Assembly (NCBI GenBank): GCA_013334435.1
Contig: JAAXXP010000003.1
Location: forward strand, 1-59,715
DNA from: Chlorobiaceae bacterium
GTDB lineage: Bacteria > Bacteroidota > Chlorobiia > Chlorobiales > Chlorobiaceae
Direction: 5' to 3'
Length of the DNA: 59,715 bases
The notes beneath the pieces are model-generated. The model had not been told where the DNA came from, made no database searches, and saw only the letters and a list, made by a program, of their open reading frames with translations. Below are positions 1 to 59,715 of the stretch, in pieces. Within the stretch, counting starts at the first letter, position 1, and every line of letters begins with the position of its first letter. Made by a program: the position numbers and the translations under genes.

Positions 1-209
1 CGATCTCCTTCGACATCGCCTGGTACGAGCAGAAGGCCGTTACCGTGCTGCTTGCGCTGCTCTATCTCGGCGTGAAAGGCATCCGTCTCGGACCGACGCT
101 TCCCGAGTTCCTCACGCCCAACGTGGCGGCGGTGCTTGTCGAGAAGTTCGGCATCAAGGGTATCGGAACGGTTGAGGAGGATGTAGACGCGATGATGGCT
201 GGCGTTTGA
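1..209 (+). CDS. hcp: Hybrid cluster protein / hydroxylamine reductase, C-terminal fragment (5' truncated by window)
   Basis: Frame 2 reads ...[68 protein letters not shown], typical of the Hcp C-terminus. Confidence 0.85.
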
Positions 210-240
210 TGTTGCCCATGTTTTTCATCATACCCAGTTC

Positions 241-272
241 AACGGCGGGCTTCGGCCCGTCGTTTGTATTTA
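241..272 (+). terminator. Possible terminator hairpin after hcp
   Basis: aacggcgggc-ttcg-gcccgtcgtt hairpin (one G-U pair) followed by an imperfect T-rich tract. Confidence 0.45.
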
Positions 273-342
273 TTCGGTTTGATGCTGGAGGAATAGGTCC
301 CGGAGACGGGCTGTTCGGGCTGGGATGAGAGGCGGTTACCTG

Positions 343-633
343 TTACTCAGCCAGAGCCCGTTTGACTGCTTCGGGTTCACGAGCGATAACCTGCAACAGA
401 ATTCTTGCCGACCGTTCCGGCTGGCGGCGTTTTTGCTCCCACTCCTGTACGGCCCGAACATCGAAACCGAATCGAATGGAAAACTCCGGTTGCGTCAGTC
501 CCAAACCGAGCCGGATTGCCTTGACATCGACCTCTTCCGGAACATGCGCAACAAAGCCTTCCGTGATTTCGCCGCGAGCGTAGGCCAGAGCCTGCCGGGC
601 TGATTTGATCAGTTTACTTCCTGCCTTTGACAT
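343..633 (-). CDS. XRE/HTH antitoxin-like transcriptional regulator (NadS/HigA-like)
   Basis: 96 aa; HTH-like ...[60 protein letters not shown]. Confidence 0.75.
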
Positions 634-819
634 GGCGTTTGACTCCTTCTCTGTAGGCTTCGGCTATCGATCCCAAAACCTCTTTCAATTCGTTTCTTTC
701 AGATGTTGAGTGGATGCGGGAAAATTGGTTTGCAGCGTATTGTTGCCTCATTTACTTACGTTCCTAAGCCCCGCGCGCCTAATCTGCATTTTTAAGTACG
801 GGATTTCTAACGACCAAGC

Positions 820-1293
820 TCACCGGCGGCAATGGGGCGCAGCGGAATTGCTGTCAGGTAGAGAATTTTGTTCTGCGCTTTTATTGCCTGATAAGAATCC
901 ATAAATCTTTTCTGTAACAATTTTCAGATTATTGATTTCACATTCCCAAATCACTAAGGAATCCCATCCCATTGCTTTCAGATCGGATTGATGTTTGATG
1001 TCCCTCTCCGTGTTACGTTGGATTTTCTCAGTCCAATATTCCGAATTTGTTTTTGGCGCACGATGGCCTCTTGCGCAGTTGTGCCCATGCCAGAAGCAAC
1101 CGTGAACAAAAATGATTTTCTTGCGGGAAGGAAAAACAAGGTCTGGCTTTCCGGGAAGGTCATTTCTGTGAAGCCGGAAACGGAATCCGAGGCGGTGGAC
1201 AAGAGAGCGAACCTTGAGTTCGGGAGAGGTGTTTTTCTCCCGAACCTGGCGCATGATCCAGCTTCTTTTCTCGCTCGGGAAAATATCCATCAT
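820..1293 (-). CDS. vsr: Very short patch repair (Vsr) DNA mismatch endonuclease
   Basis: 157 aa; RSWIMRQVREKNTSPELKVRSLVHRLGFRFRLHRNDLPGKPDLVFPSRKKIIFVHGCFWHGHNC. Confidence 0.95.
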   Translation of the reverse strand: MMDIFPSEKRSWIMRQVREKNTSPELKVRSLVHRLGFRFRLHRNDLPGKPDLVFPSRKKIIFVHGCFWHGHNCARGHRAPKTNSEYWTEKIQRNTERDIKHQSDLKAMGWDSLVIWECEINNLKIVTEKIYGFLSGNKSAEQNSLPDSNSAAPHCRR

Positions 1294-2216
1294 CGAGCCA
1301 AGTCAATTCTCAGGCTTGGATCGGTTTCGCATTCGTCCACAATGGCGTTGTATTCGGAGATAAGCTGTTCCGCCGTGGTTCGGCGACCAGCCTGGGCGAA
1401 TTTACCGATTTCGTACAGGTTGCCAGCTATGAACTGCTCCACCTCAAAAATATCAAGCCTGTCGGCCATGTCGGCCTGTTCGGCAAGCCCTTCAGCTAAC
1501 ACTGCGCCTCGATAAATGGTGATAATGACGGGTTTCATTCCGTTATCGAGATTTCTTCTACATTTGCGGATAAGCGCTTCGGATGGGGCTGTTGTTACAT
1601 GAATAGCAACATCTTCCACGATGAAATCACCCTCCCGCCCTGATACGTCGTCAGCGACGTTTGCGCCGTGATGCTGGAGCGGCACGTCGAGCAGGAGGTT
1701 CAGTTTCGCGCCAACAAGATGTTGCAGCATAGTCCCAACAAAAGTCGAACCGTTGGCCTGTGCTTGCCGTTTTTCAGCTTGCGAAAGCAAATCCCGAATC
1801 ACAGCGCGGAGCGATTTGGAAGCATCGAACCGCAGGACGAAGGGTTTGCCAGAAAAAAACTCCCTCACACGTTCAATCCACCACGCTTCCAACAGTTCGA
1901 AATCAACGGGGCCTGAAGTATGAAGCTCGTTCAGGAAGGCAACATACTTTCGCATGTTGCCCACGCTGCCTCTGCTGGTGCGTCCTCCTTCCTCGGCAAG
2001 TACGCGATCAATGCCATGTGTTTTCAGAATACATTGCACCGCTGATTTCCCAAGGCCTATGACCTGCCCGCCGCCCTCGGTAAGCAGGGCTTTCGGGTCA
2101 AGCGGCAATCCGAGTTTCTTTCCATGTTGTGTCACGACCAAGGCGACGCATAGCGGTCCTTTGCCTTTCATGTGGTTTTTCTGAGCAAATTCCTTGAGTT
2201 TTTCATTGAAGGGCAT
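1290..2216 (-). CDS. DUF4928-like protein, putative type II restriction endonuclease
   Basis: 308 aa ORF between the C5 methyltransferase and vsr, sharing start/stop overlaps with both; sequence resembles DUF4928 from memory. Confidence 0.65.
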   Translation of the reverse strand: MPFNEKLKEFAQKNHMKGKGPLCVALVVTQHGKKLGLPLDPKALLTEGGGQVIGLGKSAVQCILKTHGIDRVLAEEGGRTSRGSVGNMRKYVAFLNELHTSGPVDFELLEAWWIERVREFFSGKPFVLRFDASKSLRAVIRDLLSQAEKRQAQANGSTFVGTMLQHLVGAKLNLLLDVPLQHHGANVADDVSGREGDFIVEDVAIHVTTAPSEALIRKCRRNLDNGMKPVIITIYRGAVLAEGLAEQADMADRLDIFEVEQFIAGNLYEIGKFAQAGRRTTAEQLISEYNAIVDECETDPSLRIDLAR

Positions 2217-3292
2217 CAGAAACCTCTTTCTTTTATAAGTTCGGCGAGTGGCGAAAGTAGATTCTCCGCAAGATAGCGGGAAACCGGTACGGCTACGGCG
2301 TCGCCCATTGCCTTGTATCCGTCGTTATAGGTGCCGGGAAGTAAGTAATTTTTTGGGGCACCCATCAGGGCCGCCGCTTCCCTGACTGTAAGTAGTCTGG
2401 TCCTGAATGATCTGTTGTCTTTTATGACCAGAAATTGACGGCTGCTACCTCCTTCAGGGGTTCGTAGACATCCGGCGACGCCATCGAAACGCAACTCCAA
2501 AACCTGTCGGCCGTGCCGAATGCGCTTATAACCAGGGAAAACCGCTCTTTCGTTCTGGGATGCAGCTGTCATTTTTTCACGGTGTTTTTCCGGCACCAAT
2601 GCCAACAAGCGCTCCTGTTTTTCAGGTTCATCACATGGCGCGGAAAATTCAATAAAATCGTCGAGTTTCTTTTTTCTTGATGGAGGCTTGGGAATGTCCC
2701 ACCAAATCCAGCCTTTCAAACCCTCTGCTGCTCGGACAATGGAGGCGGGATGGCACCAAGCCGGTTGATTTGCTTCAAATCGTTCGATCGGTATGTTTGC
2801 ATCCACGGCGATGACAAAAACACGCTTTCTTGATTGCGGCACCCAATGGGAGGCGTCAATCACGACCGCGCCGACTTTGTATCCCCGTTCAATCAATGCG
2901 TTATGCAGTTTTCGGTAGTGTTCACCTTGAGCGGCTGAAATCAGGCCGACAACATTTTCAGCGACTGCCAAAGGGGGGCGTTTCGGAAGTTCATCCATCA
3001 CCCTGAGCCACTGCCAGACCATACCGCTTCTTGAGCTGGAAAGTCCACCCATGTTTCCGGCCAAGGAAAGATCCTGACACGGAAAACTACCCCATGACAA
3101 AAGCGCCTGGGGCAAATCAGCGCCATTCACATCCTCGATTGAACCAAGATGGAAAACGTTGTTATCGTGGTTGGCGCAAAAAACCCTGGCCTTTTTTTTA
3201 CAGATGTCGTTTGCCCAGACAGTTTGAAAAAAGCCTTTCAGCCCTTCAGCTACCAGCCCGCTTCCTGCAAAAAAATCTAAACAGGTTGGCAT
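2216..3292 (-). CDS. DNA (cytosine-5-)-methyltransferase
   Basis: Motifs FFAGSG (I), GSFPCQDLSLAG (IV), ENVVG (VI), QSRKRVFVIA (VIII). Start placed at MPTCLDFF; the ORF extends to 3391. Confidence 0.95.
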   Translation of the reverse strand: MPTCLDFFAGSGLVAEGLKGFFQTVWANDICKKKARVFCANHDNNVFHLGSIEDVNGADLPQALLSWGSFPCQDLSLAGNMGGLSSSRSGMVWQWLRVMDELPKRPPLAVAENVVGLISAAQGEHYRKLHNALIERGYKVGAVVIDASHWVPQSRKRVFVIAVDANIPIERFEANQPAWCHPASIVRAAEGLKGWIWWDIPKPPSRKKKLDDFIEFSAPCDEPEKQERLLALVPEKHREKMTAASQNERAVFPGYKRIRHGRQVLELRFDGVAGCLRTPEGGSSRQFLVIKDNRSFRTRLLTVREAAALMGAPKNYLLPGTYNDGYKAMGDAVAVPVSRYLAENLLSPLAELIKERGF

Positions 3293-3876
3293 GGGTTCTT
3301 CTCTGTTTATCGTCACAAGTTTCCGATCACAATTATTTTCACTTTGCTGAGATATATTGCGCATAACATTGATCATATGGTTTCCGCACAAAATAACCGG
3401 TATTTAATTATTAGTCCGTATAAGAGGCCTGCGGACATCTATCAAGACGACCTGTCAGGTCCATGATAATATTTTTTAACTGTCGAGACTGCAATTTATT
3501 CAGGGGTCTTGTGCTGACCCGTACAGGCCCATTTTATTCGCCGTCCATCGACGGAACGGCAGCCACCAGACGAAACCAAATTACAGTGATTGACGCTGCA
3601 TTCAGATAGTCTTGCTACAAGACAAAATAGGTAATCTATCTCAATATTACGTTTGTGCTTGCGCGAAAAAGCGTATGCAGTTTTTGCGTTTTCTTCTTGA
3701 GCAGCCGGTTCCTCATCACGAACACGCCAGTCCTGATCCTCTGAACCGGCAATGCATGGCCGCCGTTATCCGTTTGTAGGAAAATGCTCCGGGGTATCTA
3801 TATTGCTGTTGTAGAGCACGCCGTGCTCTGGTTGCCTGTTCGGGACCCGAATCCTGTAACAAATGGCAGGCCTCCA

Positions 3877-4935
3877 ATGATACATACCTTCAGAACTGTT
3901 TTTGCCGTGCTGCTGCTGGCGCTGGAACTTGCCGGGTGCACCGCATCCTATCTGGCTGTGCAGCAGCGCCCGATTCTTTCGCTGTTGTACGCGACCGACC
4001 GGGCCAGGTCCGGAAGCAGCGAACCGGGGGAGTTCTACAATTCGGATCACGCTCCGCTGCAGTATGGTACCTGCACTGTCTCGGTGCCGCAAAAGCATCA
4101 GATAGCCGAGCTTGAAACGCCGGTGCTGCGCATGCATCCGGAACGTCATTTTGAACTTCTTTCGATCGATACCCTCGACCAGCAGGTTTTTTTCGATAAA
4201 GTGGGGCTCTTCATGCAGCGGACCGGCAGCCGGAAAACTGCTCTGGTATTTGTTCACGGTTTCAACATAAGCTTCGAGGCCGCCGCCCTGCGCATGGCCC
4301 AGATGACCTCCGATCTCGATTTCAGAGGCACACCGCTGGTCTACAGCTGGCCGTCGGACGCCTCGCTCGGTTCATATCGCAAGGACGAACGGAGCGTTGT
4401 CGAAACCGAAGGCAATCTGTACCGTTTTCTTTCCGGTATAGCCGAGCGCTCCGGCAAGGCAGGCATCTATCTGCTTGCCCACAGCATGGGAACCCGTGCC
4501 CTGACCTCGGCTTTCATCATGCTTGCCAAAGAGCGCCCCGAACTGCTTTCCCGTTTCGCGGCCATCGTGCTTGCCGCGCCGGATATCAATGCGGAACGCT
4601 TCAGACGGGAACTGGCGCCATCCCTGGCAGGCAACGGAGTGCCGGTAACGCTCTACGCTTCGCGTTCGGACAATGCGCTCATGATCTCCGAAAATGTCAA
4701 CGGCAACCCGAGGGCCGGTGAAGTCACGGATATTCCGCTTATCGTGCCCGGCATTGAAACCATCGACGCCACCGATGTCGACAGCGATCTTCTCGGGCAC
4801 GCCTATTACAACCGTTCCAGAACGGTGCTTTCGGACATGTTTTATATCATCAGCAGGGGGCTTCCCGCCTCGGAGCGTTTTTCTCTCCAGCCGGTCGATA
4901 CCCCGGAGGGGCGGTACTGGAGGTTCCGTAAATAG
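3877..4935 (+). CDS. Alpha/beta hydrolase lipoprotein (DUF900-like)
   Basis: Lipobox LALELAGC near the N-terminus, VFVHGFN, nucleophile elbow LLAHSMGTR. Start refined from the 3784 ORF. Confidence 0.85.
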   Translation: MIHTFRTVFAVLLLALELAGCTASYLAVQQRPILSLLYATDRARSGSSEPGEFYNSDHAPLQYGTCTVSVPQKHQIAELETPVLRMHPERHFELLSIDTLDQQVFFDKVGLFMQRTGSRKTALVFVHGFNISFEAAALRMAQMTSDLDFRGTPLVYSWPSDASLGSYRKDERSVVETEGNLYRFLSGIAERSGKAGIYLLAHSMGTRALTSAFIMLAKERPELLSRFAAIVLAAPDINAERFRRELAPSLAGNGVPVTLYASRSDNALMISENVNGNPRAGEVTDIPLIVPGIETIDATDVDSDLLGHAYYNRSRTVLSDMFYIISRGLPASERFSLQPVDTPEGRYWRFRK

Positions 4936-4996
4936 CCTCATTGCGGCAAGACTGGCTTTTCGGGGGGAAATCGGCGGAAATGCCTTACATTCTCCA

Positions 4997-6850
4997 ATGC
5001 CTGTCAACGATTCCACGCTTGAGGGAACCCTGCGAAGGGTTTTCGGTTTTTCCGGTTTCCGCGCGAACCAGAAAGAGATCATTCTTGCTCTCATGTCGGG
5101 GCAGGACGCCTTTGCCGTCATGCCGACCGGAGGGGGCAAATCGCTCTGCTACCAGCTCCCTTCCGTGATGATGCCGGGAACCTGCCTGGTGGTCAGTCCG
5201 CTCATCGCCCTGATGAAAGACCAGGTGGACGGGGCGCGCTCCAACGGCATCAGGGCTGCGTATCTGAACAGCTCCCTGGACGAGGCGGAGCGCCGGAATG
5301 TCATGCAGCAGCTGCTCTCCAACTCCCTCGATCTGCTCTATATCGCGCCGGAGCGGTTTGCGCTCGACCATTTTCAGGAGATGCTCAGAAGGGTGCAGAT
5401 CAGTCTTGCCGTCGTCGACGAAGCCCACTGCATCTCCGAGTGGGGGCACGATTTCCGGCCCGATTATCTGTCGCTTTCGGCTCTCGTGACGCTGTTGCCG
5501 GAAGTCCCTGTCGCCGCGTTCACCGCGACGGCGACGCACCGGGTAGTGCAGGATATCCGGAACCGGCTTCGCCTCCGCACTCCCTATACCGTCAGGGCCT
5601 CCTTCGACCGCCCCAATCTCTACTATGAAGTTGTCTTCAAGGACAATGCCGACGCCCAGCTTGTTTCGCTGCTCCGGCAGAACCCCGGACGCTCGGGCAT
5701 CATCTACCGCACGAGCCGGAAAAGTGTGAACGATACGGCCGCGATGCTGCAGTCGAAGGGGTTCAGGGTGCTGCCCTACCATGCAGGACTCTCCGATGAA
5801 GATCGCAGGAAAAACCAGGACGCGTTTATCCGCGACGAGATCGACGTGATCGTCGCCACCATCGCTTTCGGAATGGGGATCGACAAGCCCGATATCCGGT
5901 TCGTGATCCATGCCGACCTGCCGAAAAGCATCGAGAACTACTATCAGGAGACCGGGCGCGCTGGCCGCGACGGCGAAAAGGCTCACTGTACCCTGCTTTT
6001 CTCACAGGCCGATATCCACGGCGTGCGTTTTTACATCGACGCTATCGCCGGAGAGCAGGAACGCGCCAGGGCGCTCGCCTCGCTTTCCGAAATTTCGGCC
6101 TTTGCCTCTTCCCCGGTTTGCCGGCGCAAAACCCTGCTCGGCCACTTCGGGGAAACCTTTCCGCACGAGAACTGCGGCTCCTGCGATATCTGCTGCCAGC
6201 CGAGGGACACGGTGGACTGTTCGCGGGAGGCGCAGATGCTGCTGTCGGCGATTGTAAGGACCGAAGAGCGGTTCGGGGCGTCGCACATCGTCGATATCGT
6301 AACCGGCAGTCGAAACAGGAAAATCCTTGAGCTGGGGCACGACCGCCTGAAAACCTGGGGTGTGGGAAAGGAGCGAAGCAAAAAATTCTGGCGGCAGCTT
6401 ATCGATGAACTGCTCGTGCGCCGGATTGTAGCCCGAAGTGAAGGGCTCTATCCCGTGCTTGTGCTTCTGCCGAAAGCCGTCGCTATCCTTCGGAAGGAGG
6501 AGACCGTCCATATGAGCACGCTCAGGGAATCTTCCGTGGCCGCAAAAACGAAGGGGAGCCCGGCGGATATTGCCCGCCCGGAACTGTTCGGGCTGCTTCG
6601 CGCATTGCGCCGCGAGATTGCCGAAGAAATGAACATTCCTCCCTATGTGGTTTTTTCCGACCGTTCGCTCGGCGAGATGGCTCAGGGCATGCCGCAAAGT
6701 GATGAAGAGCTGCTGGCCGTTTCAGGAGTTGGGGAGGTCAAGCTTCGCCGTTACGGGAGGCGTTTTCTCGACCTGATAGAGCGGTACAGGAACAGTTCCG
6801 GAGGCGGCGAAGCATTCGGGGCATCCGGTCCGGCGGCGGATGAAGGGTAA
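4997..6850 (+). CDS. recQ: ATP-dependent DNA helicase RecQ
   Basis: MPTGGGKSLCYQLPS (Walker A), DEAHCISEWGHDFRPDY, GMGIDKPDIRFVIH, QETGRAGRDG, C-terminal HRDC-like segment. Start refined from the 4694 ORF. Confidence 0.95.
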   Translation: MPVNDSTLEGTLRRVFGFSGFRANQKEIILALMSGQDAFAVMPTGGGKSLCYQLPSVMMPGTCLVVSPLIALMKDQVDGARSNGIRAAYLNSSLDEAERRNVMQQLLSNSLDLLYIAPERFALDHFQEMLRRVQISLAVVDEAHCISEWGHDFRPDYLSLSALVTLLPEVPVAAFTATATHRVVQDIRNRLRLRTPYTVRASFDRPNLYYEVVFKDNADAQLVSLLRQNPGRSGIIYRTSRKSVNDTAAMLQSKGFRVLPYHAGLSDEDRRKNQDAFIRDEIDVIVATIAFGMGIDKPDIRFVIHADLPKSIENYYQETGRAGRDGEKAHCTLLFSQADIHGVRFYIDAIAGEQERARALASLSEISAFASSPVCRRKTLLGHFGETFPHENCGSCDICCQPRDTVDCSREAQMLLSAIVRTEERFGASHIVDIVTGSRNRKILELGHDRLKTWGVGKERSKKFWRQLIDELLVRRIVARSEGLYPVLVLLPKAVAILRKEETVHMSTLRESSVAAKTKGSPADIARPELFGLLRALRREIAEEMNIPPYVVFSDRSLGEMAQGMPQSDEELLAVSGVGEVKLRRYGRRFLDLIERYRNSSGGGEAFGASGPAADEG

Positions 6851-6907
6851 TGGCGAGAGCTGCTGACGGCAGCCTTCCGGCCGTTACCCTTCGGTGTGCA
6901 ACGTGCG

Positions 6908-7648
6908 TTACTTCTGGGTCTCGGGATTTCCTGCGCGGTTCATCTCCTCTGCAAGATTGACCTCTTTGACACTGTAGCCTGCAGGGATATCGAATTTCGA
7001 GGAGGGCACGGGGGCGTTTTCCTCGATTTTCGAGGCGATGACGGTGATGCCGCCCATCTGGCTCTTCATCACGATGTTCTTGTACATGACGCCGTATACC
7101 CTTGCCTCCGGCTGCTCCTTGTTGAGCGCCACGGAATATTTCTTGCCGGTTACGCCGGCGATCTCTTCGGTTCCCTCCTCACGGTAATCGAAGTTCTTTT
7201 TCAGCTCTTCCACATCGAGAGTCTTTCCCATCATGAGCGCCATTTCGCGCATCTCTTTCATATCGGTTTTTGTCGCCTCCCTGCTTGTCTCGTCCTTCCC
7301 GTTGACGGTTTTTTTGATCTCGTAGGAAATGCTGTAATCCCCGTCGGTGATCTCCATTTTGTGCTCGAAGGATTTCATGCCCATGATATCGGATTCCAGA
7401 ACCGTCTCCCTGGCTTCCCGGCGTCCGTAGTCATCGAAATAGAGCGTCTCGCTGCTTTTTACCCCCATCATGCTAACCGGTTCGTAATGGACTATGCCGG
7501 ATTTTACCTCGTAACGTTTCTGCATCGAACCAGACGATGCTGCGGCCGGAGAGCCGGATCCGGCGGAATCGTTTTTTGAACATCCGGTAAAAAGAGCGAG
7601 AGCTGAAAGCAGGACAACTCCTGCCGTCTTTTTCGTGAAATGGTTCAT
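6908..7648 (-). CDS. Hypothetical lipoprotein
   Basis: 246 aa with signal peptide and lipobox ALFTGC. Confidence 0.75.
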   Translation of the reverse strand: MNHFTKKTAGVVLLSALALFTGCSKNDSAGSGSPAAASSGSMQKRYEVKSGIVHYEPVSMMGVKSSETLYFDDYGRREARETVLESDIMGMKSFEHKMEITDGDYSISYEIKKTVNGKDETSREATKTDMKEMREMALMMGKTLDVEELKKNFDYREEGTEEIAGVTGKKYSVALNKEQPEARVYGVMYKNIVMKSQMGGITVIASKIEENAPVPSSKFDIPAGYSVKEVNLAEEMNRAGNPETQK

Positions 7649-7884
7649 TATGGGCTTGGTTTAGATATCGTGTTTATTTTTATGAATTTGCAGTATTTGC
7701 CGATGGGTTTTCCGCTGGAATATAGTTCTCAGGGTCAAAAAAAATAAAAAAATAAGGCAATGTTGTTCTTTTGGCGTAAAATCTTGCGGCGGCGCATCAG
7801 TTGAGGCGCCCCGATTTTCCTGTCTGCGCTGCCGCAGAACCGCCGGATTTTTTTTGTGCGGCAGGATGCCGCGACAGGGTTCGG

Positions 7885-9285
7885 TTATTTTATGCCTTCG
7901 AGTACTTTGGGGCTGACGCCGTGCTGGCGCTCGAATTCGGCGAGCTGACTGCGCAGGTGGTTCCTGAAGGCAAGGCTGGTGACCAGGTTTATCAGCTTTT
8001 TCGGGTTGTACCAGGTTCGGGCGGCGATGTGGCGCCAGGAGTAGATGCCGGTATAGCTTTTGAGCACCTTGTACTGGAAGAGCAGGGGATCGTATCGGTC
8101 TGATTTGATGACCAGGTGCAGGGCGTTGTATTTTTCCCAGTCCTCGTCGGTGATGAGACCCTTGTTTTTGTAATCCCAGTACATCTGGGTGCCGGGGTAC
8201 GGGGTGATGATCTGGAATATCGGCATGAAGATATGGTTCTTCGTCACGAAACCGACAAGTTCGTCGATATCCTCGAAGGTATCGATGGCCGGATTCATGA
8301 GGAAGTTTCCCTGGATGTTCAGGCCGGCTTTGCGGCAGTCATCGATGATTTTGGAATATTTTTCCGCCGAGTTGACATGGCCCTTGTTGTAGGCTTCAAG
8401 GGTGCTCTGTTTGATCGATTCAAGTCCGGCCAGCACGAAATTGCAGCCGGCGTCAACCAGCTTTTTGACGGTTTCGGGATCTTCAAGGAAGTTCACGCTC
8501 AGAAAAACGCTGAACGTTATATCGCACTCCTTGAGCAGATCGAGCGATTCCCAAAGCTTTTTCTTGTTGATGCCGAGATTTTCATCGGTCAGCATGAACC
8601 AGGGTTTCGATGACCGGCCGCTTTCCCTGAAGAAATATTTTTTTGCGGCTTCCACCTGCTGCCTGAGCAGTTCGGGCTTCTGCGAGCGGTACTGTTTTCC
8701 CGTGAAGTTCGGCGTTACGCAGAACGAACAGTTGAAAGGGCAGCCGCGGGTGAGGTAGATGGGGATGGATTTCGTGCCGTCAACCTTTCCCCTTTTGGAT
8801 ACTTTTGCGATACGCGCATAGTCGATCGGGGTGATCTCCTTGACCGGCGGAAAATCCTTCGAGTTGTAGAGCGGTTTCAGGTTGCCGGCGGCCACATCGT
8901 CGAGCACGGTTGTCCAGAGGTTGTCGGCTTCTCCGACGACGATGCTGTCCGCATGTTTTGCGGCTTCTTCGGAATTGAAGGAGATATGCAGGCCGCCCAG
9001 CACGACTTTTTTGCCGTGAACCCTGAAGGTATCGGCAATTTCATAGGCCCTGGTGGCTTCGAGCGTCCGGGACGTGATGCCTACAAGATCGTAGTCCCCG
9101 TCGTAGTTGATCGGATCGTGAAAGTGTTCGTCAACGAGTTCTATCTCATGCTGCTGCGGCGTCAGGCTTACCAGAACAGCCAGAGCCATATGGAAGAGCG
9201 GCTTCTGGTTGCTGTCGTCATCCATTTTGCCCTGAGGTGAAATAAGGAGGATTTTCAGGGCTCTTGTCGCTTCAGGTTTCAGCAT
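7885..9285 (-). CDS. bchQ: B12-binding domain radical SAM protein; likely bacteriochlorophyllide C-8(2) methyltransferase BchQ
   Basis: N-terminal cobalamin-binding-like domain, radical [11 protein letters not shown] motif; divergent from bchV and near the RLP gene, as remembered for C. tepidum CT1777/CT1776/CT1772. Confidence 0.72.
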
Positions 9286-9592
9286 GTACATCCGGTGGAA
9301 CGAGCAAAATTGAAAAAAACTCACGGAAGAAAGCGTGCTTTCTTTTCTCAAGAAAGGTCAAGAACAGTTTAAACTTTAAAATAGGCCATTTTTCCGGAAA
9401 AAAAAGACATCTCGGAAGCTCTTGCCCTGGACACGGTCCGAATACGTCGCCGTTTCCTGTGTTCAGGCCGAGCTTGCGGCTTTTTCTCTCCCCTCCATTT
9501 TACTATATTCCCTGCTTTATGTTCCTGGCGCGCCGGCGGGAAAGCCGGGTGTCGGTACAACAGTTTTTTCAGTCAAGCGCAGCAGTTTCTTT

Positions 9593-10066
9593 ATGCCTCG
9601 TTATACTCCCGAACAGCTTGCCAAACGGAATGCGTCGATCTGGACCGATATCCAGATTATTCTCGCTCCGATCCAGTTTCTTGTTTTCGTGACCGGCGTG
9701 TCCGTCACGGTGCTCTACCTGAATGGCCTTTTCATTTCGAATTTTTACTGGGTGAGCGTGGCGATTCTTTTCAAGACCCTCTTTTTCGCCCTGCTGTTCA
9801 TTACCGGAATGTTTTTCGAAAAGGAAATTTTCAACAAGTGGGTCTATTCGAAAGAGTTTCTGTGGGAGGATATCGGCAGTACGGTGGCGGCGGCGTTCCA
9901 TCTGCTTTATTTTGTCATGGCCTATCTCGGTTATTCCGATGATGTTCTGGTCTGGGAAGCCTTTCTGGCCTATTTCACCTATATCATCAATGCGCTTCAG
10001 TATCTGGTGCGCATTATCCTGGAAAAGCTCAATGAACGGAAACTCCGGATCGAAGGAAAGATCTGA
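9593..10066 (+). CDS. bchV: 3-vinyl bacteriochlorophyllide hydratase, BchF/BchV family
   Basis: [35 protein letters not shown]... matches the BchF family N-terminus; predicted membrane protein. BchV chosen over BchF by neighbourhood. Confidence 0.8.
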
Positions 10067-10093
10067 GGCGAATTTTCCGGTTTGGGGGAGATT

Positions 10094-10330
10094 ATGGAAA
10101 ATCATATGAAATACAGTTTTACAAAGCTCTGGAACATAACTTTCCTTTTTGTCGGGCCGTTCTGGTTCGTTCTGGCATGGATGATATGGACTTCCGGCCA
10201 GCTTCAGACGTTCAGCGACAGGATGATCTACCTCGGGGTGGTTATTCCCGGCTTTCTCATCATCTATTTTTCGGGTTTTTTTATCGAAGGGTGGCATAAA
10301 AAGAAGCAGGAGAGGGCCTCCCGGAAATAA
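10094..10330 (+). CDS. Small two-TM membrane protein, hypothetical
   Basis: MENHMKYSFTKLWNITFLFVGPFWFVLAWMIW...; two hydrophobic segments; downstream of bchV. Confidence 0.65.
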   Translation: MENHMKYSFTKLWNITFLFVGPFWFVLAWMIWTSGQLQTFSDRMIYLGVVIPGFLIIYFSGFFIEGWHKKKQERASRK

Positions 10331-10406
10331 GCGGCACGAATATGGCTTACGGGATTCTCATTATTTTTCAACACGCCGGAAACCGGTACAAGAAGCAGTA
10401 TTTCTC

Positions 10407-12524
10407 ATGCAAAACCTCTGGAACGATGCCGATCTTCAGCGCTCCGTAAGCGGGCAGCGCAGCGCCAACGATATTCCTGTCGAACTTGCCGAACTGGTCT
10501 ACGCCTCCCGTCTGCTCGGCAGCGAGAGCTCGCTGGTGATGCACGGAGGGGGCAACACCTCGGTAAAATGCGAGCTGCACGATATCATCGGCAACAGGGT
10601 CAATGTTATTTTCATCAAGGGGAGCGGCGTCGATCTGGCGGGTCTGGATGCGCACGATTTCACTCCGGTGCGGATCGACCCCCTGCAGAAGCTGCAGCAT
10701 CTCTACGCTACCGGCGGGCGCAGCAGCGAGGAGGACATACAGCGGTTCTCCACGAGGGAGTTCAAGCACTTTCTCTACCTGAACCTGTTCTACCTGACCG
10801 ACCACATGGTGAACAACTCGCTTTCACCCTCGATCGAAACCCTGCTTCACGCGTTTCTGCCCCACCGGTTCATTTTCCATACGCACTCCACGGCGCTTCT
10901 GACGCTCAGCAACCAGCCCGACGGCGAGAGTCTCTGCCGGGAGGTGCTCGGAGAATCGTTCGGCATGGTGCCCTATATCAAACCGGGTCTCGGGCTCGCC
11001 CGTTCAGCCGCTGCGGCCTACGAATCGGCTTCCTCCATCAGGGGACTGGTACTGCAGAAGCACGGGCTCGTCACCTTTGCCGATACTCCGGATGAGGCGT
11101 ACCACTGCATGATCGAAAGCGCAAACCGTCTTGAAGCGCGCATAGCCCGCGCCGGCAGAAAGGTGTTTCCTTCGGTTCCGCTTCCCGTAGGGATCGCATC
11201 CATCGAGGATGTTGCGCCGGTGATCAGAGGGGCGGTTGTCGAAGAGATAACGCCAGGGAGCCGCGATTACCGTCAGTTCGTGCTCGAATTCCGTACTTCA
11301 CCCGATATTCTTGCCTATGTCAACAGCGACTCTCTTTCCGATGTAAGCCAGAGGGGCGCCATGACTCCGGACTTCATTATCCGGACCAAAAACCGGCCGC
11401 TGGTCGTTCCTGCACCCGATGCCCTTGACCTCGACGGCTTCAAGGCGGCGGTTCATGAAGCGGTGGAGCGCTATGCCGGGGAGTACAGGGCCTATTTCCA
11501 GCGCCAGCAGCAGGCTTCGGGAATCGAGGTTACCATGCTCGATCCCATGCCGAGGGTTGTGCTGGTGCCCGGTCTCGGTCTGTTCGGCCTGGGTCGTACT
11601 GCCCGGGCGGCGTCGGTCAACGCCGATATCGCCGAAAGCACGGCATCGGCAATTCTCGACGCTGAATCGGTCGGACGTTTCGAGTCGATCAGCGAACGGG
11701 AGGTTTTCGATATCGAGTACTGGGAGATGGAGCAGGCCAAGATGACGAAGGTCCGTCACGACGTGTTTGCCGGCAAGGTTGCCCTGGTGACGGGAGCTGC
11801 AAGCGGCATCGGACTGGCGACGGCAAGGGCGTTCCGTCAGCGGGGCGCCGAACTGGTCATCCTCGACCTGAATCCTGACGCTCTCGGGCGTGCGGCCGAA
11901 GAGCTGGGCGGAGGAGTGCTTCCGATAGCCTGCGACGTTACCGACCGTGCTGCCGTCAGGAGGGCTTTCGACGAAGTGTGTCGCCGTTACGGAGGTCTGG
12001 ATATCGTGGTCTCCAATGTCGGGGTCGCCCTGCAGGGCCGCATAGGCGACGTTCCTGACGAGGTGCTTCGCCGGAGCTTCGAACTCAACTTTTTTTCGCA
12101 TCAGACCATCGCCCAGGAGGCGGTCAGGATCATGAGACGGCAGGGAACAGGGGGAGTTCTGCTCTTCAACGTTTCCAAGCAGGCGGTCAATCCCGGTCCC
12201 GATTTCGGACCGTACGGCCTGCCCAAGGCTGCGACGATGTTTCTCGTGCGCCAGTATGCGCTCGATCACGGCCGCGACGGCATCAGGGCTAACGGCATCA
12301 ATGCCGACAGGATCCGCACCGGCCTTCTGACCGACGAAATGATCAAAATCCGTTCGACAGCACGGGGGCTGAGCGAGCGGGAGTATATGGCCGGCAATCT
12401 TCTGCAGGTAGAGGTTACCGCCGAGGATGTCGCCGAGGCATTCGTGCATCAGGCGCTCGAAACGAAAACGACCGGCTCGATCGTCACGGTTGACGGAGGC
12501 AACATTGCCGCCGCGCTCCGCTGA
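10407..12524 (+). CDS. Bifunctional class II aldolase / short-chain dehydrogenase (RhaD-like fusion)
   Basis: N-terminal class II aldolase (MHGGGNTSVK, HTHSTALL); C-terminal SDR (VALVTGAASGIGLATA, YGLPK). Confidence 0.9.
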   Translation: MQNLWNDADLQRSVSGQRSANDIPVELAELVYASRLLGSESSLVMHGGGNTSVKCELHDIIGNRVNVIFIKGSGVDLAGLDAHDFTPVRIDPLQKLQHLYATGGRSSEEDIQRFSTREFKHFLYLNLFYLTDHMVNNSLSPSIETLLHAFLPHRFIFHTHSTALLTLSNQPDGESLCREVLGESFGMVPYIKPGLGLARSAAAAYESASSIRGLVLQKHGLVTFADTPDEAYHCMIESANRLEARIARAGRKVFPSVPLPVGIASIEDVAPVIRGAVVEEITPGSRDYRQFVLEFRTSPDILAYVNSDSLSDVSQRGAMTPDFIIRTKNRPLVVPAPDALDLDGFKAAVHEAVERYAGEYRAYFQRQQQASGIEVTMLDPMPRVVLVPGLGLFGLGRTARAASVNADIAESTASAILDAESVGRFESISEREVFDIEYWEMEQAKMTKVRHDVFAGKVALVTGAASGIGLATARAFRQRGAELVILDLNPDALGRAAEELGGGVLPIACDVTDRAAVRRAFDEVCRRYGGLDIVVSNVGVALQGRIGDVPDEVLRRSFELNFFSHQTIAQEAVRIMRRQGTGGVLLFNVSKQAVNPGPDFGPYGLPKAATMFLVRQYALDHGRDGIRANGINADRIRTGLLTDEMIKIRSTARGLSEREYMAGNLLQVEVTAEDVAEAFVHQALETKTTGSIVTVDGGNIAAALR

Positions 12525-12588
12525 CACGGAAGTTCCTGAAAAACAGATTGTTACAATCAAACTTTAACCGAAAGAGGAGAAGACCACC

Positions 12589-13470
12589 ATGGCTGAATAC
12601 GACAAGGACAAGCAGGCAAAGGAGTATTACACCGATGTTCCTGTTGAAAAACACGGCTTTTTTCTCAAGGGGGCGCACTCGCTTGACTGGGGCATGAAAA
12701 ACCGCCTGTCGAGGATATTCAGGCCCGATACGGGAAGGACGGTCATGTTCGCCATCGACCACGGCTATTTTCAGGGGCCGACCACCGGTCTTGAGCGTCC
12801 CGACGTCAACATCGTGCCGCTCATGCCGCATGCCGATGCCATCATGCTCACCAGAGGCATTCTGCGCACGACGGTTCCTCCTTCACTCACCAAGGCGGTC
12901 GTCATGCGCTGCAGCGGCGGCCCGAGCATTCTCAAGGAGCTCTCCGACGAGGAGCTGGCCGTGGATATCGAGGACGCCATCCGCATGAACGTGGCGGCAA
13001 TCACCCTGCAGATTTTCATCGGCGGCGAGTTCGAAACCCGTTCCATCCACAACATGACCAGGCTGATCGATATGGGTCTGCGTTACGGCATCCCGACCAT
13101 GGCGGTCACCGCCGTCGGCAAGGATATGGTGCGTGACGCCAAATACTTCAGGCTTGCATGCCGGATTGCGGCCGAACTCGGGGCGCAGATCGTAAAAACC
13201 TACTATGTACCCGAAGATTTCGAAACGGTTGTGGCTTCCTGCCCGGTGCCGATCGTGATGGCCGGCGGCAAGAAGATCTCCGAACTCGAGGCGCTCACCA
13301 TGTCCTACCAGGCAATCCAGGAAGGCGCTGCCGGTGTGGATATGGGCCGCAACATTTTCCAGAGCGACGCTCCGCTCGCCATGATGAAAACGGTCGGCAA
13401 GGTCGTTCATGAAAACATGACGCCCTCCGAAGCGTACGAGTATTTCCAGAGCATCAGGGCTGAAGGGTGA
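12589..13470 (+). CDS. DeoC/FbaB/LsrF-family class I aldolase
   Basis: [17 protein letters not shown]..., catalytic Lys motif [17 protein letters not shown] aaagaggag upstream. Confidence 0.85.
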
Positions 13471-13518
13471 CCGAACCCGGACGGGCATAACATCAATAAC
13501 TGACTTTCCAATCTGGAA

Positions 13519-13545
13519 CCCGGTGCGTTTCATCTGCGCACCGGG
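13519..13545 (+). promoter_or_regulatory. Perfect intercistronic hairpin upstream of the RLP gene
   Basis: cccggtgcg-tttcatctg-cgcaccggg: 9 bp stem, 9 nt loop, no T-tract, ending 24 nt before the RLP ATG. Confidence 0.6.
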
Positions 13546-13568
13546 GCCATGAGCACAACGTTTATTCT

Positions 13569-14870
13569 ATGAACACTGAGGATATCAAGGGTTTTTTTGC
13601 CTCACCCGAACAGCTCGATATGGCTGATTACCTCACGCTTGACTACTATCTGGAGTGCGTGGGCGATATCGAGACAGCGCTGGCTCACTTCTGCAGTGAA
13701 CAGTCCACGGCCCAGTGGAAGCGTGTCGATCTCGATGAGGATTTCAGACCGCTTTATGCTGCCAAGGTTATCCGGCTCACCATCGAAGGCGAACTGCCCG
13801 AACTCAGTTATCCGGTCAAGCACTCCGAAACCGGCCCCATTCACGCATGCCGGGTCACCATCGCGCATCCGCACCGCAATTTCGGGCCGAAGCTGCCCAA
13901 TCTTCTCAGTGCGGTTTGCGGCGAGGGCGCTTTTTTCACTCCCGGCGTTCCTGTCGTCAAACTGCTCGACATAACCTTTCCCGAGCCCTATCTCAACGCG
14001 TTCGACGGTCCGAAATTCGGTATCGAAGGCATTCGCGATCTTCTGCAGGCATACGACCGTCCGATCTTTTTCGGGGTTGTCAAACCCAATATCGGCCTGA
14101 AGCCTGCATGTTTCGCCGAAATTGCCTACCAGAGCTGGCTTGGCGGCCTCGATATCGCCAAGGACGACGAGATGCTGGCCGATGTGGACTGGTCGACGCT
14201 CGAAGAGCGTTCCCGGGAGCTCGGAGCTGCCCGAATCAGGGCGGAGAAAGAGACCGGTGAACCGAAAATCTACCTTGCCAATGTCACCGATGAGGTGGAC
14301 CGTCTGATCGAACAGCACGATATGGCCGTGCGCAACGGCGCCAATGCCCTCCTGATCAACGCCCTGCCGGTAGGGCTCAGCGCGGTGAGGATGCTGGCAA
14401 GGCACTCGAAGGTGCCGCTCATCGGTCATTTCCCTTTTATTGCAGCATTCAGCCGGATGGAAAAATACGGGGTGCATTCACGGGTCATGACCAAGCTTCA
14501 GCGGCTTGCAGGACTCGATTCCATCATCATGCCCGGTTTCGGAAGCCGGATGATGACTCCTGAAGAGGAGGTGATGGAAAATATCCATGAGTGCCTGCAG
14601 GAGTTCGGCCATATCCGTACCTCGCTTCCGGTTCCCGGAGGCAGCGATTCGGCTCTGACGCTCGAAAGCGTTTACCGGAAGGTCGGAAGCGTCGATTTCG
14701 GATTTGTGCCCGGCCGGGGCATTTTCGGCCATCCGATGGGCCCGAAAGCAGGTGCCGCCAGTATCCGGCAGGCGTGGGAGGCCATCAGGCAGGGCGTCTC
14801 GCTTGAATCGTATGCCGAAGGCCGTCCTGAATTGCAGGCTATGGTCGATGGCGCAGTCGGAAAAAAATAA
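13569..14870 (+). CDS. RuBisCO-like protein (form IV, photosynthetic Chlorobium type)
   Basis: 433 aa; [48 protein letters not shown]; resembles C. tepidum CT1772 from memory. Confidence 0.95.
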
Positions 14871-14905
14871 TCGCTCCGCCAAGGGAGCACACAGATGGTT
14901 TCGAG

Positions 14906-15730
14906 ATGGGAAAACTAGAAAACAGGGTTGCGGTCATTACCGGTTCGACACGCGGGATCGGCAGGGCCATTGCGCGGAGATTCGTTGACGAGGGAGCATC
15001 GGTGGTGATCACCTCCTCTTCCCGCGCCAATGTCGATGCGGCGGTTGCCGGGTTTCCCTCCGGAAGTGTTTACGGCCATGCCTGTGACATCAGCTCTCCG
15101 GATGAAATGGAACGCCTTGTCGAAGCTTCGTCGGCGCGTTTCGGACGGATCGACTGTTTCATCAACAATGCAGGCATATCGGATCCTTTCTGCGATGTCG
15201 CTTCCAGCGATCCGGCTCTGTGGGGCAGGGTGATCGACACCAATCTCAAGGGTACCTACTACGGCTGTCGGGCGGCAATCGGTTATTTCCTCCGCCGAAA
15301 CATTCCCGGAAAGATCATCAACATGGCCGGTTCCGGAACCGACAGCGGCTCGAACACTCCTTTCATCACGGCCTACGGCTCCACCAAAGCCGCCATCGCG
15401 CGCTTTACCTATGCCGCCGCCGCCGAGTACCGCCAGACGGATCTTTCCATCATGCTGCTGCATCCCGGTCTGGTTCGAACCGGTATGGTCAGCGTCGAAA
15501 ATCCGACGCCTGAGCTTCAGCGGCAGCTCGAAACCTTCAATACCATTCTCGATATTTTTGCCCAGCCGCCCTCGGTTGCCGCAGGGCTTGCCGTGAAAAT
15601 GGCCTCCTCCTGGAGTGACGGCAAAACGGGCATCTACCTTTCGGCACTCGGCGCATGGACAAAAAAGAGGTTGCTCCTCAGCTATCCCTTCCGTAACATG
15701 ACCCAGAGGATCGACCGGCGTACCTATTAA
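14906..15730 (+). CDS. Short-chain dehydrogenase/reductase
   Basis: VAVITGSTRGIGRAIA, NNAGIS, YGSTKAA motifs. Confidence 0.9.
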   Translation: MGKLENRVAVITGSTRGIGRAIARRFVDEGASVVITSSSRANVDAAVAGFPSGSVYGHACDISSPDEMERLVEASSARFGRIDCFINNAGISDPFCDVASSDPALWGRVIDTNLKGTYYGCRAAIGYFLRRNIPGKIINMAGSGTDSGSNTPFITAYGSTKAAIARFTYAAAAEYRQTDLSIMLLHPGLVRTGMVSVENPTPELQRQLETFNTILDIFAQPPSVAAGLAVKMASSWSDGKTGIYLSALGAWTKKRLLLSYPFRNMTQRIDRRTY

Positions 15731-15759
15731 TCTTATTTATCGAGACGGGAGACAACCAC

Positions 15760-16272
15760 ATGCGACATACCGGCCAGAAAGCGGTGCTTCTGCTGTCCTT
15801 TATCGCGGCTCTTTTCCAGGGGTGCTACAGTTTCAGCGGAGGATCCGTACCTTCTCACCTGAAAACCATAGCGGTGCCGGTTTTCCAGGACCGCTCACAA
15901 GCCGGCATCGCACAGTTCCGTGCGGAACTCACCCGGCGCCTGACCGAGAAGATCGAATCGCAGAGCCCGCTTCGCATCACCCCTTCACGGGCCACGGCTG
16001 ACTGCCTGCTTGAAGGCACCATCGTCTCCTTCAGCGACGAGCCGAGTCAGCTCAGCAGTACGACGGAGCGTGCGCTGACAAACCGGATCACCATTTCCGT
16101 TTCCGCACTCATGCAGGACAGGGTGAAGAAAACCGTCCTTTTTGAACGGACCTTCACCGGTTTTGCCGACTATCCGGTCGGCAGTTTTTCGGCACAGCAG
16201 GAGGCCATTTCCCGTTCTCTGGAGATGATCGCCGCAGACATGCTCGACGGCATCGTGTCGGACTGGCAGTAG
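15760..16272 (+). CDS. lptE: LptE-like LPS-assembly lipoprotein
   Basis: Lipobox FQGCYSF, GGSVPSHLKTIAVPVFQDRS, ...LLEGTIVSF, ADMLDGIVSDW. Confidence 0.75.
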   Translation: MRHTGQKAVLLLSFIAALFQGCYSFSGGSVPSHLKTIAVPVFQDRSQAGIAQFRAELTRRLTEKIESQSPLRITPSRATADCLLEGTIVSFSDEPSQLSSTTERALTNRITISVSALMQDRVKKTVLFERTFTGFADYPVGSFSAQQEAISRSLEMIAADMLDGIVSDWQ

Positions 16273-16317
16273 CAGGGGAGTTTCAGCTTCCGGGAGGGGC
16301 GTCGTAATTTTCGTCAT

Positions 16318-16350
16318 AAAAAAAGGGATCGGTTCCGATCCCTTTTTTTA
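16318..16350. terminator. Bidirectional Rho-independent terminator (lptE / carB)
   Basis: aaaaaaa-GGGATCGG-tt-CCGATCCC-ttttttt between convergent genes. Confidence 0.9.
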
Positions 16351-16378
16351 TGGTTTCATCTTTCAGGAAGACACACGG

Positions 16379-18235
16379 TTATTTCGCGCGGTATGCCGAG
16401 TACTCCTGAAGGCTTTTGACGCCGAATTCCTGGCGGCGGATGCAGTCCATGGCCTGTACCGATGCTTCGGCGGCCTCGATGGTCGTGACGAAGGGCACAT
16501 TGCTCTGTACCGAAGCCGCTCCGATGGCCTCCTCGTCGTGCAGCGCCTTTTCCCCTCTGGGGGTATTGATCACGAAATCGATCTTGCCATGCTTGAGGAT
16601 GTCGAAAATGTTGGGCCGTCCCACTTCGCCTACCTTGAACACCTTCTTGCATTCGATGCCGTTCTCCGTAAGAAAGCGGTGGGTTCCTGCCGTGGCGACA
16701 AGGTCGAAATCCATGCGGTAGAGCTCTTTTGCGATGGCGATGATGCGCTGGTTCTTGTCCAGATCGTTCACGCTGATAAAGACCGCGCCTGAAAGCGGCA
16801 ACTGCATGTTCGCCGCCTGATAGGCTTTGGCGAACGCTTCGGGAAACTGTTCGGCAAGGCTCATTGCCTCCCCGGTGGAACGCATTTCCGGGCCGAGATA
16901 GACGCCGGATTTCAAGAACTTGGAGAACGGGAAGACCGGTTCCTTGATGGCCATGTGCTTCATGCCGAGTTCGTCGCAGTCCTTCAGATCGTACTCCTTT
17001 CGCAGATCGGAGAGTTTTTCGCCGAGCATGACCCTTGTGGCGATCTTCACGACGGGAACCGCGGTGGCCTTGCCTACAAAGGGAACGGTACGGCTCGCTC
17101 TCGGATTCACCTCGATCACGTAGACACTGTCGTTCTGAACCGCGTACTGCACGTTCATCAGGCCGACAACCTGGATGTGTTCGGCAAGCCTGCGGGTGTG
17201 GGCCTTCATGGTGTCGATCACCTCGCGGCTGATATTGCGGTAGGGGAGGATCGAGGTCGAGTCTCCGCTGTGAATGCCGGCGGCTTCCACATGCTGCATG
17301 ATACCGCTGATGACGCAGTCGGTACTGTCGGCAATGGCGTCGATGTCGAACTCCACGGCGGTTTCAAGAAAGCGGTCGATGAGCAGCGGATATTTTTCGG
17401 AGATGAAGAGCGCCTGATCGACGTACTCCTTGAGAGAGTCGTTGTTGTAGATGATTCTCATGGCCCTTCCTCCAAGCACGTAGCTGGGCCGGACAAGAAC
17501 CGGATAACCGATTTTCTTGGTGATGGCCAGTGCCTCATCGAAGCTGATGGCCGTGCCGTAATCGGGGTGCGGAATATCGAGTTTTTCAAGCAGTGCGCCG
17601 AACTTTTTCCGGTCTTCGGCCAGATCGATGCCTTTCGACGAGGTGCCGAGAATCGTGACGCCGGCCTCCTCGAGTCTGGTTGAAAGCTTCAGGGGGGTCT
17701 GTCCTCCGAAACTGACGATGACGCCGAGCGGCTGCTCGTGCTCGATGATGCGGATGGTATCCTCGAAGGTCAGCGACTCGAAATAGAGCTTGTCGGCAAT
17801 GTCGTAGTCGGTTGAAACCGTTTCGGGATTGCAGTTCACCATGATGGTTTCGTAGCCGGCCTCGCGGAGCGCGAAGACCGCCTGAACGCAGCAGTAGTCG
17901 AATTCGATTCCCTGTCCGATACGGTTCGGACCTCCTCCGAGGATGATGACCTTCTTCCTGTCCGAACGGACGGATTCGTTTTCCTCGTCGTAGGTCGAGT
18001 AATGGTACGGCGTTTTCGCATCGAACTCGGCGGCGCAGGTATCGACGGTCTTGAAAACCGATTCGACTCCGTAAAACTTTCTGAGTGAGCGTATGACCGG
18101 TTCGGTGGTTTTGAAAATACTGGCAAGCTGACAATCGGAAAAACCATACTCTTTTGCCTTTACCAGCGTTGCTTTCGGGAGTTTGCGGGTGAGGCCCTGG
18201 ACCTCTTCTGAAAGGCTGGAAACTTGTGTGGTCAT
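16379..18235 (-). CDS. carB: Carbamoyl-phosphate synthase large subunit, C-terminal half (split CarB)
   Basis: 618 aa corresponding to the second half of CarB: KKVIILGGGPNRIGQGIEFDYCCVQ, VNPRASRTVPFVGKATAVPV; the N-terminal ATP-grasp half is not in this window. Confidence 0.92.
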   Translation of the reverse strand: MTTQVSSLSEEVQGLTRKLPKATLVKAKEYGFSDCQLASIFKTTEPVIRSLRKFYGVESVFKTVDTCAAEFDAKTPYHYSTYDEENESVRSDRKKVIILGGGPNRIGQGIEFDYCCVQAVFALREAGYETIMVNCNPETVSTDYDIADKLYFESLTFEDTIRIIEHEQPLGVIVSFGGQTPLKLSTRLEEAGVTILGTSSKGIDLAEDRKKFGALLEKLDIPHPDYGTAISFDEALAITKKIGYPVLVRPSYVLGGRAMRIIYNNDSLKEYVDQALFISEKYPLLIDRFLETAVEFDIDAIADSTDCVISGIMQHVEAAGIHSGDSTSILPYRNISREVIDTMKAHTRRLAEHIQVVGLMNVQYAVQNDSVYVIEVNPRASRTVPFVGKATAVPVVKIATRVMLGEKLSDLRKEYDLKDCDELGMKHMAIKEPVFPFSKFLKSGVYLGPEMRSTGEAMSLAEQFPEAFAKAYQAANMQLPLSGAVFISVNDLDKNQRIIAIAKELYRMDFDLVATAGTHRFLTENGIECKKVFKVGEVGRPNIFDILKHGKIDFVINTPRGEKALHDEEAIGAASVQSNVPFVTTIEAAEASVQAMDCIRRQEFGVKSLQEYSAYRAK

Positions 18236-18487
18236 GCAGTCTCTATGGATTGTAGATGCTTCGGAATACGATTGTCCCCTAAAGTAACAATTCGGCGATG
18301 GATATAAAACCGCTGGAAAGATAAAAAAAGCCTGCCGTTCTCAAAGCCGTCCGGGACGGGTTGCCTTTTTGAAGCGCATTCGATTCGCTGTCAACGGTTC
18401 CGGATTTTTTTTACATTACAGGGACTTTGTGAGAAAATCCGTTCCGGAAAAGTTGTCATTAACGCTATCAGGGTTTGAATCAATAAC

Positions 18488-19762
18488 ATGAAATTCGATA
18501 CTATCGAAGCGGCGCTTGAGGATATCCGGCAGGGCAGGATGATCATTGTGATCGATGATGAGGATCGTGAGGATGAAGGGGATTTCATTGCGGCAGCCGA
18601 CCATGTCACGACCGAAATGGTGAATTTCATAACCCGTGAGGCCCGGGGCCTGCTCTGCGTTGCCGTTACCATGGACCGGGCGCGTGAACTGCAGCTCGAC
18701 CCCATGGTGCAGAGAAACACCTCCCAGCATGAAACCAACTTTACGGTTTCGGTCGATGCCATAGCCGAGGGGGTGACTACCGGTATATCGGTTTACGACC
18801 GGACCATGGCCATTAAAATGCTTGCGGACCCGTCATGCAGGGCTGACGATTTTTCCCGGCCCGGCCATATCTTTCCCCTTCGGGCCATGGATGGCGGCGT
18901 GCTCCGGCGCGTAGGCCACACCGAGGCGGCCGTCGATCTTGCCCGTCTGGCCGGGTGCAATCCCGCCGGTCTGCTCTGCGAAATTCTCCATGAAGACGGC
19001 AGCATGGCGCGTCTTCCCGAACTGATGAAAATCAGGGATAAATTCGGCCTTAAACTCATTACCATCAAGGATCTGGTCGCCTTCCAGATGCAGCGCCAGA
19101 AACTCGTTCACCGGGCAGTCGAGTCGAGGCTTCCGACCGTCCACGGCGAGTTCCGTCTCATCGCCTACGAGTCGTTTACCGACAACCAGAACCACATGGC
19201 TTTCGTCAAGGGGGACGTGACCACCGGCGAGCCGGTGCTTGTCCGGGTACACTCCCAGTGCGCAACCGGCGATACGTTCGCCTCCCTCCGGTGCGACTGC
19301 GGCAACCAGCTTGCTTCGGCGCTCAGGATGATCGAGAAGGAGGGGCGCGGTGTGCTGGTCTACCTCATGCAGGAAGGGCGCGGCATCGGCCTCATCAACA
19401 AGCTGAAAGCATATAATCTTCAGGATGAAGGGTTCGATACCGTCGAGGCCAATGAAAAGCTCGGCTTCAAGGCCGATCTTCGCGACTACGGCATCGGCGC
19501 ACAGATTCTCAAGGATCTCGGCGTGAAGAAAATGAAGCTCCTGACCAACAATCCGAAAAAGATCGTGGGTCTTGAAGGTTACGGCCTTGAAATCGTCGAG
19601 AGAATGTCGCTCGAGATCGCTCCGAATCCGGCCAACAGAAACTATCTTGAAACCAAGCGCGACAAGATGGGCCACATGATCGGCGTTTCCTGCGCCAGCG
19701 AACAGCATGTATTCGACCAGATGGTGGCTGACAAAATGAACAAAGGACAACACAACCCGTAA
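18488..19762 (+). CDS. ribBA: Bifunctional 3,4-DHBP synthase / GTP cyclohydrolase II
   Basis: [24 protein letters not shown]-type Rib[31 protein letters not shown] RibA. Confidence 0.97.
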
Positions 19763-19785
19763 ACACCCAAAAAGGAATTGATGCC

Positions 19786-21111
19786 ATGATGGATACCGAA
19801 ATCCTTCAGATGCAGGATAAAGAGGTTTTCGATGCGATAGCCGGTGAAACCCGGCGGCAGACGGAAACCCTTGAACTTATCGCATCGGAAAACTTCACCA
19901 GCCGGGCTGTCATGCAGGCCTGCGGTTCGGTGATGACCAACAAATACGCCGAGGGTTATCCCGGAAAACGCTACTACGGCGGCTGCGAGTTTGTCGATGT
20001 CGCAGAAAATCTTGCCCGCGACCGGGCAAAAAAACTTTTCGGATGCGAGTATGTCAACGTTCAGCCGCATTCCGGTTCAAGCGCCAATATGGCGGTGCTC
20101 TTTTCCGTGCTCAAGCCGGGTGACCGTATCATGGGTCTCGACCTTTCCCACGGCGGCCACCTTACGCACGGCAGCGCGGTGAATTTTTCGGGACAGCTTT
20201 TCGAGGCGCACTCCTACGGGGTCGAGCGCGAAACCGGCTGCATCGATATGAACCGGGTCGAGGAGATTGCCCTTGCGGTGCGTCCCAAACTCATTATTAC
20301 GGGAGCGAGCGCATACTCGCAGGGGTTCGATTTCAAGGCCTTCCGCCAGATCGCCGACAAGGTGGGCGCTCTTCTGATGGCCGATATCGCCCATCCTGCA
20401 GGACTGATTGCCGCGGGGCTGCTCACCGACCCCATGCCGCACTGCCATTTTGTCACCACTACCACGCACAAGACGCTTCGAGGTCCGAGAGGCGGCATGA
20501 TCATGATGGGCAGCGATTTCGAGAATCCGCTGGGCATCACCATCAAGACCAAGACCGGTTCACGGGTGAAAATGATGTCGGAGGTCATGGACGCCGAAGT
20601 GATGCCGGGCATCCAGGGCGGTCCGCTCATGCACATTATCGCAGGCAAGGCTGTTGCGTTCGGCGAGGCGCTGCTGCCCGCTTTCAGGGAGTATGCGGTT
20701 CAGGTGCGCAAGAACGCTGCGGCAATGGCCGAATCCTTTATCGGCCTCGGGTACAATATCGTCAGCGGAGGCACGAAAAACCATCTCATGCTGCTCGATC
20801 TGCGCAACAAGGAGGTTACCGGAAAGGTGGCCGAAAACCTGCTGCATGATGCCGGTATCACGGTCAACAAGAACATGGTGCCCTTCGACGACAAGTCGCC
20901 TTTCGTCACCAGCGGCATCAGGATCGGCACTCCGGCCATGACCACGCGCTCCATGACCGAGAGCGACAGCCGGGCTATCGCCGCCATGATCGACCGCGTC
21001 ATCGCGTCGGCAAACAGCGCCGGTGTCGAGGATGTCTGCCGTTCGGTCAGGCACGAGATCAGGGAACTCTGCCTCAGCCGTCCGCTCGACGGATACGGGA
21101 TGACGCCCTGA
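19786..21111 (+). CDS. glyA: Serine hydroxymethyltransferase
   Basis: [44 protein letters not shown]. Confidence 0.97.
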
Positions 21112-21140
21112 ATCAGGGAGCTGCCGGCCGGCATCGAAAC

Positions 21141-21186
21141 AAAGCCGACCCGGAGCGATACATGCTCCGGGTCGGCTTTTTCTTTT
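21141..21186 (+). terminator. Rho-independent terminator after glyA
   Basis: aaagccgacccggagc-gatacat-gctccgggtcggcttt plus T-rich tail; 16 bp stem. Confidence 0.9.
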
Positions 21187-21215
21187 TTCAGGGATGTTTT
21201 GCCGACCGGAGCCGT

Positions 21216-23114
21216 TCAGCGGCTTTCAATGATGCCGGTAATCATCGCGCCGAGGTCGGCTGTGGTTTTTCTGATGGTGGCGTTGAGCTTTTTGATCTCC
21301 TGCTGCAGCTCCAGCGCCCTGTCGTTGTCCTCCTCCCTGCGCAAGGCTTCCGTAACGGTTTTCTTCCGGTGCGAGAGCGGTTCGAGAATGATGTTCCTGA
21401 ATGCGTCGAGAAATGCCGTAAGGCAGCGCCGGGCATGTTCCCGGTCGGCATCGGGCTGCTCCTGCCATCTGCTGCTGACCGGCTGTTCGATGAGGAGGCC
21501 TGAGGCCAGATCCCTCGCCTCGGCACTTCCGAACATGCTGATTTCCGTTGCCGTATCGATGTGTTCGTCGGGATTTTCACCGCTTTCCCTGTATCGCCGG
21601 ATCATATGGGCAAGAATTTCGCGGGCTGCCGGATGCGGCAGCTCCAGCATAGCCTCGTGCGAGGCGGCGAACTCAAGCACCACATTTCCGTAGAGCGTGC
21701 TTTCAAGCAGGGCCTTCAGAAAGGTTTTTTCAAGCACCGACAGCTGCTGCTGCGCATGGCGGCTGCCGGCGGGAGCCCGGACCGGCGTCTCCTCCTCCGG
21801 CGTCTGAAACTCCTTTCGGGCAGGCTGTTTTTTTATGAGCTCCGCAAGCGCCTCCCGGCTTACAGAAAGCTTTCCGGACAGCTCCTGCAGGTAGAGTTCC
21901 CTGCGGATGCGGTCGGGAATGAGCGAAATGGTGTGCATCATCACGCCGATGGCCCTGGCTTTCGCGTCGGGTTGATCGAAGTTTCCCGAATCGCTGAATA
22001 CGCGGATCTGGAAATCCTGAAAGGCGAGGCGGTTCTTCGAGGTGTACTGCAGAAACGAATCGCGGCCTTCACGTTTTACGAAACTGTCGGGATCGTCGCC
22101 TGCAGGAAGCATGACCACAAACGGGGTGACGCCTTCAGCCAGAAGAATGTCGATGCCGCTCATCATGGACTTTTTTCCTGCCGGATCGCCGTCATAGATG
22201 AAGAGTACGCTTGAGGTGTAGCGCTGCAGGATTTTCGCCTGGTAGCGGGTCAGCGACGTCCCGCAGGATGCCACGGCGCCGGTTACACCCGCCTGATGCA
22301 GGGCGATCACGTCCATATACCCTTCGACGAGAAAGGCGGTTTCCGTTCTCCTGATCTCCTGCTTGGCCGCGTGCAGTCCGTAAAGCAGTTTCGACTTCTC
22401 GAACATCCGGTTTTCCGGGGAGTTCAGATATTTTGGGGTATCGGGATCGCTCGCGAGTGTTCTGCCTCCGAAGCCGACAACCTGGCCGCCGACGGAAAAT
22501 ATGGGGAAGATCACCCGGTTGCGGAAGGTGTCGTACCGGCTGTTTTTCTGGCGGTTTGCCGTAACAAGACCGAGTTCGGCAAGCTGCTCTTCGGCGATTC
22601 CGGCCCGCCGGGCTTCAACGAGAAGATGATCCCATGATTCGGGAGCATAGCCGAGGCCGAAGGATGTAAGCGTTTCCTGAGAAAGCCCCCGCTGTGCGGT
22701 AAGATAGGCCAGCCCGGCTTTTCCCTTTTCGCTCATGAGGGTGCGGTGAAACAGGCGCGCGGCCCACCGCAGCGTTGCCGTACGGCTCTCTTCCTCGTTT
22801 CCGGGAGCGGCATCGTGCGCCGTATACCGGCTGATATCCACGCCGGAGCGTTTTGCGACAAGTTCCACGGCCTCCGGGAAGGTCACCTTTTCCATTTCCA
22901 TGACGAAGGAAAAGACGTTTCCTCCCTTTCCGGTTGAAAAACACTTGTAGATCTGCTTGTCGGGCGAAACGACGAACGAGGGGGTTTTTTCCTGGGTGAA
23001 GGGGGAGAGCGCCTTGAAGTTGCGGCCCGAGGGCTGCAGTTTGAGATAGTCCGACAGGATGTCGACAATATCAGCGCGCTGACGGACGTCGTCAATAACG
23101 TTTTGCGGAATCAT
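21216..23114 (-). CDS. dnaG: DNA primase
   Basis: VEGYMDVIALHQAG, SCGTSLT, FIYDGDPAGKKS; N-terminal zinc-ribbon region altered. Start refined to MIPQNVIDDV. Confidence 0.95.
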   Translation of the reverse strand: MIPQNVIDDVRQRADIVDILSDYLKLQPSGRNFKALSPFTQEKTPSFVVSPDKQIYKCFSTGKGGNVFSFVMEMEKVTFPEAVELVAKRSGVDISRYTAHDAAPGNEEESRTATLRWAARLFHRTLMSEKGKAGLAYLTAQRGLSQETLTSFGLGYAPESWDHLLVEARRAGIAEEQLAELGLVTANRQKNSRYDTFRNRVIFPIFSVGGQVVGFGGRTLASDPDTPKYLNSPENRMFEKSKLLYGLHAAKQEIRRTETAFLVEGYMDVIALHQAGVTGAVASCGTSLTRYQAKILQRYTSSVLFIYDGDPAGKKSMMSGIDILLAEGVTPFVVMLPAGDDPDSFVKREGRDSFLQYTSKNRLAFQDFQIRVFSDSGNFDQPDAKARAIGVMMHTISLIPDRIRRELYLQELSGKLSVSREALAELIKKQPARKEFQTPEEETPVRAPAGSRHAQQQLSVLEKTFLKALLESTLYGNVVLEFAASHEAMLELPHPAAREILAHMIRRYRESGENPDEHIDTATEISMFGSAEARDLASGLLIEQPVSSRWQEQPDADREHARRCLTAFLDAFRNIILEPLSHRKKTVTEALRREEDNDRALELQQEIKKLNATIRKTTADLGAMITGIIESR

Positions 23115-23355
23115 GTCATATCCTTTTCTCTCTTGCAAGCAAGCCGGTTTCGTGTTTTTGCCTTCTCCTGTTAGATAATCGAAAAACCTGAATTGTCAAG
23201 ACACGGTTTTTTCCTTGGGCCGCGAAGCAAGAGTATTCGTGTATTTGTTGTTTTTTTTCAAAAGAAGTCATTATTTATGATCTGGTAACGATTCGCTGCC
23301 GTAAATATTTTCTGAAGGCCATCACCAAAAATTGTTCAAAAAAATTTTCAATCAT

Positions 23356-24102
23356 ATGAAACAGGGTTTCTTCACGGGGTTGCTCATCGTTGTAACCTAT
23401 GCCGTATCTCTGGGATTTTATGCGTGGATGGGCACCACTCCTCCCGAGTCGATGTTCCATGCCATCTGGAAAGGTGGCCCTGTCGTCTCGGTGCTGATGG
23501 CTCTGATTCTCATGGTGATCGCCTACATCGTGGAACGCATTATCGCGCTGAACAAGGCTTCCGGCAAGGGAGACATTCCCGGTTTCGTGCAGAGCCTCAA
23601 GCTGGATATCGAAAACGGATCGATCGATCAGGCCATCGCCAAATGCGACGACCACCAGAGTTCGCTTTCGGCCGTGCTTCGCGCGGTGCTCGACCGCTAC
23701 CAGAAGATGGTGGGCATGAACGTCACCGACCGCGACAAGAAGATCAGTGAAATGGAGAAGGCCGTCGAAGAGGCGACGGTTATGGAGATGCCGCTCCTGG
23801 AAAAAAATCTCGTGGCGATCTCCACCATTGCGTCGATCTCCACCATGGTGGGGCTTCTGGGCACCACGCTCGGCATGATCCGCGCTTTTGCCGCCATGGC
23901 CACCAGCGGGGCTCCCGATGCCGTGCAGCTTTCGCTCGGCATTTCCGAAGCGCTTTTCAATACGGCGCTCGGCATTGTCGGCGGCATCATGGGCATTGTC
24001 ACCTACAATGTGTTCACCAACAAGGTTGACCGGTTCAGTTACATGATCGATGAAGCCGCATTCTATATCATCCAGACACTCGGAACCGGCAAAAACCAGT
24101 AA
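23356..24102 (+). CDS. exbB: MotA/TolQ/ExbB proton channel family protein
   Basis: TM architecture; STIASISTMVGLLGTTLGMIRAFAAMA...LSLGISEALFNTALG. Upstream TTG start at 23332 also possible. Confidence 0.92.
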   Translation: MKQGFFTGLLIVVTYAVSLGFYAWMGTTPPESMFHAIWKGGPVVSVLMALILMVIAYIVERIIALNKASGKGDIPGFVQSLKLDIENGSIDQAIAKCDDHQSSLSAVLRAVLDRYQKMVGMNVTDRDKKISEMEKAVEEATVMEMPLLEKNLVAISTIASISTMVGLLGTTLGMIRAFAAMATSGAPDAVQLSLGISEALFNTALGIVGGIMGIVTYNVFTNKVDRFSYMIDEAAFYIIQTLGTGKNQ

Positions 24103-24107
24103 CGCCC

Positions 24108-24641
24108 ATGTCGAGAATCAAGGCAAAGCGGGTAGGATTCCGGATCGATATGACGCCGATGGTGGATGTGGCATTTCTTCTGCTGACGTTTTTCATGCTG
24201 ACCACCAAGTTTCGTCCTCCCGAAGTGGTTCGTATCGATCTGCCCTCTTCCCACTCGGAGCAGAAGCTTCCCGAGTCCGATGTGCTTACCGTCACGGTAA
24301 GCGGAGACAACAACTTTCTGATGGGTGTCTCCTCGCAGCAGTCCCGTGAAAAAATTTTCAACTCGGTCGTCCGGCCGAAGCTGCAGGCGGCAGGTCTCCC
24401 TGCGTCCGCAATCAGCGATTCTCTGAGGAGTTTCCGTCTTGCCGAAAGTTTTTCGGTAGGGCGTGACGAACTCGACAAGTTTGTCGTGATGGCGCGTTTC
24501 GCCGACCAGAAACTCAGGCCTGTTATCAGGGCCGACGCCGATGCGGATTACGAAGCGGTGAACCATGTCATCAAGGTGTACAAAAAAGCCAATCTTCTGA
24601 CCTTCAATCTTGTAACCGTTCTGGAAAGGGGGGTGCGCTGA
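24108..24641 (+). CDS. exbD: ExbD/TolR family biopolymer transport protein (copy 1)
   Basis: [22 protein letters not shown]. Confidence 0.92.
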   Translation: MSRIKAKRVGFRIDMTPMVDVAFLLLTFFMLTTKFRPPEVVRIDLPSSHSEQKLPESDVLTVTVSGDNNFLMGVSSQQSREKIFNSVVRPKLQAAGLPASAISDSLRSFRLAESFSVGRDELDKFVVMARFADQKLRPVIRADADADYEAVNHVIKVYKKANLLTFNLVTVLERGVR

Positions 24642-24644
24642 TCT

Positions 24645-25169
24645 ATGGGAATGGTTGATTCTCCGAACGGAAACCGCCGGGCGAAAAATGGAAGGCGCAA
24701 GCAGCGGCGCATAGGTTTTCATCTCGATATGACGCCGATGGTGGATGTGGCGTTTCTCCTGCTGACGTTTTTCATGCTGACTACCACCTTTTCCAAATCG
24801 AATACCATGGAGATCAATATGCCTCCCGAACAGGGGGAGGTGAGGATTTCCGAGAACAACGTCATGATCGTGCGTATAGCCGGCGACGGTATGGCATACT
24901 GTTCGCTCGGGGAGGAGGCGCCGCAGAAGATATCCCTCTACGATCCTTCCGATTCACACCGGATGGCTCTGAGCGGAGAGCTTCGTTCGCTCCTCAGGCA
25001 GCAGACCGCAGCAAACAGGAAAATGGTCATCGTCGTCAAAATCAGTGAAAAGGCAAAGTACAAGAGTCTTGTCGATCTTATCGACGAGCTGAACCTGATG
25101 AAGATCGACCGTTTCAGTCTCGACGACTATACCGATCAGGATGAAGTGGAAATCAAAAGAGCTGTTTAA
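24645..25169 (+). CDS. exbD: ExbD/TolR family biopolymer transport protein (copy 2)
   Basis: [22 protein letters not shown]; adjacent to copy 1. Confidence 0.92.
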
Positions 25170-25201
25170 CCCGCAGGGGACAGCAAAGGAGCAAGTGGCA
25201 G

Positions 25202-26011
25202 GTGTATTCAAAGTTTGATAAAATCCACGAAAAGGCCTCCAGGAAAGCCTCCGGATGGTCTTTTGCCGAGGAGTTTCTCGACACCGAACGGGTGCGCAAT
25301 ATCGGATACGGAAACCTTGTCCTGCGCCGGCAGGCCCATCTGTTTCTGTCCCATGGCGTCATTACCGCAGTTCTTCTTCTGGGAGCGTTCTGGCTTGTGA
25401 GCGCAAACTGGCAGGCTATCCTGTCGATGACCGGATTTGCCTCCGCGGATGACGAACCCATGATCGAGTGCTACGAGGTGGTCACCAATGTGACGCAGCT
25501 TCCCCCTCCACCTCCTCTTTCCCAGCCCGAACCGGCAGTCGTAAGACCCGCGACGGCTGCGCCGGTTGCGCCCAATGTCGGAAAAATCAGGACGGTCAAG
25601 GAGAGCGACGCGCCGAAGGAACAGACGCTTGCCACACAGAAGGAGATCAAGCAGGCCAATCAGGCGCAGGGTTCAGGTTCCGGTACGGGGAGCGGCGCCT
25701 CGGCCGGCGATGATGTTCCCATGTTCGTGCCCTGCGAAAAAATGCCGGGCTTTCTCGACCAGAAAAAACCGGCCTATCCCGAAATGGCCCGGACCGCGGG
25801 AATCGAGGGAAAGGTTTTCGTCAGCGTGCTGATAGGCGAGGACGGCCGGCCGATAAAAGCCAAGGTCATGAAGCGTCTGCCGGCGGACTGCAGTGTATTC
25901 GATGCCGTAGCCATCAAATCGGTCATGGATTCGAAATACTACCCCGGTATTCAGAACGGCAGCCCGATCAAGGTCTGGTTCACCGTGCCGATACGTTTCC
26001 AGCTCGATTGA
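25202..26011 (+). CDS. tonB: TonB family energy transducer
   Basis: Single TM, Pro-rich linker (LPPPPPLSQPEPAV), C-terminal YPEMARTAGIEGKVFVSVLIGEDGRP...VWFTVPIRFQLD. Confidence 0.9.
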   Translation: MYSKFDKIHEKASRKASGWSFAEEFLDTERVRNIGYGNLVLRRQAHLFLSHGVITAVLLLGAFWLVSANWQAILSMTGFASADDEPMIECYEVVTNVTQLPPPPPLSQPEPAVVRPATAAPVAPNVGKIRTVKESDAPKEQTLATQKEIKQANQAQGSGSGTGSGASAGDDVPMFVPCEKMPGFLDQKKPAYPEMARTAGIEGKVFVSVLIGEDGRPIKAKVMKRLPADCSVFDAVAIKSVMDSKYYPGIQNGSPIKVWFTVPIRFQLD

Positions 26012-26747
26012 TTTCAGGCCCGGCCCCGGTCGCCTGGCGACCGAGATAGAGATCCGGATGTACCAGATTCAGGGCCGTCGGGGATTTCGCGCCGTCGCCT
26101 GAAGTTTGCCGATGCTCCCCCGTGTTTTCCTTCCTTGAAAAGAGCAGCGTGTTCTGCCGGTACCAGAACGGGATCCTGCTGTCGTTCCAGATTTCCGGCC
26201 TGATGATGTCATGAACCCCGTAGCCCTGTTCATCGAAAAGCTCCGCCCAGTACTCCGGCCATTGCTCGTTGATGTGGCCGATGCCGCCCTGGAAGGGAAT
26301 TGCCGCAGAAAAGAGCACGCGCCGGGAGAGCGTTGTCAGGAAAGTGATGAACGCCCTTGCCGATTCGGCCGGCAGGTGTTCGGCTACTTCCATACAGATG
26401 GCAAGATCCCAGGTTCGTCCCGGCAGCGGCGTCGAGTGCTGCAGGTCGGCCTGCATGAACGAATTCTCCGGAATTTCCAGGAGAGCCCGATCGACCCAGC
26501 TGCCGTCGATGCCCAGTATCTCTTCAGCGCCTTTTGTGCTGAGCACCGAAAGCCAGGTGCCTACACCGCAGCCGATGTCCACGGCAGAATGAACCGCGGG
26601 AATATGCTTCAGAAGGGTGGAAAGTACCGTGGCTGCCGAATAGAGGGTGCGCTCGTGCCTGTCTGCATAAAATTCCCTGGCATACTGTTCCATGCTCTTC
26701 TCCGGTAAATAGGGTGACGGACCAGGCTGTGTCCCTGTTTTTTCCAT
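25980..26747 (-). CDS. Class I SAM-dependent methyltransferase
   Basis: VDIGCGVGTWL, DLAICMEVAEHLP. Start refined to MEKTGTQPG. Confidence 0.85.
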   Translation of the reverse strand: MEKTGTQPGPSPYLPEKSMEQYAREFYADRHERTLYSAATVLSTLLKHIPAVHSAVDIGCGVGTWLSVLSTKGAEEILGIDGSWVDRALLEIPENSFMQADLQHSTPLPGRTWDLAICMEVAEHLPAESARAFITFLTTLSRRVLFSAAIPFQGGIGHINEQWPEYWAELFDEQGYGVHDIIRPEIWNDSRIPFWYRQNTLLFSRKENTGEHRQTSGDGAKSPTALNLVHPDLYLGRQATGAGPEINRAGNVSAR

Positions 26748-26790
26748 GGTCTTCACCCTGGAAGGGGATCTCCGGGCTGCGGCGCGCCGG

Positions 26791-27039
26791 TTACGATGCT
26801 TCTTTTTTCCGGCGCAGCAGAACGGCAAAAACAGTCCAGGCATAAGCGGCAACCAGCGTGAAAGGACTGATATAGAGTGAAAAGAACCCGTCCACGTCCC
26901 GCTCGAGATACATGCCGAGATAGCTCAGGGCTATGACAGCCGCGCCGCAGGCGATCATCACGTAGTTGATGGCGCCGAGGGGCATGTCGGCGGGTTTGCT
27001 TTCCGGTTTTTTACCGGCTTTCTTCGGTAAGGATTTCAT
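26791..27039 (-). CDS. Small two-TM protein (DUF3098-like)
   Basis: [44 protein letters not shown]... Confidence 0.6.
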
Positions 27040-28210
27040 CGAGTACGGTGATACAGCGTTGTGCTTCGTCCGTGCTGATGCAGAGCGGAGGAAGAAGCCT
27101 GATGACATTCTGGCTTGTAGCATTCACGAGCACCTGTTTCTGCAGGGCTTTTTCCACATACACTTTCGCCTCTTTATCGACCGTTATGCCGATCATCAGT
27201 CCGAACTGGCGGATTTCGAGGATCTGCGGGTGCCTTGTGGCAAGTTCTTCCAGGGCGTGCTTCAGCATCGCTCCGATCTTCAGGGCATTTTCCATAAGCC
27301 TGTCGGCATGGATCGCTTCAATCATGGCAAGTCCTGCCGCGCAGGCAACCGGGTTGCCTCCGAAGGTGGTGCCGTGATTGCCGTAGCTGAACACGTCGGC
27401 CATTTTTTCGCTGCCGATCACGGCCGCCAGAGGCAGACCGCCGCCCAGCGGTTTTGCCAGACAGACCACATCGGGCTCGATGGCGAAGTGCATGTAGCTG
27501 AAAAACAGGCCTGTCCTGCCGCAGCCGGCCTGAATCTCGTCGGCGACTATGAGGAAATCGAACCGGTCGCGCAGTTCTGCGAGCCTCAGGAGAAACGCTT
27601 CCGAGATGCAGTGTATTCCTCCTTCACCCTGCACGATCTCGATAAAGACCGCCGCGGTTTTTTCGGAAACCTTCGCTTCGAGATCGGCGAGGTCGTTGAA
27701 GGCTATCATGCCGGTTTCCGGAAGCAGCGGATCGAATCCATCGGTATATTTCGCCTTTGCGGTCAGCGACATGGCTCCGTAGGTTCTGCCGTGAAAACAG
27801 TTGCTCAGCGACAGGATCTCCTTCTTGTCGCTCCTGCCCGACATGGCAGCCCGCTTTCTGGAGAGCTTTATTGCGGCCTCGATCGCTTCAGTGCCGCTGT
27901 TGGCGAAAAACACTTTCGAAAGTCCCGAAATATCGAGCAGTCTTGCGGCCAGATCGAACTGAGGCTGGAGCAGAAACAGGTTCGAGGCATGAATCAGCCT
28001 GGAGGCCTGGCGGGTGATGGCGTCGATGAGCCGTTTGTCGCCGTAGCCGAGCGCGTTGACGCCGATACCGGCGATCATGTCCAGATAACGCGTCCCGTCG
28101 TCGCTCACCAGCCAGCAGCCCTCTCCATGGGTCAGGGCTATCGGCAGACGGGCATAGTTGTGAAAAAACAGCTCTTTTTCTGTTTCCTGTGTCAGCGGCA
28201 GTGGTTTCAT
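27011..28210 (-). CDS. argD: Acetylornithine aminotransferase family (class III aminotransferase)
   Basis: [50 protein letters not shown]. Confidence 0.88.
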
Positions 28211-28291
28211 GCGTGCTTGTTTCCTTCCTGGAGTGTTTGCTGTTGCAGCAATGCCTGCAAAAACTGATTATAATGATCAATCATGCTGCTG

Positions 28292-28504
28292 TCAAACATT
28301 TTCTTCAGCTTTTTTTCCGGCAAGCAGGACCCTGATCAGCCTCCAGACGCCGTAGGCTCCGGTAAGCGATGCATAGAGCAGGAGGTCATGGCGGGCGTCA
28401 CGGGATGGCGGATCCGCGAAAAAAAAGACATAGAGCGCAATGCCGATAAAGAGCAGCGAAAGCAGAATGTTGAGCGCTGCCGTCAGTTTTCGGGAACGGC
28501 TCAT
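28292..28504 (-). CDS. Small membrane protein
   Basis: 70 aa, two hydrophobic segments; 4 bp overlap with ndh. Confidence 0.6.
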   Translation of the reverse strand: MSRSRKLTAALNILLSLLFIGIALYVFFFADPPSRDARHDLLLYASLTGAYGVWRLIRVLLAGKKAEENV

Positions 28505-29802
28505 TCCGGTTTCTCTTTAGTGTCTTCCGGCTTGCAGATGGAGGCTTCGGGATAGAAACGCCACTCCCGGTTCACGATCAGCCGGGCCCCGTAGCCGAAG
28601 GTGAAGTAGGACCATCCCCATTGCATCAGCACGAATATGCGGTGCTTGAAGCTGGTCAGGTAGTAGATGTGCACCAGAAGCCAGGCGAACCATGCCGGGG
28701 CTCCGTCGAACCTGATGCTGCCGATCTGGAGAATGGCCTTGTTCTTGCCGATGGTGGCCATCTGCCCCTTGTCGGTGTAGTGGAACGGTTTTCTGGGTTT
28801 TCCCTTCATGTCGAGCAGAATGTTCCTGGCGATTGCCCGTCCGGCCTGCAGGGCGACCGGAGCAAGCCCTGGAAGCGGGCCGGGCATGCCGTGCGAGAAA
28901 TGGGCCTGGTCGCCGCCGACAAACACATTCGGGTATCCCGGTATGCTGAGATCCTCCTCCACGACAATGCGGCCGATCCGGTCGGTTGTCGCTCCCATCT
29001 CCTTTCCCGTATCGATGGCCGTTACACCGGCTGCCCACAGCACGGTTGCCGCCTCGATGCGCTCCCTGCCGATCTGCACTCCGCTGGCATCGACATTGCT
29101 TACCATGCTGCTGGTCCAGACCTGCACGCCCAGTTTTTCAAGCGAGCGGGTAGCCTTGCTGGCCAGGTCGGGATCAAACGAACCGAGAATCCGCGGAGCG
29201 GCCTCGACGATGAAAATTCTGGTCAGCTTCGGGTCGATGTGGCGGTAGAGCTTGGAGAGGGTATACCGGCTCATTTCGCCGATCGAACCGGCCAGTTCGA
29301 CACCGGTAGGTCCGCCTCCGACAATGACGAAGGTCAGCAGCTTCTTGCGTTCGACCGGGTCGTTGGTGCGTTCGGCCGCTTCGTAGGCCTCGAGCACCCG
29401 TCTTCTGATCTCTTTGGCCTGTGCCAGGGTTTTCAGGCCGGGAGCGAACTCCTCCCACTGGTTGTTGCCGAAGTAGTGGTGCTTGACGCCGCAGGCGAGC
29501 ACGAGATAGTCGTAGGGTATATCGCCGAAATCGGTTCTGACGATCCTGTTTTCTGCATCTATTTCTTCGGCTACCCCTTTGAATACCGTGATGTTGTAGT
29601 AGTTGGCCAGCATGTTTCTCAGCGGGGCGGCAATATCGCCTTCACCGAGAGCGGACATGGCTACCTGATAGAGCAGGGGCTGGAACAGGTGGTAGTTTTT
29701 CCTGTCGACGAGGGTGACTTCGATATCTTTCTTATTGCCAAGTATTCTTGCGGCGTTGATTCCCGTAAATCCACCGCCTACAATGACGACGCGCTTTTTC
29801 AT
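28501..29802 (-). CDS. ndh: NAD(P)/FAD-dependent oxidoreductase, type II NADH dehydrogenase-like
   Basis: RVVIVGGGFTGINAARIL, FVIVGGGPTGVELAGSI, VFVGGDQAHF. Confidence 0.9.
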   Translation of the reverse strand: MKKRVVIVGGGFTGINAARILGNKKDIEVTLVDRKNYHLFQPLLYQVAMSALGEGDIAAPLRNMLANYYNITVFKGVAEEIDAENRIVRTDFGDIPYDYLVLACGVKHHYFGNNQWEEFAPGLKTLAQAKEIRRRVLEAYEAAERTNDPVERKKLLTFVIVGGGPTGVELAGSIGEMSRYTLSKLYRHIDPKLTRIFIVEAAPRILGSFDPDLASKATRSLEKLGVQVWTSSMVSNVDASGVQIGRERIEAATVLWAAGVTAIDTGKEMGATTDRIGRIVVEEDLSIPGYPNVFVGGDQAHFSHGMPGPLPGLAPVALQAGRAIARNILLDMKGKPRKPFHYTDKGQMATIGKNKAILQIGSIRFDGAPAWFAWLLVHIYYLTSFKHRIFVLMQWGWSYFTFGYGARLIVNREWRFYPEASICKPEDTKEKPE

Positions 29803-29988
29803 CGGTTAAGGTGTTTCTCTTTCTTTTCTTTGCGTGCCTTTTCGCAGGGTCACGGCTGATAATCTTTCGCTTCAATGCGCGCGCTCCCTTCGCCAGGGAT
29901 GCGGCGCGTGGTAAAGTACAAAAAAACAGTGAAATCACCTGCCCGGTTCCTTTTTCCGGACGACGGGAGTATTGCGGAGGGCAGCCGT

Positions 29989-30495
29989 TCAGCAGAGACG
30001 ATCGATAATCGCTGAAAATTCCGGATATTTTTCAAGAAGGGGTTCTTTTGCGGCAAAGGAGAAATCCCTGAAGTCGAAACCGGGAGCGACGACACAGCTG
30101 ACAAGGCTGTATCCTTCCTCCGGGGCCCTCTGCAGCGGGTGACAGGCGCCGAACCAGCTTTCCGCGGCAACAGCCGCCTGCAGCAGTTCACCCCTGTCCG
30201 GCGAACAGCCGAGGGTGAACGAGGATGGCGGGCCATCGGGAGGGAAAACATGGACATCGAGCGGTTCGCCCGCATGGAAAAACCAGAGTTCGTCCGAATG
30301 AATGCGGTGCAGCCGCGACCGTTCACCTGTTTTCAGAAGGTAATGGATTGCGGTCGCATAATTGCGGGGTCCCCGGAAAGGACCGGCGTCGCTGAAATCG
30401 TACGACGGTCCGCTCCTGTAGGTTTCCCGGTAGAAGCCCCCTTCGGGATGCGCTTCGAGCCCGAGCCTCTCTATCCAGAAATCAGCTGCCGGCAT
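29989..30495 (-). CDS. Cupin (DUF985-like) protein
   Basis: [54 protein letters not shown]. Confidence 0.85.
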
Positions 30496-30997
30496 GCAGT
30501 TTTTCCCGGATTTTGGCGGTTTTCTGTCGGGATGCGTCGGCAAGTTTCAGGCGGAACCCTTCAAGCGCCTCCATGATCGAACTGTCGGAAAGCGCCAGGA
30601 TTTCCACGGCAAGCAGCGCCGCGTTGCGGGCGTTGTCGATGCCGACCGTAGCGACGGGAATGCCGGCAGGCATCTGTACGATCGAATAGAGTGCGTCCTG
30701 TCCGCTGAGCTTTTTGCTGAAAATCGGCACTCCGATTACCGGCAGGATGGTCATGGCCGCCGTGACGCCCGGCAGGTGAGCCGCTCCGCCGGCGCCCGCG
30801 ATAATGATTTTGAGTCCGCGGTTTCTTGCTGAAGCGGCGTACTGTTCCAGATCCTGCGGCGTGCGGTGTGCCGAGATAACCGAAACCTCGAAGGGTACGG
30901 CGAATTCGTCGAGCACGTGGCAGGCCTCTTTCATGATGTCGAAATCCGAATCGGAACCCATGAGAATGCCGACCAGCGGCGTGTTGTCCTGCGTCAT
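30482..30997 (-). CDS. purE: 5-(carboxyamino)imidazole ribonucleotide mutase
   Basis: [42 protein letters not shown]. Confidence 0.95.
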
Positions 30998-31122
30998 AAA
31001 AAAAGGTGGCTCTGGCGGGACGGGGAGCGTGCCGCCGGTTTACAGATGTTTCTGAAATTGTCGAGTTTTATGTATTTTACGAGATGGAATTTTAAAAATA
31101 ATACATGCAGAGGAAGATTACA

Positions 31123-32544
31123 ATGGCAACGAATCTCGCAGTCAAGTACAGCAATCCCGGTCCGCGTTATACAAGCTATCCGACCATTCCTTCCTGGAGC
31201 AGCGACGGCGTTACCCAGGAGCAGTGGAAGGATGCCATGGTGAAAGGTTTCAACGACAGCAACGAGACCACCGGCATCAGCATGTACATTCACATTCCCT
31301 ACTGCGAGAACTACTGCTATTTCTGCGGCTGCAACGCGCACCGCACCCAGGACCACTCCTTCGAGGAACCCTATCTCGAAGCGCTTCTGAAAGAGTGGCA
31401 GATGTACCTCGACGTATTTCCCGGCACCCTGAACGTCAAGGAGCTGCATATCGGCGGCGGAACCCCGACCTTTTTCAGCCCGGAAAACCTCACCCGTCTT
31501 GTCGAGAATCTTTTCAGTACCGTCAACCGGATGGACAATTACATGTTCAGTTTCGAGACCAATCCCCGCTCCACCTCCAGGGAGCACCTCGAAGCGCTCT
31601 ACAGTGTCGGTTTCCGCAGAATGAGCTTCGGTATCCAGGATTTCGATCCCGTGGTGCAGCAGGAGATCAACCGTCCCCAGTCCTTCGAGCTGGTCAGGGA
31701 GAAGGTGGACCTTGCCCGCCAGATCGGGTTTACCTCGGTGAACTTCGATCTCGTCTACGGCCTGCCGAAGCAGACGCTTGCGACCATCACCGACACCGTC
31801 GACAAGGTCATGCAGCTCCGGCCCGACCGCCTTGCCTTTTACGCCTACGGTCACAACCCCCACATGTATGAAGGGCAGCGCAAGTTCAGGGAAGAGGACC
31901 TTCCTGTCGGCGACGTCAAGCAGGAGCTTTACGACAAGGGTCGCGCCATGCTCGAATCCATCGGCTACCATGAAATCGGCATGGACCATTTCGCGCTTGA
32001 GGGCGATTCGCTCTATCTGGCGGCCAAAGAGGGCACCCTGCACCGGAACTTCATGGGCTATACCGAAAACACCACGCAGATGATGATCGCCCTCGGCGCA
32101 TCCTCCATCAGCGACACCTGGTACGCCTTCGCGCAGAACGAGCGCGGCGACCAGAAGTACATCGAGGAGATCAACAAGGGCCGCTTCCCGATTCTGCGCG
32201 GCCATCTGCTTACCGACGAAGATCTTGTGCTCCGCCGCCACATTCTCAACCTCATGTGCCGTCATGAGACTTCGTGGGAAGATCCGAAAATGTACACCGA
32301 AGAACTCGACATCGCGCGCTACCGGCTCGAGGACATGGAGAACGACGGCATGGTGGTGCTTCTGGAAAACGGCGTGCGGGTGACCGACATCGGCATTCCC
32401 TTCCTCCGGAACATCTGCATGGCTTTCGACGCCCGTCTCTGGCGTTCCGACAGCCTGTCGAAGGCATACAACGTATCGAGGGATATCCAGAAAGAGTATA
32501 TCGAACGAGCCCGTCAGGCCAAGGCCGGGCAGCAGGTCGGCTGA
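31123..32544 (+). CDS. hemN: Oxygen-independent coproporphyrinogen III oxidase
   Basis: [18 protein letters not shown], radical [24 protein letters not shown]. Confidence 0.95.
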
Positions 32545-32564
32545 CAGCTGAAATGCAGAAAAAG

Positions 32565-32595
32565 AAAAAAGGGTGATGGCAGTCACCCTTTTTTT
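32565..32595 (+). terminator. Rho-independent terminator after hemN
   Basis: aaaaaGGGTGA-tggcag-TCACCCttttttt. Confidence 0.85.
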
Positions 32596-32619
32596 ATGTC
32601 CCCATCATCAGGTACAGGT

Positions 32620-33753
32620 ATGAAAAAAACAGTCAGAATAGGTTTTCTCGGCAGCGGATGGGCGCAGGTTGCCCAGGCTCCGGCTTTTTCGCTGCTCGAA
32701 GATGTCGAGCTTGCCGCCGTGGCAAGCCCGACCGAAACGCGCCGCCGCAAGTTCATGGACCGTTTCGGCATTCCCGAAGGGTATGCCGACTGGCGTGACC
32801 TGCTCGATCTCGATCTCGACCTGGTCTGCGTGACCACCCCCCCGTTTATGCATGCCCCGATGGTTACGGCGCTGCTTGAGTGCGGTAAAAGCGTCCTGTG
32901 CGAGAAACCCTTCGCACTTACGATGCAGGAGGCTACCGCCATGCATTTTACCGCGCTCCGTTCTCCGGGTCTTGCCCTGATCGACCATCAGCTGCGGCTG
33001 CATCCGGCCGTACGGTGCATGAAGCAGATGATCGACAGCGGAGAGATCGGCAAGGTGTATGAAGTCCGCGCCGTCGTCAACCTTGCCACCCGCAACCAGC
33101 CGGAACAGCGCCATTCGTGGTGGAGCGACGCAGCGAGAGGGGGCGGGGCGCTCGGCGCGATAGGTTCGCATCTCATCGATCTGAACCGCCATCTTGTCGG
33201 AGAGATATCGGAGGTCTGCTGCAATCTCGCAACCTCGATTCCGCAGCGTCCCGATGAAGAGGGCAAGCCCAAAGCGGTCACCTCCGACGACAGCTTTGCC
33301 ATGTTCATGAAATTCGGTCCCTCGTCGATAGCGCTCAATTCCCCTTCACTCATGCACGTCACGACGGTCGGTTCCTATACCTGGTTATCCTTCGAGGTGG
33401 TCGGCAGCATGAAGACCATCCGGCTCGACGGTGCAGGAAAGCTCTGGGAGATCGCCAACGGCGAGGCAAAGGGGGGGCGCAGTCTTATCGATGCGCCGCG
33501 CTGGAAGCAGATCGAGCCGATGCTTCCGTGGGACGAACTGGTGCTTCAGGAACGCATAAGGCTTTCATCGCTTGCCATGCATGGCGTTTTTGCCGTGGGT
33601 TTCGCATTTCTTGCAAACAGGATCGTCAGGGCGCTGCGCAACGGCGAACAGAAGCTGTACGATGCCGCCGGTTTTGCCGATGGCGTGATGACCCAGAAAA
33701 TTCTTCACGCCGCCGCCGAATCGAACCGGCAGCGGCAGTGGATAAAAGTATAG
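32620..33753 (+). CDS. Gfo/Idh/MocA family oxidoreductase
   Basis: [38 protein letters not shown]. Confidence 0.92.
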
Positions 33754-33759
33754 ACGCCT

Positions 33760-34077
33760 ATGGACTGGATGCTGCTTGCTGCTGCCGGATGCCTTGAATG
33801 TGTGTGGGCTGTCGGACTGAAATATACCGAAGGGTTTTCCCGCCCGTTGCCGTCGCTGCTTACGCTCGGGGCGATGATCTGCAGTTTCTGGCTGCTCTCG
33901 ATCTCCATGAAAACCATACCGGTCGGAACCGCCTATGCGGTCTGGACCGGTATCGGGGCAGCCGGAGTTGCCGTTGCCGGAATCCTGCTTTTCGACGAAC
34001 CCCGCGATACGCTGCGCATTCTGTGTCTTTTGCTCATCGTTGCCGGCGTTGCCGGATTGAGAATTTTTTCCCGGTAA
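33760..34077 (+). CDS. SMR-family exporter (SugE/Gdx-like)
   Basis: MDWMLLAAAGCLECVWAVGLKYTEGFSRPLPSL...MKTIPVGTAYAVWTGIGAAGVAVAGILLFDEP. Confidence 0.9.
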   Translation: MDWMLLAAAGCLECVWAVGLKYTEGFSRPLPSLLTLGAMICSFWLLSISMKTIPVGTAYAVWTGIGAAGVAVAGILLFDEPRDTLRILCLLLIVAGVAGLRIFSR

Positions 34078-34357
34078 AGTTTTTCGTCCCGGCCGGCAAC
34101 TGTGGATTTTTTTATAAGCGATCCGGCTAATTTTAATACATTGATTCAAGCGCTTTCTTGCGCAACCCCAAAGCCCCCGATCAGTTACATCGATATGTCA
34201 GCAGGATGATTGTTTTCGGACAATCGGATGCCTGCCGCTTTTTTCCTGTTGCGTGTGGCCCTCTTGCCCAGGTGATGTTTTTTGTTGAAAAAAGCTTGAT
34301 GAAGATTGTTTTTGTGCCGCAATAACCAGTACAAAAAAGTTCAGAAAGGTTTTTCTG

Positions 34358-37300
34358 ATGAAGCAATACTTTTCCGGCCGTCCTGTCGCCGTTATTCTTC
34401 TGCTCGGAGGCCTGATCTTTTCAGGTTGGTCGATCTATCTGTCGGACCGTCAGCTGCGTTCCGAACTGCTCACGGAAATGGAAACGGCATCGCAGAGCAT
34501 CAGCCATATTCGGATCGGTGCGTTAAGCGCAAGTGCGGCAGATGTTGATAATCCGGATTACCAGGAACTGAAAAACAGGCTTCTGCTTGTATGCAGGCTG
34601 AAAGAAAAATGCCGGTTCGTCTATCTTATCGGCCTGAAACCGAACGGCAACGTTTTCTTTTATGCGGATTCGGAACCGCCCGGTTCATCCGAGATGTCCC
34701 CCCCCGGTCAGTTATATCATGAAGCATCCTCCCTGCTGCAACATGTTTTTGCCGAAGGAAAGGCCGCTGTCGAGGGCCCTGCACCCGATCGATGGGGCGT
34801 ATGGGTAAGCGGGTTTCTGCCGATCGTCGACAAGGAGCGAGGAAAGGTCGTCGCGGTACTGGGTATGGATATCGACGCTGCCGACTGGGCGTGGGAGATC
34901 GCGTCCCGCTCTGCACTGGCCATCGGCAGCATGATCGTCATATCGATTGTTATCACAAGTGTTTTTCTTTCATCGCATCGTTATGCCCGGAGCATAACGA
35001 GTCCTGTTCTCGGCAGGCTTCTGCCTTTTCTTGTTCTGGTTCTCGTCGTTTTCGTATCGGTGTTCGCCTCGCTGCTCTGGTTTTTTCAGGAGAGGCGCTT
35101 GCAGGAGATGGTTCACCAGACGGACACCGAAGTGCTGAATGAGTTCAGGAATGCCCTGCTTGTTCAGTCCGAAGATCTTGAAATAGCCATGAACATGATC
35201 AGGATCGATACGACCGTTGCCGATGCGATCGTCAGCCGCGACATGATGCTTCTTTCCCGCAAATACCGGACGCTTTCCGATTATATGCGCAGGAAGCACG
35301 GCGTTTCCTATTTCTGTTTTTCCGACTCTTCCCGAAGATGCCTGATGCGTTTTGACAATCCGGGCAGGAGGGGCGTGCTCAATAACCGGTTTACCATTCT
35401 TGAAGCACAGAAAACGGGCAACATGATCACCGGACTCGAACTCAATGCCGAGGGGATGATGACGTTGCGCGTCGTACAGCCGGTCTTGCAGCGCGGCAGT
35501 ATCGTCGGGTATATCGATTTCGCCAAAGAGATCGAGGCGGTCGTAGGCAAGGCGCATTACCCCCGGGGGCTCGCCGTAGCTTTTTTTCTTGACAAGCGCC
35601 TTGTCGAGAGAGCATCATGGGAAGCCGGGATGCGGCGCTACGGAAGAGATGCCGATTGGGAGCGTTTTGCCGACAGGGTTCTCACCTATACGACGCTGTC
35701 GGATTTTCCCGGAGTTTTTGACGCCGCCCTTTCAGGCCGAAACGTCCGGAAGCAGGTTCATTCAGGCGAAATCGGGTGGAATGGAAAACCATGGATGGTC
35801 AGGGCGCTTCCTCTTGACGATGTGTCGGGAAAAACGATCGGCGCCATGCTTGTCCTCCAGGACGTTTCGGCACATAAAACCGCTTTTTTCCGGATGCTCT
35901 CCCTCTCCGGCATTTCCCTTGTGGTTATTCTGACCCTGCTTTTCGGTCTCCTCTATATTGTGCTCAAACGGATCGACAGGGGGGTCATCAACCGTGAACG
36001 TGAACTGTTCGAAAGCAGGGAGCGGTATATGCTTGCCGTAAAAGGAAGCAACGACGGCATATGGGACTGGGATATCAGACGAGGTACGCTTTTTCTTTCT
36101 ACGAATTTCATAAGCATGACCGGTTACGACGATGCGGCCTTTACCGGCATGTACGAGTCGTTTGAGGAGAAACTCCATGTCGAGGACAAGCCTGTTTACC
36201 GGGAGCATCTTGAGCGCTATCTCAAGGGAGGGATGCCGGTATTCAGCGTCGAGTTTCGTTTTCTCCGGCCAGACGGCTCCTTTCTGTGGCTGTTGGGCAG
36301 GGGTGAAGCTCTCCGTGACGAAATGAACCGTCCCTGCAGGATGGCCGGTTCGTTCAGCGATATCACCAAAAGAAAAAAAACCGAGGAAGAGCTCCGTCAC
36401 CGGTCGGCATTTCAGCTGTTACTGATGGAGCTTGCCATCGGTTTCGTCAACAAGCCGCTTGTCGAGCTTGACCTTTCCATCAACAAGGCTCTTGCGCTTG
36501 TCGGAGAGTTTCTCCGGGTGGACAGGGCCTATCTTTTCAGGTATGATTTTGAAAAAGGCACCATGAGCAATACGCATGAGTGGTGCTCGGAAGGTACCTG
36601 CCCGGAACTGAACCATCTTCATGAGCTGCCGAATGCAAGCATTCCCGAACTGGTTGCAACGCATCTTAAAGGGCGTATCGTCCATATTCCGGATGTCCAG
36701 GCGCTTCCGGAAGAGGACCTCCTGAAATCTCATCTCGCATCGCAGAATATCAGGTCCATGATTTCGCTTCCTCTCGTTTACGGGGAGCGGTGTTTCGGTT
36801 TTACGGGATTCGATGCCGTGAAGGGGAAGATGGTTTGGGGAGAGGAGGAGATCTCTCTTTTACGCTTGTTGACCGAACTGTTCACGAATGCGGAGCTCCG
36901 CTTCCGTCATGAAACGGCCCTCATGGACGCCCGTCATGCAGCTGAGGCGGCTAACCAGGCCAAAAGCGAGTTTCTTGCCAATATGAGTCATGAAATACGT
37001 ACTCCGATGAACGGCGTGCTCGGCATGACCAGATTGCTGCTCAACACGCCCTTGAGCGAGGAGCAGCGGAATTATGCCGAAACGGTACGGGCGAGCGGAG
37101 ACGCGCTGTTGACGGTCATCAACGACATTCTCGATTTTTCGAAGATAGAAGCGGGGAAAATCGAATTCGAGGAAATTGTTTTCAACCTTCGCACCCTGCT
37201 CGAAGACATCGCTTCGATCATGGCTGTCAAGGCTGAAGATCAGGGTCTTGAATTTATCTGTGTGGCGCTTCCGGACGTGCCGGTGCATGTCAAAGGTGAT

Positions 37301-38539
37301 CCCGACAGAATCCGTCAGATTCTGACCAATCTGGTGGGCAACGCCATCAAGTTCACGCATGAAGGGGAGGTTGCCGTTTATGTGACGCTGCAGAGCGAAA
37401 CGGAGGGGGACGCCCTGCTGCGTTTTTCGGTAAAGGACACCGGTATAGGAGTTTCTCCGGACAAGCTCGACAAACTCTTCAGAAGTTTCACCCAGGTTGA
37501 CGCATCCACGACCCGGAAATACGGCGGGACAGGTCTGGGGCTTGCGATCAGCCGTCAGCTTGTCGAACTTATGGGCGGAAAGATAGGCGTCAACAGCGAA
37601 GCGGGCGGCGGTTCGGAATTCTGGTTCACCCTTCCGCTGAAGAAAAACGTTTTTTCGGCTGAGGATGTCTCCTCTATCCAGTGCACGATTTCAGGCACCC
37701 GCATCCTTGTCGTCGATGACAGTGATGCGAATCGCAGGATGCTGAGCCTGTTGCTTTCATCCTGGGGGATCAGGGTATCCGATGTCGCTTCGGCAGCGGA
37801 GGCTCTTGACGTGCTTGAAAACGCCGTCGCCGGAAATGACCCTTTCAGGGTGGCGCTCATTGACAGGGCGATGCCCGAAACTGACGGATTCATGCTGGCA
37901 GGCTCAATCACCGGCGACCCCCGGTTTGGCGATACCGCCCTTTTTCTGATGGAGCCACTGGGGAGCCGCACCGAAGGCGGCGACCTGCAAAAGGCGGGAT
38001 TTTCCGCATCAGTGGCCAAACCGATACGGCAGTCGGAGCTGTTCAACGCCGTTGCCGAAGTGCTGTTTACGGGCGAGAGAATTTCGGGACTCATAACGTC
38101 TCCGAAAAACGCCCGTTCGGGCGAAGCCAGACCTTTTCCTGAAGCCGGACCGTCGATGGCGGATAACGCAGCGGTACGGATTCTGCTCGCAGAGGACAGC
38201 AGGGTCAACCAGATGGTTATGATGGGCATTCTCGGCAAACTCGGCTACACCGTCGATGTGGTATCGAACGGACTTGAGGCTCTGGAGCGGCTTCGTACGG
38301 CAACCTACAATCTTGTCATCATGGATGTCCAGATGCCGGAAATGGACGGTATGGAGGCAACAAGGGTGATCAGGGATCATGCCTCGGATGTCGCCGATCA
38401 TGCCATTCCGGTTATAGCCCTCACGGCTCACGCCATGCGGGGCGACCGTGAACTCTGCCTTCAGTCGGGCATGAACGATTACATCACCAAGCCGGTCGAT
38501 CCGCATGCCATGGCGGAAACAATAAAAAAATGGATATAA
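34358..38539 (+). CDS. Large membrane hybrid sensor histidine kinase (two sensor segments, PAS, GAF, HisKA, HATPase, two REC domains)
   Basis: NMSHEIRTPMNGVLGM, GNAIKFTHEG, KDTGIGVSPDK, GGTGLGLAISRQL, ILVVDDSDANR, ILLAEDSRVNQ...IMDVQMPEMDG. Confidence 0.95.
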   Translation: MKQYFSGRPVAVILLLGGLIFSGWSIYLSDRQLRSELLTEMETASQSISHIRIGALSASAADVDNPDYQELKNRLLLVCRLKEKCRFVYLIGLKPNGNVFFYADSEPPGSSEMSPPGQLYHEASSLLQHVFAEGKAAVEGPAPDRWGVWVSGFLPIVDKERGKVVAVLGMDIDAADWAWEIASRSALAIGSMIVISIVITSVFLSSHRYARSITSPVLGRLLPFLVLVLVVFVSVFASLLWFFQERRLQEMVHQTDTEVLNEFRNALLVQSEDLEIAMNMIRIDTTVADAIVSRDMMLLSRKYRTLSDYMRRKHGVSYFCFSDSSRRCLMRFDNPGRRGVLNNRFTILEAQKTGNMITGLELNAEGMMTLRVVQPVLQRGSIVGYIDFAKEIEAVVGKAHYPRGLAVAFFLDKRLVERASWEAGMRRYGRDADWERFADRVLTYTTLSDFPGVFDAALSGRNVRKQVHSGEIGWNGKPWMVRALPLDDVSGKTIGAMLVLQDVSAHKTAFFRMLSLSGISLVVILTLLFGLLYIVLKRIDRGVINRERELFESRERYMLAVKGSNDGIWDWDIRRGTLFLSTNFISMTGYDDAAFTGMYESFEEKLHVEDKPVYREHLERYLKGGMPVFSVEFRFLRPDGSFLWLLGRGEALRDEMNRPCRMAGSFSDITKRKKTEEELRHRSAFQLLLMELAIGFVNKPLVELDLSINKALALVGEFLRVDRAYLFRYDFEKGTMSNTHEWCSEGTCPELNHLHELPNASIPELVATHLKGRIVHIPDVQALPEEDLLKSHLASQNIRSMISLPLVYGERCFGFTGFDAVKGKMVWGEEEISLLRLLTELFTNAELRFRHETALMDARHAAEAANQAKSEFLANMSHEIRTPMNGVLGMTRLLLNTPLSEEQRNYAETVRASGDALLTVINDILDFSKIEAGKIEFEEIVFNLRTLLEDIASIMAVKAEDQGLEFICVALPDVPVHVKGDPDRIRQILTNLVGNAIKFTHEGEVAVYVTLQSETEGDALLRFSVKDTGIGVSPDKLDKLFRSFTQVDASTTRKYGGTGLGLAISRQLVELMGGKIGVNSEAGGGSEFWFTLPLKKNVFSAEDVSSIQCTISGTRILVVDDSDANRRMLSLLLSSWGIRVSDVASAAEALDVLENAVAGNDPFRVALIDRAMPETDGFMLAGSITGDPRFGDTALFLMEPLGSRTEGGDLQKAGFSASVAKPIRQSELFNAVAEVLFTGERISGLITSPKNARSGEARPFPEAGPSMADNAAVRILLAEDSRVNQMVMMGILGKLGYTVDVVSNGLEALERLRTATYNLVIMDVQMPEMDGMEATRVIRDHASDVADHAIPVIALTAHAMRGDRELCLQSGMNDYITKPVDPHAMAETIKKWI

Positions 38540-38559
38540 GCGTTTCCTGAGCGTCGCTC

Positions 38560-40512
38560 CTACGAAGCCGCTTTTTCCCATTCGGCAAAGAGCCTGTCGA
38601 GTTCGCTTCCGAGGGAGTGGTACTCGTCAAGGGTTTTTTTCGTTTCCTCCGGTGACTTTCTGTAAAACTCTTCGGAGGCCATGACGCTCTCCATGACCTC
38701 TTTCTTCTGTTCGAGCGCCTGAATGCTTTTTTCGATCGACTCGATCTTCCGGTGGTTCTTTTTTGCCGGTGGAGCGGGTTTGGCCTTCGGGATCTCCCGG
38801 CTTTTTGCTGCCGCCGCCTGTGTTTTCAGACGTGCATTCTCCCTCAGGCGCTCCTCTTCAAGGGCTTTTTCGGCCTTTTCCAGGTATTCGGCGTAGGTTC
38901 CGTGGTAGAGCTGCAATCCGCCGTTCTTTATTTCGATCACCTTGTTGACCAGACTGTCGAGGAAGTACCGGTCGTGGCTGACCAGAAGAAGCGTGCCGTC
39001 ATAGTTTTCAAGCGCATCGATCAGCATCTCCTTTGAGCGCATGTCGAGATGGTTGGTGGGCTCGTCCATGATCAGGAGGTTCGACGCCTGAAGCAGGATG
39101 CGGGCCAGGGCGACGCGCGATTTTTCACCTCCCGACAGCACCCCGATTTTTTTTTCGATATCCGGGCCGCTGAAGAGAAAGCAGCCGAGGATATCCCGTA
39201 TTTTTTTCTGGGCCTCCGACGTCGGGGCTGCGTCGAGCATCTCCTTGTAAACGGTTTTGTCCGGATCGAGGTTTTCGGTCTGGTGCTGGGCGAAATAGTT
39301 CAGGCTGACGTTGTGTCCGGTCGAAAGCTTCCCTTCGAAATCGATCTCTCCGGCCAGTATTTTGCAGAAGGTGGTTTTTCCCGCACCGTTCGAGCCCACT
39401 ATGGCGATCCGGTCACCTCGCAGTACCTCGAGATCGATATTGCATAGCACCTCCTTGGGGGCGCCGTCCGGCAGCGTGTAGGTTTTGCCGATACCTTCGA
39501 GCCGCATGACCTCCCGGCCTGACGGATTGGCTTTCGGAAACCGGAAGGATATCTGCGAGAGATCCTCTTCCGGCGCCTGCAGCCCCTGCTCGAGTTTTTC
39601 AAGCTGGCGGAGCCGGCTCTGCGCCTGCCGTGCCTTGGTTGCCTTGTATCGGAACCGGTCGACGAACGCCTTCAGGTCGGCCATCTTTTTTTTGTCGTTT
39701 GCGTACCGGCTCATCATAAGCTCGTAGCGGGCGGCTTTTTCCTTCTCGTAATAGGAGTAGTTTCCCTTGTACTCCTCGATGCGCTGAAAGGCGATCTCAA
39801 GGGTTCTCGTCGTCAGCTTGTCGAGGAAAAACCGGTCGTGCGAGACGATGATGCAGCTGTGTTCATAGTTCTGCAGATAGTTTTCCAGCCAGCGAAGCGA
39901 GTCGATATCGAGATGGTTCGTCGGCTCGTCGAGCAGGAGCAGGGTAGGGTTCTGCAGGAGAAGGCGGGTGATGAGCAGTCGCATCTGCCACCCTCCGGAA
40001 AACGCCTTCACTTTCTTGTGGAAATCCGTTTCGCTGAAGCCGAGTCCCGAAAGCATCTTTTCTGCCTGGGCGCGCATGGTGTAGCCCCCGTGGTGCTCGA
40101 AATCGTGCATGGCATCGGTAAACCGTTCGATCAGACGGTGGTAGGCCTCGCCGGCATGATCCTGATCCGGCAGCGCAAGCTCATGTTCGAGTTTCGCTAT
40201 GGTTTCCGAAAGCTCGAACAGACGGATGTTGGCATGCATGGCGTACTGCAGGGCGGTTTTTTCCAGATCCCGGTCGAAGGATATCTCCTGGGGCAGGTAG
40301 CCGATGGTCGTATCCGCGGATTTCAGGAACTGCCCCCCGGTAACCATCGTGCTTTCGGATGACGAGCCGCTGATAAGTTTCAGGAGGGTTGACTTGCCGG
40401 TTCCGTTCATGCCGACCAGCGAAACGCGGTCGCGGTCGCCGATGCGGAATGATGAATCGCCGAGCAGCTCCTTGGTGCCGACGCTGAGGGAAAGATTTCG
40501 GGCTTCGAACAT
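38560..40512 (-). CDS. ABC-F family ATP-binding protein
   Basis: Two ATPase domains ([24 protein letters not shown]), two ABC signatures ([22 protein letters not shown]), [11 protein letters not shown] and [11 protein letters not shown]; no TM segments. Confidence 0.93.
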
Positions 40513-40763
40513 ACAGGAAAAGGTCTGTTTTGCAGTCGTTATGCTTCACGCCGATGATCACCGGCATGATGGTGAAGATACGATATTTCATGCATCGGCC
40601 ATGCTTTTCGGGCAAGGGAGGAAAAAAGGCGGCCGTCGGGTGTTACGGATGCATGAACAGGAGAGGGGTTTTGAGGCCCATGTGGTTATATTCCTGACGT
40701 GGTTACCGTTATCGATTTTTTGCGTTTCCGTCAATGGCAAGCTTCTTCAGGGAAAGAGGACTC

Positions 40764-41126
40764 ATGAGGCCATCCGAACTGCTCGTTATCGTTGCCTACG
40801 GCTTGTTTTTAGCCGGTTCTGCCCGTTCTTTCAGAACCGGGGGAGATCTCTCTTCGCGACTGGTCATGACGGTTGCCGTGCTGCTCGACATGCTGGCCGC
40901 ACTTCTCCCTTCGATCGGTTTGCAGGCTCCGCTGCCGCTCTCTGAAGAACGCAAGCCGCTCATCGGCGCAGCGGTGCTGACCGGTATTTTTGTATGGGTG
41001 CTTTTCGGCACATGCCTTGCCGTTTTTTCGTCGAAGCGCCCGGGATGGTATCATGGACTTGTCCTTGTCATTGAAATCGTGTGGTTCATCGATGTGATGA
41101 TGTTCATGTACGGCGCCTGCATGTAG
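40764..41126 (+). CDS. Hypothetical membrane protein
   Basis: SD agagga before ATG; about four hydrophobic segments. Confidence 0.6.
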   Translation: MRPSELLVIVAYGLFLAGSARSFRTGGDLSSRLVMTVAVLLDMLAALLPSIGLQAPLPLSEERKPLIGAAVLTGIFVWVLFGTCLAVFSSKRPGWYHGLVLVIEIVWFIDVMMFMYGACM

Positions 41127-41229
41127 GGTTCGTCCCTTCGGTTTTTTTCCTGGAGGCAGGATTGTTTTTCGGGCGAGGGTACAGATGAGCGCAAGAATTT
41201 CAATAAGTTGCCGTCATACGAGTTGAAAA

Positions 41230-41252
41230 GCCTCCGGAGAGAACCGGGAGGC
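41230..41252 (+). promoter_or_regulatory. Stem-loop in the leader of the tolC-macAB operon
   Basis: gcctccgg-agagaa-cc(g)ggaggc ending 18 nt before the tolC ATG. Confidence 0.4.
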
Positions 41253-41269
41253 GAAATTACGGATTGTTT

Positions 41270-42559
41270 ATGAACAGAATCTTTCCTGTCGTCAGGGTCG
41301 GCATCATTTCACTGTTGACGCTGCTTTTTTCCCCTGTTCCGCGCTCGCTCCACGCCGCCGAGGTGCTGACCTGGCAGCAGTGCGTCGAAGAAACCAGAAA
41401 AGCTCATCCCGACCTCTATTCGGCTCTTGCTGCAATGCAGCAGGCGGAAGCCGACAGACGCATCACCAAAGGACAGCTTCTTCCCCAGCTCAGCGCCAGT
41501 TTGAATGCCGCCCAGAGCGGCACTTCCGAAAAAAACATCGGCTCCTCATCGGCACTTTCCTGGTCGCTGGGTGCAAAGCAGCTGCTCTATGACGGACGGA
41601 AAACCTCCAGGCAGGTCGCTGCCTACAAAGAGGCCGAAAAGGCAGCCGGACACAACTACAGTGCGGTCTCCGCCGATGTGCGTTTCGCCCTCCGCTCGGC
41701 CTTTACCGACCTGCTCAAAGCCCAGGATCTGGTTGGCCTTTCAAGGGAGATTGCCGAGCGCAGAAGAAAGAACGTCCGGCTCATAGCCCTGCGTTATCAG
41801 GCAGGCAGGGAGCATATCGGTTCGCTCCGCAAGGCCGAGGCTGATCTCGGCGAGTCGGAGTTCGAGGTTTCACGCGCCCAAAGAGGTCTCGTGCTTGCCC
41901 AGTCCCGACTCGCTTCGGCTCTCGGCCGCGATCAGCATAGCCCGATCAGGGTAAAGGGTTCGTTCACCACCGGCGATCTTTCCTCCGTAAAACCCAATCT
42001 TGCCCAGCTTGCCAGGAACACTCCTCTGGTACAGCAGCTCGAAGCGAAGAGAAAAGCAGCCCGTTACGATCTCGACGCCGCAAAAGGGGCGTTTTCTCCC
42101 GAACTCTATCTTACCTCCTCCATAGGCCGAAGTGCTTTTGATACCCTGCCTCCCGACGAGGTCGACTGGAACGCGGGTGTTGAATTTTCCCTGCCGATAT
42201 ATGGCGGCGGCACGGGCCGGGCAAAGGTCGCGAAGGCCATGGCGGTCGTCAGCCAGCAGAATGCCGAAGAGAAAAGCGGCTATCTCCAGGTGTTCGATAC
42301 ACTGGAGGAGAGCTGGAAGAGCTTTATGGATGCCCGGCAGTACGTTGCCGTGCAGCGGAAATTTCTCGATGCAGCCGTTGAACGAGCCTCGATAGCCAAT
42401 GCCCAGTATTCGAACGGTCTTATCTCGTTTGACGACTGGGTGATTATTGAAGACAATCTGGTAAGTGCAAAAAAACAGTTTCTCGATGCCGGCGCGGATC
42501 TTCTGACTGCCGAAGCCGGATGGATACAGGCAAAAGGAGGAGGACTCGATGATCAGTAG
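41270..42559 (+). CDS. TolC-family outer membrane efflux protein
   Basis: Signal peptide; TWQQCVEETRKAHPDLYSA; coiled-coil repeats. Confidence 0.9.
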   Translation: MNRIFPVVRVGIISLLTLLFSPVPRSLHAAEVLTWQQCVEETRKAHPDLYSALAAMQQAEADRRITKGQLLPQLSASLNAAQSGTSEKNIGSSSALSWSLGAKQLLYDGRKTSRQVAAYKEAEKAAGHNYSAVSADVRFALRSAFTDLLKAQDLVGLSREIAERRRKNVRLIALRYQAGREHIGSLRKAEADLGESEFEVSRAQRGLVLAQSRLASALGRDQHSPIRVKGSFTTGDLSSVKPNLAQLARNTPLVQQLEAKRKAARYDLDAAKGAFSPELYLTSSIGRSAFDTLPPDEVDWNAGVEFSLPIYGGGTGRAKVAKAMAVVSQQNAEEKSGYLQVFDTLEESWKSFMDARQYVAVQRKFLDAAVERASIANAQYSNGLISFDDWVIIEDNLVSAKKQFLDAGADLLTAEAGWIQAKGGGLDDQ

Positions 42560-43517
42560 AAACAGGATGGTTCTTGCAGGAGCGATAACGCTGCTCGTTC
42601 TGGGTGTTGGAGCATTTTTCCTTTTCAGGGGTTCCGGAACCCCGAAAGAGAGTTACAGGGAGATCTCCGCTGTACGCGGTATCATCAGGTCCACTGTATC
42701 GACGACAGGCGTTGTCGAACCCCGCAACCGTCTGAAAATCCAGTCTTCGATTGCCGGACGGATCGAGGAGATCCGGGTCGATGAAGGACAGCTGGTGCGC
42801 AAAGGCCAGGTGCTTGCCCTGCTCAGTTCCACCGAACGGGCCGCGCTGCTCGATGCTGCAAGGCTGCAGGGGGACAAGGAACGCTCCTACTGGAACAGCG
42901 TCTATCGGGAAACGACCGTCATCGCGCCGATCGACGGTCAGGTCATCGTGCGCAGTGTCGAGCCCGGCCAGACGGTAACTACCAGCGATTCGCTGTTTGT
43001 GCTCTCCGACAGGCTTATCGTCAAGGCGTACGTCGATGAAACCGACATCGGCAGGGTGAAAATCGGTCAGAGGACGATAATCGGGCTCGACGCCTATCCC
43101 GAAATAAAGGTGAACGGCGTTGTTGAGCATATCTACTATGAATCCCATCTGCAGAACAACGTCAACATCTACTATGTCGATGTGATTCCCGAAACCATTC
43201 CCGAGGTCTTCCGTTCGGGCATGAGCGCCAATATCGATATTATCGTCAGCGAAAAAGAGCATGCGCTGCTTCTTCCCGCAAATGCCGTTCAGACCAGGAA
43301 CGGAAAAGCCGTGGTGCAGCAGAAAAGCGGGAGAGCCAAAAATGGCGTGGCATACAGGACGGTCAGAACCGGCATGCAGGACGACGTCAATATCGAGATT
43401 CTCGATGGTCTGGGGGAGAACTCCGTCGTGCTGGTCAGGGACACTTCGTTCGCGCTCCCCGAAAGCAGCGGCGGCTCGAATCCTTTCATTCCCAAGCGGA
43501 ACCGGTCGACGAAATGA
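42549..43517 (+). CDS. macA: Periplasmic adaptor, MacA/HlyD-like
   Basis: [50 protein letters not shown]. Confidence 0.88.
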
Positions 43518-45487
43518 AACCTGTCATTGAATTGCGGGATGTTCACCGGACCTACCATATCGGTGAAAGCACGGTTCACGCCCTGAGGGGAGTCTCGCTC
43601 ACGGTGGAGCAGGGCGAATTCGTCGCCATCATGGGTGCTTCCGGGTCGGGCAAATCCTCGCTGCTTCAGATTCTCGGGCTGCTGGACAACCCCGACAAAG
43701 GCGAATACCTGATTTTCGGCAATAACGTCAACCAGCTTTCCGAAGACGAGCAGGCAGGATTGCGCAACAATCTGGCCGGCTTCGTGTTCCAGCAGTTCCA
43801 TCTGCTCCGCCGGATGAGCATTGTCGACAATGTCCGCCTTCCGCATATCTACAGCGGCCTCAAAGGGGATTTCCGGCAGGAGGCCGTCAGGCGGCTCGCT
43901 CTTGTGGGGCTTGAACACCGGATTGGCCATACGCCGAACCAGCTTTCGGGCGGCGAGCAGCAGCGGGTGGCCATCGCCAGGGCGCTGGTGCGCGACCCCC
44001 TGATCATTTTCGCCGACGAACCCACCGGTAACCTCGATACGAAGAACTCGGCCGAAATCATGAAGATACTCAAGGGGCTCAATGAAGAGGGGAAAACCGT
44101 CATCATGGTTACCCACGAGCCCGATATCGCCGCATATGCCGAAAGGGTGATCACCATGCGCGACGGGGTGATCCTCTCCGACGAGCGCCGGGAAGGAGGC
44201 ATACGTCCGGCGGCCACCGGGGCCACGGACGCTTATGAACTGCATCTTTCCGGAGGAGCGCCGCTCTGGAGCGACGGCCGTTTCGTGGGGTTCATGGCCC
44301 AGGCATTCCAGTCCATTCTCGCCAACAAGATCCGTTCGCTGCTCTCTGTTCTCGGCATCCTTGTCGGTGTTGCGTCGGTCATTGCCATGATGGCGCTTGG
44401 CGAGGGCGCCAAATTCGCCATGCAGGAACAGCTCAAGTCGATGGGCTCGAATCTGCTCTCCATACGGGGCGGATCGGCCAAAATCAGGGGTGCGGCACAG
44501 GGCGCCGGAGCGGTAACCCGCTTTACGATGAAGGATGTCGAGGCGATAGCGGCCCTCGCCCCGCTGGTCAGGAATGCAACGGGAGTGGCAAGCGGCAGCG
44601 GGCAGGCCGTTTTTGAAAACAACAACTGGAGCACAAATCTTGAAGGGGCCGGCTACGATTACGCCGTCATGCGCTCGACTACGCCCTCGATCGGGCGGTG
44701 GTTCACCAGGGAGGAACTGCAGCGGCGCGAAAAGGTGGCGATTGTCGGCGTTACGGTGGTAAGGGAGCTTTTCGGTTCAGCCAATCCCATCGGTAAAACC
44801 ATCAAGATCAACCGGATCAATTTCAAGGTTATCGGCATCGCTCCCGCAAAGGGGTTTTCCGGTCCGCGCGACGAGGACGACATCGTGATCATTCCCGTCA
44901 CGACCGCCATGTACCGCGTGCTCGGCAAGGATTATCTTACCAGTATCTACGTTGAGGCCAGTAATCCCGCACAGATTGAGGCTGCAGAAAACGCCATCGA
45001 CGAACTGATCCGCAAACGGCACCGCCTAAAAGCCGACGACGATACCTTCAACATCCGCGACATGACGGAAATCCAGAAGATGCTCTCGAGCACCACCGAA
45101 ACCATGAGCATGCTGCTTGGTTCCATTGCCGCCATATCGCTTCTTGTCGGAGGTATCGGCATCATGAACATCATGCTGGTTTCGGTAACCGAGCGTACCC
45201 GCGAAATCGGGCTGAGGAAGGCTATAGGGGCTCGAAAAAACGATATCATGCTGCAGTTTCTCGTGGAATCCGTCGGCATGACCATCAGTGGCGGGTTGAT
45301 CGGGATTATGACAGGAATAGGCATTTCTCTGCTCCTGTCGTTTTTTGCCGGATGGGCCGTGAAAACTTCGCTGCTTTCCATTTTCCTTGCCACGGCTTTT
45401 TCCGTCATGACCGGACTTTTTTTCGGCTTGTGGCCTGCCCGGAAAGCTGCGGATCTCAAGCCTGTAGAGGCTTTGCGCTATGAATAG
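43514..45487 (+). CDS. macB: MacB-like ABC transporter ATPase/permease
   Basis: [34 protein letters not shown], FtsX-like permease; 4 bp overlap with macA. Confidence 0.93.
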
Positions 45488-45780
45488 CATGCTCCGTGAA
45501 AAAAAAGATTTTTTTTGTGCAAGATTCAGGGAGCTATGCCGTCTTACTCTATGAAGGCACGATAAAACGGTTTCGTGTTTTCACCCTTAGGTTAGTTGTG
45601 TGTGGTTTGTGTGTTGTGTGGTGTGGAATTTCGGTAATCAGTCGGGTTTTCTTTGATGTGTTGTTGTGGTTACGAAGATGAACGGAACAAAGGCGTCTCT
45701 TTTACTCTGTAGTTCAAGTTGAAGCGGGGCCCTGAATGGTAGGCGATGTAAGATTGAAAACCAGGCTGATGACCGATTGG

Positions 45781-45822
45781 AACAGCGAAGAGCTTGAGTA
45801 GGGCTCTTCGCTGTTTTTTTTA
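45781..45822 (+). terminator. Strong Rho-independent terminator
   Basis: AACAGCGAAGAGC-ttgagtagg-GCTCTTCGCTGTT followed by a T-run. Confidence 0.92.
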
Positions 45823-45868
45823 TGGGCAAAATATCCTCCGGCATTCGATGCGGCGGATCGTAAAACGG

Positions 45869-45905
45869 GAAAACCCCTGCATGAGCCTTTCATGCAGGGG
45901 TTTTC
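45869..45905 (-). terminator. Terminator of sucC
   Basis: gaaaacccctgcatga-gcctt-tcatgcaggggttttc; A/T-rich flanks give a U-rich tail on the minus strand. Confidence 0.75.
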
Positions 45906-45940
45906 GATACCGGGGCGGTCGGGCGGAGCGCCCTCTCTCC

Positions 45941-47119
45941 TCAGGAGGCGGCCAGCGCCTGATTGACCTTTGCTGCAGCATCGTGCAGGCCGTTGGCGGC
46001 AATCAGGTTCAATCCTGATTCGTCGAGCATTTTCTGGGCGATCTCGGCGTTCGTGCCCTCGAGGCGGACAATGACCGGAAGATTGAGACCGATTTTCTGG
46101 GCGGCCTGGATAATGCCACCGGCAACACGGTCGCAACGCACGATTCCGCCGAAGATGTTGACGAGAATGGCCTTGACGTTTCCGTCGCTCAGAATGATCT
46201 TGAATCCCTCCTCAACGGTCTGGGGGCTCGCTCCACCGCCTACGTCGAGGAAGTTGGCGGGTCGTCCGCCGGCAAGCTGGATCATGTCCATGGTTGCCAT
46301 GGCAAGACCAGCGCCGTTGACCATGCAGCCGACATTGCCGTCGAGACGCACGTAGTTGAGGTTCGATTTCGAGGCTTCCACTTCAAAGGGGTCCTCTTCG
46401 TTGGTATCGCGCAGTTCAAGAAAATCCTTGTGGCGGAAGAGCGCGTTTCCGTCAAAATTGATTTTTGCGTCGAGGGCAAGCACCCGGCCCTCTCTGGTGA
46501 CGACAAGCGGATTGATTTCAGCCAGCGACGCGTCGATGCTCATGTAGGCGTTATAGAGCGCGGTGATGAACGATACGGCGTTTCTGAACTGTTCGCCATC
46601 GAGGCCGAGGAAGAATGCCGCCTGGCGGGCCTGAAAGGCCTGGAGGCCGTAGAGCGGGTCTACCTGGATCTTCAGCAGCTTGTCGGGGGTCTCTTCGGCG
46701 ACCGTCTCGATTTCCATACCGCCTTCGGTCGAGACCATCAGTACGTTTCTTGAAGTGGAGCGGTCGAGGGTGATGCCTACATAGAACTCACGGTCGATGT
46801 TCATGCCCTCTTCCACCAGCAGCCGGCTTACCAGCTTTCCTTCAGGACCGGTCTGATGCGTCACCAGGGTGGCTCCAAGCATCTGGGTTGCGATGTCACG
46901 GGCTTCATCGGGCGACTTTGCAAGTTTAACGCCTCCGGCTTTGCCGCGTCCTCCTGCATGAATCTGGGCCTTGACAACCACGACAGAGCTGCTCTGTTCT
47001 TCAAAAAGCTGCACGGCAGCCTGCTTTGCCTCTTCAGGCGAAAAAGCAACGATGCCCTTGGGCACACTGACCCCGAATTTTTTCAGGATATCTTTGCCTT
47101 GATATTCATGAATGTTCAT
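45941..47119 (-). CDS. sucC: Succinate-CoA ligase (ADP-forming) beta subunit
   Basis: [44 protein letters not shown]. Confidence 0.96.
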
Positions 47120-47240
47120 ATTACTCAGGTAACTGTTGTAAGGTTAATACTGCGCCGGCCGAGTGAACCGGAGAAACGGGGCAAGGAAAACTTAAGTATA
47201 CTGAATTTTACCCTTTTACTAAAGCTTTGAAGTTACACAT

Positions 47241-47714
47241 ATGCACAATTTGAACTTTTATATGGAATATGCCCTCAGGGAAGCGCTGAAAGCATACGAG
47301 AAAAAAGAGATTCCTGTAGGGGCGGTCGTTTTCGACAGCAACGGGAATATTGTCGGAAAAGGATACAACCAGGTTGAAGCGCTCTCCGACGCCACAGCCC
47401 ACGCCGAGATGATCGCGCTTACCTCAGCCATGGCAACGCTCGGGAACAAGTATCTCGAAGAGTGCACCCTTGCTGTAACCATGGAGCCTTGCCCCATGTG
47501 CGCGGGGGCGATCGTCAATGCCAAACTGGGTCGCCTTGTTTTCGGAGCTTACGATCCGAAGATGGGCGCATCGGGAACGGTTCTGAACATCACCGGCTGC
47601 AGGGAACTCAATCACCGGCCGGAAGTGATCGGCGGCATCATGGAAAACAGGTGTTCGGAGCTGCTTCGCGATTTTTTTGCTGAACTTCGTCGTCGGCAGC
47701 GCTTTGATTCTTGA
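47241..47714 (+). CDS. tadA: tRNA-specific adenosine deaminase
   Basis: HAEMIAL, TMEPCPMCAGAI. Confidence 0.93.
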   Translation: MHNLNFYMEYALREALKAYEKKEIPVGAVVFDSNGNIVGKGYNQVEALSDATAHAEMIALTSAMATLGNKYLEECTLAVTMEPCPMCAGAIVNAKLGRLVFGAYDPKMGASGTVLNITGCRELNHRPEVIGGIMENRCSELLRDFFAELRRRQRFDS

Positions 47715-47849
47715 AGTAATTGTATTACTATGTAAAAAATAGTACTTATGTAATTGCTGTCGTTTTTTGCCTGAATACGCAGGGTGTCCTTCAGGCTGAC
47801 GTGTATTTCAGTCGCTGTCGATTATAACCACACTAACGGAAGAGGTTAT

Positions 47850-48266
47850 ATGGGCGAATCATGCAGAACGGTATTCGAGTTGCAGGACACGGTATACCGT
47901 ATCGCGTTGTGGATGACCGGTTCAAAAATACTGGCTCGGGAGCTTGTTGTCTGGACCTACCGCGATGTCGGTGTAGAGACCACCCTGAACGAACTGTTCA
48001 AACGCTTCAGGGCATACTATTTCAGCAATTTCAGCATCGATCTCTTTTCCTGCTTTCTGGATACGGGGTGCAAAAGAGCGCACGACCTGCAGGACGATTC
48101 CACCGGCCGCGACTACGACGACATCAAGCTTGCCGTCCTGTTCGCCGACATGTTCGGCCTGACCTGCAACGAGATAGCCGAAATCAACGGCACCGACCTC
48201 GATACCCTGAAAATATGGCTCTGGTGGGGCAGGAAAACCTTCGTCCTGCAGCTTCCCGAGTATTAG
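47850..48266 (+). CDS. Divergent ECF sigma-factor-like protein
   Basis: 138 aa; sigma2-like LQDTVYRIALWMTGSKILARELVVWTYRDVG; sigma4-like NEIAEINGTDLDTLKIWLWWGRKTF; SD aagagg before ATG. Confidence 0.5.
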   Translation: MGESCRTVFELQDTVYRIALWMTGSKILARELVVWTYRDVGVETTLNELFKRFRAYYFSNFSIDLFSCFLDTGCKRAHDLQDDSTGRDYDDIKLAVLFADMFGLTCNEIAEINGTDLDTLKIWLWWGRKTFVLQLPEY

Positions 48267-48388
48267 CCTCCGCACCCTCCGCAAGGAGGACTCCCTTTCT
48301 TTTTTTCCTCGTTCCGAACTCTTTTTCTCGGGCTGTAGCTGCATCCGGCTCCCGTGGTGCGCATTTTTCCGTGCGTATCCGGCAACCC

Positions 48389-49411
48389 TCACTCGTCGTT
48401 CTTCTCGACCGAAATGTTCTCCCTGATGATGCTCTTGAGGGAGCTGGCAAGGTGGGAGACGATGTCCTGGGCGATGTTGCTGCCGACCGACGGCGCCTGG
48501 ACGGTGTCGAGGCTTTCGATGCCGGCTTTCTTGACCGAGTTGCTGATGGTGACCGAGAGTACGGGGTTGCACTCCCGCACGATCTCCTTGAGCATGAATG
48601 ATGCCTCGAACATCCCCTGCTGGGTGATCTCCCTGCGGTCCTCTTCGGAGAGCATCTGGCAGTGCCGTATGGCGATCATGCCGGCAAGGCAGGTGAGATA
48701 GGTGTTTGTGGCTCCCGCAAGGAAAAGGTTCATGAAGAAAGGCGTGAGCAGGTTGCCGCCGGGCAGCAGCGATGAAAGGGTGTTGCTGAAGGAGGACTGG
48801 ATGATCGGCTTGATATGGGCGGGAATGTCCTCCCGCCTGAAGTCCGAGAGGGGGAGGCAGCGGTAGACCGAGCGGACCAGCCCGACGAACTCCATGGCGT
48901 TATGGGTGCGGTGGTGGATCTTGTAGATGTTCCATACCGTCTTGAGGATGTTTCTGAGCGAGGTGGTGGTGCCGTAGGAGGTGTTCTGTGCGAATGCTCC
49001 CACGAAAAAGTTCTTGGTGGCGATCTGCTTGGTTTTGTTGATCGCATCGACCTCGAGCAGTTTGAGGTTGGCGCGCAGCCAGCGAAGATCCTTCTCCTTG
49101 CGCAGCGGTTCGGGGTGCATGGAGTGCGCGGGAAGCGTCCGGCAGAGAAAGGCAATCCAGGCCGGAAAGTTTTTTGCGGTTTCGTTGAGCGGCAGCGGCG
49201 GGTGCGGGGCGGTGCTGAAGAACCGGAATCCCGAAACGATCGCAAAAAGCATGAGGGCGCCCGAGAAAGCAAGAAACGCGTAGCCCGCATAGGGGTGCAG
49301 CGTCGAGAGCAGGGCGCCGAAAGCAGCAAGCTGGTTCAGGGCGAAAACCCCGAGCAGCAGGAGCAGTGCCGCGAGTGCGGACCCGAGAAAGACGAGGGCT
49401 TTTCTTTTCAT
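48389..49411 (-). CDS. DUF697-like membrane protein
   Basis: Two N-terminal TM helices; ...LLTPFFMNLFLAGATNTYLTCLAGMIAIRHCQ... Confidence 0.55.
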   Translation of the reverse strand: MKRKALVFLGSALAALLLLLGVFALNQLAAFGALLSTLHPYAGYAFLAFSGALMLFAIVSGFRFFSTAPHPPLPLNETAKNFPAWIAFLCRTLPAHSMHPEPLRKEKDLRWLRANLKLLEVDAINKTKQIATKNFFVGAFAQNTSYGTTTSLRNILKTVWNIYKIHHRTHNAMEFVGLVRSVYRCLPLSDFRREDIPAHIKPIIQSSFSNTLSSLLPGGNLLTPFFMNLFLAGATNTYLTCLAGMIAIRHCQMLSEEDRREITQQGMFEASFMLKEIVRECNPVLSVTISNSVKKAGIESLDTVQAPSVGSNIAQDIVSHLASSLKSIIRENISVEKNDE

Positions 49412-49487
49412 ACCGGAAGCCTGATGATCGTGGATGGACGAACCCTGTTTCAGGTACTTCTTTCAGGTAATGTAAAGAAAAAAACGT

Positions 49488-50774
49488 TTATACGTTTTGT
49501 CTGGGTTCGGGAAGCCGTATCTCTTGATCCTTGCTGAACTGGTAGTCGAGGAAGACATCTTCGGCCGTGGGAAGCTGCCATGAGCCGTCCGGCAGCCGGT
49601 TCGTGGTATCCTTGAGCCGGTAGGTCAGGTGGCCGCAGGTCCAGCAGTCGTAGCGGGCCATGCCGGTACAGAGGCAGGTTTTTTCCGACGGCGTGATCGG
49701 CAGACCTGATTTTTTTTCTTCGAGAGCCTTGTAGTAGGCGTCGATATAGGAGCACTTCCCGCCGGTTTCCAGCAGATAGCCGAGCCCCTGGCAGTTGGGC
49801 TTCATCCTGTAGGAGAGTGTCGGGGAGTTTACGAGCATGCGCATCGGGTAGCCGGTTGTCGAGGCCATGTTCACCACAATGTCCTTCTCTTCGGCATTGA
49901 TGTAGTGCTGCTTGACCGCAGCCGGAAGACCGGCCTCCCTTGAAATGGCGAAGCGGGTTGCTACCTGTACCGCTGCGGCTCCCTTTTGGAGGTACTGTGC
50001 GGCGTCGGTTCCCGTGAAGATTCCCCCTGCGGGAATGACCGGAATCGAAAGGTTCTCTTTTTTCAGGAAGTCGAGCACTTCCGTGACGATGGTGTTCAGA
50101 TCGAAGGTGTGCCAGTCGAGCGGCCCGAATCCGAGGTGTCCGCCGGCAAGAGGGCCCTCGACGATAATGTAGTCGGGCAGCCGGTTGAGACGGACGGCGC
50201 GTTTGAGGAAAATGGCCAGCGCCCGGACCGAAGAGATGATGATGCCTATCTGAGCGTCGCGGAATCGGGGGTGATCCTGAATGAGGTCGAGGGTGCGCAG
50301 ATTGAGTCCGGCTGCAAGGGTAAGACCGTCGATACCTGCATCCAGTGCGGCCGAAAGCCTTACCTTGAGCGTTTCCGACGCATTGTTCATGGTCAGCTTT
50401 TCCATGCAGTTCAGGAAAATCGCTCCTTTTCCCGTTTTCTGGGAAACCGTGTACTCGATGTATTTTTTCTGGGCCTCGGCAACCTCCTCAAGGTCGAAGA
50501 GCACTGCGGATTTGTCCGGGATGTCGGTATAGGCTGCGTACTTCCTGCGTTTGCGCGAAACGTACGAGGTACTGAAAATCTGATCACAGACGTAGCAGAC
50601 TTCGGCATCGGAAATATGGCCTATGCCGCCAAGTTTCTCTGCCGCCAGGGCAAGTTCGGTTGTTGATATGTTGACGCCCATACCGCCGATAACGATTGGG
50701 ACATACTCTTTTCCTCCTAACGGTAGCCTGAAATTATCTACGATCATTGTCTGTGTATTCCGATGTAAAAGCAT
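49488..50774 (-). CDS. Nitronate monooxygenase / FabK-like FMN enzyme with Cys-rich C-terminus
   Basis: PIVIGGMGVNIS, VEGPLAGGHLGFG, VIPAGGIFTGTDAAQYLQKGAAAVQVATRF. Confidence 0.8.
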   Translation of the reverse strand: MLLHRNTQTMIVDNFRLPLGGKEYVPIVIGGMGVNISTTELALAAEKLGGIGHISDAEVCYVCDQIFSTSYVSRKRRKYAAYTDIPDKSAVLFDLEEVAEAQKKYIEYTVSQKTGKGAIFLNCMEKLTMNNASETLKVRLSAALDAGIDGLTLAAGLNLRTLDLIQDHPRFRDAQIGIIISSVRALAIFLKRAVRLNRLPDYIIVEGPLAGGHLGFGPLDWHTFDLNTIVTEVLDFLKKENLSIPVIPAGGIFTGTDAAQYLQKGAAAVQVATRFAISREAGLPAAVKQHYINAEEKDIVVNMASTTGYPMRMLVNSPTLSYRMKPNCQGLGYLLETGGKCSYIDAYYKALEEKKSGLPITPSEKTCLCTGMARYDCWTCGHLTYRLKDTTNRLPDGSWQLPTAEDVFLDYQFSKDQEIRLPEPRQNV

Positions 50775-51069
50775 TTTCCGGCCTTCGGCGGATTCGGAGG
50801 CCGGCTGGGTTGCCGCCTTTTTGCAGGTAGTGGCTCGCCCGGCTGTCAAAAATTAAAATTATTTAAGATAGAATATTTCGTTCTATAAATCTACAGTCAA
50901 AACGTACAAAACGCCATGCCGCCGTGAACCGGTACTTTTACCGACACCATTGCAATGGCTGTTTGAGAAAAGGAGGAGAGAATAGTAAATTGACAGGCCT
51001 GATGAAAACGGGGGAGAGCAATCGACCGCCCGTCAAGTAACAACCGATCATGAACAAAGGGGAACCGTT

Positions 51070-51813
51070 ATGATAAAACTCGTCCTACTCCGCCACGGCG
51101 AGAGCCAGTGGAATCTGGAAAACCGCTTTACCGGCTGGCACGACATCGACTTGACGGACAACGGCAGGCTTGAGGCCTCGAATGCGGGAAAGACCATGAA
51201 AGAGGCGGGCCTGACTTTCGATATTGCCTATACCTCCGTGCTGAAACGGGCCATCAGGACGCTCTGGAACGCTCTGGACGGCATGGATCTCATGTGGATT
51301 CCCGTCATGAAAAGCTGGCGGCTCAACGAGCGTCACTATGGTGCGCTGCAGGGGCTGAACAAGTCCGAGACATCCCGCAAATACGGCGAGGAGCAGGTGC
51401 TGGTATGGAGAAGAAGCTACGATACCCCTCCGCCGCAGCTCGATCGCGACGATGAGCGTTATCCCGGCCTTGACCGCCGTTACGCCGATCTGGGCGAAAC
51501 GGAACTGCCGCTTTCGGAGTGCCTGAAGGACACCGTCGAACGTTTTCTCCCGATCTGGCACGACACCATAGCGCCGGAGATCCGCAAGGGCAGACGGGTG
51601 CTTATCGTCGCGCACGGCAATTCGCTGCGGGCGCTGGTCAAGTATCTCGACAACATTTCCGAGGAGGATATCGTCGGTCTGAACATCCCGACAGGCATCC
51701 CTCTCGTCTACGAACTCGACGACGACCTCAAGCCGCTGAAAAGCTACTATCTCGGCGATCAGGAGGCAATAAAACAGGCCGTCCAGGCGGTTGCCGGACA
51801 GGCCAAAGCATAG
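51070..51813 (+). CDS. gpmA: 2,3-bisphosphoglycerate-dependent phosphoglycerate mutase
   Basis: [50 protein letters not shown]. Confidence 0.97.
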
Positions 51814-51941
51814 GACGGGCGTTTACCGGCAGGGGGTTTTTCTCGGGGAACGTTATTAATTGAAAAAACCTTATATTCTGCACTTAAAATTCAGTGAGCG
51901 CCCTTTTTTTGAAACTTTACAGATGAGTTGTGCCTGAAAAT

Positions 51942-54900
51942 ATGAATGCTAAGCTTAATACGGGGCTGTATGACCCCCAGTTTGAGCATGATGCCTGCGG
52001 GGTGGGATTTGTCGCCCATATCAAAGGTGTCCGTTCTCACGCAATTGTCGAGCAGGGATTGCAGATCAACGAAAACCTGAAACATCGCGGCGCCTGCGGC
52101 TGCGAAAAAAACACCGGCGACGGTGCAGGTATTCTTCTGCAGGTACCCGACAAGTTTCTTCGCAGGGTCTGCGCCGAACGCAGTATCGAACTGCCGCCCG
52201 AAAAGCACTACGGTGTGGGCATGGTGTTTCTTCCCCCCGATATTTCACAGCGCAGGGCCATCGAGGATATCTGCCGTCAGATGATCCAGGCCGAGGGACA
52301 GAAGTTTCTCGGTTTCAGGAAGGTGCCTACCGAAAACGAATCGCTGGGCGAGACCGCCAGATCCGAAGAGCCTGTCGTCAAGCAGCTTTTTGTCGGACGC
52401 GGCAAGGATGTGACCTCGGAAATCGAGTTCGAGAGAAAGCTGTATATCATTCGCCGCAGAATCACCAAGCGGGTCAAATATACCGCAGGCGTTCTCGGCA
52501 GCAGCTATTTCTATATTTCAAGCCTTTCCTGCAGAACCATCGTCTACAAGGGCATGCTGCTTCCGGAGCAGGTTGGGGTGTACTATCCCGAACTGCACGA
52601 CCCGGACATGGAAAGCGCCATCGCCATGGTGCATTCGCGCTTCAGCACCAACACCTTCCCGAGCTGGGACCGGGCACACCCCTACCGTTTTCTCAGCCAT
52701 AACGGCGAGATCAACACGCTGCGCGGCAACGTCAGCTGGATGAAGGCCAGGGAGAAGAACATTTGTTCCAAAGTGTTCGGCGACGCCATCGAGGACATCA
52801 AGCCGATCATTTTCGAGGACGGCAGCGATTCGGGCATTCTCGACAACGTGTTCGAGTTTCTCGTGCTTTCCGGTCGCTCGCTGGCTCATGCCGCCATGAT
52901 GATCATTCCGGAGCCGTGGGCCGGCAACAAAAGCATGGAGCCGCTCAAGCGCTCGTTCTACGAATATCACAGCTGCCTGATGGAGCCCTGGGACGGCCCC
53001 GCATCGGTAGCCTTCACCGACGGCACGCAGATCGGCGCCGTGCTCGACCGCAACGGCCTTCGCCCGTCGCGCTACTACATCACCAGGGACGATCTGGTCA
53101 TCATGGCTTCCGAAGTGGGCGTGCTCGACATCGCCCCCGAACGCATTCTCCGCAAGGACCGCCTGCAGCCGGGGCGCATGTTCCTGGTCGATACCGCCGA
53201 GGGGCGGATCATTTCCGACGAGGAGATCAAGAGCACCATCGCTTCCGAAGCGCCATACGGAGAGTGGATCGGCCGGAACATGATCGATCTGGAAACGCTT
53301 CCGGATCATCCGCTGATGAAGAACCCGGACGAAGACAAGTACAGCCTTACGGCGCGGCAGAAGGTTTTCGGGTATACCCAGGAGGACATCGCGCTGCAGA
53401 TCATGCCGATGTCCCGCAACGGCGTCGAACTTGTCGGTTCGATGGGCAACGATACGCCGCTGGCCGTGCTTTCCAACAAGCCCAAGCTGCTCTACGACTA
53501 CTTCAAGCAGCTCTTCGCGCAGGTCACCAACCCTCCGATCGATTCGCTCAGGGAGGAGATCATCACCTCCACGACCGTCATGCTCGGCACCGAGGGGAAC
53601 CTGCTCGACTCGGAGGAGCTCAACTGCCGCAGGCTGCGTCTGCCCTATCCGGTGCTTTCCAACGCCGATCTCGAAAAAATACGCGGCGTCGACAAACCAG
53701 GCTTCAGGGCCGTCACCCTTCCGATATTCTATGATGTCGCTGCCGGCGGAAAAGGCATCGAACGCGCCATGCAGGATCTCTACCGCCTCTCGGAACAGGC
53801 CGCCGCGACGGGAGTGAACATCATCATCCTTTCCGACAAGGGCGAGATCGAAAAAGACCGTGCGCCGATACCGGCCCTTCTGGCCATATCGGGCATGCAC
53901 AACTTCCTTATCAACGCAGGTCTGCGTACAAGGGTCGGTCTGGTGCTCGAATCCGCCGAACCGCGCACGGTACACCATTTCGCCATGCTCATCGGTTACG
54001 GCGCGGGCGCGGTGAACCCCTATATGGCCTTCGAAACCATCCGTTCGCTGATCGGCTCCGGCCAGATCACGCTCGACGAGAAAACCGCGAAGAAGAACTA
54101 CATCAAGGCCGCGGTGAAGGGTATCGTGAAAACCATGGCCAAGATGGGCATTTCCACCATCCAGAGTTATCGTGGTTCGCAGATTTTCGAGGCGGTCGGC
54201 CTGAACAGCCAGCTTGTCGACGCCTACTTCACCCGCACGCCGACCAGAATAGAGGGGATCGGGCTCGACGCGGTAGCCGAAGAGGTGCGCAAGCGCCACA
54301 CCTCCGTGTTTCCGCCTTCGGGCAACAAGGTGGACCGCGGGCTCGAGGCCGGCGGAGAGCGCAGATGGCGCCACAGCGGAGAGTTCCATCTCTTCAGCCC
54401 CGAAGCGATCCATCTGTTGCAGCAATCCTGCCGCACGGGCAATTACAGCCTGTTCAAGAAGTATGAAACCCTCATCGACGACCAGAGCGAACATCTCTGC
54501 ACGATCAGGGGGCTCATGGACATCAGGTATCCCCGTCAGCCCATTCCGCTTGAAGAGGTGGAACCGGTCGAAAATATTCTCAGACGGTTCAAGACCGGAG
54601 CCATGTCGTACGGCTCCATCAGCCAGGAGGCGCACGAGACCCTTGCCATAGCCATGAACCGGATCGGCGGCAGAAGCAATACCGGAGAGGGCGGCGAAGA
54701 CCCGGCGCGTTTCGTGCCCGACGCCAACGGCGATTCCCGCAAGTCGGCCATCAAGCAGGTCGCTTCGGGCCGTTTCGGTGTTACGAGCGAGTACCTGACC
54801 AACGCCAACGAAATCCAGATCAAGATGGCCCAGGGAGCCAAGCCCGGAGAGGGCGGTCAGCTTCCGGGTGCGAAGGTCTATCCGTGGGTGGCCAAAGTCC

Positions 54901-56543
54901 GCCATTCGACGCCCGGCGTGGGACTGATCTCTCCGCCTCCGCACCACGACATCTACTCCATCGAGGATCTCGCGCAGCTGATCCACGACCTGAAAAACGC
55001 CAACCGCGAGGCCCGCATCAACGTCAAGCTGGTCTCGTCGGTCGGAGTCGGCACCATCGCTGCAGGTGTTGCCAAGGCTCATGCCGACGTGGTGCTCATC
55101 AGCGGCCACGACGGCGGCACCGGAGCTTCTCCCATATCGAGCATCATGCATGCAGGCATGCCGTGGGAACTCGGCCTTGCCGAAGCGCATCAGACCCTCA
55201 TGCTCAACAACCTGCGCAGCAGGATCGTGGTCGAGGCCGACGGTCAGCTGAAAACCGCGCGCGACATCGTTGTTGCCGCCATGCTCGGCGCCGAGGAGTT
55301 CGGATTCGCCACCACAACCCTTGTGGTGATGGGCTGCGTCATGATGCGCTGCTGCCAGGACGACTCCTGTGCGGTCGGCGTTGCCACCCAGAATCCCGAG
55401 CTTCGCAAGAACTTCAGGGGCAAGCCGGAGCATGTCGAAAATTTCATGCGTTTTCTCGGCGAAGGGGTTCGCGAATACATGGCACGCCTCGGCGTCAGCT
55501 CGCTCGACGAACTGGTCGGCCGGACCGAACTGCTCGGCATGAAGAAAACCATCGACCACTGGAAGGCCAGCGGAGTCGATCTTTCCAAGATTCTTTACCA
55601 GCCGGAGGCCGGCGAGAACGATCTGCGCTACTGCAGCCTGAAACAGGAGCACGGGCTCGAGGAGAGTCTCGATCTGACCACCCTGCTCACCATCTGCGAG
55701 CCCGCCATCAAGCGGGGCGAGAAGGTCACCAGTACGCTGGCCATCAGCAATACCAACCGGGTGGTCGGCACGATTACCGGTAACGAAGTGACCAAGGCGT
55801 ACGGCGCCAAAGGACTGCCCGACGATACCATTCATCTGAAATTCTTCGGATCCGCAGGACAGAGCTTCGGCGCGTTCATTCCCAACGGCATGACCCTCGA
55901 ACTCGAAGGCGATGCCAACGACTATGTCGGCAAAGGGCTTTCGGGCGGAAAAATCGTGGTCTATCCGCCGCGCAGCGCCACCTTCGTGCCGGAAGAGAAC
56001 ATCATTATCGGCAATGTCGGTTTCTACGGTGCGACATCCGGCGAGGCCTACATCAGGGGTATGGCAGGTGAACGGTTCTGCGTGCGTAACAGCGGTCTCA
56101 GGGCGGTTGTCGAGGCCATCGGCGACCACGGGTGCGAGTACATGACCGGAGGCAGCGTCATCATTCTCGGCAAAACCGGACGGAACTTCGCCGCCGGCAT
56201 GTCGGGAGGCGTGGCCTACGTCTACGACCCTGACGGAACCTTCAGCGAAAACTGCAACCACGATATGGTCGGTCTCTATCCGGTTGACGATCCTCTGGAG
56301 CTTGCCGAACTGCAGTCCACGATCGAGAAGCATGTGGAGCTGACCGGCAGTGCGCTCGGTGAGCGTATTCTCGGCGCATGGACCATGGCGAAGACTCAGT
56401 TCGTCAAGGTGCTGCCGAACGACTACAAGCGTGCCATGGAGGCCATGAAAGAGGTTGAAAATGCGGGATTGACCGGTGCCGAAGCCGTTATGGCGGCATT
56501 TGAAAAGAACGTTCACGATCCTTCGCGCGTATCAGGAAACTAA
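51942..56543 (+). CDS. gltB: Glutamate synthase large subunit
   Basis: [52 protein letters not shown], central FMN/3Fe-4S region and C-terminal beta-helix. Confidence 0.97.
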
Positions 56544-56591
56544 CACCGGGCATGCGGCGGTGCTGCTCCGGAAAAGCATTAAACGAGAGTT

Positions 56592-58067
56592 ATGGGAAAA
56601 GTAAAAGGATTTATGGAGTTCCAGAGAGCCCTTCCCTCAGACAGGGAGCCTCTGGAGAGGATAAAGGACTGGCGGGAGTTTCATCTGGAGATGCCGGATG
56701 GCGAACTGCAGAAGCAGGGGGCCCGCTGCATGGATTGCGGCACGCCCTACTGTCACACCGGGTTCCTGCTCAGTGGCATGGCCAGCGGATGTCCGATTCA
56801 TAACCTGATTCCCGAGTGGAACGACTATATCTACAAAGGGTTCTGGCACGAGGCATTCGACCGGCTCATGAAGACCAACAACTTTCCTGAATTCACCGGA
56901 AGGGTCTGCCCGGCGCCCTGCGAGGGCTCCTGCGTGCTCGGCATCATCGAGCCGCCGGTCACCATCAAGAATATCGAGTGCTCCATTATCGAGCACGCCT
57001 TCGCCGAAGGGTGGGTAGAGCCGAAAACCATAGCATTGCGCACCGGCAAGCACGTTGCCGTAGTCGGTTCCGGACCTGCCGGACTGGCCTGCGCCGACCA
57101 GCTCAACAAGGCCGGGCACAGCGTTACGGTGTTCGAGCGCGACGACCGGATCGGCGGACTCATGATGTACGGCATTCCCAACATGAAGCTCGACAAGACG
57201 GAAGTCGTCGGGCGCCGCATCTCCATCATGGAGGCTGAAGGAGTCACCTTCATGGCCTCTACCGAGGTCGGCGCCGATTACCCTGCCGACAAGCTGCTCG
57301 AGGAGTTCGACGCCGTCGTGCTCTGCACCGGCGCCACCAGGCCCCGCGACCTTGCGGTCGAGGGCCGCACCTTCCAGGGCGTGCACTTCGCCATGGACTT
57401 TCTGCGCTCGTCCACCAAAGCGCTGCTCGACGCCACCTCGCCCGCCATTACGGCGGAGGGCAAGGATGTGATCGTCATCGGCGGCGGCGATACCGGCACC
57501 GACTGCGTAGCCACCTCGCTGCGCCAGGGGTGCAGGAGCGTCGTCCAGCTCGAGATCATGCCCAGGCCTCCGCTCGATCGTCAGGCAGACAACCCGTGGC
57601 CCGAGTGGCCGAAGATCTACAAGGTGGACTACGGTCAGGAGGAAGCTGCAGCCGTGCAGAATGGCGATCCCCGCCGGTACGCTGTGATGACCAAGAAATT
57701 TCTCGATGCGGGCACCGGGGCGCTTACGGCCGTCGAGGTCTCCGATGTGGAATGGGTCAACGACGAAGGCCGCTTTATTCCCCGTCCGGTTTCCGGAACC
57801 GAGGAGATCCTGCCTGCCCAGCTGGTGCTGCTCGCCATGGGCTTCATCGGCCCGGAGGAGAGTCTCCTGCAGCAGCTGCAGATAACCCAGGATGCGCGCA
57901 GCAACATCAAGGCCGACGAACAGAGCTATAAAACCAACAAGCAGGGCATCTTCGCCGCCGGCGACGCGCGCCGCGGTCAAAGCCTTGTGGTGTGGGCGAT
58001 CAACGAAGGCCGTGCGGCCGCCCGCGAATGCGACCGGTATCTCATGGGCACGACATGCCTGCCGTGA
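56592..58067 (+). CDS. gltD: Glutamate synthase small subunit
   Basis: [59 protein letters not shown]. Confidence 0.97.
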
Positions 58068-58151
58068 GCGTCCCAAACGATTGGCCCGCGAAGGTTGTTA
58101 TACTGGTGGAAATACCGGTGGAATTTTTCATGACGCTTCAAACAAGGTTCC

Positions 58152-58430
58152 GTGCAAATGGAAAAACAGCAGCTTAACGAAATGCTCCGGAAGCTTCACG
58201 AGGAGCTCGAGCAGGTAGAGAGTGTGGACGACGCGACCGTATCGGTGCTCTCGACTCTCCGGGAGGATATCCAGCACCTTCTCAGCGGAAAGGGTACAGG
58301 ATCCCCCGAGGAGCAGGAACCCATTTCCCTGCGCCTTGGCGAAGCCATCGACCATTTTGAAGCCGACCACCCCAAGCTCAGCATGGCTATCCAGCATGTG
58401 CTCGACAGCCTGGCGAAAATGGGATTGTAA
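58152..58430 (+). CDS. DUF4404-like small protein
   Basis: 92 aa; MEKQQLNEMLRKLHEELEQVESVDDATVSVLSTLREDIQHLL. Confidence 0.65.
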   Translation: MQMEKQQLNEMLRKLHEELEQVESVDDATVSVLSTLREDIQHLLSGKGTGSPEEQEPISLRLGEAIDHFEADHPKLSMAIQHVLDSLAKMGL

Positions 58431-58469
58431 GCTTCTGAAAACCGTAATCAGCAAAGGCATCAGTTTTAC

Positions 58470-59715
<1,246 letters not shown>

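Follow-up and report, generated by a model that had tools for sequence, protein, structure and literature searches.

A mobile C5 methyltransferase–DUF4928–Vsr gene cassette from a Chlorobiaceae bacterium is predicted to encode a type II restriction-modification system

Three co-oriented genes in a 59,715-nucleotide stretch of DNA from a Chlorobiaceae bacterium (hereafter the window, meaning the whole stretch that was analysed) probably form a mobile type II restriction-modification (R-M) cassette in which a DUF4928 protein is the predicted restriction endonuclease (REase); judging from the sequence, we put the probability of this reading at roughly 0.85. In the mechanism we propose, the C5-cytosine methyltransferase (MTase) would methylate a cytosine within a short target, as its intact motifs imply, the DUF4928 protein would be the cognate endonuclease and cut incoming DNA wherever the same target is unmethylated, and Vsr, going by its family, would nick the T:G mismatches left at target sites by deamination of 5-methylcytosine, thereby limiting the mutational cost of methylation. 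The layout of the locus is that of an ordinary R-M cassette. Such cassettes are common, and what this one adds is a testable REase family, PF16280. Public records still annotate the family as being of unknown function; its members occur in several phyla as well as on plasmids and viral contigs, and the residues conserved at their presumed active site form an unexpected pattern. Solving one member could reveal both an additional recognition specificity and another way in which REases catalyse cleavage. The genes and their junctions are as follows.

2216–3292, minus strand: C5-cytosine DNA methyltransferase, 358 aa (PF00145, TIGR00675, PADLOC and PDB matches; motif conservation)
1290–2216, minus strand: DUF4928 protein, predicted restriction endonuclease, 308 aa (PF16280, PADLOC PDLC03543, AlphaFold)
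820–1293, minus strand: Vsr very-short-patch-repair endonuclease, 157 aa (PF03852, TIGR00632, alignment)
2216, minus strand: 1-nt overlap of the MTase and DUF4928 genes (TGATG), read from the sequence
1290–1293, minus strand: 4-nt overlap of the DUF4928 and Vsr genes (ATGA), read from the sequence

These three open reading frames (ORFs), together with their coordinates and the overlaps of 1 and 4 nt, had been given in a preliminary description of this DNA, and reading the sequence bears them out to the base. At the first junction, GTTTCTGATGCCC, the MTase stop codon TGA (2216–2218) and the DUF4928 ATG have one nucleotide in common, whereas at the second, GCTCGATGATGG, the overlap is the tetranucleotide ATGA. 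The MTase ATG lies at 3292, and the reading frame is open further upstream of it; AAAGAAAGAGGTTTCTG, ahead of the first codon of DUF4928, resembles a ribosome-binding site. Identical gene order and tight spacing are found in relatives from other genera and phyla, in which DUF4928 is 83–86% identical. Just upstream of plasmid MTases there is a small ORF (L009, 4618–4836) that weakly matches ribbon-helix-helix proteins (E 0.02) and may encode a control protein; no counterpart of at least 60 aa was seen in the window.

In family profile searches the MTase matched PF00145 (1.1e-42) and TIGR00675 (1.1e-44, above the curated cut-off), and its matches in the PDB were M.HaeIII and M.HhaI. Because motifs I (DFFAGSG), IV (PCQ, with C72), VI (ENV), VIII (QSRKR) and X (GDAVAV) are all present, the enzyme is predicted to be active, and an alignment showed that the catalytic motifs are conserved among relatives. 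The DNA methyltransferase with intact catalytic motifs that is expected of a type II R-M system is therefore present. A variable region precedes the conserved block RFDGVAGCLRTPxGGSSRQ. Counts of palindromes in loci carrying the cassette revealed only generic avoidance (CTAG, GGCC and GC-rich six-mers), which is uninformative about the target. Among PADLOC models, the protein matched MTase_II (PDLC03243, 2e-83) and DruM2 (PDLC00028, 1e-106). The latter match prompted us to consider assignment to Druantia, which we rejected, as no DruE- or DruH-like gene is nearby: the ORFs that lie wholly or partly within the first 9 kb of the window include neither a large DruE helicase nor DruH.

The middle protein belongs to PF16280, which it matched at 3.9e-54 with 184.4 bits against a gathering cut-off of 25, over model positions 17–306 of 306. 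It also matched the PADLOC REase_II model PDLC03543 (8.4e-41), with nearly the whole protein covered. Since this "Type II restriction enzyme" model matches all 19 of the 19 family members scanned (best 8e-176), the family is already filed as an REase in PADLOC, by inference and under a label that carries neither an activity nor a recognition site. Public plasmid annotations of family members still read 'DUF4928 family protein', and our literature search turned up a single passing mention of DUF4928 and no experiment on any member. The family is nevertheless less uncharted than the earlier label of an uncharacterised nuclease suggests, given the PADLOC entry and the term restriction/modification proteins that has been used for a plasmid version of the trio (PMC6409357).

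Linkage to a methyltransferase is close to universal in this family. DUF4928 searches yielded 30 loci with a full-length gene and readable surroundings, located on chromosomes, plasmids and viral contigs. Having been retrieved with DUF4928 and including close relatives, these 30 loci do not count as independent events. In 29 of them, DUF4928 has an intact C5-MTase as its immediate neighbour in the same orientation. The lone exception (L022) has no MTase close by. Maximum-likelihood trees of the MTase and of DUF4928 each recovered clade A, which includes the window, and clade C, of enterobacterial type, as single groups with 100% support; since both clades appear in both trees, the two genes have largely been co-inherited at the level of clades. 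Two loci (L007 and L039) change position between the trees, with weak support. This adjacency, the clade-level agreement of the trees and PDLC03543 uphold the earlier proposal that the trio is a candidate type II R-M system and that DUF4928 occupies the restriction-enzyme position.

Two divergent loci deserve separate mention. In L022 (7322–9604), a divergent DUF4928 gene (29% identity) has as its neighbours a NOV_C (DUF3883-like) gene and a Vsr frame that is shortened; this DUF4928 gene may be a restriction gene that stands alone or has decayed. The second (L023, 4663–6618) is a decayed relative with an interrupted C5-MTase, a NOV_C-domain gene in the middle and a DUF4928 gene that lacks its N-terminal half. 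As both loci carry the same type of NOV_C gene, it may be an alternative nuclease of this lineage of MTases.

The third gene matched PF03852 (8.8e-31) and TIGR00632 (3.5e-45, 153.1 bits against a cut-off of 97.85). Residues D51, H64, C66, H69, H71 and C73, in E. coli numbering, can all be read in its sequence, and the scores together with D51, H64, H69 and the zinc ligands place it in the Vsr family. Vsr is present in 13 of the 30 full-length DUF4928 loci, and its position varies: it may come after DUF4928 or before the MTase (L035), and in L034 it is joined to the N terminus of the MTase. As an MTase adjoins DUF4928 in 29 of 30 loci and Vsr occurs in 13, DUF4928 is the constant partner of the MTase and Vsr an optional part. 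This amends the earlier emphasis on Vsr and a C5-MTase as the usual pairing. We also considered Vsr itself as the restriction agent, in comparison with Caulobacter, where DNA damage dependent on VsrA has been reported (PMC12907096); this was rejected as the main reading because over half the loci with DUF4928 lack Vsr. The fused form (L034, 4491–6110) is a natural Vsr–C5-MTase protein of 540 aa, with Vsr at the MTase N terminus, followed by DUF4928.

The same trio, or its functional layout, has appeared in several earlier reports. On pNECK1, and in B. cenocepacia VC12308 and S. marcescens AR_0027, a triad was termed restriction/modification proteins of unclear function, with the middle protein described as an AMP-binding superfamily-related peptide (PMC6409357). 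This triad comprises the same three families in the same order as in the window, with DUF4928 58–59% identical, but its MTase is only about 43% identical and it is plasmid-borne. SGI1-related elements of Marinobacter are also listed, without analysis, as carrying a Vsr–DUF4928–MTase segment (PMC9035990); going by the listed families, this is the same gene trio on a mobile element. Burkholderia phages KL3 (EcoRII-like) and AH2 (KasI-like) carry C5-MTase–REase–Vsr modules for which a modify–restrict–repair logic was proposed (PMC3091744, PMC3483164). Both this logic and the functional layout resemble those of the window, although the REases of these phages belong to the EcoRII-C and KasI types and no relative of DUF4928 was found in the phage collection. 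That MTase–REase–Vsr is an established arrangement supports the R-M reading of the trio.

We then turned to the DUF4928 protein itself, for which an AlphaFold2 (AF2) model built from a 17-sequence alignment reached a pLDDT of 86.3 and a pTM of 0.77. The model suggests a largely helical N-terminal half, which bears an EGGRTSRG motif, and an alternating α/β core in the C-terminal half, with the following elements.

1968–1991, minus strand: residues 76–83, E-G-G-R-T-S-R-G, in the N-terminal helical half (E76, G78, R79, T80 and G83 invariant)
1443–1742, minus strand: residues 159–258, α-β-β-α-β-α-β, suspected REase-like core (AF2 secondary structure; MspJI E 0.029, not significant)
1722–1724, minus strand: Q165 in helix 159–175 (QHLVGAK), 97% conserved (H166 invariant)
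1593–1628, minus strand: residues 197–208, candidate catalytic motif D197-F...H206-x-T208 (D197 and H206 invariant in 29/29, T208 93%)

Within the core, the helix with QHLVGAK is followed by a strand (GD197F), a second strand (H206-V-T208), a helix, a strand, a helix and a strand, the later elements being β 228–233, α 235–247 and β 255–258. Across 29 sequences D197 and H206 are invariant, and T208, Q165 and K171 are conserved at 93–97%. By eye, the order of the core resembles the one that the sequence of an Mrr-type endonuclease from a relative implies, which has D and Q-x-K at these places, and Q165 would sit where Mrr-like nucleases bear a helix-borne acid. The EGGRTSRG motif is a possible DNA contact. 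It is because of the AF2 core order and the conservation of D197, H206 and T208 that we propose an REase-like nuclease with a D…HxT site. The model is suggestive of a PD-(D/E)XK-like nuclease core in the C-terminal half, with D197…H206-x-T208 replacing D…(E/Q)xK, and we lean slightly towards this assignment; the candidate active site would then comprise Q165, GD197F and H206-x-T208. The R-M reading of the cassette is independent of this claim about the fold.

Comparisons of structures and profiles qualify the assignment. In Foldseek searches, two AF2 models against the PDB and one against the viral library BFVD gave no match below 0.001. For the window model, MspJI ranked first in the PDB (E 0.029, TM 0.31, not significant); the second model, from clade C, retrieved no nuclease from the PDB, its top matches being methyltransferases and other α/β proteins; and in BFVD an Mrr-domain protein, a Vsr and 'endonuclease-like' proteins appeared only at E 0.1–0.7. 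Comparison of the C-terminal half with Mrr_cat and Vsr alignments by hhalign gave nothing, with scores near those of column-shuffled controls, searches of the PDB with the single sequence and with a profile returned chance matches only, and no nuclease family was found among Pfam matches of 19 members at E up to 10. MspJI and Mrr-like endonucleases, which are QxK variants of PD-(D/E)XK, thus share the helix and strand order of the C-terminal core, but differ in having Q-x-K in place of H-x-T, and resemble DUF4928 neither in the Mrr_cat profile nor significantly in structure (MspJI E 0.03, TM 0.31). The order of helices and strands in the model accordingly fits PD-(D/E)XK without a significant Foldseek match, and the expected acid followed by (D/E/Q)xK is absent, D197 being invariant but followed by H206-x-T208. 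The preliminary description, which had named AlphaFold and Foldseek as a check, is answered in part: the confident model has REase-like topology, yet matches no nuclease significantly. It had seen no classical nuclease motif beyond a possible D/E..K-rich segment; we found no noteworthy D/E..K-rich motif.

The most likely nuclease mechanism for DUF4928, to which we give about an even chance, would be metal-dependent and centred on a REase-like core of the C-terminal half, in which D197 is a metal ligand and H206-x-T208 stands in for (E/Q)xK. That the family as such represents a new catalytic variant of PD-(D/E)XK, with a core devoid of (D/E/Q) and K that cuts by means of D...H-x-T plus the Q, H and K of the preceding helix, we hold more tentatively, at slightly less than even odds. 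A restriction nuclease of another catalytic class is a less probable alternative, be it HNH-like, with H206 acting alongside C219 and N222, or with a wholly new site; it would contest the catalytic claim only and is compatible with the R-M reading. The canonical PD-(D/E)XK lysine is indeed missing, and a short β hairpin followed by a helix with conserved C219 and N222 superficially recalls a ββα-metal site. However, the hairpin lies inside a larger alternating α/β core whose order is REase-like rather than HNH, and MspJI, the top-ranking though not significant PDB match for the window model, is a restriction endonuclease.

Because the protein lacks both the acid and the lysine of the canonical (D/E)xK, an inactive protein or a role other than that of a nuclease also has to be weighed. 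DUF4928 might be an accessory of the MTase, such as a DNA-binding or regulatory subunit or a reader of methylation, in which case the locus would be a modification or epigenetic island with Vsr in a housekeeping role; the missing motif, the largely helical N-terminal half and the lack of a significant nuclease fold match are all compatible with this. We nevertheless regard it as improbable, given that the linkage and clade-level co-inheritance are typical of an REase, that PADLOC labels the family REase_II, and that the REase-like core topology retains invariant polar residues, which is not the picture of a decaying site. We consider it least probable that the cassette is what remains of a decayed R-M system whose restriction gene is inactive: decay has struck the relative L023, with its interrupted MTase and DUF4928 lacking the N-terminal half, and an antitoxin gene adjacent to the window cassette may have lost its toxin, but all three window ORFs are intact, with tight overlaps and the conserved residues kept.

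The distribution of DUF4928 points to mobility of the predicted R-M cassette. The gene was found in about 1% of sampled genomes, patchily across the phyla searched, and in none of the sampled congeners. Its nearest relative is from Chlorobaculum thiosulfatiphilum (86% identical), followed by Desulfobulbaceae and Desulfuromonadales assemblies at 83–85% identity. Further relatives are on mobilizable or conjugative plasmids and, as retrieved with an alignment query, on IMG/VR viral contigs; E. coli genomes, searched with clade C DNA, and the phage collection gave no match. This rarity, the plasmid and viral-contig locations and the cross-phylum identity of 85% between the Chlorobiaceae and Desulfobulbaceae proteins are as expected for a mobile R-M system. 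Comparison with the sister genome G001 delimits the interval that carries it.

309–3770, strand not applicable: variable interval carrying the cassette, between the left flank 1–308 and the right flank 3771–4926 (flanks compared with G001)

The left and right flanks align to G001 at 92% and 94%, respectively, and in the same interval G001 has genes that, named by eye from their translations, encode a CsoR-like regulator, a small haem-motif protein, a radical SAM protein and a REP-associated transposase-like protein. As the sister genome thus holds other genes between the same conserved flanks, sequence comparison identifies the cassette as horizontally acquired mobile cargo.

Other features of the variable interval lie just downstream of the R-M operon. 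A minus-strand HTH antitoxin-like gene (343–633) has a weak MqsA/HigA-type match and is preceded only by a 45-aa ORF on the same strand (614–751), which could be what is left of a toxin gene. The sequence TGCCTCATTTACTTACGTTCCTAA (718–766) matches sequences on either side of the REP-associated tyrosine transposase-like gene that G001 has at the corresponding position (L060, 3509–3531 and 4570–4617), which suggests that a RAYT element was lost or reshuffled at the edge of the cassette.
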